Virus record (IMG/VR): IMGVR_UViG_3300035670_000559
Coordinates: 1-39,569 of that record
Source: a virus
DNA length: 39,569 nucleotides
Direction: 5' to 3' (one strand)
In this document: piece after piece, positions 1 through 39,569 of the stretch
Position numbering within the stretch: position 1 is the stretch's first letter
Layout of the letters: each line of letters opens with the position of its first letter
Translations under genes and position numbers: made by a program
Notes under the pieces: model-generated
What the model saw: only the letters and a program-made list of their open reading frames with translations
Told to the model about the DNA's origin: nothing
The model's database searches: none

Positions 1-1
1 T

Positions 2-463
2 AACGGAGCTGGGGCAAAAGTTACAGTGACTTCGGATGGAGATGATGCTACTACCGATTTCACGGTGGTTGGTACAGGCATGGATGGGCAGCAGCTTACT
101 GAGGTGATTACGGGTGTAGATTCAAATACCGTAACTAGCACTAACTACTTTTCTTCAGTAACTTCTATTACTCCAAGCGCAACTTCGGCTAACAATGTCA
201 GCATCGGCCTGTCTGGCCTGGCGCTACCTAAGTGTCGTATTCGTGGCCTGTACTACACCGGCGCAACCACGGCTGGGTCAGTGATCATTACCCGGTACAG
301 TGATTCCCGCAAAGTATTAAACGTCCTTAGCCCGGCTGGATCTGGAGCTAATGCGTTTAACGTGTGGGTGCCTGGAGAGGGGATTGTCGCTACATATACG
401 CTCAATGACTATGCGACAGTAGCTCTGACGCAGGTCGGTTCAGCAACCATTCTGTGTAGCTAA
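2..463 (+). CDS. Phage structural protein, 5'-truncated by window edge
   Basis: The frame is open to the first base of the window: codons before the GTG at position 26 read N-G-A-G-A-K-V-T and continue the same beta-rich style, so that GTG is almost certainly internal and the gene begins upstream. The visible part is Thr/Ser/Gly/Val-rich with no lysine-rich segments or catalytic motifs, ending in SATILCS. The TxTxxGDDxxTxFTVxGTxxxG pattern is one I recall from minor capsid or decoration-type proteins that follow the major capsid gene in aquatic podovirus-like phages. A virion surface role is inferred from this resemblance and from being first in a run of structural genes. Exact function unknown. 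Confidence 0.75.
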   Translation, partial: NGAGAKVTVTSDGDDATTDFTVVGTGMDGQQLTEVITGVDSNTVTSTNYFSSVTSITPSATSANNVSIGLSGLALPKCRIRGLYYTGATTAGSVIITRYSDSRKVLNVLSPAGSGANAFNVWVPGEGIVATYTLNDYATVALTQVGSATILCS

Positions 464-465
464 TC

Positions 466-720
466 ATGGCAAAGACACCAGCCTGGCAGCGTAAAGAAGG
501 CAAGAACCCTAAAGGCGGTTTGAACGCCAAGGGGCGAGCTTCCTATAACGCTGCCAATCCCGGCAAACCTGGTCTTAAAGCTCCGCAGCCTGAAGGCGGT
601 GCTCGTAAAAAGTCCTTTTGCGCCAGAATGGCCGGCATGAAGAAGAAACTAACTTCAGCCAAAACAGCAAACGACCCGAACTCTCGGATTAACAAATCTT
701 TACGAGCATGGAAGTGCTAA
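466..720 (+). CDS. Small basic conserved phage protein (DUF6321-like)
   Basis: An 84-residue Lys/Gly-rich protein, starting two bases after the previous stop. The N-terminal block TPAWQRKEGKNPKGGLNAKGR and the C-terminal block SFCARMAGMKKKL followed by ANDPNSRINKSLRAW are strongly patterned and match a family I recall from many aquatic phages, possibly DUF6321; the family number is from memory. No enzyme motif or membrane segment. The strong basic charge suggests binding of packaged DNA or a virion component, which is inference. Its stop is immediately followed by the next ATG. Confidence 0.8.
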   Translation: MAKTPAWQRKEGKNPKGGLNAKGRASYNAANPGKPGLKAPQPEGGARKKSFCARMAGMKKKLTSAKTANDPNSRINKSLRAWKC

Positions 721-969
721 ATGGAGATGATGCTTTGGAATATCGCCTTATCCGCGATAGTGGCGATCATGGGAATGATGCTTAAGGGCAAGTTCGATGA
801 ACTCAACCGCCTAAGTATCCTGCTTAACAGGACTCGGGAGGAAGTAGCCCGTGACCACATTACCCGTGCTGAAGTGCGGCAAGATCTGGATAAGATCCGT
901 GAACACTTTGACGATGGCTTCCGCAGACTAGAGGCCAAACTTGACGCGATGGCGCAGAGGAAAGCATGA
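721..969 (+). CDS. Small membrane-anchored coiled-coil protein
   Basis: An 82-residue protein with an N-terminal hydrophobic helix (about residues 4-22, LWNIALSAIVAIMGMMLKG) followed by a charged heptad-like helix (about 25-78). Topology would be one N-terminal membrane segment with a cytoplasmic or periplasmic coiled coil. Such proteins in phages are often holin or spanin accessories, but the lysis pair here lies at 13.4-14.3 kb, so that role is uncertain. The ATG directly abuts the previous stop, and the end overlaps the next start by four bases (ATGA), indicating translational coupling. Confidence 0.65.
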   Translation: MEMMLWNIALSAIVAIMGMMLKGKFDELNRLSILLNRTREEVARDHITRAEVRQDLDKIREHFDDGFRRLEAKLDAMAQRKA

Positions 970-1610
970 AACGCAAAACCAAACGTTTTGAAGCCGGTGG
1001 TCTAAACCCGTATCAGGGTGACGACGTAGATTACTTTAGCGGCGCCAGAAATGCGTCTGGTGCAATTAGTCGAAACGACCAGGTTGATGAGCGTGACCGT
1101 CGTGAGATGGCCATGGCAGAGATGGCAAAAAGCCGTCCAGCTCGTCCAGCAGCCAAAGCCCCGATAGTTACCAAAGAGCAGATGAAGAAGGCGGGGTTCG
1201 ATAACCTGCGTGACTATCTAAATGCTCAGCGTGGTTTGACCCGTCGTGGAGCGCCTGCTCAACCAAAAGCTGAGATGGGCCCTTCTGGACAAGATATTGA
1301 CCGCATGGAAGCCTCTCTGACCGCCTCAAACATTCGTGATGAGCGTAGGGCATACGAGCAAGACAAGGACGCAGCAGCAGCCGCTAAACGTGCCGCAGCA
1401 ACCGCCAAAGAGCGCGAGTCCTACATGAAAGAACAGGCCCGCAAAAAAGAAGACACTCAGACTGGATCTCAGCGTCTAGCCCGCAAGGCAGAGGCGTTTA
1501 GAACTCGTATGCGTGAACAAGCTACCGGCATGAAGTCTGGTGGCATGGTTGCATCTAAACGCGCAGACGGTATCGCCCAGCGCGGCAAAACCCGTGGAAG
1601 GATCATCTAA
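966..1610 (+). CDS. Basic coiled-coil phage protein with C-terminal DGIAxRGKTRG motif
   Basis: A 214-residue charged protein. The N-terminal ~70 residues contain FEAGGLNPYQGDD; the middle (about 70-180) is Ala/Lys/Arg/Glu-rich and likely helical or coiled coil (AAAAAKRAAATAKERES). The C-terminus reads SGGMVASKRADGIAQRGKTR followed by GRII, a motif repeated in the next two genes. No catalytic motif seen. It may be a virion-associated or scaffold-like protein, but this rests only on position. Starts in an ATGA overlap and ends in a TAATG overlap with its neighbours. Confidence 0.7.
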   Translation: MKRKTKRFEAGGLNPYQGDDVDYFSGARNASGAISRNDQVDERDRREMAMAEMAKSRPARPAAKAPIVTKEQMKKAGFDNLRDYLNAQRGLTRRGAPAQPKAEMGPSGQDIDRMEASLTASNIRDERRAYEQDKDAAAAAKRAAATAKERESYMKEQARKKEDTQTGSQRLARKAEAFRTRMREQATGMKSGGMVASKRADGIAQRGKTRGRII

Positions 1611-1870
1611 TGGAAAACAAAGACTCAAGCCGTACCAAGAAGATCAAAGAAGCCAAGATTGAAGATGACTTCCTTGGTATCAAGAGTGGCATCAAAGCCG
1701 CTACGGTAAAAGCCAGCGAGCTTGGTGATCGCCTTGGGTTTACCCAGGAGGATTACTACGGTCCAAAAAAGACCGAGAAGAAAGCCAGTGGTGGAATGAT
1801 TAAGTCGTCAGCTTCTAAGCGAGCTGATGGGTGTGCTGTCCGTGGAAAAACGAAAGGGAAAATGGTATGA
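1610..1870 (+). CDS. Small basic phage protein with shared C-terminal motif
   Basis: An 86-residue Lys-rich protein. Residues 1-55 form a charged, probably helical part (IEDDFLGIKSGIKAATVKAS). The C-terminal ~28 residues (ASGGMIKSSASKRADGCAVR then GKTKGKMV) closely match the end of the preceding gene, so the two share a terminal module. Function unknown. Translationally coupled on both sides (TAATG at the start, ATGA at the end). Confidence 0.7.
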   Translation: MENKDSSRTKKIKEAKIEDDFLGIKSGIKAATVKASELGDRLGFTQEDYYGPKKTEKKASGGMIKSSASKRADGCAVRGKTKGKMV

Positions 1871-2106
1871 AAAAGATGACTGGTATGGGTGCTTCTAAAA
1901 TGGGTTCCGTTAAGACTGCCGCTCCAAGCAAAGACGGTGTTGCTACCAAAGGCAAGACCAAAGGCAAGATGATCAAGATGGCTGAAGGCGGAAAGATGCC
2001 CATGGTTATGAAAGGCGGGAAGTCTGTTCCTGCTTTCGCTGCCGACGGTAAAGGCAAAATGGCCAAAGGCGGCATGGCTAAAATGCGTGGCGGCGGTAAG
2101 TGCTAA
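1867..2106 (+). CDS. Lys/Met/Gly-rich small phage protein
   Basis: A 79-residue protein of very low complexity: Lys, Met and Gly dominate (KMAEGGKMPMVMKGGKSV). It contains another form of the shared motif (SKDGVATKGKTKGKM), here internal rather than terminal. An in-frame GTG 36 bases upstream lies inside the previous gene; the ATG overlapping its stop as ATGA fits the coupling pattern of the neighbours and is preferred. The composition suggests a nucleic-acid-binding or virion-packaged basic peptide; function is not known. Confidence 0.7.
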   Translation: MKKMTGMGASKMGSVKTAAPSKDGVATKGKTKGKMIKMAEGGKMPMVMKGGKSVPAFAADGKGKMAKGGMAKMRGGGKC

Positions 2107-2394
2107 ATGAGACCGTCTCGCGGAATGGGCGATATTCGCCCTTCAAAGATGCCAGAAGCCAAAATAGGAAGGCGGAAAGATGGCGATAAATTCACTACTT
2201 TCAAAGATGGTGGGAAGGTTAAGTCTCGCGTCAATGAAGCAGGCGTTTATACAAAGCCTTCAATGCGTAAGCAGCTCTTTGAGCAAATTAAAGGTTCCGC
2301 GACTCAAGGGACTGCTGCGGGCCAATGGTCAGCGAGGAAAAGCCAACTCTTAGCTAAGAAATATAAGGCTGCTGGTGGTGGATACCGAAGTTAA
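2107..2394 (+). CDS. Small basic conserved phage protein (QWSARKxQxLAKKYK family)
   Basis: A 95-residue protein with a patterned C-terminal half, NEAGVYTKPSMRKQLFEQIK and then QWSARKSQLLAKKYKAAGGG. I recall this block as conserved in small proteins of many aquatic phages, always of unknown function. The ATG abuts the upstream stop. The end overlaps by 20 bases the start of the endonuclease gene that follows, which appears to have been added here without damaging this gene's conserved C-terminus. Confidence 0.75.
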   Translation: MRPSRGMGDIRPSKMPEAKIGRRKDGDKFTTFKDGGKVKSRVNEAGVYTKPSMRKQLFEQIKGSATQGTAAGQWSARKSQLLAKKYKAAGGGYRS

Positions 2395-2836
2395 AGTTTG
2401 TACTATGTGCGGCGAGGAAAAGCCACTTACGGCTTATCGTAGTCGTGGTGGTAGCCAAACACATTTATTTAAAAGCAGGTGCAATTCATGCCTATACAAA
2501 GAACACAGACGCTGGACAGAACAAAATCCAGACCGGGTTCGTGAGTACAGGGATAAAGATAGTTGGACATTAGCAAAGCGTTGCGCCCGCAGAGGAATCA
2601 CACCAGAACAGTTAATAGACGCTTACGAAAGACAAGAAGAGTGTTGTGCAATTTGCAAAATAGAAATAGAGTTGATTGATAGCGCAATTGATCACAATCA
2701 CCATACAGATGAGTTTCGCGGTGTTTTGTGTAAGCAGTGCAATAGGGCGTTAGGCATGTTCAAAGATGATCCAAAAATTTTGCAAAATGCCATCGAATAC
2801 TTAAACATGTTTGGAAGTTACGGCGGTTATAAGTGA
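2375..2836 (+). CDS. Endonuclease VII-like HNH nuclease (free-standing)
   Basis: A 153-residue protein with two zinc-binding parts. An N-terminal Cys4 ribbon has C9-x2-C12 and C36-x2-C39. A C-terminal treble-clef HNH of the recombination endonuclease VII type has CAIC (91-94), IDHNHH (105-110), RGVLCKQCN (115-123) and the trailing LGMF. This family cuts branched or double-stranded DNA; free-standing copies in phages often behave as homing-type mobile genes. The start is GTG inside the previous gene; a second GTG follows directly. Base composition is AT-richer than its neighbours (20 G+C in 2641-2700), consistent with later acquisition. Confidence 0.88.
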   Translation: MVDTEVKVCTMCGEEKPLTAYRSRGGSQTHLFKSRCNSCLYKEHRRWTEQNPDRVREYRDKDSWTLAKRCARRGITPEQLIDAYERQEECCAICKIEIELIDSAIDHNHHTDEFRGVLCKQCNRALGMFKDDPKILQNAIEYLNMFGSYGGYK

Positions 2837-2997
2837 TCAAGGCCCCGGTGTATGACCCAAAGAAAGACGGCAACGTTTTTCAATGGCTACTCATCGCGGC
2901 ACGGGTTTACAGACAACGGAAACAGGTAGAGTCAAATGCCGCTAAAGAAGCCACAGCAGAGCTTAAAAGACTGGGGTCGCCAGAATTGGAAAACTAA
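2833..2997 (+). CDS. Possible small protein, 54 aa, overlapping the next gene
   Basis: A 54-residue frame starting at a GTG that overlaps the endonuclease stop as GTGA and running to TAA. It fills the otherwise empty ~100 bases between the endonuclease and the next gene, then overlaps that gene for about 60 bases in another frame. The product has a DPKKDGNVFQWLLIAARVYR segment and a charged C-terminal helix. The GTGA coupling is the same device used elsewhere here. It could instead be the ruin of a longer gene split by the nuclease insertion. No family recognised. Confidence 0.45.
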   Translation: MIKAPVYDPKKDGNVFQWLLIAARVYRQRKQVESNAAKEATAELKRLGSPELEN

Positions 2998-3175
2998 AAG
3001 TGGCAAACCGTCTTCCGTTACTGGCGAACGCTATCTCCCAGAGAAGGCGATCAACGCACTATCTCCAGCTGAGTATGCAGCGACGACTAGAGCGAAAAGA
3101 GCTGGTAAAGCTGGTGGAAAGCAATTCGTTAAACAACCAAAGTCAATTGCAGCAAAGACAGCGAGGTTCAGATGA
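2936..3175 (+). CDS. Small basic phage protein (DUF5872-like)
   Basis: A 79-residue basic protein. The sequence follows a conserved pattern: LKDWGRQNWKTKSGKPS, GERYLPEKAINALSPAEYAAT, then KQFVKQPKSIAAKTARFR. I recall this as DUF5872-like, widespread in cyanophages and other marine phages and in giant viruses, with no assigned function. The ribosome-binding site is weak (AACAGGTAGAG). Overlaps the following gene by four bases (ATGA). The conserved pattern makes it a real gene despite the overlap with a smaller frame upstream. Confidence 0.8.
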   Translation: MPLKKPQQSLKDWGRQNWKTKSGKPSSVTGERYLPEKAINALSPAEYAATTRAKRAGKAGGKQFVKQPKSIAAKTARFR

Positions 3176-3444
3176 AAACGGTTACTCCTAGTCCAGCTAA
3201 AGAAGACCAGATGAGCAAAGACCCGATTGACCAGATCAAGAAGGCCAAGGGCAAAACGGTCATAGCCAAGTCTGGTGGTTGGATCAAAGATGCCATCAAA
3301 AAACCTGGCGCCCTTCGCTCGTCTCTTGGCGTCAAAAAAGGTGAGAAGATCCCTGCTGGAAAACTTGCTGCCGCTGCCAAGAAGCCTGGAAAGATGGGCC
3401 AACGAGCACGTTTAGCCCAGACATTGAAAAAACTAGGAAAGTAA
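3172..3444 (+). CDS. Small basic conserved phage protein
   Basis: A 90-residue Lys-rich protein with GGWIKDAIKKPGALRSSLGV at about residues 36-55 and a basic C-terminus (MGQRARLAQTLKKLGK). I recall this segment from proteins of unknown function in marine phages. Start is taken at the ATGA overlap; an in-frame ATG 39 bases on (MSKDPIDQIKK) is a possible alternative. No enzyme motifs. Confidence 0.75.
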   Translation: MKTVTPSPAKEDQMSKDPIDQIKKAKGKTVIAKSGGWIKDAIKKPGALRSSLGVKKGEKIPAGKLAAAAKKPGKMGQRARLAQTLKKLGK

Positions 3445-3445
3445 T

Positions 3446-4378
3446 ATGCCAACGTCCGGCACCGTAGCATTTAACCTAGACCTTTCCAATCTGATTGAAG
3501 AGGCGTTTGAGCGCGTCGGTGGCGAGCTGCGTTCAGGGTATGACTTACGGACGGCAAGACGGTCTCTGAACCTGTTGACCATTGAGTGGGCTAACAGGGG
3601 TATCAATTTGTGGACGATGGAGCAGGGATCTTTCCCGCTGGTTACAGGCCAGGCCATATATCCGATCCCCGTAGATACCATTCAGATCCTCGATACGGTT
3701 ATCCGGCAGAATCCTGGAACACTGAACCAGATCGACATCAACATTAGCAACATCGCGGAACCAACGTACTCCTCGATACCCAATAAGCTAACCCAGGGCA
3801 GGCCAATCCAGTATTGGTTTAACCGGCAGTCTGGTAACGACAATCCTACGACAATCCTTCTGGCCCAGGACATTACGGCCACGGATACGACCATCCCACT
3901 GTCTACGACTACGGGCCTGGCTGCGGCAGGGTTCATCAAGATCAACAACGAGACGATCAGCTACCCGAACATCTCCGGTAACTCGCTAATTAATTGCGCC
4001 CGTGGACAGAATGGCACCACGGCAGTAGGTCACAACGTTATCGGTACCCCTGCTATTACGGTCCAAAACCTTCCTTGCGTGAACATATGGCCGACGCCAA
4101 ACCCACCGGGAGACCAGTACACGTTTGTCTACTGGAGACTTCGTAGGATGCAGGATGCGGGTAATGGAACGACGGTACAGGACATTCCTTTTCGTCTTAT
4201 CCCGTGCATGGTGTCTGGCTTGGCTTACTACTTAGGCATGAAGCTGCCAGGCATAGATCCCACCAGGATTCAGATGCTGAAGATGGACTACGAAGAGCAG
4301 TGGACTTTGGCATCGGCTGAGGACAGAGATACGGCGCCGCTGCGTATCGTCCCCAGGAACATGTTTTATTACGGGTAA
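3446..4378 (+). CDS. Head-tail adaptor-like structural protein with inserted beta module
   Basis: A 310-residue protein. The first ~125 residues (LIEEAFERVGGELRSGYDLR, SLNLLTIEWANRGINLWT) and the last ~100 (WPTPNPPGDQYTFVYWRLRR, then a helical C-terminus) resemble the adaptor or gp4/gp11-like proteins that join portal to tail in podoviruses. Between them, at about residues 133-206, sits a separate Thr/Ile/Gly-rich module ending SLINCARGQNGTTAVGHNV, a pattern I recall as a stand-alone insert in many phage structural proteins. The start has an AGGAAAG ribosome-binding site. A second adaptor-like gene lies about 1.5 kb downstream, suggesting a stacked adaptor. Assignment is by pattern, not alignment. 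Confidence 0.65.
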   Translation: MPTSGTVAFNLDLSNLIEEAFERVGGELRSGYDLRTARRSLNLLTIEWANRGINLWTMEQGSFPLVTGQAIYPIPVDTIQILDTVIRQNPGTLNQIDINISNIAEPTYSSIPNKLTQGRPIQYWFNRQSGNDNPTTILLAQDITATDTTIPLSTTTGLAAAGFIKINNETISYPNISGNSLINCARGQNGTTAVGHNVIGTPAITVQNLPCVNIWPTPNPPGDQYTFVYWRLRRMQDAGNGTTVQDIPFRLIPCMVSGLAYYLGMKLPGIDPTRIQMLKMDYEEQWTLASAEDRDTAPLRIVPRNMFYYG

Positions 4379-4381
4379 GCT

Positions 4382-4978
4382 ATGCCGCATAAAGACCGCG
4401 CCAAGGCTCTGGAGTACTACCGCCAGTACAACGCTAAACGTCGTGCTGCGGAGCGTCCTATGAGCGCTAGGCAGGCCGCTATGAATGCTGGTGAGATCCA
4501 ATACTCGACAGGCGAACCATGCGTCAATGGGCATTTAAGCCCAAGAAGTACGCAGACAAGAATTTGCATGGAATGTGATCGTTTGAGAAAGTCAAAAAAA
4601 CGATTAGCAAACCCAGAGTTGTATCAAGAAAAAGGTCGCAAGTATTACGCTGAAAATAGGCAAAAGGCTTTAGATCATAAAAAGGTTTACAGGCAAGCAA
4701 ATAAAGGGAAGATTATTGCGCTGGCTACGCTTAGGAAAAAAACCATCAAGCAGCGCACCCCTAAGTGGTTGACCAAAGATGATCTATGGATGATCAAAGA
4801 GGCTTACGAGTTGGCGGCGTTGAGAACCAAGATGTTTGGCTTCTCTTGGCATGTAGACCATGTAATCCCGTTGCAAGGTAAAAATGTTACAGGCTTACAT
4901 GTTCCAACAAACATGCAGGTCATACCTGGATCGATGAACATCTCAAAAAAGAACAAATACGAGGTGGATCATGTCTAA
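4382..4978 (+). CDS. HNH endonuclease (free-standing)
   Basis: A 198-residue protein. Its C-terminal region (156-193) has the phage HNH signature WHVDHVIPLQGKNVTGLHVP, then N177 and N186, with H157, D159, H160 and H173 as likely metal/catalytic residues. Upstream lies a probable zinc knuckle, EPCVNGHLSPR through CMEC, and a Lys/Tyr-rich helical linker. Function is DNA nicking or cleavage, typically as a homing-type element. Sequence after about 4530 is clearly AT-richer than the first ~140 bases, so the front may derive from neighbouring phage DNA. The end overlaps the next ATG by eight bases. No strong ribosome-binding site is visible at the start. Confidence 0.85.
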   Translation: MPHKDRAKALEYYRQYNAKRRAAERPMSARQAAMNAGEIQYSTGEPCVNGHLSPRSTQTRICMECDRLRKSKKRLANPELYQEKGRKYYAENRQKALDHKKVYRQANKGKIIALATLRKKTIKQRTPKWLTKDDLWMIKEAYELAALRTKMFGFSWHVDHVIPLQGKNVTGLHVPTNMQVIPGSMNISKKNKYEVDHV

Positions 4979-5402
4979 CAGGTTCGCATCCGGCAAATAT
5001 GCTATTGCTGAGTGTGATAGGTGTGATCAGAGGTTCATGTTAAAAGAACTCAGAATCCAAACTGTTAAAACGCGTCCTTTTAAAATTAAGGTCTGTAGGG
5101 CCTGTTACGATCCCGATCAGCCCCAGCTCCAGCTTGGCATGTACCCGGTCAACGATCCACAAGCCGTTAGAGAGCCGCGCCCAGACGTTAGTTATAGGCA
5201 GTCAGGGACAACAGGATTGCAGGAGCTTACGACCAATAGCACGGCCCCGCTGGGCTTTGGTTTTCCGGCAGAAGGCAGTAGAGTGTTCCAATGGGGATGG
5301 TACCCAATAGGTGGGGCCAGCGCTGAAGATGCGGGGTTGACGCCAAATGATTTAGTGGCTACAACAGCCGTAGGAACTGTATCAATCTCAATAGGAGTTT
5401 AA
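4971..5402 (+). CDS. Zinc-ribbon structural protein
   Basis: A 143-residue protein with an N-terminal zinc ribbon: CDRC (15-18) and CRAC (about 41-44), followed by DPDQPQLQLGMYPVNDPQAV and RPD. I recall this combination as a conserved small virion protein in pelagiphage-like and other aquatic podoviruses. The C-terminal part is Gly/Thr/Ala-rich and contains FQWGWYPIGG. It probably sits near the head-tail connector because of its neighbours; this is inference. GAGGTG precedes the ATG at good spacing, supporting the start within the upstream nuclease gene. Confidence 0.75.
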   Translation: MSNRFASGKYAIAECDRCDQRFMLKELRIQTVKTRPFKIKVCRACYDPDQPQLQLGMYPVNDPQAVREPRPDVSYRQSGTTGLQELTTNSTAPLGFGFPAEGSRVFQWGWYPIGGASAEDAGLTPNDLVATTAVGTVSISIGV

Positions 5403-5403
5403 A

Positions 5404-5586
5404 ATGATGAAACAAATGCGCGGCGTTGCAAAGCAGGAAGCTCGAAAGGCCGTCAAGGGCCATGAAGCTACCATGCACAAGGCCAAGAAAATGAAAGCTG
5501 GCGGGCCCACCTCTATGGACATGAAGAAGTATGGCCGTGGAATGGCTAAGGTGATGAATCAGCGTCAATCTGTTAGGGGGCGATAA
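5404..5586 (+). CDS. Small basic phage protein, 60 aa
   Basis: A 60-residue Lys/Met-rich protein with AVKGHEATMHKAKKMKAGGP and a basic C-terminus RGMAKVMNQRQSVRGR. The GHExxMHxxKK...GGPT pattern recurs, from memory, in aquatic phages next to adaptor genes. A good ribosome-binding site (AGGAG) precedes two consecutive ATG codons. It ends in a TAATG overlap with the next gene. Function unknown. Confidence 0.75.
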   Translation: MMKQMRGVAKQEARKAVKGHEATMHKAKKMKAGGPTSMDMKKYGRGMAKVMNQRQSVRGR

Positions 5587-5876
5587 TGGCCAAGTACAGC
5601 AAAAAGGTGATGGGCAAAGAGGTCGGAGACGGCGCTCTTTATGCTCCTCCACATACGATGACTGGCAAAGACATTGGCCCCAAAGAGGCTATGAAGGCTG
5701 TCAGTCGTCCGCCTGATCCTAATACACTTGCTGCCAAAGACTTTACCTGCAACACCCCGGCTGGGCGCGTGAGCTTTGGCGATCCTGGCCGCGACTATGT
5801 AAAGACCGACGGGATCAAGATCCGTGGGACTGGCGCAGCTACTAAAGGTGTAATGGCTCGGGGACCGATGGCGTGA
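5586..5876 (+). CDS. Small conserved phage protein with RGTGAATKGxxARGP tail
   Basis: A 96-residue protein. The C-terminus, DGIKIRGTGAATKGVMARGP then MA, is a conserved tail I recall from aquatic phage proteins, and it echoes the DGxAxRGKTRG motif of the genes near 1.5-2.0 kb. The first half has MGKEVGDGALYAPPHTMTG. No catalytic residues. Probably a minor virion component by context. Its stop overlaps a tiny downstream frame as GTGA. Confidence 0.75.
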   Translation: MAKYSKKVMGKEVGDGALYAPPHTMTGKDIGPKEAMKAVSRPPDPNTLAAKDFTCNTPAGRVSFGDPGRDYVKTDGIKIRGTGAATKGVMARGPMA

Positions 5877-5929
5877 CAAAAGGGAAAGGCAAAGTGCTCA
5901 AAGAGTACACTTTGATCAGGGTGGCTTAA
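5873..5929 (+). CDS. Possible 18-aa leader peptide
   Basis: A tiny frame beginning at the GTGA overlap and encoding MTKGKGKVLKEYTLIRVA. It is in the same frame as the next gene and ends at a TAA placed directly before that gene's AUC. Its last codons carry the AGGG that serves as Shine-Dalgarno for the AUC. It may be a coupling peptide; it may equally be no gene at all. Support is only position, overlap and frame. Confidence 0.3.
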   Translation: MTKGKGKVLKEYTLIRVA

Positions 5930-6586
5930 ATCAATTACGCAGAGCTTAGCGCAGCAATCCAAGGGTACGCGGAGAACAGCTTCCCAGATACCGTGGGGAG
6001 TTTTACCTCTGCATCCCAGATAGCCACGTTTGTCCAAGAGGCTGAGCAGCGGATCTATAACTCCGTTCAAATTCTTGCCCTGCGGAAGAACTCGACCGGT
6101 ACGGTGACTTCTGGAAACCAGTATCTATCCGCCCCCGTTGATTGGTTATCTACTTTCTCCCTGGCCGTGATTGATCCGGTCACTGGAGAGTACGAATATC
6201 TTCTGGACAAGGATGTGAACTTCATTCGCCAGGCGTATCCGTACCCGACGACATCAGGCAAGCCACTGTACTACGGGTTGTGGGATGAGAATACGTTCAT
6301 TCTCGGGCCTACGCCGGATGCCAACTACGTCATGGAGCTGCACTACTTCTACTATCCTGAGTCGATTGTGACGGCTGGAACGTCATGGCTAGGGGATAAC
6401 TTTGACTCTGTCCTTCTGTATGGGGCTTTGCTGGAGGCTGCGGCGTTCATGAAGAGCGATCCAGATACAATAGCCAACTATACGGCTCGTTACGGTGAAG
6501 CCATGGATGTGCTCAAACAGCTCAGCGAGGGCAAGAACAGGTCTGACGCCTACAGAAACGGGCAGATTAGGGTTCCAATTAAATGA
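5930..6586 (+). CDS. Second adaptor-like structural protein; apparent AUC start
   Basis: Codons from 5930 read I-N-Y-A-E-L-S-A-A-I-Q-G-Y and run without a break into the clear homologous body (QIATFVQEAEQRIYNSVQ, LALRKNSTGTVTSGNQYLS, LHYFYYPESIV, TSWLGDNFDSVLLYGALLEA). I recall homologues that begin with a similar 'Met-x-Y/F-x-E-L' stretch, so the N-terminus belongs here. TAA lies immediately upstream, no ATG, GTG or TTG occurs in frame until GTG at 5993, and that GTG has no Shine-Dalgarno. AGGG at 5918-5921 is 8 bases before the AUC. Role: portal-tail adaptor/gatekeeper, by family pattern. Downstream coupling is ATGA. Confidence 0.75.
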   Translation: MNYAELSAAIQGYAENSFPDTVGSFTSASQIATFVQEAEQRIYNSVQILALRKNSTGTVTSGNQYLSAPVDWLSTFSLAVIDPVTGEYEYLLDKDVNFIRQAYPYPTTSGKPLYYGLWDENTFILGPTPDANYVMELHYFYYPESIVTAGTSWLGDNFDSVLLYGALLEAAAFMKSDPDTIANYTARYGEAMDVLKQLSEGKNRSDAYRNGQIRVPIK

Positions 6587-6999
6587 TCGTTCAGACGCAG
6601 ACAACCTCTTTCAAAGAGGAGCTCTACGAAGGAATCCACGACCTTTTGACGGATACTTTGAAGATGGCTCTGTATACGGCCAACGCAGATCTAAACGCTG
6701 CCACAACCGTCTACACGACAGACCAAGAAGTATCTGGAACCGGGTATACAGCCGGGGGCGTTACTGTAACAAATGTTACAGTGCAATCATCTGGTACTAC
6801 TGCATACGTCAATTTTGACAATGTCCAGTGGCCTGGCGCCTCGTTTACTACCCGTGGGGCTTTGCTCTACAACGCTAGTAAGGCAAACCGTTCGATTGCC
6901 GTAATCAATTTTGGTTCCGACAAGATCGTAGCCAACGGTACTTTTACAGTAACTATGCCTGCCAACACGGCCACAACCGCCCTGATAAGGTCAACCTAA
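6583..6999 (+). CDS. Phage tail-type beta-rich structural protein
   Basis: A 138-residue Thr/Ala/Gly-rich protein: TSFKEELYEGIHDLLTDTLK, MALYTANADLNAATTVYT, GYTAGGVTV, FTTRGALLYNASKANRSIAV. I recall this family in aquatic podoviruses, commonly within the tail or fibre cluster and usually unnamed. It shares an FKMALY/FKMALF opening plus beta-sandwich layout with the gene at 7.9 kb, so the two may be distant paralogues. Coupled on both sides (ATGA, TAATG). A near copy of the early-region palindrome lies inside it. Confidence 0.75.
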   Translation: MIVQTQTTSFKEELYEGIHDLLTDTLKMALYTANADLNAATTVYTTDQEVSGTGYTAGGVTVTNVTVQSSGTTAYVNFDNVQWPGASFTTRGALLYNASKANRSIAVINFGSDKIVANGTFTVTMPANTATTALIRST

Positions 7000-7865
7000 T
7001 GTTCGCTTCTTTTTTCTCTGAGCCGCCTACTGTCGTGGTATCGCAAACTCCCCCTACTGAGCATGAGACCTGGATGCCGGCAGAGGACTTTGAGATGTGC
7101 GGGTCGCTGAACATTGATTTGGATCTACTGAAAAACAACGTGTCCACCAACATCAAGCGGGGCTTTCAACAGATTGCTCCTCACCCTACCAACGAGGTAG
7201 AAGCGATGATTGTTGGTGGAGGGCCGTCTCTCAAAGAATACATCCACGAAATTAAGATGCTGCGCCGCAATGGCGTGAAGCTGATTACGCTAAACAATGC
7301 TTACCAATACTGTATTGATGCTGGGGTCATGCCATCTGCCATGGTTATGGTCGATGCCAGGCCGTTTAATGCGCGGTTTGTTCAAAACATTGTCCCGGAC
7401 TGCAAATACTTTATAGCGTCACAATGTGACCCGTCGGTCTTTGATAACTTGCCAAAAGACAGAACGTACATTTGGCATACCAGCGCTGAAGAGATAAGTG
7501 ATCTACTGGCCACGGAATACGCCAATTGGTATCCGGTTCCAGGTGGATCTACTGTCTTGTTGCGGGCGATACCTTTGTTTAGAATGTTGGGATTCAAGCG
7601 TTTTCACATCTTCGGGTGTGATTCTTGTTTGGAGGATGGAGCGCACCATGCTTACGAGCAGCAAGAAAATGATGACCAGATGGTCATTCCTGTGCGTGTC
7701 GGCGGCAAAGTTTTTCACTGTAATCCGTGGATGGTTTCTCAGGCCAAAGAGTTTATTGACTTGATTGGCTGCATGGGTGACGTAATGGAGTTGGAAATCT
7801 ACGGCGGGTTACTCCGTCAAATTTTGGAAACTGGCGCTTCTCGCGCAGACTTAGAGGAGATTTAA
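6999..7865 (+). CDS. DUF115 / MptE-like protein, putative glycosyltransferase
   Basis: A 288-residue protein with a Rossmann-like core. The motif MIVGGGPSLKEYI (70-82) matches the conserved glycine loop of the DUF115 family, which includes motility-accessory flagellin glycosyltransferases and archaeal MptE. Further conserved parts are LITLNNAYQYCIDAG, MVMVDARPF (116-123), IASQCDP and PGGSTVLLRAIPLFRMLGF, then FHIFGCDSC. Residues 1-60 are a variable N-terminus. Such proteins transfer sugars such as nonulosonic acids, or phosphorylate pterins in archaea; the phage substrate is unknown. Placement among tail and fibre genes makes modification of a virion protein or of a host surface glycan plausible (inference). 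Confidence 0.7.
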   Translation: MFASFFSEPPTVVVSQTPPTEHETWMPAEDFEMCGSLNIDLDLLKNNVSTNIKRGFQQIAPHPTNEVEAMIVGGGPSLKEYIHEIKMLRRNGVKLITLNNAYQYCIDAGVMPSAMVMVDARPFNARFVQNIVPDCKYFIASQCDPSVFDNLPKDRTYIWHTSAEEISDLLATEYANWYPVPGGSTVLLRAIPLFRMLGFKRFHIFGCDSCLEDGAHHAYEQQENDDQMVIPVRVGGKVFHCNPWMVSQAKEFIDLIGCMGDVMELEIYGGLLRQILETGASRADLEEI

Positions 7866-7866
7866 A

Positions 7867-8334
7867 ATGGCTGCAACCGCATGGCAACTGTATAACACTG
7901 CCAAACGCTACATCGGCAACGGGACGATTGAACTCGGTGCTGGTAACTTTAAGATGGCACTGTTCCGTACTTCTAGTAATGCTTCGACTTTTACCCTGAG
8001 CACGTTTGCTTCTTTGACTGCTCAGATCTCTGCGACCGGCGGATATGTGAGTGGTGGTAAAGCCCTGGTTCCCGCTACGGGCCAGTGGACCACCGGCGCC
8101 TCTGCTAAGCAAATGAAGTTCACCTACTCCACAGTGGGCCTGACCTTCACAGCTTCTGGCGCATCTCTGACAAACATTCGGTACGCGGTAATCACGTATG
8201 GTGCTTCGGCTGCGGTAGCTTCCGCCCGTAAGTTGGTTTGCTTCTGCCAGCTATCGAGCGCACAGTTTACTGTTACGTCGCCCAATACTCTTACGGTACT
8301 ACCCGCTGCGACCGGCGTCTTCACCCTTACCTAA
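7867..8334 (+). CDS. Beta-rich phage structural protein
   Basis: A 155-residue Ala/Thr/Ser-rich protein: TAWQLYNTAKRYIGNGTIEL, FKMALFRTSSNASTFTLSTF, RYAVITYGASAA. Composition and predicted strands fit a tail or fibre beta-sandwich. It parallels the gene at 6.6 kb, which has the same FKMAL opening after a short helical N-terminus. A strong GAGGAG ribosome-binding site precedes the ATG. No enzymatic residues. Confidence 0.75.
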   Translation: MAATAWQLYNTAKRYIGNGTIELGAGNFKMALFRTSSNASTFTLSTFASLTAQISATGGYVSGGKALVPATGQWTTGASAKQMKFTYSTVGLTFTASGASLTNIRYAVITYGASAAVASARKLVCFCQLSSAQFTVTSPNTLTVLPAATGVFTLT

Positions 8335-8350
8335 ACAGTAAGGGGGCAAG

Positions 8351-9391
8351 ATGTTTGCTCAGGCCCCATTTGCGGGTGCCCCGTTCTCTGCTGAAGAGGG
8401 CGGGGGTGCTGTCAACACCAATATCACTCCTGCATCGGGAGCTATTGTTGTTGCTGGGGCTGCACCATCTTTAGCGTTTGAGTTTTTTGTAACTCCGGCA
8501 GTAGGATCAATTATTGCTGCTGGGGTGGCGCCTGTTTTAAGGCTTGATTCGTTTGTTACGCCTGGCGTTGGTCAGGTATCAATAGACGGCTCAACACCGA
8601 ACGTTGTTTTAGCAACAAACATAACTCCCAATACGGGAGCATTAAATTTTGCTGGGTTCGCGCCAACCATAACTGGCGAAGGTCAAGTAGCTCCAGCAAC
8701 TGCGCTTTTAAGTCTTCAAGGATATGCTCCAACTTTAGAGCGAACTTTCACGATAGAGACCGCAACTGGTTCTTTATCGTTACAAGGAAATGTTCCGCTG
8801 GTTGTTGAGGGTGGGTTTGTCGAGACTGCATCTGGATCAATTTCACTACAAGGTTACGCACCAAGCGTAGTTTCTGGAGTAGTAGTTACTCCGAATGTAG
8901 GTTCGTTAGTGATAGATGGCCAAGTTCCATTTATCATTAGAGAAACAATCATAGCGCCATCAGGCGGCACTGTAATAGTAGGTTCTGCGCCAAGCGTTGT
9001 AGTTGCTGGACAGATTACTGTACCTGGCACTGGTTCTGTAAATATTGCTTCTCAGGCACCAGAAACAAACGTTTCTATATTTGTCCCTGCTGGAGCGGTA
9101 TCTGTTCAAGGGCAATTGCCAGACGTTGGTCAGTCTGTTGTTACGACACCCGCTGGGGTAGCATTAAGTCTTGCGGGCGCTGCACCATCAACAGCAGTAG
9201 GAAGTGTTTCGTCGCCAGGTTCTGGGGCGTTGTCCATAGCAACAAGCGCTCCTGATGTTTTCCAAAGTGCCGTTGTAACGCCAGGCACAGGAAGTTTAGT
9301 TATCGTGACTTTTGCTCCCAAACGGCAGAGTCCAAATTGGGTTGTAATAAACGACACGCAAGATCCTAATTGGATACCAATTGCCGCATAG
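8351..9391 (+). CDS. Tandem 22-residue-repeat fibre protein
   Basis: A 346-residue protein built almost wholly from tandem ~22-residue units of the form (V/I)TPxxGxLxIxGxAPxV. The first 23 residues are a different Ala/Pro/Gly leader (FAQAPFAGAPFSAEEGGGAV) and the last ~20 end SPNWVVINDTQDPNWIPIAA, with two Trp-containing half-repeats. Each unit likely gives two short strands, so the chain could form a long beta-solenoid or string of turns. I recall GxAPxV repeat proteins in fibre clusters of aquatic phages. A receptor-binding or fibre-shaft role is inferred from location. AGGGGG precedes the ATG. Confidence 0.75.
   Translation: MFAQAPFAGAPFSAEEGGGAVNTNITPASGAIVVAGAAPSLAFEFFVTPAVGSIIAAGVAPVLRLDSFVTPGVGQVSIDGSTPNVVLATNITPNTGALNFAGFAPTITGEGQVAPATALLSLQGYAPTLERTFTIETATGSLSLQGNVPLVVEGGFVETASGSISLQGYAPSVVSGVVVTPNVGSLVIDGQVPFIIRETIIAPSGGTVIVGSAPSVVVAGQITVPGTGSVNIASQAPETNVSIFVPAGAVSVQGQLPDVGQSVVTTPAGVALSLAGAAPSTAVGSVSSPGSGALSIATSAPDVFQSAVVTPGTGSLVIVTFAPKRQSPNWVVINDTQDPNWIPIAA
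8420..9328 (+). repeat. 14 tandem ~66-nt units encoding 22-aa repeats
   Basis: Units begin at residues such as NITPASGAIVVAGAAPS, FVTPAVGSIIAAGVAP, FVTPGVGQVSIDGSTPN and continue to VVTPGTGSLVIVTFAP. Most are exactly 22 residues; a few are 21. Conserved positions are Pro or Thr at 3-4, Gly at 7, a hydrophobic strand, Gly at 13 and Ala-Pro at 15-16. The DNA copies have diverged, so the array is old rather than a recent slippage product. Confidence 0.8.
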
Positions 9392-9401
9392 AGGATAGAT
9401 C

Positions 9402-9746
9402 ATGCCACTTGTAGTTAAAGACAGAGTCAAAGAAACTACGACTACGACAAGCACGGGAACGTATACGTTGGCCGGTGCTGCTGCTGGTTTTCAATCGTTT
9501 TCTGTAATAGGAAACGGAAATCAGACCTACTACTCCATAACAAATGGTACAGACTGGGAGGTGGGCATAGGGACTTATACGTCTTCTGGCACCACTCTTA
9601 GCCGGGACGTTATTCTTGAATCATCGAACTCTGGTAATGCGGTCAACTGGGGCGCTGGGTCTAAGGATATTTTTGTAACCTACCCCGCTGAAAAGTCTGT
9701 CGATATTGCTAGGTCTTTCACCAACTCAATTCTTTATGGCCTGTAA
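9402..9746 (+). CDS. Beta-rich tail-fibre-associated protein
   Basis: A 114-residue protein beginning PLVVKDRVKETTTTTSTGTY and containing QTYYSITNGTDWEVGIGTYT, LSRDVILESSNSGN and KDIFVTYPAEKSV. This exact layout is one I recall from many phage tail-fibre proteins, where it occurs alone or as an N-terminal module. It probably mediates fibre assembly or attachment to the tail; this is inference. Ribosome-binding site AGAGGAT precedes the ATG. Confidence 0.75.
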   Translation: MPLVVKDRVKETTTTTSTGTYTLAGAAAGFQSFSVIGNGNQTYYSITNGTDWEVGIGTYTSSGTTLSRDVILESSNSGNAVNWGAGSKDIFVTYPAEKSVDIARSFTNSILYGL

Positions 9747-9756
9747 GGAGTAAATC

Positions 9757-10140
9757 GTGGCTAACCCAAATATTCTTCAAGCATCTACCGTACTTGGTAA
9801 TACATCGACTCTTCTTATTTCTTCTACGGCAGACCCGTTTGCCACGGCGCTGGTAAATAACGCAGCGTCATCCGGCAAGGTCTATAAGATCAATTCTATT
9901 GTAGTGGCTAACGTAGATGGCTCTACTGCGGCTAGTATCACCATTAAGATCTTCTCTCAAGATGACTTAGGCGGAACAGGAACGGCTATAGCATCGACAA
10001 TTACTGTACCGGTGGATGCTACTTTAGTTGTAACAGATAAGACGACGTCCTTTTATTTGTTAGAGGATAAATCAATAGGGGCTACAGCAAGTGCGGCGAA
10101 TGATCTTGTTGTGACCTGTTCTTGGGAAGAGATTAACTAA
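9757..10140 (+). CDS. Beta-rich phage structural protein
   Basis: A 127-residue protein: KVYKINSIVVANVDGSTAAS, ITIKIFSQDDLGGTGTAIAS, TITVPVDATLVV, SFYLLEDKSI. It looks like a small virion beta-sandwich. The start is GTG with a strong AAGGAG at good spacing. It overlaps the glycine-rich fibre gene by one base (TAATG), so the two are likely made in step. Confidence 0.7.
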   Translation: MANPNILQASTVLGNTSTLLISSTADPFATALVNNAASSGKVYKINSIVVANVDGSTAASITIKIFSQDDLGGTGTAIASTITVPVDATLVVTDKTTSFYLLEDKSIGATASAANDLVVTCSWEEIN

Positions 10141-11096
10141 TGGCTAACCGAGAAAACGGTTCGATTATTGGTGTAGTCAATACTCCGACTACAACTGTTG
10201 CTAGTGGCGTATGGTCAATGTCTGCTGTTGCCCTGGCGGTGCAGGGCGGAATCTGGCCTGGTGCAGTCACCGTAAATTATTTAGTTATTGCTGGTGGTGG
10301 CGGTGGCGCTACCCGTGGCGGTGGTGGTGCTGGAGGTTATAGGACATCCGCAGGTACAAGTGGTGGTGGAGCATCTGCTGAGGCGACTTTATTTTTAGAT
10401 TACTCCACGCAGTATACGGTAACAATTGGTGCTGGTGGTACAGGTGGATTTAATGATTCTGTTAGTGCAGCACGACCAACAAGCGGCTCTAATTCTGTTT
10501 TGGCTAGTATTACTTCGACAGGTGGTGGTAAAGGAGCAAGTGATTCAAACTATCAAGATGACGCCGGTTCAGGCGGTTCTGGTGGTGGTGCCTCTGCTAC
10601 ATCGGGAACTACGTCAATCGCAGGCGCAGGAACGACGAATCAAGGTTACGGCGGTGGAACAACAACAGGCGGTACAGGCGGTGGTGGCGGTGGTGGAGCA
10701 GGCGCTGTTGGAAGTAATGGTTCTAGCAATACTGGTGGTGCTGGAGGTGCTGGTGTTTCATCTTCAATTACTGGCTCATCTGTATCTCGTGCTGGCGGTG
10801 GTGGCGGTGGTGGTAACACAACTGGTGGTTCAGCAACTGCTGGCGGCGGTGCTGGTGGTTCAAATACTGTTGGTTCTGGTGGAACTGTAAATACAGGCGG
10901 TGGTGGCGGTGGCGGGGTCGGAATAAGTGCGGGGCAAAAAGGTGGTAACGGTGGATCAGGCGTGGTGATTATTAAATATGCTGATAATCTGACTCTTTCA
11001 AACCCTGGAGGTGGACTCACTTATTCCACTACTACTAGCGGTGGGTTTAGTGTTACGACCTTTACCGCAGGCACAGGAACGATTTCATTTGCATAG
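10140..11096 (+). CDS. Glycine-rich tail fibre / adhesin-like protein
   Basis: A 318-residue protein. Residues 1-50 form a short N-terminus (VNTPTTTVASGVWSMSAVAL); from about residue 50 the sequence VNYLVIAGGGGGATRGGGGA opens a long Gly-rich domain with runs of up to seven Gly, closing at SGVVIIKYADN near residue 280. A final ~35 residues (LTYSTTTSGGFSVTTFTAGT) complete the chain. Such Gly-rich domains resemble the polyglycine-II receptor-binding tips of T-even gp38 adhesins and many fibre ends. Host recognition is the likely role. The run structure makes it prone to length variation. Confidence 0.75.
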   Translation: MANRENGSIIGVVNTPTTTVASGVWSMSAVALAVQGGIWPGAVTVNYLVIAGGGGGATRGGGGAGGYRTSAGTSGGGASAEATLFLDYSTQYTVTIGAGGTGGFNDSVSAARPTSGSNSVLASITSTGGGKGASDSNYQDDAGSGGSGGGASATSGTTSIAGAGTTNQGYGGGTTTGGTGGGGGGGAGAVGSNGSSNTGGAGGAGVSSSITGSSVSRAGGGGGGGNTTGGSATAGGGAGGSNTVGSGGTVNTGGGGGGGVGISAGQKGGNGGSGVVIIKYADNLTLSNPGGGLTYSTTTSGGFSVTTFTAGTGTISFA

Positions 11097-11105
11097 GAGA
11101 AGACC

Positions 11106-11495
11106 TTGGCGCATTACGCATTTCTTGATGAAAACAACATAGTTACCGAGGTCATTGTCGGCAAAGACGAGGGCGAGGAAGGTATTGACTGGGAAGAACA
11201 TTATGGAAACTTCCGAGGACAGGTCTGCAAACGCACCAGTTATAACACAAGTGGCGGCATACATTTGAATGGCAGTACTCCATTCCGCAAGAACTACGCA
11301 GGGATCGGGTATACCTACAACGCCGACATTGATGCGTTCGTACCGCCCAAGCCGTTTGCAAGCTGGGTGCTAAACAATGAAACAGCCCAGTGGGAAGCCC
11401 CGGTGCCGATTCCTGAAGGTGGTATGTACTCCTGGGACGAAGACACGGGATCTTGGGTTGAAATGCAGGTAGCAGGCAACATAGAAGCGGAGTAA
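11106..11495 (+). CDS. Conserved phage tail-cluster protein (RKNYAGIGYTY family)
   Basis: A 129-residue acidic protein: MAHYAFLDENNIVTEVIVGK, WEEHYGNFRGQVCKRTSYNT, STPFRKNYAGIGYTYNADID, PPKPFASWVLN. I recall this family in cyanophages and other marine phages near fibre genes; its function is not assigned. The start is TTG, supported by AGGAGA seven bases upstream and by the match of the N-terminus to the family's usual beginning. The C-terminus is Glu/Trp-rich. Confidence 0.8.
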   Translation: MAHYAFLDENNIVTEVIVGKDEGEEGIDWEEHYGNFRGQVCKRTSYNTSGGIHLNGSTPFRKNYAGIGYTYNADIDAFVPPKPFASWVLNNETAQWEAPVPIPEGGMYSWDEDTGSWVEMQVAGNIEAE

Positions 11496-11498
11496 ATC

Positions 11499-13103
11499 AT
11501 GGCGTCCACTTACAGCCCATTAAAGATTGAACTTATTGGAACCGGTGAACAGGTTGCAACCTGGGGCCAGACCACAAACACCAACCTGGGCACAACCATT
11601 GAACAGGCTATAGGTGGCAAAGCAGATGTCACGATGTCCAGTACGTCGGTGGCCCTGACTCTTACCGACACCAATGCGCTTCAAAATGCTCGGGCCTTGT
11701 ACTTGAACCTTACTGGTACGCCAGGCGGGGCTGCGACTCTTGAGGTTCCGGCGGTTCAGAAAGCCTACATAGTTAAAAACGGTACTACTGGTGGTAACGC
11801 GGTGACGGTTAAAGTTGCCGGCCAGACTGGTGTTTCTGTTCCCAACGGTGCCACGATGCACCTGTATAACAATGGGACGGACGTAGTAAATGCCATAACC
11901 AACCTTCCTGCTGGATCAACGATTGGCGGGTCAGCAATTTCTACGGCATCTGGAACGGTGTCTTCTGTGGCCGCTGGCAACGGGATGAGTTTTTCGACAA
12001 TTACGAGTACCGGATCTGTAACGCTTGGCACCCCAAGTACGCTCAACACAACAACGACCAACAACGTATCTGGATCAACCCACACTCACGCAATCACGAC
12101 GGCATCAGCTAGTACAGCATCAACGATTGTAGCCAGAGATTCGTTGGGCGGATTTGAAGCTACAACGATTGGCATGACAACCGGCAATATCGGTACGTTG
12201 AACGTCGGCACCCAGACCAACAAGGCTACGATCAGTTACACGACTAATACCGCTAGGACGCTGACAATCCCTGCGCTAGATGGTAATAGAACGTTTGCGT
12301 TTATCAACCAATACCAAGAATGGACGGCAGAGCAGAGCTTTGGAGAAGATGTTGTTTTTGCTAAAGACATTGTTGTTGAAGACAATCTAATTTTCTCTGG
12401 CGCAGGCACGTTTGGCTATAACCGTATTCAAGGCAATACAGCGGCAGCAACAATTAATGATCGTCTGTTTTTCCAAGATGGAGCGCCAAACACAACATCG
12501 CTTGTAAATGTTATGCCAAGCGGAACTGCTAATAATTCAGGATTTCTTGCGTATAACAGCAGCACTCCTGGCAACTCTAGCACTGCTTGGTTGTATGTTG
12601 ACAATACCAGCGTTCAGATTGCAGCTAATACATACGGATCAGGTACAGCACTACCTATGACTTTTTCAGCAGGTGGTTCTGAAAGGATGCGGATCACTAC
12701 TGGGGGTGAAGTTTATATTGCGGGTACAACCGATCAAGGTGCTTACAACTTGCAAGTCAACGGTACGGGGGTTTGGGGCGCCGGTTTGTATGTCAATGGT
12801 TCTGACGCTAGGCTTAAAGAAGGTATTAAAGACTTGGATTCTGGGTTGTCGGTAATTGAAAAACTACACCCAGTATCGTTTAAGTACCGCCAAGATACAG
12901 ACTACACAAAAGATACTCGTACACACATTGGGTTTATTGCACAAGAACTTCAAACCGCATTAGCTGATAAAGACTATGTTGACGGTGTCGTTGAAACTGG
13001 CGGTAAGTACCTAGGTGTCGCGTATCAGAGTCTCATACCCATTTTGACTAAGGCAATACAAGAGCTTAAACAAGAGATAGAAGCTCTGAAAGCGAAAGGA
13101 TAA
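11499..13103 (+). CDS. Tail fibre with C-terminal S74 intramolecular chaperone
   Basis: A 534-residue fibre. The N-terminal ~150 residues (LIGTGEQVATWGQTTNTNLG) are a common virion-attachment part; the middle is Thr/Ser/Asn-rich beta. The last ~100 residues form a peptidase S74 autoprocessing domain. SDARLK places Ser435 and Lys440 in the same spacing as the Ser-Lys dyad of endosialidase tailspikes. It is followed by LHPVSFKYRQD, HIGFIAQELQTAL and a C-terminal coiled coil (ILTKAIQELKQEIEALKAKG). The domain trimerises the fibre and then cleaves itself, expected just before Ser435. Ribosome-binding site GGAG is present. Confidence 0.92.
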   Translation: MASTYSPLKIELIGTGEQVATWGQTTNTNLGTTIEQAIGGKADVTMSSTSVALTLTDTNALQNARALYLNLTGTPGGAATLEVPAVQKAYIVKNGTTGGNAVTVKVAGQTGVSVPNGATMHLYNNGTDVVNAITNLPAGSTIGGSAISTASGTVSSVAAGNGMSFSTITSTGSVTLGTPSTLNTTTTNNVSGSTHTHAITTASASTASTIVARDSLGGFEATTIGMTTGNIGTLNVGTQTNKATISYTTNTARTLTIPALDGNRTFAFINQYQEWTAEQSFGEDVVFAKDIVVEDNLIFSGAGTFGYNRIQGNTAAATINDRLFFQDGAPNTTSLVNVMPSGTANNSGFLAYNSSTPGNSSTAWLYVDNTSVQIAANTYGSGTALPMTFSAGGSERMRITTGGEVYIAGTTDQGAYNLQVNGTGVWGAGLYVNGSDARLKEGIKDLDSGLSVIEKLHPVSFKYRQDTDYTKDTRTHIGFIAQELQTALADKDYVDGVVETGGKYLGVAYQSLIPILTKAIQELKQEIEALKAKG

Positions 13104-13107
13104 CGAC

Positions 13108-13431
13108 ATGAACTATGTATGGAGCTTCCCAGAAGTAACGGTTGTCTATAGTGAGGACAACCTAATAGACGTTATCTCTGTATCGTTTTGGAGGCTGACG
13201 GCTACCGACGGCGCTTACAGTTCCTCGGCATACGGGTCTATAGCCCTAGGCAAACCGAATCCAGCATCGTTTACACCTTTTCAACAGGTCACGCCAGAGC
13301 AGTTGCAAGAGTGGACGGAGACTGCATTGGGAGAAGAAACAGTTACAAGAACCAAAGTCACCCTGGCACAACAGATAGAACAGAAGAAGAACCCCACCAG
13401 CGGTAACGTTCCACCTCCTTGGGGTAGTTAA
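13108..13431 (+). CDS. Small conserved phage protein (DUF7936-like)
   Basis: A 107-residue protein: YVWSFPEVTVVYSEDNLIDV, VSFWRLTATDGAYSSSAYGS, FTPFQQVTPEQLQEWTETAL. This pattern is frequent directly before lysis genes in aquatic phages; the DUF7936 label is recalled, not checked. The product is soluble, with a beta N-terminal half and a helical C-terminal half ending NPTSGNVPPPWGS. Function unknown. Confidence 0.75.
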   Translation: MNYVWSFPEVTVVYSEDNLIDVISVSFWRLTATDGAYSSSAYGSIALGKPNPASFTPFQQVTPEQLQEWTETALGEETVTRTKVTLAQQIEQKKNPTSGNVPPPWGS

Positions 13432-13433
13432 AA

Positions 13434-13865
13434 ATGCTGCCCATAGCCGCCCTGCTATCTATCGGGGAGAAGGTTCTCGATAAGGTCATTCCCGATCCTG
13501 CCGCCAAGGCCGAGGCTCAGGCCAAACTCATGGAAATGGCCCAAAAAGGGCAGCTTGCCGAACTAGAGTTTCAAGCCAAGGAAATGGACTCTGCTCGCCA
13601 GCGTGAGGTGCAGATTGCCACCAGCGAGTTTGCGCCTATGCTCAACAAGATTGTCACGCCGATTCTTGCCCTGGGTACGGTGGCGCTGACCTTCTTGCTC
13701 TATGCCGTGATTATCTTTGTGGATGTGGATGAGCAGTCTAAAGACATTCTGATCTACGTGCTTGGGGCGCTGACCTCTGCGGTTACGATGGTTCTGGGGT
13801 ATTACTTCGGCAGTTCTGCTGGTAGCAAGGAAAAAGACCAGAAGATCAAGGATCTGATGAAATGA
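13434..13865 (+). CDS. 3-TM-type holin (GTA/HP1-like)
   Basis: A 143-residue protein. Residues 1-60 are an amphipathic, Ala/Glu/Lys-rich helix (PDPAAKAEAQAKLMEMAQKG) containing SARQREVQIA; two clear hydrophobic segments follow (about 70-96, IVTPILALGTVALTFLLYAV; and about 104-124, DILIYVLGALTSAVTMVLGY), then a Lys-rich tail. This is the usual form of the GTA-type '3TM' holin, which opens the inner membrane for the endolysin. Its ATGA overlap with the next gene, a zinc peptidase, makes a classical lysis pair. Confidence 0.85.
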   Translation: MLPIAALLSIGEKVLDKVIPDPAAKAEAQAKLMEMAQKGQLAELEFQAKEMDSARQREVQIATSEFAPMLNKIVTPILALGTVALTFLLYAVIIFVDVDEQSKDILIYVLGALTSAVTMVLGYYFGSSAGSKEKDQKIKDLMK

Positions 13866-14329
13866 CGCAATTAACCAAGAACTTTAGTCTTGCCGAGATG
13901 GTTAAGTCTGAGACCGCTCTGCGTCATGGCATGGAGAATAACCCCGGCCCGGACGAATTGAACAATCTATTGCAGCTATGCGCCAATGTCCTTCAGCCTA
14001 TCCGAGATCACTACCAGAAGGGTGTGAAGGTCAACTCGGGCTATCGCTCGCCGGATGTAAATGCTAAAGTGGGCGGGTCAAGAACGTCGGACCATACACG
14101 TGGTATGGCTGCTGACATAGAGATACCGGGGGTGCCCAATGCAGAGCTTGCTACTTATATTAGAGACAACCTGGCTTACACACAGCTTATTTTGGAATTT
14201 TATACTCCTGGCGTACCTGACAGTGGTTGGGTTCATGTTAGTTACGATGAGCAGGATCTGAAGAAACAGGTTCTGACGGCCACCAGGAAAGACGGCAAGA
14301 CCGTATACCTACCAGGATTGGTTGCGTAA
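13862..14329 (+). CDS. Endolysin, peptidase M15 (D-Ala-D-Ala carboxypeptidase-like)
   Basis: A 155-residue single-domain peptidase M15 protein. NFSLAEMVKSETA at the N-terminus is followed by VNSGYRSPDVNAKVGGSRTS, H78, the GMAAD segment with D85, and WVHVSY with H125; H78, D85 and H125 are the expected zinc ligands. No signal peptide or cell-wall-binding domain is seen, so export depends on the upstream holin. It would cleave peptidoglycan cross-links or stem peptides. Stop and next start are adjacent (TAAATG). Confidence 0.92.
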   Translation: MTQLTKNFSLAEMVKSETALRHGMENNPGPDELNNLLQLCANVLQPIRDHYQKGVKVNSGYRSPDVNAKVGGSRTSDHTRGMAADIEIPGVPNAELATYIRDNLAYTQLILEFYTPGVPDSGWVHVSYDEQDLKKQVLTATRKDGKTVYLPGLVA

Positions 14330-16549
14330 ATGTTAAGAAAAGTCACTCTTCGCCCAGGCATCAACAGAGATACAACGAACTACGCCAACGAAGGTGGGTA
14401 CTATGAGTGCGACAAGATCCGCTTTTACTCTGGGTATCCACAGAAGCTAGGCGGCTGGGTCGAGGCAACGCCAGAAAGATTCCTGGGGACTTGCCGGCAG
14501 CTCTGGAATTGGGTTACGTCCTACACGGATAACCTGTTAGCGGTTGGTACGGATCAAAAGGTCTACATCGAGGTAGGTGGGATCTTCTATGACATCACGC
14601 CCATCCGTAACCCGCTGGCATCTCCAGATCAGGAATACACGTTTAAGACCCCGACGACAGATAACTGTATCGACACGACCAACGGGTCAACCACGGTCAA
14701 CATAAACATCACTGGGCACGGATGCCTGGTAGGTGACTACATCACAATAGCTGGGGCGACAGACGTAGGCGGCATACCTAGTGCAATCCTCAATGCCGAG
14801 CACAAAGTTACCGAGGTAACGGACAACGACAACTTTAAGTTCGTAGTGTCTTCTGCGGCCACATCAACCGTAACTAACGGAGGTGGGACTGCAATATTTG
14901 TAGGGTGTCAGATACATCCAGGCTTTCCTCTTCAGACAGCAGGTTATGGCTGGGGAACTGGAGGATTCGGTGGTACAACCGGTTTATCCGCCATTGGAAC
15001 GTTTACAGTTACCGTCGCATCCCCAGCGGTTCTTACCTTTGCAACGCACACCCCCGTAGATAACACCGTAATCATTCTAAGTACAACCGGCGCTCTTCCT
15101 ACAGGTTTATCTGCTGGTGTGGCGTATTACATCGTTGGAGCATCTGGTAGCACGTGTAGCCTGGCGCTCACCCAAGCAGGAGCCTCGATCAATACGACAG
15201 GAACTCAAAGCGGGACCCATAGTGCTCAGATTGTAGCTTCTCCAACTGGATGGGGCCTGGCTAGTCCGTTGCCCGTATATCTACCTCAGCGTGATTGGTT
15301 TTTTGATAACTTTGACAACGACCTGGTAATGAACATCCGGGCAGTAACTACTGGTACAGGAATAGCTACTGGTGGCCCAATCTATTACTGGGTTCGTGGT
15401 ACGACGGTTAACGCCCAGGCTGAGCTAAGCACCAGAGCCGTCTTGTTGTCTGGACTAACCATTGATGGAGTGGCCCCAGCCGATGTTCCTGAATCCGCTT
15501 ACCAAATACTTGTCTCCCAGAATGATAAGCATCTTCTGGCTTTTGGATGTCAGCCATATGCAGGAACTACAGGTGAGTTCGATCCTCTTCTGATTCGCTG
15601 GGCTACCCAGGATCAGCCAAACGTATGGACGCCGCTACTGACTAACTCGGCTGGATTCATCCGGGTATCACGTGGATCAAGGATTGTCCGTGCGCTGCCG
15701 ACCAGGCAAGAGATAATTGTTTTTACAGATACCCACGTTTATAGCTTCCAATTCCTAGGCACCATCGAGGTATTCGGCCTTCAGGAGCTGGCAGACAACA
15801 TCTCGATCATGTCCCCACGGGCCTGTATCTCCGTGAATAACGTGACGTACTGGATGGGGCTGGATAAGTTCTATGCCTATGATGGCCGGGTTCAGACTCT
15901 TCCATGTACGCTCAGAGAGTACGTCTTCAAAGACATTAACCTGGATCAAGCAGATCAAGTTATCTGCGGGACGAACGAGGGATACAACGAAGTCTGGTGG
16001 TTCTATTGCAGCGCAAACTCCAACTGGATTGACCGTTATGTAGTCTTCAACCACCTAGAGAAAGTCTGGTACTACGGGAACATGGTCAGAACGTCTTGGC
16101 TCGATGTCTCTTCCAGGGACTATCCAACAGCGACCTACACCGATGAGAATCAAAACCCAGGGGTGCTATACACCCATGAGGTAGGAGTAAACGACGGTGA
16201 TCTCCCGATGGAGTCATTCATCCAGTCGTCAGACTTTGACATCGAGGACGGTGAGAAGCTGATGTTGACCAAGCGGATGATCCCGGACGTTAACTTCCGT
16301 GGATCTACGGCAGCAAATCCAGAAGTAACCATGGCCATACGGGCTAGAAACTTTCCAGGTTCTGCGTTTACCAACAATGCTTTGAACGAAAAACCGGTCA
16401 TCCAGACTTCTATTGATCAGTACACGGAGCAGGTATTTATTCGTGCCCGAGGCCGGCAGATGGCCATGCGGATCAGCTCAGATGGGCTTGGGGTGCAGTG
16501 GCAGCTAGGTAATCCCAGGATCGACGCCAGAGAAGACGGCAAGAGATAA
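14330..16549 (+). CDS. Tail nozzle / stabilisation-like structural protein with inserted domains
   Basis: A 739-residue protein. The N-terminus VTLRPGINRDTTNYANEGGY with YYECDKIRFYSGYPQKLGGW, and the C-terminal half (IVFTDTHVYSFQFLG, VTYWMGLDKFYAYDGRVQ, NEVWWFYCSA, RYVVFNHLEKVWYYG), have the repeated aromatic strands of a beta-propeller, like P22 gp10 or T7 gp12-type tail proteins. Two separate modules appear inserted: about residues 105-190 (ITGHGCLVGDYITIAGATDV ... GGGTAIFVG) and about 220-305 (ATHTPVDNTVIILSTTGALP ... TGTQSGTH); both look like FCCH-type accretion domains. Role: distal tail tube or plug. Assigned from pattern; exact family unverified. Confidence 0.7.
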   Translation: MLRKVTLRPGINRDTTNYANEGGYYECDKIRFYSGYPQKLGGWVEATPERFLGTCRQLWNWVTSYTDNLLAVGTDQKVYIEVGGIFYDITPIRNPLASPDQEYTFKTPTTDNCIDTTNGSTTVNINITGHGCLVGDYITIAGATDVGGIPSAILNAEHKVTEVTDNDNFKFVVSSAATSTVTNGGGTAIFVGCQIHPGFPLQTAGYGWGTGGFGGTTGLSAIGTFTVTVASPAVLTFATHTPVDNTVIILSTTGALPTGLSAGVAYYIVGASGSTCSLALTQAGASINTTGTQSGTHSAQIVASPTGWGLASPLPVYLPQRDWFFDNFDNDLVMNIRAVTTGTGIATGGPIYYWVRGTTVNAQAELSTRAVLLSGLTIDGVAPADVPESAYQILVSQNDKHLLAFGCQPYAGTTGEFDPLLIRWATQDQPNVWTPLLTNSAGFIRVSRGSRIVRALPTRQEIIVFTDTHVYSFQFLGTIEVFGLQELADNISIMSPRACISVNNVTYWMGLDKFYAYDGRVQTLPCTLREYVFKDINLDQADQVICGTNEGYNEVWWFYCSANSNWIDRYVVFNHLEKVWYYGNMVRTSWLDVSSRDYPTATYTDENQNPGVLYTHEVGVNDGDLPMESFIQSSDFDIEDGEKLMLTKRMIPDVNFRGSTAANPEVTMAIRARNFPGSAFTNNALNEKPVIQTSIDQYTEQVFIRARGRQMAMRISSDGLGVQWQLGNPRIDAREDGKR

Positions 16550-17440
16550 ATGGCGCTTATTGGATTCCGGGCACCAGCTCTTCCTCTGCCAAGGGAGCAG
16601 TATGACCGTCAGCAGATGGACCAGCTCATTAATGCGCTGCGCCTGTACTTCAACCAACTAGATTCTCTCACCCCGCAGCAGGCCAACTCTTATCGAGCAG
16701 ACGAGTTCATAGGAGGAATCTTTTCTGGTTCGGCCTATACCGGCGGAACATTTACTGGAACGGTGTTTACCGGAGACAGCTTCAACGGTGACTTCTTCAA
16801 TGGCGGGAACTTCAGCGGGGAGCAGTTTAACGGTGGTGTCTTTGCTGGCCAGGGAAGACGACTGGTATTTCCCCACATAGCAGCTTCAGACAGTACAGAC
16901 CAGGTAGCTAGTGGAAATAACACAGCCACGGTGGTTAAGTGGAATACATTGGATTCCGGGTTTGGATGGACGCTAAACTCTCCCGGATCTGCTACAGCAG
17001 ACTATGCTGGCGTGTACACCATAAGATACAGCCTACAGTACATAAATACAGCAAACGCTATTCACTATGCGGATGTCTGGCTCAAGGTAAATGGCAGCAA
17101 CGTAGCCAACTCAACGACTAGGTTTTTCATTCCAGCTCGTAAAAGCGCTTCTGCGGGGGAAGAAGGATATTTAGCGGCATATTCCGAGGTAACTTTTGCT
17201 GTTCAAATTGGAGATGAGATAGAGCTTTATTGGGCTACAGATGTAGCTGGGAACCCGACTACACCTACTGACGGGGTGTATATGTTCCACGACGCAGCTA
17301 GTGCTAGCCCATATGACCGGCCAGCAATCCCATCGGCAATAGGATCAATCAGTTTTGTATCAGCAGTAGAGAGCGTAAGCGTAAAACCTGGGGTAAAAGC
17401 AGTCCTGCTTTCTGGTTCTTTACCCACGGTTACAACCTAG
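16550..17440 (+). CDS. Virion appendage protein: pentapeptide-like repeat plus C1q-like domain
   Basis: A 296-residue protein in four parts: a conserved N-terminal helix (YDRQQMDQLINALRLYFNQL, 18-37) that probably docks to the virion; ten FxGxx pentapeptide-like units (53-102); a C1q/TNF-like jelly roll (about 105-255), with VFPHIAASDSTDQ, AGVYTIRYSLQYIN, YADVWLKVNGSNVANSTTRF and VQIGDEIELYWATD; and a short tail SVKPGVKAVLLSGSLPTVTT. Jelly-roll C1q-like domains are common trimeric tips of phage head or tail fibres. Start abuts the previous stop. Confidence 0.75.
   Translation: MALIGFRAPALPLPREQYDRQQMDQLINALRLYFNQLDSLTPQQANSYRADEFIGGIFSGSAYTGGTFTGTVFTGDSFNGDFFNGGNFSGEQFNGGVFAGQGRRLVFPHIAASDSTDQVASGNNTATVVKWNTLDSGFGWTLNSPGSATADYAGVYTIRYSLQYINTANAIHYADVWLKVNGSNVANSTTRFFIPARKSASAGEEGYLAAYSEVTFAVQIGDEIELYWATDVAGNPTTPTDGVYMFHDAASASPYDRPAIPSAIGSISFVSAVESVSVKPGVKAVLLSGSLPTVTT
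16706..16855 (+). repeat. Ten FxGxx pentapeptide-like repeats
   Basis: Reading in fives from Phe53: FIGGI, FSGSA, YTGGT, FTGTV, FTGDS, FNGDF, FNGGN, FSGEQ, FNGGV, FAGQG. An aromatic residue every fifth position with Gly two later fits a short right-handed quadrilateral beta-helix of about 2.5 turns, which here would act as a spacer between the docking helix and the C1q-like head. Confidence 0.75.
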
Positions 17441-17495
17441 TCAACAGTAGCTAAATCACGGATAATACGGTTAGTCAAGCATTTAGGAGGCTTTT

Positions 17496-18419
17496 ATGGG
17501 TACGGGCGTAGGCGAGGCAATGATCATTGGTGCTGTAACTGGCGCTGGTACTTCTGCCATTACAGGTGGAGATCCACTCAAAGGGGCGCTTCTTGGTGCT
17601 GCCGGGGGTGGCGTAGGAGCGGGGATTGCCGGGGCAGGAGCAGGAGCAACATCTGGGGCAGCTGGTGGGGCAGGAAGTGCAGCAGCTCCTATAACCACGG
17701 CAAGCACTACAGGGGCAACAACCGGAGCCACAGCAGGATCAGCTGCGCCAATTACTAGCGTCGGTTTACCAGAAGCCGCAGGCCAAGTGGGAATGTCAAC
17801 ATTGCCAAGCGGGGCAAGCGTTCCATCCATGATGATGCCTAGTGGCGATATTTCCATGCTGGCGTCTCAGACCCCTGGAACCGCTTCAAGTGCCGCAGCG
17901 GGGTCTCCGACTTTCCCGTCCATCAATTCGTTCTACGCTAGAAACCCCGTGTTAATGCCTGCTGGTCTGGGCGCAGCCACTACAGCAATTGGTCAGTCTT
18001 ATGACGTAGAAGGGCTTCCAGAGCCAGAAAAGTACAGCGGCCCGCTAAGTCGATTCCGTTATGACCCAGACAAATATCGTTCAGCCATGGCCGGTGGTGG
18101 CCTGGCAGACTCCGCAGTAGCTCAGCGCTACATGAGGGGCGGGCATCTTGGTTCCTACTCAGATGGTGGTCGGTTGCTCAAAGGACCTGGCGATGGCATG
18201 TCAGACAGTATTCCTGCGACTATTGGCACAAAACAACCGGCTAGGCTTGCTGACTCTGAGTTTGTAGTTCCCGCAGACGTAGTGTCTCATCTTGGAAATG
18301 GTTCTACTGATGCTGGAGCAAAGCGCCTTTACGAGATGATGGATCGAGTCCGTAAGGCTAGAACCGGTCGGAAGAGTCAGGGCAAAGAGATCAACCCCAA
18401 TAAGTACATGCCAGCCTAG
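17496..18419 (+). CDS. Ala/Gly-rich internal virion protein
   Basis: A 307-residue protein. Residues 1-100 are an extreme Ala/Gly/Thr-rich, mildly hydrophobic stretch (GALLGAAGGGVGAGIAGAGA), like membrane-interacting segments of ejection proteins. The middle has NPVLMPAGLGAATTAIGQSY. The C-terminal ~95 residues form a conserved domain: GGHLGSYSDGGRLLKGPGDG with MSDSIPATIG, ARLADSEFVVPADVVSHLGN, GAKRLYEMMDRVRKARTG. I recall that domain in many aquatic phages, unnamed. A consensus AGGAGG five bases before the ATG is the strongest ribosome-binding site in the window and follows the largest gap in the late operon (55 bases), implying a high-copy product. Confidence 0.7.
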   Translation: MGTGVGEAMIIGAVTGAGTSAITGGDPLKGALLGAAGGGVGAGIAGAGAGATSGAAGGAGSAAAPITTASTTGATTGATAGSAAPITSVGLPEAAGQVGMSTLPSGASVPSMMMPSGDISMLASQTPGTASSAAAGSPTFPSINSFYARNPVLMPAGLGAATTAIGQSYDVEGLPEPEKYSGPLSRFRYDPDKYRSAMAGGGLADSAVAQRYMRGGHLGSYSDGGRLLKGPGDGMSDSIPATIGTKQPARLADSEFVVPADVVSHLGNGSTDAGAKRLYEMMDRVRKARTGRKSQGKEINPNKYMPA

Positions 18420-18428
18420 GAGATAGAG

Positions 18429-19235
18429 ATGGGCGGAACGGTAAGTAACGCAATTAATCAGTCTGGGTTGCCTAACGCAATCAACCAGGCTGGGTTTCAA
18501 CAGCAGCTTGGCCGGGTATCTAACCAGATGTACCAGCCGCCCAGTCAAATGGGTGGGTACGACCCATACACCGCTATGCGTCGGCCTAACTACATGCCGT
18601 ATGGTCCAAACCAACAGTTCTATCAGCCGATCTACCAGCCTAGCTATTCCCAGTTCTCCCCGTTTGGTTACGGCCAAGCTCCTTTTGGTGGGTTCTATCA
18701 GCCGCCGATGATGGGAATGATGGGCAGGGGGCTTCAGATGGGTGGCCAGAGAATGGGTATGGCGCCTGGTGGGATGGATACAAACTACGGGGACTTTGAT
18801 CCAAGGTTTAGGTCGCAGCAATCAAACATGCTTTCTGGTCAAGCAACATACCTAACCGACCAGTTCCAGCCAATGATGCCGCCACAACAAGCGCAGCAAC
18901 AAGCATATTCAATTCCGTATTCAAATGCACAGCAAAGCTCTGGCGGTTTTTTTAAACGACGCATTTCTGGTGCTTTTGACAATCGACGGAATCAGTCAGC
19001 GCCTCCTTTTGCTGATAACTACGGACAACCCATGCTATCCCCGCAGCCAGTGCAGACTCAGTATCGTCCCATTCCAATAGCAAGCCAAACTTCAATAGAT
19101 CAGATAAAAGCTCAGGCTATGCAAGAAGGTGTAAACCAAGGTATGTCTATGGCTCAATCTTCTTATGGTGGTGGCGGTGCCAAAGCAGGTGGCAAGGTAG
19201 AAGACGACGGTATCGCTTCTTTGCTGAAGAAATGA
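18429..19235 (+). CDS. Gln/Gly/Pro/Met-rich virion-associated protein
   Basis: A 268-residue low-complexity protein rich in Gln, Gly, Pro, Tyr and Met (PNQQFYQPIYQPSYSQFSPF). It has no recognisable fold and is probably largely disordered. The C-terminus GGAKAGGKVEDDGIASLLKK is a conserved tail also seen, in related form (GGEVKEGIDSLALKKAMKK), in the 509-residue gene 1.9 kb downstream. Placed in the ejection-protein cluster; role unknown. AGGAGAT precedes the ATG; the end overlaps the next gene as ATGA. Confidence 0.65.
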   Translation: MGGTVSNAINQSGLPNAINQAGFQQQLGRVSNQMYQPPSQMGGYDPYTAMRRPNYMPYGPNQQFYQPIYQPSYSQFSPFGYGQAPFGGFYQPPMMGMMGRGLQMGGQRMGMAPGGMDTNYGDFDPRFRSQQSNMLSGQATYLTDQFQPMMPPQQAQQQAYSIPYSNAQQSSGGFFKRRISGAFDNRRNQSAPPFADNYGQPMLSPQPVQTQYRPIPIASQTSIDQIKAQAMQEGVNQGMSMAQSSYGGGGAKAGGKVEDDGIASLLKK

Positions 19236-19663
19236 ACCTAAACATCCAGGTTGTAGATACAAACTACATCAGCCAGATTTGGAATCAGGTAGACCAGTAT
19301 TTAATAGACGCACTAATAAAAGATAACGACGCCCCTGACTGGAGTAACTGTTACAACATTCATCATGTCCAGGGGTTTTTGACTAGCGGTATGTGGTTGT
19401 TGTTGGTCGCGGTAGATGAGGAAGGAAAGATCCACGGTGCCGCAACAGTGTCATTTGCGAACTATCCGATGGCCAGGGTAGCGTTCATCACACTGATAGG
19501 AGGTCGGATGATCTCCAATAGCAATACGTTTGAGCAGCTTAAGATGATTCTAAAGCAGCGCGGGGCGACAAAAGTCCAAGGGTACGGTAGAGAATCTATC
19601 GTTCGATTGTGGAAGAGATACGGCTTTGAGCCACGAACTACTTTAGTGGAAGCTCCATTGTGA
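19232..19663 (+). CDS. GNAT-like acetyltransferase-fold virion protein
   Basis: A 143-residue protein resembling a small GNAT fold: a beta strand pair around WLLLVAVDEEGKIHGAATVS (55-74), the strand AFITLIGGRMIS, a helix TFEQLKMILKQRGATKVQGY and the end strand VRLWKRYGFEPRTTLVE, typical of the C-terminal GNAT strands. The canonical acetyl-CoA loop (Q/RxxGxG/A) is not clear, so catalysis is uncertain. GNAT-like proteins occur beside ejection proteins in podovirus genomes. ATGA at the start and GTGA at the end couple it to both neighbours. Confidence 0.55.
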   Translation: MNLNIQVVDTNYISQIWNQVDQYLIDALIKDNDAPDWSNCYNIHHVQGFLTSGMWLLLVAVDEEGKIHGAATVSFANYPMARVAFITLIGGRMISNSNTFEQLKMILKQRGATKVQGYGRESIVRLWKRYGFEPRTTLVEAPL

Positions 19664-20112
19664 AAGGCGAAGGAAAGTTAGAATGGTTTGGTGGCGATCA
19701 AAACGCCTATAACTTGTTCCAAATGTTTATCGAGTTGTCTCATACGTGGGATGACATTGTTGATAAAGACAAAGAGGTTTCTGAGGACCAAGTTAACAAT
19801 GCGTTTTTGATTGCACTTGTCTACATGCCATCTAATCCGTTTTACCAGCGTATTCAATCGGCTATCTTGCCAATGTGGATACCAGTTGTTTCGGCCTACA
19901 AGACAGCCAATAAGTTTGAGCAAGACAAAGACGAGCATGGAATTGAGATTGCTCACAATTTAAGATATGCAGCAGGCTACATAATTTCTTACATGGTTCA
20001 TGTTTGCGTTGGCTACGAAAAGGCCCAAGAATTTATGCCTGATGTATGGAAGGCTGTTGTTTTTGAGCGGTTTGATGATTACCGCAAGGAGCATTTAAAT
20101 GCTGTTCGCTAA
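19660..20112 (+). CDS. Small all-alpha protein with DDxxD motif
   Basis: A 150-residue protein predicted largely helical. Residues 23-40 read FIELSHTWDDIVDKDKEV, followed by NNAFLIALVYMPSNPFYQR, LPMWIPVVSAYKTANKFEQD and LRYAAGYIISYMVHVCVGYE. The DDxxD in a helix resembles the first metal motif of isoprenoid synthases, but the chain is half their usual length and a second motif is not evident. I recall similar uncharacterised proteins in related phages at this same position. The start is GTG in a GTGA overlap. Function unknown. Confidence 0.65.
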   Translation: MKGEGKLEWFGGDQNAYNLFQMFIELSHTWDDIVDKDKEVSEDQVNNAFLIALVYMPSNPFYQRIQSAILPMWIPVVSAYKTANKFEQDKDEHGIEIAHNLRYAAGYIISYMVHVCVGYEKAQEFMPDVWKAVVFERFDDYRKEHLNAVR

Positions 20113-21628
20113 ATACCTTTCTCACTTATACCAAGGCGCCGATCATCGCGGGCAGAGAGTTTATAACGTTGGCGGCGGTGGCGGCGGTGGCGGCGGTCAC
20201 ACTACCAGCACGGTCACTCAACAGTCCATCCCTGATTGGCTACGCCCACAGACCGAAGCGCTTCTTGGTGCTGCAACACAAGAGACCTTCCAGACTCAGA
20301 AGACTCCAGAGGGCACCTACGAGATCACTGGTGTTAAACCATTCGTTCCTTATAGCGCAGATCCCCGCGATTACTTTGCTCCGTTCAGCCCCCAACAGCA
20401 GCAAGTGATGTATGAAGCATCACAGATGCAGCGGCCTGGTGGGTTTGGTGTCGGCCAACAAATGGTTGGTGGTGCTGGTATGGGCGGCATGGGAAGCGCT
20501 GGTGCAGCATATGACTACGGCCAGATGGGAACCAGGTATGGTGGCTTAGGTGCTGGCTATGGAATGATGGGTGCTGGCATGGCCCCTGAAGCCCAGATGT
20601 ATGGCCGTACCGCAGCAGACATTGGTGGCATGGGTCTCCGTGCAGAAGAGCTTGGCCGTGACGTAGGAGAAGAGGCCCGTCAGTATGCTCGTCAAGCAGC
20701 AAGCATGGGTGGTACCTATGAACGCATGGCAACAGACCCACGGTCTATTCAAGCCTATATGTCACCGTATCAACAAGGTGTCACAGAGGTTGCCAAACGC
20801 AAGGCGATTGATGACGCCCAACGTGCTCAGCTCGGACAGAATCTTGGAGCGGTACGGACAGGTACTTATGGTGGTGCTCGGCAGGCTCTTCTCCAAGGAC
20901 AAAGGGAAGCCGGCCTACAACAGCAGCTCAGCGACATCCAGGCTCAAGGACTCCAGCGGGCGTTTGAACAAGCTCAGCAGGCACAACAGTTTGGTGTTAC
21001 GGCTGGTATGCAGGGACTTCAGGGTGCCCAGGCTGGGCTTGGAACCGCTCTCCAAGGTGGTCAACTTGGACTCTCTGGTATCGGCCAGGCAATAAGTGGT
21101 CAAGAGGCTGGGCTTCGTGGACTTGGTCAGGCCGGTCAACTCTATGGTCTGGGTATGCAGGGCGCTCAAGCAGGTATGCAGGGGGCCGGTGTTGGACTTC
21201 AAGGAGTCCAAGGTGCTCAGGCTGGATACGGCCTTATGGGTCAGATGGGCCGGTCACTTGCGGATATTGCTCAGCAACAGCAGGCAGCAGATCTATCGCG
21301 GATGCAGTTCCAGCAGCAGGTAGGTGCAACGCAGCAAGAGCAGCAGCAACAGATGATCAATCAGGCTATCCAGAATTATGCGATGGCGCAGCAGTATCCG
21401 CAGCAGCAGCTTGCCGCATACAACGCCTTACTACGTGGATACCAGACACCGGTCACTACAGTATCTCAGTACCAGGCTTCCCCAAGCCCCGTCTCTCAAC
21501 TTGCTGGTCTTGGACTCACGGGCGCAGCAGCATACGGCATGGCAACCGGCAAGAAGAAGGGAGGCGAGGTTAAAGAAGGTATAGACTCCCTAGCACTGAA
21601 GAAAGCTATGAAAAAGGTGGCAGCATGA
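20099..21628 (+). CDS. Gln/Gly/Ala-rich internal (ejection-type) virion protein
   Basis: A 509-residue protein. A nine-Gly run (25-33) follows a short N-terminus; next comes QSIPDWLRPQTEALLGAATQ, then PFSPQQQQVMYEASQMQ. About residues 180-300 are an amphipathic helical part (EEARQYARQAASMGG, LQQQLSDIQAQGLQRAFEQA). Residues ~300-400 are quasi-repeats of LQGAQAGLG-type units. A Gln-rich segment and the tail GGEVKEGIDSLALKKAMKK end the chain. This layout is one I recall for presumed DNA-ejection proteins. AAGGAG stands before the ATG, which overlaps the upstream gene by 14 bases. Confidence 0.7.
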   Translation: MLFAKYLSHLYQGADHRGQRVYNVGGGGGGGGGHTTSTVTQQSIPDWLRPQTEALLGAATQETFQTQKTPEGTYEITGVKPFVPYSADPRDYFAPFSPQQQQVMYEASQMQRPGGFGVGQQMVGGAGMGGMGSAGAAYDYGQMGTRYGGLGAGYGMMGAGMAPEAQMYGRTAADIGGMGLRAEELGRDVGEEARQYARQAASMGGTYERMATDPRSIQAYMSPYQQGVTEVAKRKAIDDAQRAQLGQNLGAVRTGTYGGARQALLQGQREAGLQQQLSDIQAQGLQRAFEQAQQAQQFGVTAGMQGLQGAQAGLGTALQGGQLGLSGIGQAISGQEAGLRGLGQAGQLYGLGMQGAQAGMQGAGVGLQGVQGAQAGYGLMGQMGRSLADIAQQQQAADLSRMQFQQQVGATQQEQQQQMINQAIQNYAMAQQYPQQQLAAYNALLRGYQTPVTTVSQYQASPSPVSQLAGLGLTGAAAYGMATGKKKGGEVKEGIDSLALKKAMKKVAA

Positions 21629-23148
21629 TCGGAAGCACACTCAGCCGTGTTCAGACGGCAGAAAAGCTCAGCATCCCGCAGCTTCAGCAGGCCATTCAGT
21701 CTGGGACTATCCCGGCCTATATGGGCGTCCCTCTTTTGGAAGAGAAGATCCAGTTTGAACAGAGGATGCGTTCAGCCGCAGCAGCCCGCATGGCCCAGGG
21801 TCAACAGCCCACTATTGCCGAACAGGTCATGGACCAAGCTCAAATGGTTGAGGGAGATGGCGGCATAGATCAGATCCCTATTGAGACACCAGAGTTCGCA
21901 GGTGGTGGCATCGTAGCGTTTAGCGCGGGGGACAAGGTTCAGTCCGATGAGATGCTCCTGGAACAAGCCATCAATTCCTTGGTGCAGCGCGATCCGTCTA
22001 TCAATGCCAACTTTATTCGGCAGGCATATGCAAGTGCGCCACCTGAAAGACGGGAGCAACTCCTTGCTCAGTTAAGAGACAGCGAATCGGCAAAGTTTGC
22101 GCGTCAAGGAACAGGCGTTCCAATGGCCCCCAATCAGGGGATTGCCGGCGCAGACATGGATAGGGAAGCAGCCAAGTTTGCTCGGCAGGGTGTAGGTGTG
22201 CCAGGCACTCCTCCTAAAGACACAGGCATTGCCCCCGAGATGGATGAAGAGAAACCCATGCCTGATGCTGGTATCTCTTCCATTCCTATCTCCCCGATCA
22301 TTCAGCGGGCTGGTGAGATGGCAAAGGCCCTCCGTGGGACTGAAGAAGCCACCCCGATTCCGACCATTGAAGAAGCTGGTAAGCAGACAAGCGAACTCCT
22401 CAAAGCATCTGGATATGACGAGAACGTTCTTGGAAACATCCAGAAAGAGATTGCATCGCAGCGTGAGTCCTTGGCTAAAGATAAGGTCGAGGCACGTAAC
22501 TTCCGTCTCCTTGAGATGGGCCTTGGGATCATGGCTGGCACATCGCCTAACGCCTTTGAGAACATTGGCAAGGGCGCAGCACCTGGCTTGAAGGGACTTG
22601 CCTCAGACATTAAGGATCTACAGAAGGCTGAACGTGAGTTCAAACTGGCTGAGCAGAACCTTATGCTCAAGAAGAATGACGCTGCCATGGGTAAAGCCAA
22701 GATCACCCAGGACACTATTGATAAAGCCCAAGATCGGGCTGATAAGAAGGCTGAGAGGTATGACCAACTCAAAGCAGATCTTGCCAAGACGATGCTTACC
22801 ACTCAAGCACAAGAGCAATTGGCTCGGGCGGCATATGGTTCAAAACTTACGGACTACGATAAGAAGTGGGCTAGGTATGTCCAAGAAGCCAAGGCTAACG
22901 GTGAGACACCGACTTTCTCAGGGTTTGAACAGGCTATTCTTGAACCCCGTGGTGCGTTAACATTTAGGCAGGCCCTGTCTATTGCAGCGCAAGATAAGAC
23001 ACTGACAGCAACAGAAGTACAGGCCCAGGCAGAAAAACTATTGGAGGCTGATAGGCTTCGCAGGGAAAGAAATCCACAAGGATCGCCTGCCAGATCGTCC
23101 GGCACAACGCCACCTCTACCACCAGGATTTGTTCTACAAGGAAGATAA
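21625..23148 (+). CDS. Internal (ejection-type) virion protein
   Basis: A 507-residue protein. The N-terminus has LQQAIQSGTIPAYMGVPLLE, PTIAEQVMDQAQMVEGDGGI and EFAGGGIVAF, a signature I recall from presumed internal virion proteins of aquatic phages. Two copies of a KFARQGxGVPxxP segment occur at about 157 and 184. About residues 265-410 are long charged helices (likely coiled coil, KAEREFKLAEQNLMLKKNDA). The C-terminus is Pro-rich. It is coupled by ATGA to the previous ejection-type gene and followed by the giant polyvalent gene, so the three probably enter the cell with the DNA (inference). Confidence 0.7.
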   Translation: MIGSTLSRVQTAEKLSIPQLQQAIQSGTIPAYMGVPLLEEKIQFEQRMRSAAAARMAQGQQPTIAEQVMDQAQMVEGDGGIDQIPIETPEFAGGGIVAFSAGDKVQSDEMLLEQAINSLVQRDPSINANFIRQAYASAPPERREQLLAQLRDSESAKFARQGTGVPMAPNQGIAGADMDREAAKFARQGVGVPGTPPKDTGIAPEMDEEKPMPDAGISSIPISPIIQRAGEMAKALRGTEEATPIPTIEEAGKQTSELLKASGYDENVLGNIQKEIASQRESLAKDKVEARNFRLLEMGLGIMAGTSPNAFENIGKGAAPGLKGLASDIKDLQKAEREFKLAEQNLMLKKNDAAMGKAKITQDTIDKAQDRADKKAERYDQLKADLAKTMLTTQAQEQLARAAYGSKLTDYDKKWARYVQEAKANGETPTFSGFEQAILEPRGALTFRQALSIAAQDKTLTATEVQAQAEKLLEADRLRRERNPQGSPARSSGTTPPLPPGFVLQGR

Positions 23149-23157
23149 AGGTTAATT

Positions 23158-26100
23158 ATGCAGAGAGCAGTCAACCCCCAAACTGGTGAGGTACTGTTCC
23201 TTGTTAATAACCAATGGACCGCCCCGTCACAGACCGCGAGGAATCCGGACTCAGGCCAAATGGCCTATTTGGTTAATAACGAGTGGCAGGTCCTAGATCC
23301 GTTTAAAGAAGAAGAAAAGGGTTTCCTTGAGTCCGTCTTTGGAGTAACGCCAAAACAGTTTGCTGAAGCGGCCAAGCCAGAGTCTTTTACCGGGGAAGTT
23401 CTTGACGTTCCTCTTAAAATTGCTGAAGGGACTGTATCAACTACCCGCGCTATTACGGAAGCATTTGGTGCCAATAATGCTGCTGCCCAAAACATTCGTG
23501 GCGTAGAGAAGTACCTTGCTGAACTAGCGTCTGCACAGTCCAAACAGGACTCTCAGGCGATTGCCGCCATCATGAAGGATGCGGAAGACAAGGGACTTGG
23601 TGAACAACTTAAAGCCGCGCTATCTGCATTTGCCACGGCTCCGGTTGACTTCCTTGCTCAAGCTGCTGGATCGTCCGTTCCTATTCTGTTGGGCGCCGTT
23701 GCTGGTGTGCCAGGCTTAGTTACCACCGCTGGATTGACGGGCGCTGGCGTAGTCAAAGGCACGATATATGACACCGTCAAAGAAGAACTCAAGAAGGCCG
23801 GCGCATCAGAGAAGGAAGCTGAAGAGCGGGCTATAGCTGCTCAAGAGTACGGCGGTGAAAACCTTGACATGATTCTTGCCGGCACAGCTCTTGGTGCTGT
23901 TGCTGGTAGGACGGGCGTTGAGAAATACATTCTTGGAAAGATCGCGGCAAAGCAAGCGGCTCAACAGGCTGCTCAAAAGGGCGCTGTTCGTCAGGCGGTA
24001 GAAACCGGCGTAACAGAGGCTGTTCCAGAAGCTATTCAGGCTGGACAAGAACAATTGGCGGCTAACATTGCTGCTCAAAGAGAAGGGCTTGATGTACCAA
24101 CATTCCGAGGCGTAGCTGGTCAGGCTGCATTAGAGGCTATTGCAGGCGGTGCTCTGGGTGCTGGTATTGGAGCTGCTGGTGAAGCCGGTCCTGCCGCTCC
24201 TCCTACCCCTCCTGCCGCAACCCCGCCCGCTGCAGCTTCCCCTCCTACAGCCGCACCGACGCCTGCTGCACCACCAGCCGCAGTTACTCCTGTAACTCCC
24301 ACAGGCGCTGCTCCTGGGGCCGCTCCAGTCGTACCTCTTCCCCCAGGTCCAGACCTACTTGGTGGATATGCAGACGCTGGAAACAACGTCGAGGTGAGGA
24401 TAACTCCAACACCGGATGGAAGGTTCCAGGTCATATACGTAGATGGAACCTCTGGGCAGTCTTCTGATGCCGGTATATTCGATGACTTCGATAGCGCCAA
24501 TTCAACGGCAGCAATGCTCGTTGGTGTAAACCCAGCCACCTTTGCTCCGCCAACAGCGCCAACACCTCCTGTTGCAACAACCCCCACTCCACCCACAACG
24601 CCGGTTTCAACGACGCCTACGCCGCCCACGGTTCCTGTTGGTACTACGCCGACACCACCGACCGGTGTTCCACCTACTTCGGGATTAACTCCTCCCACTA
24701 TCCCAACAGGCACGACGCCTGGTGTTCCACCTACGATAAAGCCGACGGAGTTCACGCCGGAAGAACAGCAAGCTCTGGATAACTATTTTCAGGGGCAGGT
24801 ACCAAATGCTCAGACGATATTCCAGAACCGCGATAGGTCCGGAAAAGGGTCGGTTGCTCAGATGCAGAAGATTGCATCAGCACCAGACTACTCACTTGTT
24901 GGCCCGTCCAAGGTATTGGCTGAAGGCGCTCCTGTAATCATCAGTGACATAAACATCCCAAGTGAGTTTCTTGGACGTACTGATATGGCCACGGCGTCTA
25001 ATGGGCAGAGATTCCCAGTTCGCTATGCAGTCGTACCGGCAACAGAAGTGTTTACGTCTAACCTTGCGGATGGAACAGTCAATCCATTCTACGGAGACCT
25101 GAGCGTTCCTGGTATCAGGGCCGTCGCTGGCAATGGTCGTATCGCTGGAATACAAGAGGCATACAACCGAAAGACGACAGATAAGTATCGCAATGAACTA
25201 ATAAACGATCCTTCTCATGGTGTCAGTCAAGAAGTCATCGCTGCCATACCAAACCCTGTTCTCGTTCGGATCATGCCGAAAGGATTGGTACCAGAGAATA
25301 TTGGCGACCTATCAAACGTATCTGGTATCGCTGGGCTTGAACCTGTAGATAGGGCAAAGAACGATCTCAATAGGCTTGCTGGTAAGTTCGACCTTACTGG
25401 TTTGCAGTTCACTGAAGAGGGAGTCCCGCAGCTCTCTACTCTGAGACAGTTCATCCAGGCCATGCCGGAGAGTGAGCAGTCAGAGTTAATTAACAAGTCC
25501 ACCGGGCTTCCAACCCCAGAGGCTAGTGCTCGACTGTTAAACGCCATCTTCTATGGCGCCTATGAGAATGACGCGCTTATAGATCTGTACGCAGCAACCA
25601 CGAACCCAGATGCAAAGATGTATCTCAACAGTCTGGCTAAGGTTGCTCCGAAGATGGTCAAGCTATCAGGGGCGGGCGATTACGACATTCGCTCCAAGGT
25701 TGTAGAGGGTATTGAGAACCTTGTATCTGCTGTACGCCAGGGCGTTCCTATCAAGGAGATGCCCAACTTTGTGAAGCAGGGCGCTATTGGATTAGACCCA
25801 TATGCCCAGAAGATCATGGAGTTCATTGCTGACAGTGGGCGTTCTACCAAGCGCATTGCTGAAGGGCTTTCTCGTCTTGCCGATGCCGCCATGGATGCAA
25901 GCCAGGTATTGCAAGAACCAGATATGTTTGGGCAAGTTCCTCCTCGGCCTACGCTAGATCAGGTCTTTGAGTCTCTTAAAGAAATAGAACAAGAGCCAGA
26001 TTTATTTGGTGAACCTACAGAGGTCAAACCGCCCGAGCCGCCAGCTCCAAAAGAGGTCAAGTTTTCTATTGATAAAAATTCTCCGCAAATTTACCAAGAG

Positions 26101-29100
26101 ATAAAAAATTTAGACGTTATAGGTCTTGCTGGCTGGGCTAAAGACAATGCTCCAAACGAACTTGCAAAAGAAGTTGCCACTAAGATTGAAAACCGCTTAA
26201 AAGATTTTGCTTCTCGCAATATAGAAATGAAGGGTCCAACCATTTTAAATAACTCTAGAAGGGTGAAGGGTTATGCTGGAATGGTTAAGTTTTCAAGAGG
26301 CAAACTTGGAATTAAGTTTGAATACAAATTAAACGGTTTAGAAGACAACAAAGCTGCTTACGTTCAAAATGGATTGGAGTATCAAGTAATTTTGCATGAG
26401 CTAGTTCATGCTGCGGTTGTTGCTCAAACATACGGCCTTCCAACGTCAGATCCAAGAATCAAAGACCTAGAATCTCTTAGATCAGAAATTAGAAAAAAAT
26501 TTATAAATGATTTAAAGAACAATAAATTTGACCCACTTGTAGATCGAGAAAAAATATTTAACATTCGATACGCGCTACAAAATATAGATGAGTTTTTGGC
26601 TCAAGGATTGTCTGATGGAGACACTCAAAAATATTTAAAAGATATACAAGTAAGCAAAAATTTCAACGCGTTTGGGAAACTCGTTGACATAGCTCGACGC
26701 ATACTTGGACTTCCCCAAAACACAACCTCTGGGCTAGAGGCTTTGTTAGACGCGTCCGACAAACTACTTTCTAGCTCGTTAATAGAATTAGATAGGGACT
26801 TATTAGCTGGTGGAAAAACTCAGATTGCAAAACTTTTAAAAGACACAGAGGATAAAAAAGAACTTGTCACCATAGATTTTGCAAGCTCTCAACCAGGCCT
26901 CTTTGGTGATGACGCCAAGACTCTTAATCAGATAAACGAAGAGCTTCCAAAGGCTAAGAAGAAGCTACCTCCTGGGCGTTCACCTGAGCTTGCTGCCATG
27001 GCTGAGCAGCTCCAGGCTGGCCTGCTTACCAAAGAAGAGTACGACGCAGCGGTCAACAAGTATCGTCCTATCCCTGTCTATACAGAGCCGCTTGTCCCTG
27101 CGACCGATGAGCAAGTAATTGATGCTTTGTATTCAAACCAGCAGCCTAAAGCCAATATATCAATTCCTACCGGAACCAAAGTTGGCCTACGCCTAGACAT
27201 TCCTGCCTGGAACCGCAAGAAAACTTTTGTTGTCGCAATCCATGAGCCAAGAAAATCAATGAAATCAGGTGGTGCTGGCCTTGCTCTTGGATACAGAAGT
27301 GTTGCTATGGCCAAGAACGTAACGTTCGGTTTGGGCAATCAAGAGAAAGCACTGGAAATTGCGGTTGGTGCTGGCAAGGATGCTCTTCAAACCATGGAAG
27401 GGGAGTACATCAATGTCTCTCCAGAAGAAGCATATCGCATGGCGCAACAGGCCATTAAAGATCCACGGTACGTACAGATAGGATTTGACCCTGTTAGGCA
27501 CTCTTACTTCTTTGATAGGGCTACTACTCTCCCAGTGGTCAAGGCCGAAGAGGTTCTCCAGATCGGTAACATGATCCTGGCCCGTGGCGTTGAGTATGGC
27601 TCCAAGCAGAACTTCCTCTACAACATTGATGCTCAGGCCCAGTTGTTTGGTGGAGACGAGGCCAAAGTATTGAAAGAAGCCGAAGGTACGCTCCCAGAGT
27701 TTAAAGTTGTTACAAAGGGCCGTTCCCCTGAGCTTACAGAGGCGGCAGAAAAGCTACGTAAGGGCGAGATCACCAAAGAGGAATATGACGCTGCCGTCAA
27801 GAAGTACAGCCCGGTTACGTTGTATGCTGAGCCTCCAAAGCCCCCGAGCGATCAAAAGATAGAGGAAGCGCTAGACAAGAATAAGAAGCCGTATGCAAAC
27901 CTTGAATTAGATACGGGCACAAAGGTTGGTCTAAGGCTGGACATTCCTGCTTGGGAGAACAAACAGACCTGGGTAGTTGCTATCCACTCCCCCAAGCCAA
28001 CGCTGACCTCTCCCAAGGCAAGCAAGATCCTAAGTTACCGAAGCGCTGCCAAGCTCAAGAACGTCAAGTTTGGCGTTGGAAACCAAGCAGCCACGCTCCG
28101 TATTGCGGCAGGTGACTTCAAGGACAAGCTCCAAACTATGGAAGGCGAGTACGTAAGCGTCTCTCCAGAGGAAGCATATAAGCAGGCTCAAGAGTTAATT
28201 AAAGACCCGGCATATATCCAGATTGGTTTCAATCCGACTCGTCATGCGTATTTCTATGACCGCGCCACGATGACTCCCGTTGTCAGTGCTGATGAAGTCT
28301 TGCAGATTGGAAACTTTATCCTGGCTAAAAACGCCAAGTTTGGATCGAAGAGCGACTTTCTGTTTGACGTTGATCGGTATCCCCAGGTAACTGAGGAGCA
28401 GGTAGATGCTGACATAGCCCAGACCAGGGAAGAAAAGATTGCTGAGTACACCCGTCTCCGTGCCAAGCGCAGCCAGCTAGTCAAAGAATATGTAGCCCAG
28501 GGTCCAAGCATTGAATTGCAGCGCAACATTGCTCTTACAGATGAGCTTGCCAAGCAGCTCAAAGAAGACATTGATGCCACCGCTGAACCCTCCCGTAGCC
28601 CTGAGAACTTCCTGCGTCGTGCTCTTGATGCCTATGAGAAGGGTGATCTTAGCCCAGAGGTGTTAGCGACTATCCGTGATGCGTATGTTAAGACTCCGTG
28701 GGTTCTGAATGGTCTGCGTCTGTCTGTCAGGAAACCAAAAGAAGACAAGTCTTCAGGAAACTTCCAGCCTTTTGCTAGGGTGGTGACTCTATGGAATGGA
28801 ACGTCGGGGATTGAAGATCCTTCTACTGTCCGGCACGAAATCATGCACTCGCTTGAACAGATGATGACCGCTGAACAGAAGAAGGTTGTCCTGGATTCCT
28901 GGAGAAGCGCCTTTGATGCGGCGGTCAAAAAGAACAAAGATGCTCAGTCACAGTTGTTCTTCAAGAATGTCATCGAGTTCTTAGACACTCCTAGTGATGC
29001 GTCCTTTGCTGCGGCTGTCCAATCCATGCCGTCTTATGACTTCTATCAGTACCTCAGTCCGTCTGAATATTGGGCGATCAATGCTGAGAAGCTCTTTGCT

Positions 29101-32064
29101 GCCAAGCTAGGTACTCAGTGGGAGCGGTTCAAGTCTGCGATACGTAAGCTCGTTGAGTCCATGAAGAAGGTCTTTGGATTTGATAACCGTCTTGGCGTAC
29201 ACAAAGTCTTTGATCGTCTGATGAAAGATCAGCCAGAGCGCATGGATAACAAGTCTCTCGTAGACTTTGTTACAGAGACGGGTGTTCGGGCGATGGTTCC
29301 CCAAAATGTCAGCAAGAATATCTTTGGTCAGCCGATGCCCAAGGCGACCTGGGGATCTCCTGATGATTCGAAGATTGACGACATCATCTACGTTCTACAA
29401 GACAAGAACATTGATACAAAACGGGTGGTTCAAGCAATCACCTCGCAGCGTAAGAGTCTGATTGACTCATGGAACCCGTATCTCCAAGAGGAGTTGTATC
29501 ACGGCAGGACGGCTAAACAGACAGAAGATTTCTTGAAGGATGAGCTTGAGCCGTTGATGAAGGCGCTGCGTGATCGCAATCTAACCATGGATCAGGTAGA
29601 AGAGTACTTACAGAATCGCCATGCTGAAGAGCGCAACATCCAGAACGCTAAGCGTGATCCGACCATGCCTGACGGTGGATCAGGAATCCTCACGGCAGAC
29701 GCTAAGAAGTATCTAGCAGCTCTTACTCCGAAGCAGAAAAAAGACTTTGACGACATTGCCAAGATGGTTGATGACATCGTTAAGGGAACACAAGACCTTA
29801 TCGTCTCCAGCGGCCAAGAGAAGCAAGAAGTAATTGACAACTGGAACAAGGCTTACAAGCACTACGTTCCGCTGAACCGGGAAGAAGCTGACTACGATGT
29901 CAAGAACGTTGGTGTCGGCGTAGGGTCTGGTTTTGCTATCAAGGGACCGTTTAGCAGGGCATCTGTAGGATCTGGACGTAAGGTTGTAGACATCCTGGCT
30001 AACGTTGCTATGCAGCGGGAGCGGGCCATCATCCGGGCAGAGAAGCTCCGTGTGGCCAAGGCTGTCTATGCTCTGGCGGTGACTAATCCCAATCCTGGGT
30101 TCTGGTTGCCATACGATCCTTACATCAAGAAGGATCCGCAGCAAGTCCTCAACGATCTCATTTCCATGGGAATCAACCCAGCGGACGCGCAGAACATTGC
30201 CAACACGCCGACTCGCAGGGATGTTGATCCGGCAACCAATACAGTCAAAGAGGTTCCAAACGAGCGGTTGATCACAAGCGCACTGTCTTTGCCTATCCGC
30301 ATCAACGGAGAAGAGAAGTTCCTAATCTTTAACTCCAACGATCCTCGGGCAGTTCGGATGGTGGAGTCGTTGAAGAACCTGGACGTTGATCAGCTCAGTA
30401 AAGCACTGGGTGTCTCTCAGGCGTTCACGCAATACTTTGCCAAGATCAATACCCAATACAACCCAGTCTTTGGTTTGTGGAACTTCATGCGCGACGTTGG
30501 AAGTGCGGCGTTGCAATTAAGCACGACACCAATTGCCGGCAAACAAAAACAGGTTTTGGCTGGGATTAGGCCTGCTCTACGTGGCATCTACGGGGAGGAA
30601 AGGGCTCGCAGAAAAGGTCAGCCACCAACGAACCATCCATGGGCGCAGCTCTGGGAAGAGTTCCAAAAAGAAGGTGGACAGACCGGTTTTAGGGATATGT
30701 TCAGCCGCAGCCAAGAGCGGGCAGAAGCGCTACAACGAATCCTTGATCCATCCTCCTGGACGACAACCCCACTTGGAAAAGTTGTTACAGCAGGCGGGAC
30801 GCTGAAGGTGCCAGCAGAGTTGGCTCGTAAAGCAGCCACCCCACTCTTTGACTGGTTGTCTGACTATAACCAGACGATGGAGAACGCGGTTCGTCTCTCT
30901 GCGTATAAGGTAGCGCTCGACCAAGGCATGACCAAGCAGCAGGCAGCATCAGTGGCCAAGAATCTTACGGTGAACTTTAACCGCAAGGGACAGATTGGGC
31001 GGCAGATGGGCGCTCTGTATGCGTTCTTCAATGCCTCTGTCCAGGGTACAGCCAGGATGTATGAAACGCTCAAAGGTCCTGCCGGAATAAAAATTATCGG
31101 TGGAGGACTTCTCCTTGGATCTCTTCAGGCGTTTGCTCTTTCCATGGCTGGGTTTGATGAGGATGAGCCACCTGAGTTCATAAAAGAGCGGAACATTGTT
31201 CTGCCGACAGGTGGGTCCAAGTACGTAATGATCCCGATGCCACTGGGTTACAACGTCATACCCAATACAAGCCGTATCGTTACAGAGTGGTTCCTATCTG
31301 GGTTCAAAGATACGCCCAAGCGAATCAGCAGCATCTTCTCGGCTACGCTTGATATGTTCAACCCGCTTGGCAATGCGGGATGGTCGGCTCAAACGATAAC
31401 GCCCACTGTCCTAGATCCTGTTATTGCTCTTACGGAGAACGTAGATTGGACTGGTAAGCCAATCGCCAAGGAAGACATCTCTGGGCTTGATCCTACGCCT
31501 GGATACACACGGGCTAGAGAGACGGCCAGCATCGTTGGCAAGGGTCTATCTGAGTTCCTGAACTATGCTTCTGGTGGAACAAAGTACACCCCTGGAGTAG
31601 TGAGTCCCACCCCAGATCAGATTGACTACCTGATAGGGCAGTTTACTGGTGGTGTTGGTCGAGAGTTCATGAAGGCAGAACAATCTCTTCGTAGCCAAGT
31701 TACAGGTGAGGATCTGCCGATCTATAAGGTGCCGCTGTATGGACGGATTGTGGGTGACACCCAGGGCCTTGCTGCCGAGCGTAATCGCTTCTACAACAAC
31801 ATCATGCAGCTCAATAAACATGAGCGGGAGATCAAAGGTAGACGCGAAAACCGGGAGAATGTCCAGGAGTATCTAATGGACAACCCAGACGCCAGGCTCT
31901 TCTCTTACGCCAATCAGGTTGAGCGTAACCTCCAGGCTCTGCGTAAGCGCCGGGATGCTCTGTTAGAGAAGGATGCCCCGAAGGAGCAGGTCAAGGCGGT
32001 AGAGAACCAGATCGCTGTCCAGATGAAGCGGTTCAACGACAGGGTAGCGGCAGCTCAGAGATAA
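23158..32064 (+). CDS. Giant polyvalent protein: ParB-like, two zinc peptidases, duplicated module, LPD38
   Basis: A 2968-residue protein, 22% of the window, last of the putative ejection genes. In order: two NPxxGxxxxLVNNxW units (5-45); hydrophobic Gly/Ala segments (161-201); Pro-rich linkers (about 344-400 and 464-535, the latter with TTPTPPT repeats) around a small folded part; a DdrB-like ParB-superfamily domain (about 550-870) with VAGNGRIAGIQEAYNR (GNGR at 658-661); an AT-rich insert with zinc motif HELVH (1080-1084) and candidate ligand E1145; two tandem ~248-residue modules (1273-1744); a second zinc motif HEIMH (1893-1897) with E1970; and a C-terminal LPD38-like region (about 2430-2640, NPVFGLWNFMRD, NFNRKGQIGR, YAFFNASVQG) plus a hydrophobic helix (2643-2666). 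Such proteins are thought to be injected and to act early in the host. No N4-type virion RNA polymerase motifs seen. Confidence 0.8.
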   Translation: MQRAVNPQTGEVLFLVNNQWTAPSQTARNPDSGQMAYLVNNEWQVLDPFKEEEKGFLESVFGVTPKQFAEAAKPESFTGEVLDVPLKIAEGTVSTTRAITEAFGANNAAAQNIRGVEKYLAELASAQSKQDSQAIAAIMKDAEDKGLGEQLKAALSAFATAPVDFLAQAAGSSVPILLGAVAGVPGLVTTAGLTGAGVVKGTIYDTVKEELKKAGASEKEAEERAIAAQEYGGENLDMILAGTALGAVAGRTGVEKYILGKIAAKQAAQQAAQKGAVRQAVETGVTEAVPEAIQAGQEQLAANIAAQREGLDVPTFRGVAGQAALEAIAGGALGAGIGAAGEAGPAAPPTPPAATPPAAASPPTAAPTPAAPPAAVTPVTPTGAAPGAAPVVPLPPGPDLLGGYADAGNNVEVRITPTPDGRFQVIYVDGTSGQSSDAGIFDDFDSANSTAAMLVGVNPATFAPPTAPTPPVATTPTPPTTPVSTTPTPPTVPVGTTPTPPTGVPPTSGLTPPTIPTGTTPGVPPTIKPTEFTPEEQQALDNYFQGQVPNAQTIFQNRDRSGKGSVAQMQKIASAPDYSLVGPSKVLAEGAPVIISDINIPSEFLGRTDMATASNGQRFPVRYAVVPATEVFTSNLADGTVNPFYGDLSVPGIRAVAGNGRIAGIQEAYNRKTTDKYRNELINDPSHGVSQEVIAAIPNPVLVRIMPKGLVPENIGDLSNVSGIAGLEPVDRAKNDLNRLAGKFDLTGLQFTEEGVPQLSTLRQFIQAMPESEQSELINKSTGLPTPEASARLLNAIFYGAYENDALIDLYAATTNPDAKMYLNSLAKVAPKMVKLSGAGDYDIRSKVVEGIENLVSAVRQGVPIKEMPNFVKQGAIGLDPYAQKIMEFIADSGRSTKRIAEGLSRLADAAMDASQVLQEPDMFGQVPPRPTLDQVFESLKEIEQEPDLFGEPTEVKPPEPPAPKEVKFSIDKNSPQIYQEIKNLDVIGLAGWAKDNAPNELAKEVATKIENRLKDFASRNIEMKGPTILNNSRRVKGYAGMVKFSRGKLGIKFEYKLNGLEDNKAAYVQNGLEYQVILHELVHAAVVAQTYGLPTSDPRIKDLESLRSEIRKKFINDLKNNKFDPLVDREKIFNIRYALQNIDEFLAQGLSDGDTQKYLKDIQVSKNFNAFGKLVDIARRILGLPQNTTSGLEALLDASDKLLSSSLIELDRDLLAGGKTQIAKLLKDTEDKKELVTIDFASSQPGLFGDDAKTLNQINEELPKAKKKLPPGRSPELAAMAEQLQAGLLTKEEYDAAVNKYRPIPVYTEPLVPATDEQVIDALYSNQQPKANISIPTGTKVGLRLDIPAWNRKKTFVVAIHEPRKSMKSGGAGLALGYRSVAMAKNVTFGLGNQEKALEIAVGAGKDALQTMEGEYINVSPEEAYRMAQQAIKDPRYVQIGFDPVRHSYFFDRATTLPVVKAEEVLQIGNMILARGVEYGSKQNFLYNIDAQAQLFGGDEAKVLKEAEGTLPEFKVVTKGRSPELTEAAEKLRKGEITKEEYDAAVKKYSPVTLYAEPPKPPSDQKIEEALDKNKKPYANLELDTGTKVGLRLDIPAWENKQTWVVAIHSPKPTLTSPKASKILSYRSAAKLKNVKFGVGNQAATLRIAAGDFKDKLQTMEGEYVSVSPEEAYKQAQELIKDPAYIQIGFNPTRHAYFYDRATMTPVVSADEVLQIGNFILAKNAKFGSKSDFLFDVDRYPQVTEEQVDADIAQTREEKIAEYTRLRAKRSQLVKEYVAQGPSIELQRNIALTDELAKQLKEDIDATAEPSRSPENFLRRALDAYEKGDLSPEVLATIRDAYVKTPWVLNGLRLSVRKPKEDKSSGNFQPFARVVTLWNGTSGIEDPSTVRHEIMHSLEQMMTAEQKKVVLDSWRSAFDAAVKKNKDAQSQLFFKNVIEFLDTPSDASFAAAVQSMPSYDFYQYLSPSEYWAINAEKLFAAKLGTQWERFKSAIRKLVESMKKVFGFDNRLGVHKVFDRLMKDQPERMDNKSLVDFVTETGVRAMVPQNVSKNIFGQPMPKATWGSPDDSKIDDIIYVLQDKNIDTKRVVQAITSQRKSLIDSWNPYLQEELYHGRTAKQTEDFLKDELEPLMKALRDRNLTMDQVEEYLQNRHAEERNIQNAKRDPTMPDGGSGILTADAKKYLAALTPKQKKDFDDIAKMVDDIVKGTQDLIVSSGQEKQEVIDNWNKAYKHYVPLNREEADYDVKNVGVGVGSGFAIKGPFSRASVGSGRKVVDILANVAMQRERAIIRAEKLRVAKAVYALAVTNPNPGFWLPYDPYIKKDPQQVLNDLISMGINPADAQNIANTPTRRDVDPATNTVKEVPNERLITSALSLPIRINGEEKFLIFNSNDPRAVRMVESLKNLDVDQLSKALGVSQAFTQYFAKINTQYNPVFGLWNFMRDVGSAALQLSTTPIAGKQKQVLAGIRPALRGIYGEERARRKGQPPTNHPWAQLWEEFQKEGGQTGFRDMFSRSQERAEALQRILDPSSWTTTPLGKVVTAGGTLKVPAELARKAATPLFDWLSDYNQTMENAVRLSAYKVALDQGMTKQQAASVAKNLTVNFNRKGQIGRQMGALYAFFNASVQGTARMYETLKGPAGIKIIGGGLLLGSLQAFALSMAGFDEDEPPEFIKERNIVLPTGGSKYVMIPMPLGYNVIPNTSRIVTEWFLSGFKDTPKRISSIFSATLDMFNPLGNAGWSAQTITPTVLDPVIALTENVDWTGKPIAKEDISGLDPTPGYTRARETASIVGKGLSEFLNYASGGTKYTPGVVSPTPDQIDYLIGQFTGGVGREFMKAEQSLRSQVTGEDLPIYKVPLYGRIVGDTQGLAAERNRFYNNIMQLNKHEREIKGRRENRENVQEYLMDNPDARLFSYANQVERNLQALRKRRDALLEKDAPKEQVKAVENQIAVQMKRFNDRVAAAQR
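26974..28390 (+). repeat. Tandem duplication of a ~248-residue module in the giant protein
   Basis: Copy 1 runs from 26974 and copy 2 from 27718, a period of 744 bases. Matching anchors are GRSPELAAMAEQL / GRSPELTEAAEKL, TKEEYDAAVNKY / TKEEYDAAVKKY, TGTKVGLRLDIPAW in both, LQTMEGEYINVSPEEAY / LQTMEGEYVSVSPEEAY, and RHSYFFDRATTLPVV / RHAYFYDRATMTPVV followed by EVLQIGN. Protein identity is high but DNA has diverged, so it is a retained, not fresh, duplication. I know similar segments from other large phage proteins but no function for them. Confidence 0.9.
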
Positions 32065-32504
32065 GCTCTCCGTAGCCACTCAGCTAGGAGAAGGGCTTCT
32101 GCCCTGCCGTTATCCTTCACTCTCTCAAGAGGAGAGTCTGGCCATAGCTCTCGGGCCAAGGCCAGGCTGTCCTTCTTGTCTGCCGTCAGTCCCATATCCT
32201 TCTTCCAGACCCTGGGTGGAACAAGTTCAAACTGAGAGAACCGCGTTGCGATTGCAAGAGCAGCGCCATAGGCCATCCCAAACTTGAAGGAGCTTGATAC
32301 GCCCTGCTTGGGCATAGCATGTACGGCCTCCACCACCACCATCACATCGTCTAATTGTCTGGCCTGCATGATGTCTCGGGACACTTGATTGGTGTCTATC
32401 CAGCGGTCGTTATGCTTCATATCCCCGCAAGCAATGAAGTCTCCTCGATGATTTACAAGTCCCCATGCACCGGTGAATCCAGGGTCAATTCCAAGGTAGA
32501 GCAT
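32055..32504 (-). CDS. RuvC-like Holliday junction resolvase
   Basis: A 149-residue RNase H-fold protein, the only gene on the minus strand. YLGIDPGFTGAWGLV carries the first catalytic Asp (D7); VVVEAV gives E59; KDNGRAEALLLAEW supplies the C-terminal acids (D131, E136), as in phage RuvC-type resolvases (KxHGRAEALLxA is the usual form). It would resolve branched DNA formed by the recombination genes across the divergent region. Its start has AAGGAAAA about six bases upstream. Its 3' end overlaps the 3' end of the giant gene by 10 bases, with no terminator between. Confidence 0.88.
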   Translation of the reverse strand: MLYLGIDPGFTGAWGLVNHRGDFIACGDMKHNDRWIDTNQVSRDIMQARQLDDVMVVVEAVHAMPKQGVSSSFKFGMAYGAALAIATRFSQFELVPPRVWKKDMGLTADKKDSLALARELWPDSPLERVKDNGRAEALLLAEWLRRAYL

Positions 32505-32529
32505 AATTTTTCCTTATAAATTAATATGT

Positions 32530-32556
32530 TGTACTGTAACATAATGTTACAGTACA
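32530..32556. promoter_or_regulatory. Perfect 27-bp palindrome in divergent intergenic region (candidate operator)
   Basis: Arms TGTACTGTAACAT and ATGTTACAGTACA are exact reverse complements around a single A. It lies in the 140-bp AT-rich gap between the minus-strand resolvase and the plus-strand early operon, 26 bases before the resolvase start codon. There is no T-run after it, so it is not an intrinsic terminator. Position and symmetry fit a dimeric repressor site that governs both directions. The rest of the gap is AT-rich with TATATT at 32611-32616, but no confident -35/-10 pair. Confidence 0.75.
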
Positions 32557-32644
32557 GACGGACAGAAATATTTTTGGAACTTATTTGCTATATGCACGAT
32601 CAGAAGCTAGTATATTGCATAGGAACGATATAACAGGATAAAGC

Positions 32645-33544
32645 ATGAAGCTAACGAACAAGCACAACATACCAGAGACGTTCATCAATGTCTTGAAGCG
32701 CCCGACTTATTCAAAAGGTAAGGCCCATCTCTCGGCTACGCAGCTGCTCAACAGCCCGAAGATCGTGGCGCTGACCAAGAAGTTTGAGGACGAGTTGGAG
32801 TCTGATGTTGCTGACATGGTATGGAGTATCTTTGGTACAGCCGTTCATGGCGTACTGGAGCATGGCAAGGCAGACAACCATATCGTTGAGGAGCGGCTAC
32901 ACGCTACCCTGGAGGGCTGGCGGATCTCTGGGGCCGTAGACCTACAGATCCTGGATGACCAGGGTGGGATCGCCATACGGGACTACAAGACCACCTCGGC
33001 ATGGGCAGTGATGAACGAAAAGATAGACTGGGAGAACCAGTTGAACATCTACGCCTGGCTGGTCGAGACGGTCAAGCATGACCATCATGTGAGCAACCTG
33101 GGCATCGTGGCTATCATCCGGGACTGGTCGCGGCGGGAGGCAACAAGGAACCCAGACTACCCCCAGGCGCCCATCAAAGAGATTCCTATCAAGCTATGGC
33201 CTTATCAGGATCGAGAGGAGTACATAGCCAAGCGATTGTCCCTGCACTCGGCCTGTGAGTTCGCCATGGAGACGGATGAGGATCTGCCCCCATGCACCCC
33301 TGATGAGATGTGGGAGCGGCCCACAACCTACGCTATCAAGAAGAAGGGTGGCGTCCGGGCTATCAAGGTATATGAAGTTAAGGAGGAAGCGGAAGCTGCG
33401 CTCGATCCCAAGACACAAGAGTTGGAGGTCCGTCCGGGCAGTCGGACCCGCTGTGAATCATTCTGCCCAGTCAACATGTACTGTCAGCAATGGCGGGACT
33501 ATCAGGAGAGCATCAATGGAAACAAGACAGGAACTGCTGCTTAA
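32645..33544 (+). CDS. PD-(D/E)XK nuclease, RecB/Cas4-like
   Basis: A 299-residue exonuclease-type protein, first gene of the early operon. Motifs in order: HLSATQLLNSPK, GTAVHGVLEHG (H68, E72), ISGAVDLQI (D99), GIAIRDYKTTS (D113, K115), then NQLNIYAWLVET. A C-terminal Cys cluster (C270, C274, C280) resembles the iron-sulphur or zinc end of Cas4/AddB-type nucleases; a fourth Cys would have to come from elsewhere. It likely resects DNA ends to make single strands for the ERF protein two genes on. ACAGGA precedes the ATG. Confidence 0.85.
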   Translation: MKLTNKHNIPETFINVLKRPTYSKGKAHLSATQLLNSPKIVALTKKFEDELESDVADMVWSIFGTAVHGVLEHGKADNHIVEERLHATLEGWRISGAVDLQILDDQGGIAIRDYKTTSAWAVMNEKIDWENQLNIYAWLVETVKHDHHVSNLGIVAIIRDWSRREATRNPDYPQAPIKEIPIKLWPYQDREEYIAKRLSLHSACEFAMETDEDLPPCTPDEMWERPTTYAIKKKGGVRAIKVYEVKEEAEAALDPKTQELEVRPGSRTRCESFCPVNMYCQQWRDYQESINGNKTGTAA

Positions 33545-33668
33545 GTTCATGTTGGCCTTGGCGTCTAACGCTGAGGTCATGGATTGGCTAGGCGATCCAG
33601 AGTTCACAAAAGATCTAGCGAACTGCGCTGCGGCGTTGGTTGATGAATACTACAAAAGGATTTCTTAA
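33516..33668 (+). CDS. Small protein, 50 aa, between nuclease and ERF genes
   Basis: A 50-residue frame starting at an ATG with GGAGAG five bases upstream, overlapping the nuclease by 29 bases and ending in a TAATG overlap with the ERF gene. The product (METRQELLLKFMLALASNAE ... ALVDEYYKRIS) is acidic and predicted helical. It fills the gap exactly, so it is likely a real gene. No family recognised; an accessory to recombination is a guess from context. Confidence 0.7.
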   Translation: METRQELLLKFMLALASNAEVMDWLGDPEFTKDLANCAAALVDEYYKRIS

Positions 33669-34381
33669 TGACTGTCTACGCAAAACTACAACAAGCCCGC
33701 ATCAAATTGCAGGGCCGCAAACTTACCAAGTCTGGGAAGAACAAGTTTGCAGGGTACGAATACTTTGAATTGGGAGACTTCCTTCCAGCTATCCAGGAGA
33801 TCTGTAACGAGGTTGGTCTGTGTGGCGTTGTTACCTACACCGAGACTAGCGCCTTCCTGAACATCTATGACACGACCAACAGCGAGTGCGTAGTCTTTAG
33901 TTCACCTATGTCCTCGGCTGAACTGAAGGGCTGTCATGCCGTCCAGAACCTTGGAGCCGTACAGACTTATCTCCGTCGGTATCTGTGGACTAACGCCTTT
34001 GAGATCGTCGAGCATGACGCCCTGGATGCCACGACGGGAGAGGAAGTTAAGCCCACTCCTAAGCCCACATCTAAGCCTGAGCCAAAGGTCGAGCCAAAGG
34101 CGGAAGTCAAAGAGGCACCCAAGAAGATCGTAGGCAGAGAAGGGGCCTGGCAGATCGTTGCGCCGGCTGAACCAGAGGGAGATCCTGCTGAGTGGCTGGA
34201 GTTGGTCAAGAGAGCCTCTCATATAGCCCTAGAGGCGGCTGGTTCGCAAGATGACGTCATGTCTATCTACCGCAATAACAAGACGCTCTTTGAGGCCGTG
34301 AAGAACGTTGACGCGGTGTTTCACAAAGATCTGATGGCAGTCTTTACCAACGCTAAGAACAAGTTCCAGGAGGCAGCATGA
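33668..34381 (+). CDS. ERF-family single-strand annealing protein
   Basis: A 237-residue protein. The N-terminal domain (1-120) matches the ERF family: VYAKLQQARIKLQGRKLTKS, KFAGYEYFELGDFLPAIQEI, VVTYTETSAFLNIYDT and the hallmark LGAVQTYLRRYLWTNAFEI. A Lys/Pro/Glu linker (KPTPKPTSKPEPKVEPKAEV, about 127-150) precedes a helical C-terminal domain. It anneals complementary single strands during phage recombination, with the upstream nuclease and downstream SSB-like protein as partners. ATGA overlap with the next gene. Confidence 0.88.
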   Translation: MTVYAKLQQARIKLQGRKLTKSGKNKFAGYEYFELGDFLPAIQEICNEVGLCGVVTYTETSAFLNIYDTTNSECVVFSSPMSSAELKGCHAVQNLGAVQTYLRRYLWTNAFEIVEHDALDATTGEEVKPTPKPTSKPEPKVEPKAEVKEAPKKIVGREGAWQIVAPAEPEGDPAEWLELVKRASHIALEAAGSQDDVMSIYRNNKTLFEAVKNVDAVFHKDLMAVFTNAKNKFQEAA

Positions 34382-34692
34382 CTTATCAGAACAAACCCAA
34401 TACCGGCAAACTGTTTGTCAACGAATACAAGGAGAAGGACAGCCACCCAGATAGGAAAGGAAGTCTGTATTTGGACCGGGAGTTCCTTGCCAAGATGCTT
34501 GAGCAGCCAGACGAGCTTGTCGTTGTAGAAATAACCGCGTGGGAAAACGTCAGTGCTACCGGCAAAGAATACCTTGGTCTCAAAATCCAGGCCCCCAGGG
34601 TAGCCAAAGAAAAGCCCGAGGCCAAGCCAGAGCCTAAGCCTGAGCCAAAGCCGGAACCACAAGAACCAGTAGAAGATGACTTTCCATTCTAG
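34378..34692 (+). CDS. SSB-like protein with acidic DDFPF tail
   Basis: A 104-residue protein. A short beta domain (about 1-75: GKLFVNEYKEKDSHPDRKGS, LVVVEITAWENVSATGKEYL) is followed by a KPEP-repeat linker and the terminus VEDDFPF, which copies the C-terminal tip of bacterial SSB (DDxPF) that recruits partner proteins. Position directly after ERF supports single-strand DNA binding. The folded part is shorter than a standard OB domain. Confidence 0.75.
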   Translation: MTYQNKPNTGKLFVNEYKEKDSHPDRKGSLYLDREFLAKMLEQPDELVVVEITAWENVSATGKEYLGLKIQAPRVAKEKPEAKPEPKPEPKPEPQEPVEDDFPF

Positions 34693-34694
34693 CC

Positions 34695-35111
34695 ATGGAC
34701 GTACTTAAATTTGAGGGAGTAAAGATCGCCTTGAAGCAGGACAAGAATGGCTATGTCCTGACTCTTGGCGTCCACCCCGACGATGTTCCAGAGAACCTGC
34801 TGCGGGATTACATAGGAGCTAGGTATCAGGTAGTCATGGTTCGCCTGAACCTAGTTGAAGAACCTATGGATCGGCAGCAAGAGTTTGAAGGTGACAAGGC
34901 TGTCCGTATCGCTGGGATGCTATGCCGGAACCCTAAGTTCTGGGAATACCTGGAAGAGAAGAACGAGATCATGGAGGCCACAGAAGAAGAGGCTACCGAG
35001 TTCTTGCGTATGCACTTGGAGGTTCAGTCCCGGTCGGATCTCAAAACTAATGACGCGGCGAGGATAAAGCTCGACATCATCTACAAGGACTTTCAAGCAT
35101 GGGAAAGTTAG
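34695..35111 (+). CDS. Conserved phage protein of unknown function
   Basis: A 138-residue protein: VKIALKQDKNGYVLTLGVHP, LRDYIGARYQVVMVRLNLVE, VRIAGMLCRNPKFWEYLEEK, LEVQSRSDLKTNDAARIKLD. I recall close relatives downstream of ERF/SSB genes in other phages, unnamed. The repeated order suggests a role with DNA recombination or repair, not shown. Soluble, no enzyme motif seen. Its end overlaps the next start by 13 bases. Confidence 0.75.
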   Translation: MDVLKFEGVKIALKQDKNGYVLTLGVHPDDVPENLLRDYIGARYQVVMVRLNLVEEPMDRQQEFEGDKAVRIAGMLCRNPKFWEYLEEKNEIMEATEEEATEFLRMHLEVQSRSDLKTNDAARIKLDIIYKDFQAWES

Positions 35112-35380
35112 TTTCGTACTCGGTCTTCATACCCGAGGAGCACTACAAAAAACTGAAGGAAGCAGCTCGATCTCGCGGCGCAGCAACAATCGTTCGTGAC
35201 GGGCTATCAATCATCCTGGATAACAAAGAAGTATTCGATGCTGGCTACGAGAAGGGAATCAAGGATGCAGCCCAGGTTGTCTATGAGTGCCCCGAGGCGC
35301 AACTGGTAGCAGTCAAAGGCAGAGACATTGGGGTCTACCTATCTGAACAGATCGAGATGCTGATAAAGGACAAGAAATGA
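35099..35380 (+). CDS. Ribbon-helix-helix-like DNA-binding protein
   Basis: A 93-residue protein. The N-terminus VSYSVFIPEEHYKKLKEAAR with SRGAATIVRDGLSIIL looks like a strand followed by two helices, as in ribbon-helix-helix repressors (CopG/Arc type). The rest is helical and acidic. RHH dimers bind short palindromes, so it is one candidate ligand for the 32.5-kb palindrome. Family call is moderate only. ATGA overlap with the methyltransferase that follows. Confidence 0.55.
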   Translation: MGKLVSYSVFIPEEHYKKLKEAARSRGAATIVRDGLSIILDNKEVFDAGYEKGIKDAAQVVYECPEAQLVAVKGRDIGVYLSEQIEMLIKDKK

Positions 35381-35913
35381 AAGACAAAATTGCAGCAATC
35401 AAGAGTCGGTATGACCTCCCTAATCTCATTCCTTTTCATGGCATTTCTATTGAACTAGGAGTGGCTGAAGGTGGGTTTTCGGAAGCCATACTCGTTAAGG
35501 GTCGGGCCTCCTACCACTACGGGGTGGATCGCTATACCGGAGAACGTGGTCATACGGACGATGAGTATCTAAAGGCTCTTAATAGGCTGGAGCGATTCAA
35601 GCATCGGTTCACCCTGCTGCGATGCGACTTCTCTGTGGCGGTCAAATTATTCCCGGATGAATACTTTGACTTCATATATGTCGATGGTTACGCCCATACC
35701 GGTCAGGAGCGGGGAAAGACCTTCTATGACTGGTGGCCGAAGGTAAAGCCTGGCGGGCTATTTGGTGGAGATGACTACGACGTTCAATGGCCGGAGACGA
35801 CCACTGCGGTCAACACGTTTGTGAAGAACGTAAACCGTGAACTATATGTAACTCAGTGTGACAAAGGGGAAGACTGGGCAAGTTTGTTTCAGTCCTGGTT
35901 CGTACAGAAATAA
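35377..35913 (+). CDS. Class I SAM-dependent methyltransferase
   Basis: A 178-residue Methyltransf_24-like protein: SIELGVAEGGFS (24-35, SAM-binding motif I), YHYGVDRYTGE (47-57, acidic D51), RCDFSVAVKLFP, DFIYVDGYAHTG (98-109) and PGGLFGGDDY (125-134). It lacks the NPPY/DPPY motif of DNA adenine or cytosine methyltransferases, so the target is more likely a small molecule, sugar or protein. The nearest family members act on sugars or rhamnosyl groups; the phage target is unknown. Confidence 0.8.
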   Translation: MKDKIAAIKSRYDLPNLIPFHGISIELGVAEGGFSEAILVKGRASYHYGVDRYTGERGHTDDEYLKALNRLERFKHRFTLLRCDFSVAVKLFPDEYFDFIYVDGYAHTGQERGKTFYDWWPKVKPGGLFGGDDYDVQWPETTTAVNTFVKNVNRELYVTQCDKGEDWASLFQSWFVQK

Positions 35914-35923
35914 GGAGAGAGAG

Positions 35924-36211
35924 ATGACACCAATAGAAACGTTTAGATTCCTAAATAAAAAAGATGTAGACCTAAAGGAGATGATGATCCTTGAACGTCT
36001 GGATTTCTACAACCGGCCAATCATGACGGGCCAGATGGTTACAGACGCGACGACCAGCTCCGCTTTTGCCTCTCAGGCTACGGTCTTCAAATACCTACTC
36101 AAACTCAAAAACAGGAAATTTGTTGAAGAGATTGATGAGGTAAGCGACCAGAGATGCACCTACATTCAGATAACCAATAGCGGCAGGAAACTTCTGAAGG
36201 AATGGTCATGA
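35924..36211 (+). CDS. MarR-like winged-helix protein
   Basis: A 95-residue protein from an ATG with a strong AAGGAG, preferred over an upstream in-frame start inside the methyltransferase. The sequence gives a winged helix: FYNRPIMTGQMVTDATTSSA, SQATVFKYLLKLKNRKFVEE, DQRCTYIQITNSGRKLL, with the D-x-R-x-x-x-I-x-x-T/N-x-x-G wing of MarR-type regulators. It likely regulates phage or host promoters. It overlaps the next gene as ATGA. Confidence 0.7.
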   Translation: MTPIETFRFLNKKDVDLKEMMILERLDFYNRPIMTGQMVTDATTSSAFASQATVFKYLLKLKNRKFVEEIDEVSDQRCTYIQITNSGRKLLKEWS

Positions 36212-36525
36212 AAAAGATCTTAGCTGGCTTACTGATGGTCCCTACGATGGCGAGTGCTGAGTTCATGTCTGGTAACAATCTGCTTAGTGATATGAACGGC
36301 GACATCGTAGACCAGATGATTGCCCTTGGCTATGTAATGGGCGTATCTGATGTGTTCACTAATGGAACCGTGTGCCCCCCTAACAATGTGACGGCGGGTC
36401 AGGTCAAAGACATCATCAAGCGACACTTAGAAGCTAACCCGTCTATCCGTCATTTCACCGCAGATAGCTTGATAAAGAACAAGCTAGAGGAAGTCTGGCC
36501 TTGCCGCAGGGGGCGTGGAACATGA
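36208..36525 (+). CDS. Secreted Rap1a/Tai-like protein
   Basis: A 105-residue protein from the ATGA-coupled start; an ATG six bases upstream would add two residues. MKKILAGLLMVPTMASA is a clear Sec signal peptide with cleavage after ASA. The mature part, FMSGNNLLSDMNG, ALGYVMGVSDVF, CPPNNVTAGQVKDIIKRHLE, NPSIRHFTADSLIKNKLEEV and WPC, follows the Rap1a/Tai family, whose known members are periplasmic immunity proteins against peptidoglycan amidase effectors. Two Cys (CPP and WPC) could pair. A periplasmic role during infection is inferred. Confidence 0.75.
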   Translation: MKKILAGLLMVPTMASAEFMSGNNLLSDMNGDIVDQMIALGYVMGVSDVFTNGTVCPPNNVTAGQVKDIIKRHLEANPSIRHFTADSLIKNKLEEVWPCRRGRGT

Positions 36526-36755
36526 TGACCGTGGCGCAGTATGCGAAGAAACAAAAAATCTCGGAGAACAGCGCCAGGAAACGGTTGGAGCGCAAGGTCA
36601 AGCTCGGGTACATGGTCAGGATACGCGGCGCTGATCACAAATACGTCTACTACAACAAGCCAGTGGAGATGAAGTGGCACGACCCTTTTAACCTAATCAA
36701 CCGTAAACCCAAAACCAAGGATTGGAAACTTAAGACCGAGGCACTAGAAACTTAG
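36522..36755 (+). CDS. Small winged-helix-like protein
   Basis: A 77-residue basic protein taken from the ATG in the ATGA overlap; a TTG 21 bases upstream is a weaker option. MMTVAQYAKKQKISENSARK with RLERKVKLGYMVRIRG reads as helix-turn-helix plus wing, and the C-terminus is Lys/Trp-rich. Probably DNA-binding; target unknown. Confidence 0.6.
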   Translation: MMTVAQYAKKQKISENSARKRLERKVKLGYMVRIRGADHKYVYYNKPVEMKWHDPFNLINRKPKTKDWKLKTEALET

Positions 36756-36766
36756 AGGGGTGAGAA

Positions 36767-37147
36767 ATGAGCATCGAGGCTATGAAGCAAGCATTGGAGG
36801 CTTTGGATTCCGATGACCCAAGCATTCAATTGAGGGCTGCTGTTGTCCTACGCCAAGCCATAGAGCAGGCAGAGAAGCAACAGCCTGTGGCGTGGTTGTC
36901 TGTTGATTGTATTGGGGAGCGGTACTTGCATTTTAGTAAGCCTCTTGATAATGACCCTGTTACTCCACTCTACACCGCACCTGTACACGCCATCGACATG
37001 AGCCAAGAACGTGTCGATGAAACGGCAAAACGTAAACATGAATGGGTAGGGCTGGACGGCGATATACCCAGCTTGGGGTTAGTGACCGAGGAGTTTTATA
37101 ACGGGATGCTTTGTGCAGAAGACATATTGAGAAAGAGAAACACATGA
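36767..37147 (+). CDS. Phage accessory protein with HEWVGLDGD segment
   Basis: A 126-residue protein. The first part (EAMKQALEALDSDDPSIQLR, LRQAIEQAEKQQPVAWLSVD, DPVTPLYTAPVH) is the common 'QAIEQAEKQEPVAW...PLYTxP' type found in early regions of many phages. The end (RKHEWVGLDGDIPS ... EDILRKRNT) is related to the REWVxLTDEE module of the genes that follow. Function unknown. AGGGGTGAG precedes the ATG. Confidence 0.75.
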   Translation: MSIEAMKQALEALDSDDPSIQLRAAVVLRQAIEQAEKQQPVAWLSVDCIGERYLHFSKPLDNDPVTPLYTAPVHAIDMSQERVDETAKRKHEWVGLDGDIPSLGLVTEEFYNGMLCAEDILRKRNT

Positions 37148-37425
37148 ACAAAATAACTGTCGTGTGCCACAAAGACCATTTGCATGGCTACGAGGACTTT
37201 GAAGGTAAGTGCTTGTTGTGTGAAATGGAAAAACTTTACGCTGAAATTAACCAAATCACTCATCAACTGTATGACTACCGAGCCGCTTTTATGAGAGCAC
37301 GTGACCGTGAATGGGTTGGGCTGACGGATAAGGAAGTGACTTCAATCATTCGTGAATGGCATTGGATGCCCTATGAATTTTGCAAAGTCATCGAAGCCAA
37401 ACTAAAGGAGAAGAACGGTGGCTAA
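37144..37425 (+). CDS. Tandem-family small protein 1 (REWVGLTDKE module)
   Basis: A 93-residue protein from the ATGA-coupled ATG. The N-terminal half has possible zinc ligands (CHKDHLHGYEDFEGKCLLC) and a helix. The C-terminal half, REWVGLTDKEVTSIIREWHW then VIEAKLKEKNGG, is the module repeated in neighbouring genes. Function unknown; likely a host-takeover accessory by position. Confidence 0.7.
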   Translation: MNKITVVCHKDHLHGYEDFEGKCLLCEMEKLYAEINQITHQLYDYRAAFMRARDREWVGLTDKEVTSIIREWHWMPYEFCKVIEAKLKEKNGG

Positions 37426-37636
37426 ACCCATGACAAAAACCGAGTGGATGAACTGGGTTGAAGAGGCGTGGAACAAGGCCCAACAATCAGCGTGGGTAGA
37501 AAAACGTGAATGGGTCAGCCTGACCGACGAGGAGATCAAAGAAATCATCGGCCCCTGGGGCGAGACCCCTATCAAGGGCTATACACGCAAGTTGTTCGAC
37601 CAGATCGAAGCCAAACTAAAGGAGAAGAACACATGA
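37418..37636 (+). CDS. Tandem-family small protein 2 (REWVSLTDEE module)
   Basis: A 72-residue protein from a GTG start preceded by GGAGAAGAAC. It contains MTKTEWMNWVEEAWNKAQQS and then REWVSLTDEEIKEIIGPWGE ending in QIEAKLKEKNT. The end shares an exact 27-base stretch with the end of the previous gene (37390-37416 and 37604-37630), evidence for local duplication. Confidence 0.7.
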   Translation: MAKPMTKTEWMNWVEEAWNKAQQSAWVEKREWVSLTDEEIKEIIGPWGETPIKGYTRKLFDQIEAKLKEKNT

Positions 37637-37791
37637 TTAAAGACATACGTGTAGTTGAGTGGGTAGACGAGGCCAAGAAGCCACAGTGGGACATACAAGT
37701 CCTGCGAGATGGAAGCGACAAATGGGAGCCAGTTACCTACGTGCGATTAGAAAAAAGACCTGAAGAAGTATCAAGGGAGAAGAATACATGA
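37633..37791 (+). CDS. Tandem-array small protein 3, module lost
   Basis: A 52-residue protein from the ATGA-coupled ATG: VVEWVDEAKKPQWDIQVLRD ... VTYVRLEKRPEEVSREKNT. It lacks the REWVxLTDEE segment but keeps the EKNT end with its built-in ribosome-binding site. Too short to assign. The N-terminal portion looks like a small beta sheet. Confidence 0.65.
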   Translation: MIKDIRVVEWVDEAKKPQWDIQVLRDGSDKWEPVTYVRLEKRPEEVSREKNT

Positions 37792-37994
37792 GCACACACA
37801 CATGCAGCTACTACTGCAACAGGCCCGAGTGCGTCCTGGCGCAGCGGGATGAGCTACGCCAAGCCATAGAAAAGAAGCGTGAGTGGGTTCATCTCACCGA
37901 TGAAGAGTTTGAAGAGGTAATCAAAGAACTTGGCAAAGACCCCCGAGTCCTGGCCGTGGAGATTGAACTAAGACTGATGGAGAAGAACACATGA
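37788..37994 (+). CDS. Tandem-family small protein 4 (REWVHLTDEE module)
   Basis: A 68-residue protein: possible metal site HTCSYYCNRPEC at the N-terminus, helix RDELRQAIEKK, then REWVHLTDEEFEEVIKELGK and EIELRLMEKNT. Coupled on both sides by ATGA. The different N-terminal caps on a common C-terminal module suggest domain shuffling in this short array. Confidence 0.7.
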   Translation: MSTHTCSYYCNRPECVLAQRDELRQAIEKKREWVHLTDEEFEEVIKELGKDPRVLAVEIELRLMEKNT

Positions 37995-38146
37995 AAGTAA
38001 GAAAAAAAATCAGGCTCACCGTGCGACCGACCATGAAACCACGCGTCATCACGGTAACGTTTGCAGAGTTGCTGTCCGCTGAACGTCTTGGCATTTCAAA
38101 AGAAGACTATGTAAGAGCTTTAATAGCGATAAGGGAGATGAAATGA
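37991..38146 (+). CDS. Small basic protein, 51 aa
   Basis: A 51-residue frame that starts at the ATGA overlap behind GGAGAAGAACAC and ends in an ATGA overlap with the next gene, so it is coupled on both sides and fills the gap exactly. The product is very basic at the N-terminus (MKVRKKIRLTVRPTMKPRVI) and helical after (AELLSAERLGISKEDYVRAL). May bind nucleic acid; no family recognised. Confidence 0.7.
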   Translation: MKVRKKIRLTVRPTMKPRVITVTFAELLSAERLGISKEDYVRALIAIREMK

Positions 38147-38406
38147 ATTCACTACTTGAACAACGCATACAGAACGGCACCTACTGGGCTGGCTTCACCT
38201 TCGGCATGTTCTCCATGCTCCTGGTGGTCCTGATCTTTGACCGTTTGACGCAGCAGCCAGACCCTAGCCAGTTGACTATGCCCAAAGATGTCGTCCAGGC
38301 ATACAACATGGGGCTTAAAGATGCCATGAAGACAAACCCGCCCTCGCTTGAGCTGGAGCAGACATGCTTAAATATGTGGGCAGAGAGACAACCAGTTAAA
38401 GAATAG
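38143..38406 (+). CDS. Single-pass membrane protein, 87 aa
   Basis: An 87-residue protein with one strong transmembrane segment (about 13-34, TYWAGFTFGMFSMLLVVLIF). The short N-terminus carries a positive residue, and the ~50-residue soluble tail contains MPKDVVQAYNMGLKDAMKTN. No signal-peptidase site is evident. Small membrane proteins in phage early regions often alter host envelope functions or exclude other phages; that is only context here. ATGA-coupled start. Confidence 0.7.
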   Translation: MNSLLEQRIQNGTYWAGFTFGMFSMLLVVLIFDRLTQQPDPSQLTMPKDVVQAYNMGLKDAMKTNPPSLELEQTCLNMWAERQPVKE

Positions 38407-38531
38407 CGACCAGCCGGAGGTGTCGTGGCCTAGACATCCAAACAACACCGGCAGCGGGGGCCTTCATCCGGTACCGAGGGGTTCCGGCTTGGCTCCAGGA
38501 GGTGACCCCGCACCTACACTAAGGAGAGAGC
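38407..38531 (+). ncRNA. 125-nt GC-rich intergenic stretch able to form three hairpins
   Basis: No gene fits here. Three stems can be read: GCCGG 38413-38417 with CCGGC 38448-38452, extended after a bulge; CCGGTACC 38468-38475 with GGTTCCGG 38480-38487 around a GAGG loop (one mismatch); AGGTG 38500-38504 with CACCT 38511-38515. The ribosome-binding site AAGGAGAGAG follows directly. There is no T-run, so it is not a terminator. A structured leader or processed small RNA is possible. Confidence 0.4.
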
Positions 38532-38771
38532 ATGAGAAAGAAAGTAGATCTGATTAACCATCCACCCCACTACACCGTAGGCGGGATAGAAACCATAGAC
38601 TTCATGCGGGCTAAATCCACCCCCGAAGAGTTCATGGGTCATTTAAGATTGACGGCCATCAAATATCTCAGCCGTACTGGCTACAAAGATGACGCGCTGG
38701 AGGATTTGAAGAAGGCCCATTGGTATCTCAGTTACTTAATTGCGGAGGCAGAAGGTGAGAACGGTAAGTGA
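38532..38771 (+). CDS. DUF3310 protein
   Basis: A 79-residue protein with the DUF3310 pattern: NHPPHYTVGGIETIDFMRAK, GHLRLTAIKYLSRTGYKDDA, LEDLKKAHWYLSYLI. The family (from HYxxGxIExID to KAxWYL) is widespread in phages and sometimes called a nucleotide-kinase-like accessory, but its biochemistry is not settled. Strong ribosome-binding site AAGGAGAGAG lies just before the ATG. Confidence 0.88.
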   Translation: MRKKVDLINHPPHYTVGGIETIDFMRAKSTPEEFMGHLRLTAIKYLSRTGYKDDALEDLKKAHWYLSYLIAEAEGENGK

Positions 38772-38946
38772 CAAAGTTTGGACGTACCTGGTCGAGCACA
38801 AGAGGCCAGTTACCAAAGACAAGATTGCAGATCACTACTTGGTAAGCAAAGACTCGGTTCAAAGAGTTCTCGGGGATTTGACCCGTAAGCAGGTGCTGGA
38901 TCGAATACAGGTCGGCACTACATTTCTATACAAGATTAAGGACTAG
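38755..38946 (+). CDS. Small winged-helix regulator-like protein
   Basis: A 63-residue protein. GTG at 38755 is chosen because GGAGG lies six bases upstream; an in-frame TTG 15 bases earlier is less likely. SDKVWTYLVEHKRPVTKDKI, ADHYLVSKDSVQRVLGDLTR and KQVLDRIQVGTTFLYKI form a standard winged helix with a recognition helix around SKDSVQRVL. DNA binding is likely; target unknown. Confidence 0.65.
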   Translation: MRTVSDKVWTYLVEHKRPVTKDKIADHYLVSKDSVQRVLGDLTRKQVLDRIQVGTTFLYKIKD

Positions 38947-38948
38947 CC

Positions 38949-39176
38949 ATGAACATCACGCCACTCACAGGTATGTATTCCGCAGCCGACACAATCAAGG
39001 TTGAGATCAAAGAACAAGATCCACCGTTCACCATGTATGGCATGCACCATGACCCCAGGGATGAAGCCATGAAAAAAGCTCTGGACGCCCTTCTCCTCTG
39101 GGAAGAGATGCTTCCCAGGACTGCCGCTTCAAAGGTCCGCTCAGACGCTATAGAGGCCCTTCAGAAGTATGTCTAA
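38949..39176 (+). CDS. Small acidic phage protein, 75 aa
   Basis: A 75-residue protein: a loose N-terminus (TPLTGMYSAADTIKVEIKEQ) and a helical C-terminus (MKKALDALLLWEEMLPRTAA, SDAIEALQKYV). The C-terminal part resembles the MKQALEAL-type helices of the 36.8-kb gene. No function assigned. Overlaps the next gene by eight bases. Confidence 0.65.
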   Translation: MNITPLTGMYSAADTIKVEIKEQDPPFTMYGMHHDPRDEAMKKALDALLLWEEMLPRTAASKVRSDAIEALQKYV

Positions 39177-39465
39177 CTACCGCAACAAGGCGCTCCTTGA
39201 GGTTGTCCGGGAGTCTCCTTGTCAGATGTGCGGGGCCAAAGACGGGACGGTCTGCGCGGCGCATAGCAATCAGCTGCGGGACGGTAAAGGCAAAGCCATC
39301 AAAGCTCATGACTTCAGGCTGGCAGCTCTCTGTTACAGATGCCATTCACGCATCGACCAGGGGGCGGACATGAGCAAAGAGGAACGGATGGAGGCGTGGG
39401 AGGAGGCTCACCGGGCTACCATCGGCTGGCTGTTTATGAACGACAAACTCAAGGTCTTGTCTTAA
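39169..39465 (+). CDS. YbcO/DUF1364-like nuclease
   Basis: A 98-residue protein matching the YbcO/DUF1364 family of small phage HNH-like nucleases: KALLEVVRESPCQMCGAKDG, TVCAAHSNQLRDGKGKAIKA, HDFRLAALCYRCHSRIDQG. Likely metal or catalytic residues are C19 and C22, the H of AAHSN, and CYRCH. In lambdoid phages such genes sit in the nin/recombination region, as here. Last gene before the terminator. Confidence 0.82.
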   Translation: MSNYRNKALLEVVRESPCQMCGAKDGTVCAAHSNQLRDGKGKAIKAHDFRLAALCYRCHSRIDQGADMSKEERMEAWEEAHRATIGWLFMNDKLKVLS

Positions 39466-39512
39466 GGGTGGGGAGATGGTACTTTCCCTAGTGTTTCATG
39501 TGTAACTCTCCT

Positions 39513-39526
39513 CCCTGTTCACAGGG
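39513..39526 (+). other. Small perfect hairpin upstream of the terminator
   Basis: CCCTG and CAGGG pair around a TTCA loop, directly before the intrinsic terminator. It has no T-run of its own. It might protect the 3' end of the transcript or be a protein-binding site; it may be chance. Confidence 0.35.
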
Positions 39527-39529
39527 CTT

Positions 39530-39567
39530 AGACCCAGACTTCCCTCCCGAGATCTGGGTCTTTTTTT
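39530..39567 (+). terminator. Intrinsic terminator of the early operon
   Basis: AGACCCAGA (39530-39538) and TCTGGGTCT (39553-39561) form a perfect 9-bp stem with a 14-base loop, followed by a run of seven T. It lies about 65 bases after the last stop codon and is the only strong plus-strand terminator seen in the window. Confidence 0.92.
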
Positions 39568-39569
39568 CA

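Follow-up and report, generated by a model that had tools for sequence, protein, structure and literature searches.

A giant phage protein with interchangeable cargo and an N-terminal leader that co-varies with the C-terminal tail of its upstream neighbour

Introduction

The closest described systems are the LPD38 polyvalent proteins (Iyer 2017), among them gp69 of Burkholderia phage JC1 and the giants of Stx-converting phages. In these proteins LPD38 lies at the C-terminal end and is combined with a variable, multi-domain cargo, and the gene is the last large one of the late region, placed after a gene for a protein of about 400–600 aa. Presence in the particle has been documented for JC1 gp69, from which 51 unique peptides were recovered in CsCl-purified virions (PMC9144972). 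Among the domains found in polyvalent proteins, the DdrB-like ParB domains are predicted to be NTP-regulated nucleases, and the zincins may either self-process or act on host proteins (PMC5512222).

Three other systems offer parallels. In N4 (Schitoviridae), vRNAP is an ejected protein, gp50-NTD associates with gp51, which is encoded just upstream, and the gp51 C-terminus and gp50-NTD have been proposed to form an inner-membrane complex (PMC12633501, preprint). In the myovirus P1, DdrB combines the same ParB family with a C-terminal metallopeptidase (PMC5512222), and DarB is a giant head protein that is believed to enter the cell and has an N-terminal capsid signal of 30 residues (PMC9024508). 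Finally, the ejection proteins of podoviruses (T7 gp14-gp15-gp16, P22 gp7-gp20-gp16) are encoded in a late operon with the largest last, and domain swapping between such proteins is known (PMC8954989).

Little is known of the way in which a 300-kDa multi-enzyme protein is chosen by a phage, packed in few copies and threaded into the cell. We analysed a viral DNA stretch of 39,569 nt, a separate IMG/VR virus record called hereafter the window, which encodes a giant protein with the layout of the LPD38 family. We estimate at roughly 70% the probability that this giant comes last among the ejection proteins of a short-tailed phage and is the largest of them, that it is made of a carrier and a cargo, and that it docks via a leader at its N-terminus. 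A preliminary description of the window had proposed an anti-defence or takeover protein delivered in the virion. This is in essence the hypothesis already published for polyvalent proteins (Iyer 2017); the description passed over the putative docking leader and the C-terminal chassis, by which delivery is best explained.

Results

The giant gene closes a late ejection cassette

The frame of the giant is free of stops over its 2968 codons and occupies 22.5% of the window, in agreement with the single polyvalent gene, holding a fifth of the stretch, that had been described before. Its features are listed in Table 1. Relatives in the same genomic slot range from 1100 to 4000 aa. At least two domains of disparate activity are present in the polypeptide, ddrB-ParB and LPD38 as detected with Pfam, together with two zincin sites.

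Table 1. Features of the giant gene and of its surroundings in the window
Feature	Positions	Strand	Details
P22 gp10 / LUZ24 gp56-like virion protein	14330..16549	+	739 aa; phrog_3287, E 1.2e-53; tblastn
Gly/Gln-rich virion-cassette protein	20099..21628	+	509 aa; homologues in 96 loci
Upstream ejection-type protein, putative partner of the giant	21625..23148	+	507 aa; homologues in 60 loci
Putative docking tail	23110..23145	+	last 12 aa of upstream gene, PPLPPGFVLQGR; LPPGF[VI] motif
Giant polyvalent protein, probable virion protein	23158..32064	+	single open frame, 2968 aa
Putative docking leader	23158..23307	+	aa 1–50; NPxxG...LVNNxW twice (aa 6–20, 29–43)
N-module, Ala/Gly-rich	23383..24177	+	aa 76–340; one hydrophobic stretch, 170–194 (hydropathy)
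Low-complexity linker, Pro/Thr-rich	24190..24777	+	aa 345–540, from sequence; holds cargo-swap boundary
DdrB-like ParB domain	24814..25272	+	aa 553–705; Pfam PF18763
GNGR motif of ParB domain	25129–25140	+	aa 658–661
Zincin metallopeptidase 1	26038..26847	+	aa 961–1230; HELVH 26395–26409; third ligand E1145
Duplicated module, copy A	26923..27633	+	aa 1256–1492
Duplicated module, copy B	27667..28377	+	aa 1504–1740
Zincin metallopeptidase 2	28555..29346	+	aa 1800–2063; HEIMH 28834–28848; PSEYWA Glu E1970
C-terminal chassis	29350..32061	+	aa 2065–2968 (904 aa); includes LPD38
LPD38	31162–31737	+	aa 2669–2860; PF18857

Upstream of the giant, the gene order is tail-fibre genes, the 739-aa 'stabilization/particle' relative, small virion-cassette genes and two genes for proteins of about 500 aa. 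Homologues of the cassette genes recur beside the giant in many of the loci compared, in 49–96 of them for the better conserved genes. The slot directly upstream of the giant contains an SLT peptidoglycan transglycosylase domain in three loci (L107, L111 and L159), which fits the expectation for an ejection protein crossing the cell wall. Directly after the giant come an exonuclease and then an Erf-type annealing protein, and these recombination genes mark the end of the late region. The giant is therefore encoded among late, virion genes, as judged from the phrog_3287 protein and the ejection-slot neighbours. Its position after ejection-type proteins, noted previously, was confirmed, since the neighbours make up a late ejection cassette (gp10-like virion protein, SLT slot), and the giant, a polyvalent protein of this cassette, is probably present in the virion. 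Among the scanned proteins of the window (1–39569), none was recognised as a terminase, a portal or a major capsid protein; the record probably represents part of a genome, beginning within the late genes.

Among isolated phages the window is of a rare kind, with no match at the DNA level. At the protein level they matched the last 900 residues of the giant only, with 27–44% identity among the matches listed, and the LPD38 region of the Stx phages shares just 27–28% identity with that of the window. A search of PDB sequences with the whole giant returned zero matches. The cargo also differs from that of JC1 gp69, which has lytic transglycosylase and helicase-type domains, whereas the window giant has ParB, two zincins and a tandem module.

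The order of parts follows that of N4 gp50: an N-domain, a low-complexity linker, the cargo, an HExxH domain and a large helical C-domain. However, the cargo of gp50 is an RNA polymerase, for which the window giant has no domain: the best stretch for PHROG 2206 (N4-type vRNAP) covers aa 966–1207 only, that is, the zincin region, and zincin 1 itself is homologous to the N4 zincin (N4 vRNAP 2222–2323, E 2.5e-8). A relationship of the chassis to the N4 C2 domain was rejected on sequence (hhalign probability 0.5%). The PDB sequence file contains N4 CTD sequences. As homology between the chassis and the C-domain of N4 is below detection, the resemblance to N4 extends to layout only.

The N-module had no Pfam match and was absent from isolated phages. 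Its profile matched 58 of 62 proteins, a set biased by the way it was selected, because the first relatives had been picked by a peptide inside this module. As a universal feature it was ruled out, since few proteins selected through the chassis carry it.

Enzyme domains and the duplicated module

The assignment of a DdrB-like ParB domain and an LPD38 end, made earlier from the sequence, was upheld by Pfam, with both above cut-off. The ParB domain scored 55.7 bits (cut-off 27.6, E 6.9e-15), and R661 of its GNGR motif, the conserved active-site arginine, was present in eight out of eight relatives. For zincin 1, the residues H1080, E1081, H1084 and E1145 were invariant in 31/31 non-redundant relatives; for zincin 2, H1893, E1894, H1897 and the PSEYWA glutamate E1970 were invariant in 12/12. 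Motif residues and third ligands being conserved in this way, the HExxH motifs are not due to chance. The two peptidases were also linked to each other by hhalign. The motifs lie where the preliminary description had placed them (GNGR 658–661, HELVH 1080–1084, HEIMH 1893–1897), and the unknown module that it saw twice is a true tandem, with 57% amino acid and 59% DNA identity between the copies. Its count of at least five separable activities was too high: membership of an enzyme superfamily applies only to ParB and the two zincins, LPD38 has the appearance of a structural chassis, and no function has been assigned to the duplicated module. As for the roles of the ParB and zincin parts as cargo, they would follow from family membership, which accommodates anti-defence and other early functions alike.

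The number of module copies is still changing among near relatives, being one in L003, L004 and L005 and two in L002. An AF2 model of the module together with peptidase 2 (mean pLDDT 73) had no PDB match at a Foldseek E ≤ 0.001, and the module profile gave chance-level matches only against PDB. Many polyvalent proteins contain the module (26923–28377), and a weak match connects its C-terminal half with mycobacteriophage L5 gp82 / phrog_586. The module is possibly a common small phage domain.

The zincins could alternatively serve in head assembly, before infection, by cutting the giant or other virion proteins. P1 DdrB is indeed processed before packaging, self-cleavage by the DdrB peptidase being the mechanism that Iyer et al. 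propose (PMC5512222), and the second zincin of the window lies right at the border between cargo and chassis. However, N4 vRNAP enters the particle uncut although its zincin is homologous, and many chassis proteins have no second zincin, so that cleavage at this place is not a universal release step. We consider an assembly role possible but rather unlikely. A conserved N..G..P motif just ahead of the chassis was considered as a cleavage site and ruled out, since it is present also in proteins lacking an adjacent zincin; for the same reason it is probably part of the chassis.

The middle of the giant is exchanged in blocks

Comparison with L004 revealed a replacement of the central part. The two giants match over aa 1–458 (92%) and again over aa 1237–2968 (about 86%), but between aa ~460 and ~1237 L004 carries RadC in place of ParB and zincin 1. 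One boundary of the swap is located inside the Pro-rich linker, the other just ahead of the duplicated module. In L060 the order is reversed, the duplicated module preceding zincin 1. Together, the RadC block and the reordered module indicate that the middle of the giant is exchanged in blocks.

A C-terminal chassis with a fixed position

LPD38 was detected with 144.1 bits (cut-off 27, E 6.8e-42), over positions 5–188 of the 189-position Pfam profile. It is part of a longer region, the chassis. In about 170 relatives, taken from viral contigs and from host genomes, a profile of aa 2065–2968 located this region at the extreme C-terminus or close to it. The distance to the C-terminus was always 0–15 aa in the viral proteins, about 100 in number; in host-genome proteins it was no more than 60 aa in 65 of 73, with a median of 6 aa. 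The sequence ahead of it spans 0 to 3279 aa and holds domains that differ by phage (ART, RadC, ParB, InPase, MuF-C, glucosaminidase, helicase, methylase). In L128, L144, L158 and L094, just 240–400 residues precede the chassis, giving near-minimal forms. We found no description of this terminal position in the open-access literature, and one may exist elsewhere.

An AlphaFold2 model of the chassis built with 70 relatives was confident and mainly helical (pLDDT 80, pTM 0.78). With Foldseek at E ≤ 0.001, it matched no PDB entry and 73 viral models, several of them named LPD38. Against PDB sequences, the chassis profile gave chance-level matches only.

The C-terminal region, having neither a PDB structural homologue nor a known function, might itself be an effector, kept at its place by ancestry and not by a role in packaging or ejection. 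This appears unlikely to us, because the region accompanies the very different cargo domains listed above and because in a few proteins it stands nearly alone, as a carrier would.

Proteins with an N-module but without detectable LPD38 fell into four groups, of which two have a diverged chassis (hhalign 99.5%) and two are unrelated. L045, L047 and L059, as well as the group L008/L009/L026, combine the same N-module with C-terminal regions unrelated to the LPD38 chassis; these appear to be alternative chassis types. Sequences with archaeal labels carry the chassis too, with 42–44% identity (L063, Methanosarcina virus MetMV; L183, Ca. Nitrosotalea MAG; L184, Ca. Methanoperedens MAG), so that the chassis is in use among archaeal tailed viruses unless these records have been wrongly assigned.

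Leaders and tails co-vary

The first 20–50 residues of the giants, the leaders, failed to align between phages. They often consist of a tandem repeat of a short peptide, a self-repeat at P ≤ 0.01 being found in 43% of 86 non-redundant N-termini versus 3% of internal windows. The repeat units of the window leader are NPQTGEVLFLVNNQW / NPDSGQMAYLVNNEW. Each leader type accompanies one type of tail, defined as the last 10–35 aa of the upstream protein, and for some leaders no partner tail was recognisable. The putative partner of the window leader (aa 1–50) is the tail peptide TPPLPPGFVLQGR. A C-terminus LPPGF[VI] occurs only in phages whose giant has an NPxTG leader, and nowhere else in 4336 ORFs. 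Examples of pairs, to which further types can be added, are NPxTG..LVNNxW with LPPGFV, FDPDxYL with WANxNPxDPRA, FDxFD with xxKFG/KYG, IVDPF with NPGVSDADL, and YPQYxDL with DPLGLR. A split WW-like fold formed by LPPGF and NPxTG...W was ruled out, as Pfam gave no WW match.

For the test of co-variation, the leader was restricted to residues 2–32, which excludes the N-module shared among giants. Among loci with unrelated outer segments, 61 pairs were similar in both leader and tail, compared with 6.1 expected, and none of 1000 permutations gave more than 16. The pairing had been noticed in viral contigs, and host-genome loci (prophages), fetched separately, served as a held-out set: cross-pairs with these gave 17 matches versus 1.9 expected (maximum 12 in 5000 permutations). 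The type of the leader therefore predicts that of the tail across phages with unrelated flanks. Fourteen motif families had at least one leader/tail match despite unrelated flanks; this is the safer count, because loci inside one family are not mutually independent and the permutations take account of this in part only.

Leader and tail could co-vary merely as adjacent DNA, moved in one recombination block, the two proteins having no contact. Both elements lie within about 230 bp, and a direct case of joint exchange was observed. L003 and L004 are about 90% identical up to a point some 22–39 residues short of the upstream gene's end, and the same level of identity resumes at residue 32/52 of the giant; the block in between (213/232 bp) is exactly tail plus leader, replaced as a unit. 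Relative to the window, L003 differs at the DNA level only up to about aa 51 of the giant. The segment ahead of the tail, or pre-tail, also correlates somewhat with leader type, the probability of a similar pre-tail being 0.15 given a similar leader, versus 0.01.

Several observations argue against this explanation, in addition to the excess that remains with unrelated segments on both sides. If simple linkage of adjacent DNA were the cause, every junction should be affected to the same degree, whereas the other tandem junctions of the same loci showed no excess, with 1 match versus 1.7 expected at the next junction upstream and 3 versus 1.1 at 229 other tandem junctions. In L195, the matching tail is kept two genes upstream of the giant, across an inserted gene of 503 aa (L195:2750–4261). 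In L004 the pre-tail is unlike that of the window, yet the tail LPPGFVIQGR is retained.

Finally, the two motifs of one pair were found in opposite genes. In L023, L078 and L096, GYRFxGGxP...W ends the upstream protein and the giants have PWEKY-type leaders; in L113 and L173, the GYRF-type motif lies at the start of the giant, and the upstream tail contains a PWE[KR] motif. Neither the GYRF nor the PWEKY pattern occurred anywhere else among the 4336 ORFs. A generic score for reciprocal swaps was not significant (P 0.13), so that the evidence from polarity lies in the specificity of the motifs, which were chosen post hoc. Taken with the other junctions and the L195 insertion, it makes co-variation by mere adjacency quite improbable.

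In the open-access literature, including that on LPD38 polyvalent proteins, no description of the leader/tail pairing was found; an earlier one may exist elsewhere.

Discussion

We propose that the first ~50 residues of the giant dock onto the C-terminal tail of the upstream ejection protein, so that the giant would follow it out of the virion. The association of gp50-NTD with gp51 in N4 independently backs this reading (PMC12633501), as the JC1 gp69 peptides do for presence in virions; for entry with the DNA, the argument is one of analogy with these two proteins. The N-module and the long Pro-rich linker would tether the giant, while the middle part (ParB, zincin 1, duplicated module and zincin 2) would be an interchangeable cargo acting in the host cytoplasm. 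The 904-aa chassis would be the constant element, most probably serving in packaging or in the unfolding and refolding that accompany ejection. Given the N-terminal capsid signal of P1 DarB, however, the packaging signal could be the leader and not the chassis. Compared with the T7 and P22 ejection proteins, which share its late position at the end of the series, the window giant is two to five times larger, has an enzyme cargo and appears to be linked to its neighbour by a kind of tag.

That the giant is a DarB-type anti-restriction machine, injected chiefly as a protection of phage DNA against host restriction, is very doubtful, for although the ParB family and a metallopeptidase are shared with P1 DdrB (PMC5512222) and PHROG 10089 ('DarB-like antirestriction') matches aa 1884–2244, that match is limited to the second peptidase and the chassis start, Pfam finds in the giant neither the methylase nor the helicase of the DarB dyad, and DdrB is described as aiding the addition of DarB to the capsid (PMC9024508).

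Beyond the window, we lean towards seeing in the docking pairs an interchangeable code. At least 14 types, one per phage, would be carried on mobile cassettes of ~220 bp, at least one of them in both polarities, and would plug giants with different cargo onto the same ejection machinery. The giant would carry the leader, single or repeated two to three times, and the ejection protein encoded before it would carry the matching tail at its C-terminus; if this is true, the number of leader repeats would determine the number of ejection-protein subunits engaged per giant.

For the selection step of delivery, a co-varying docking pair is a concrete and testable answer, as it specifies which residues of which two proteins are concerned. 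It also provides a simple rule for linking giants to their ejection proteins, and may supply pairs of peptides that occur in nature and are distinct from one another, along with a constant chassis for exchangeable cargo. The present analysis also corrects labels of the kind 'DarB-like antirestriction' where the chassis alone matches.

One of the smaller genes of the cassette deserves mention. The 143-aa protein encoded at 19232–19663, with homologues in 45 cassette loci, is by its appearance a putative GNAT acetyltransferase, and genes annotated as acetyltransferases lie close to the slot of the giant in JC1 and Roseobacter phage CRP-901.
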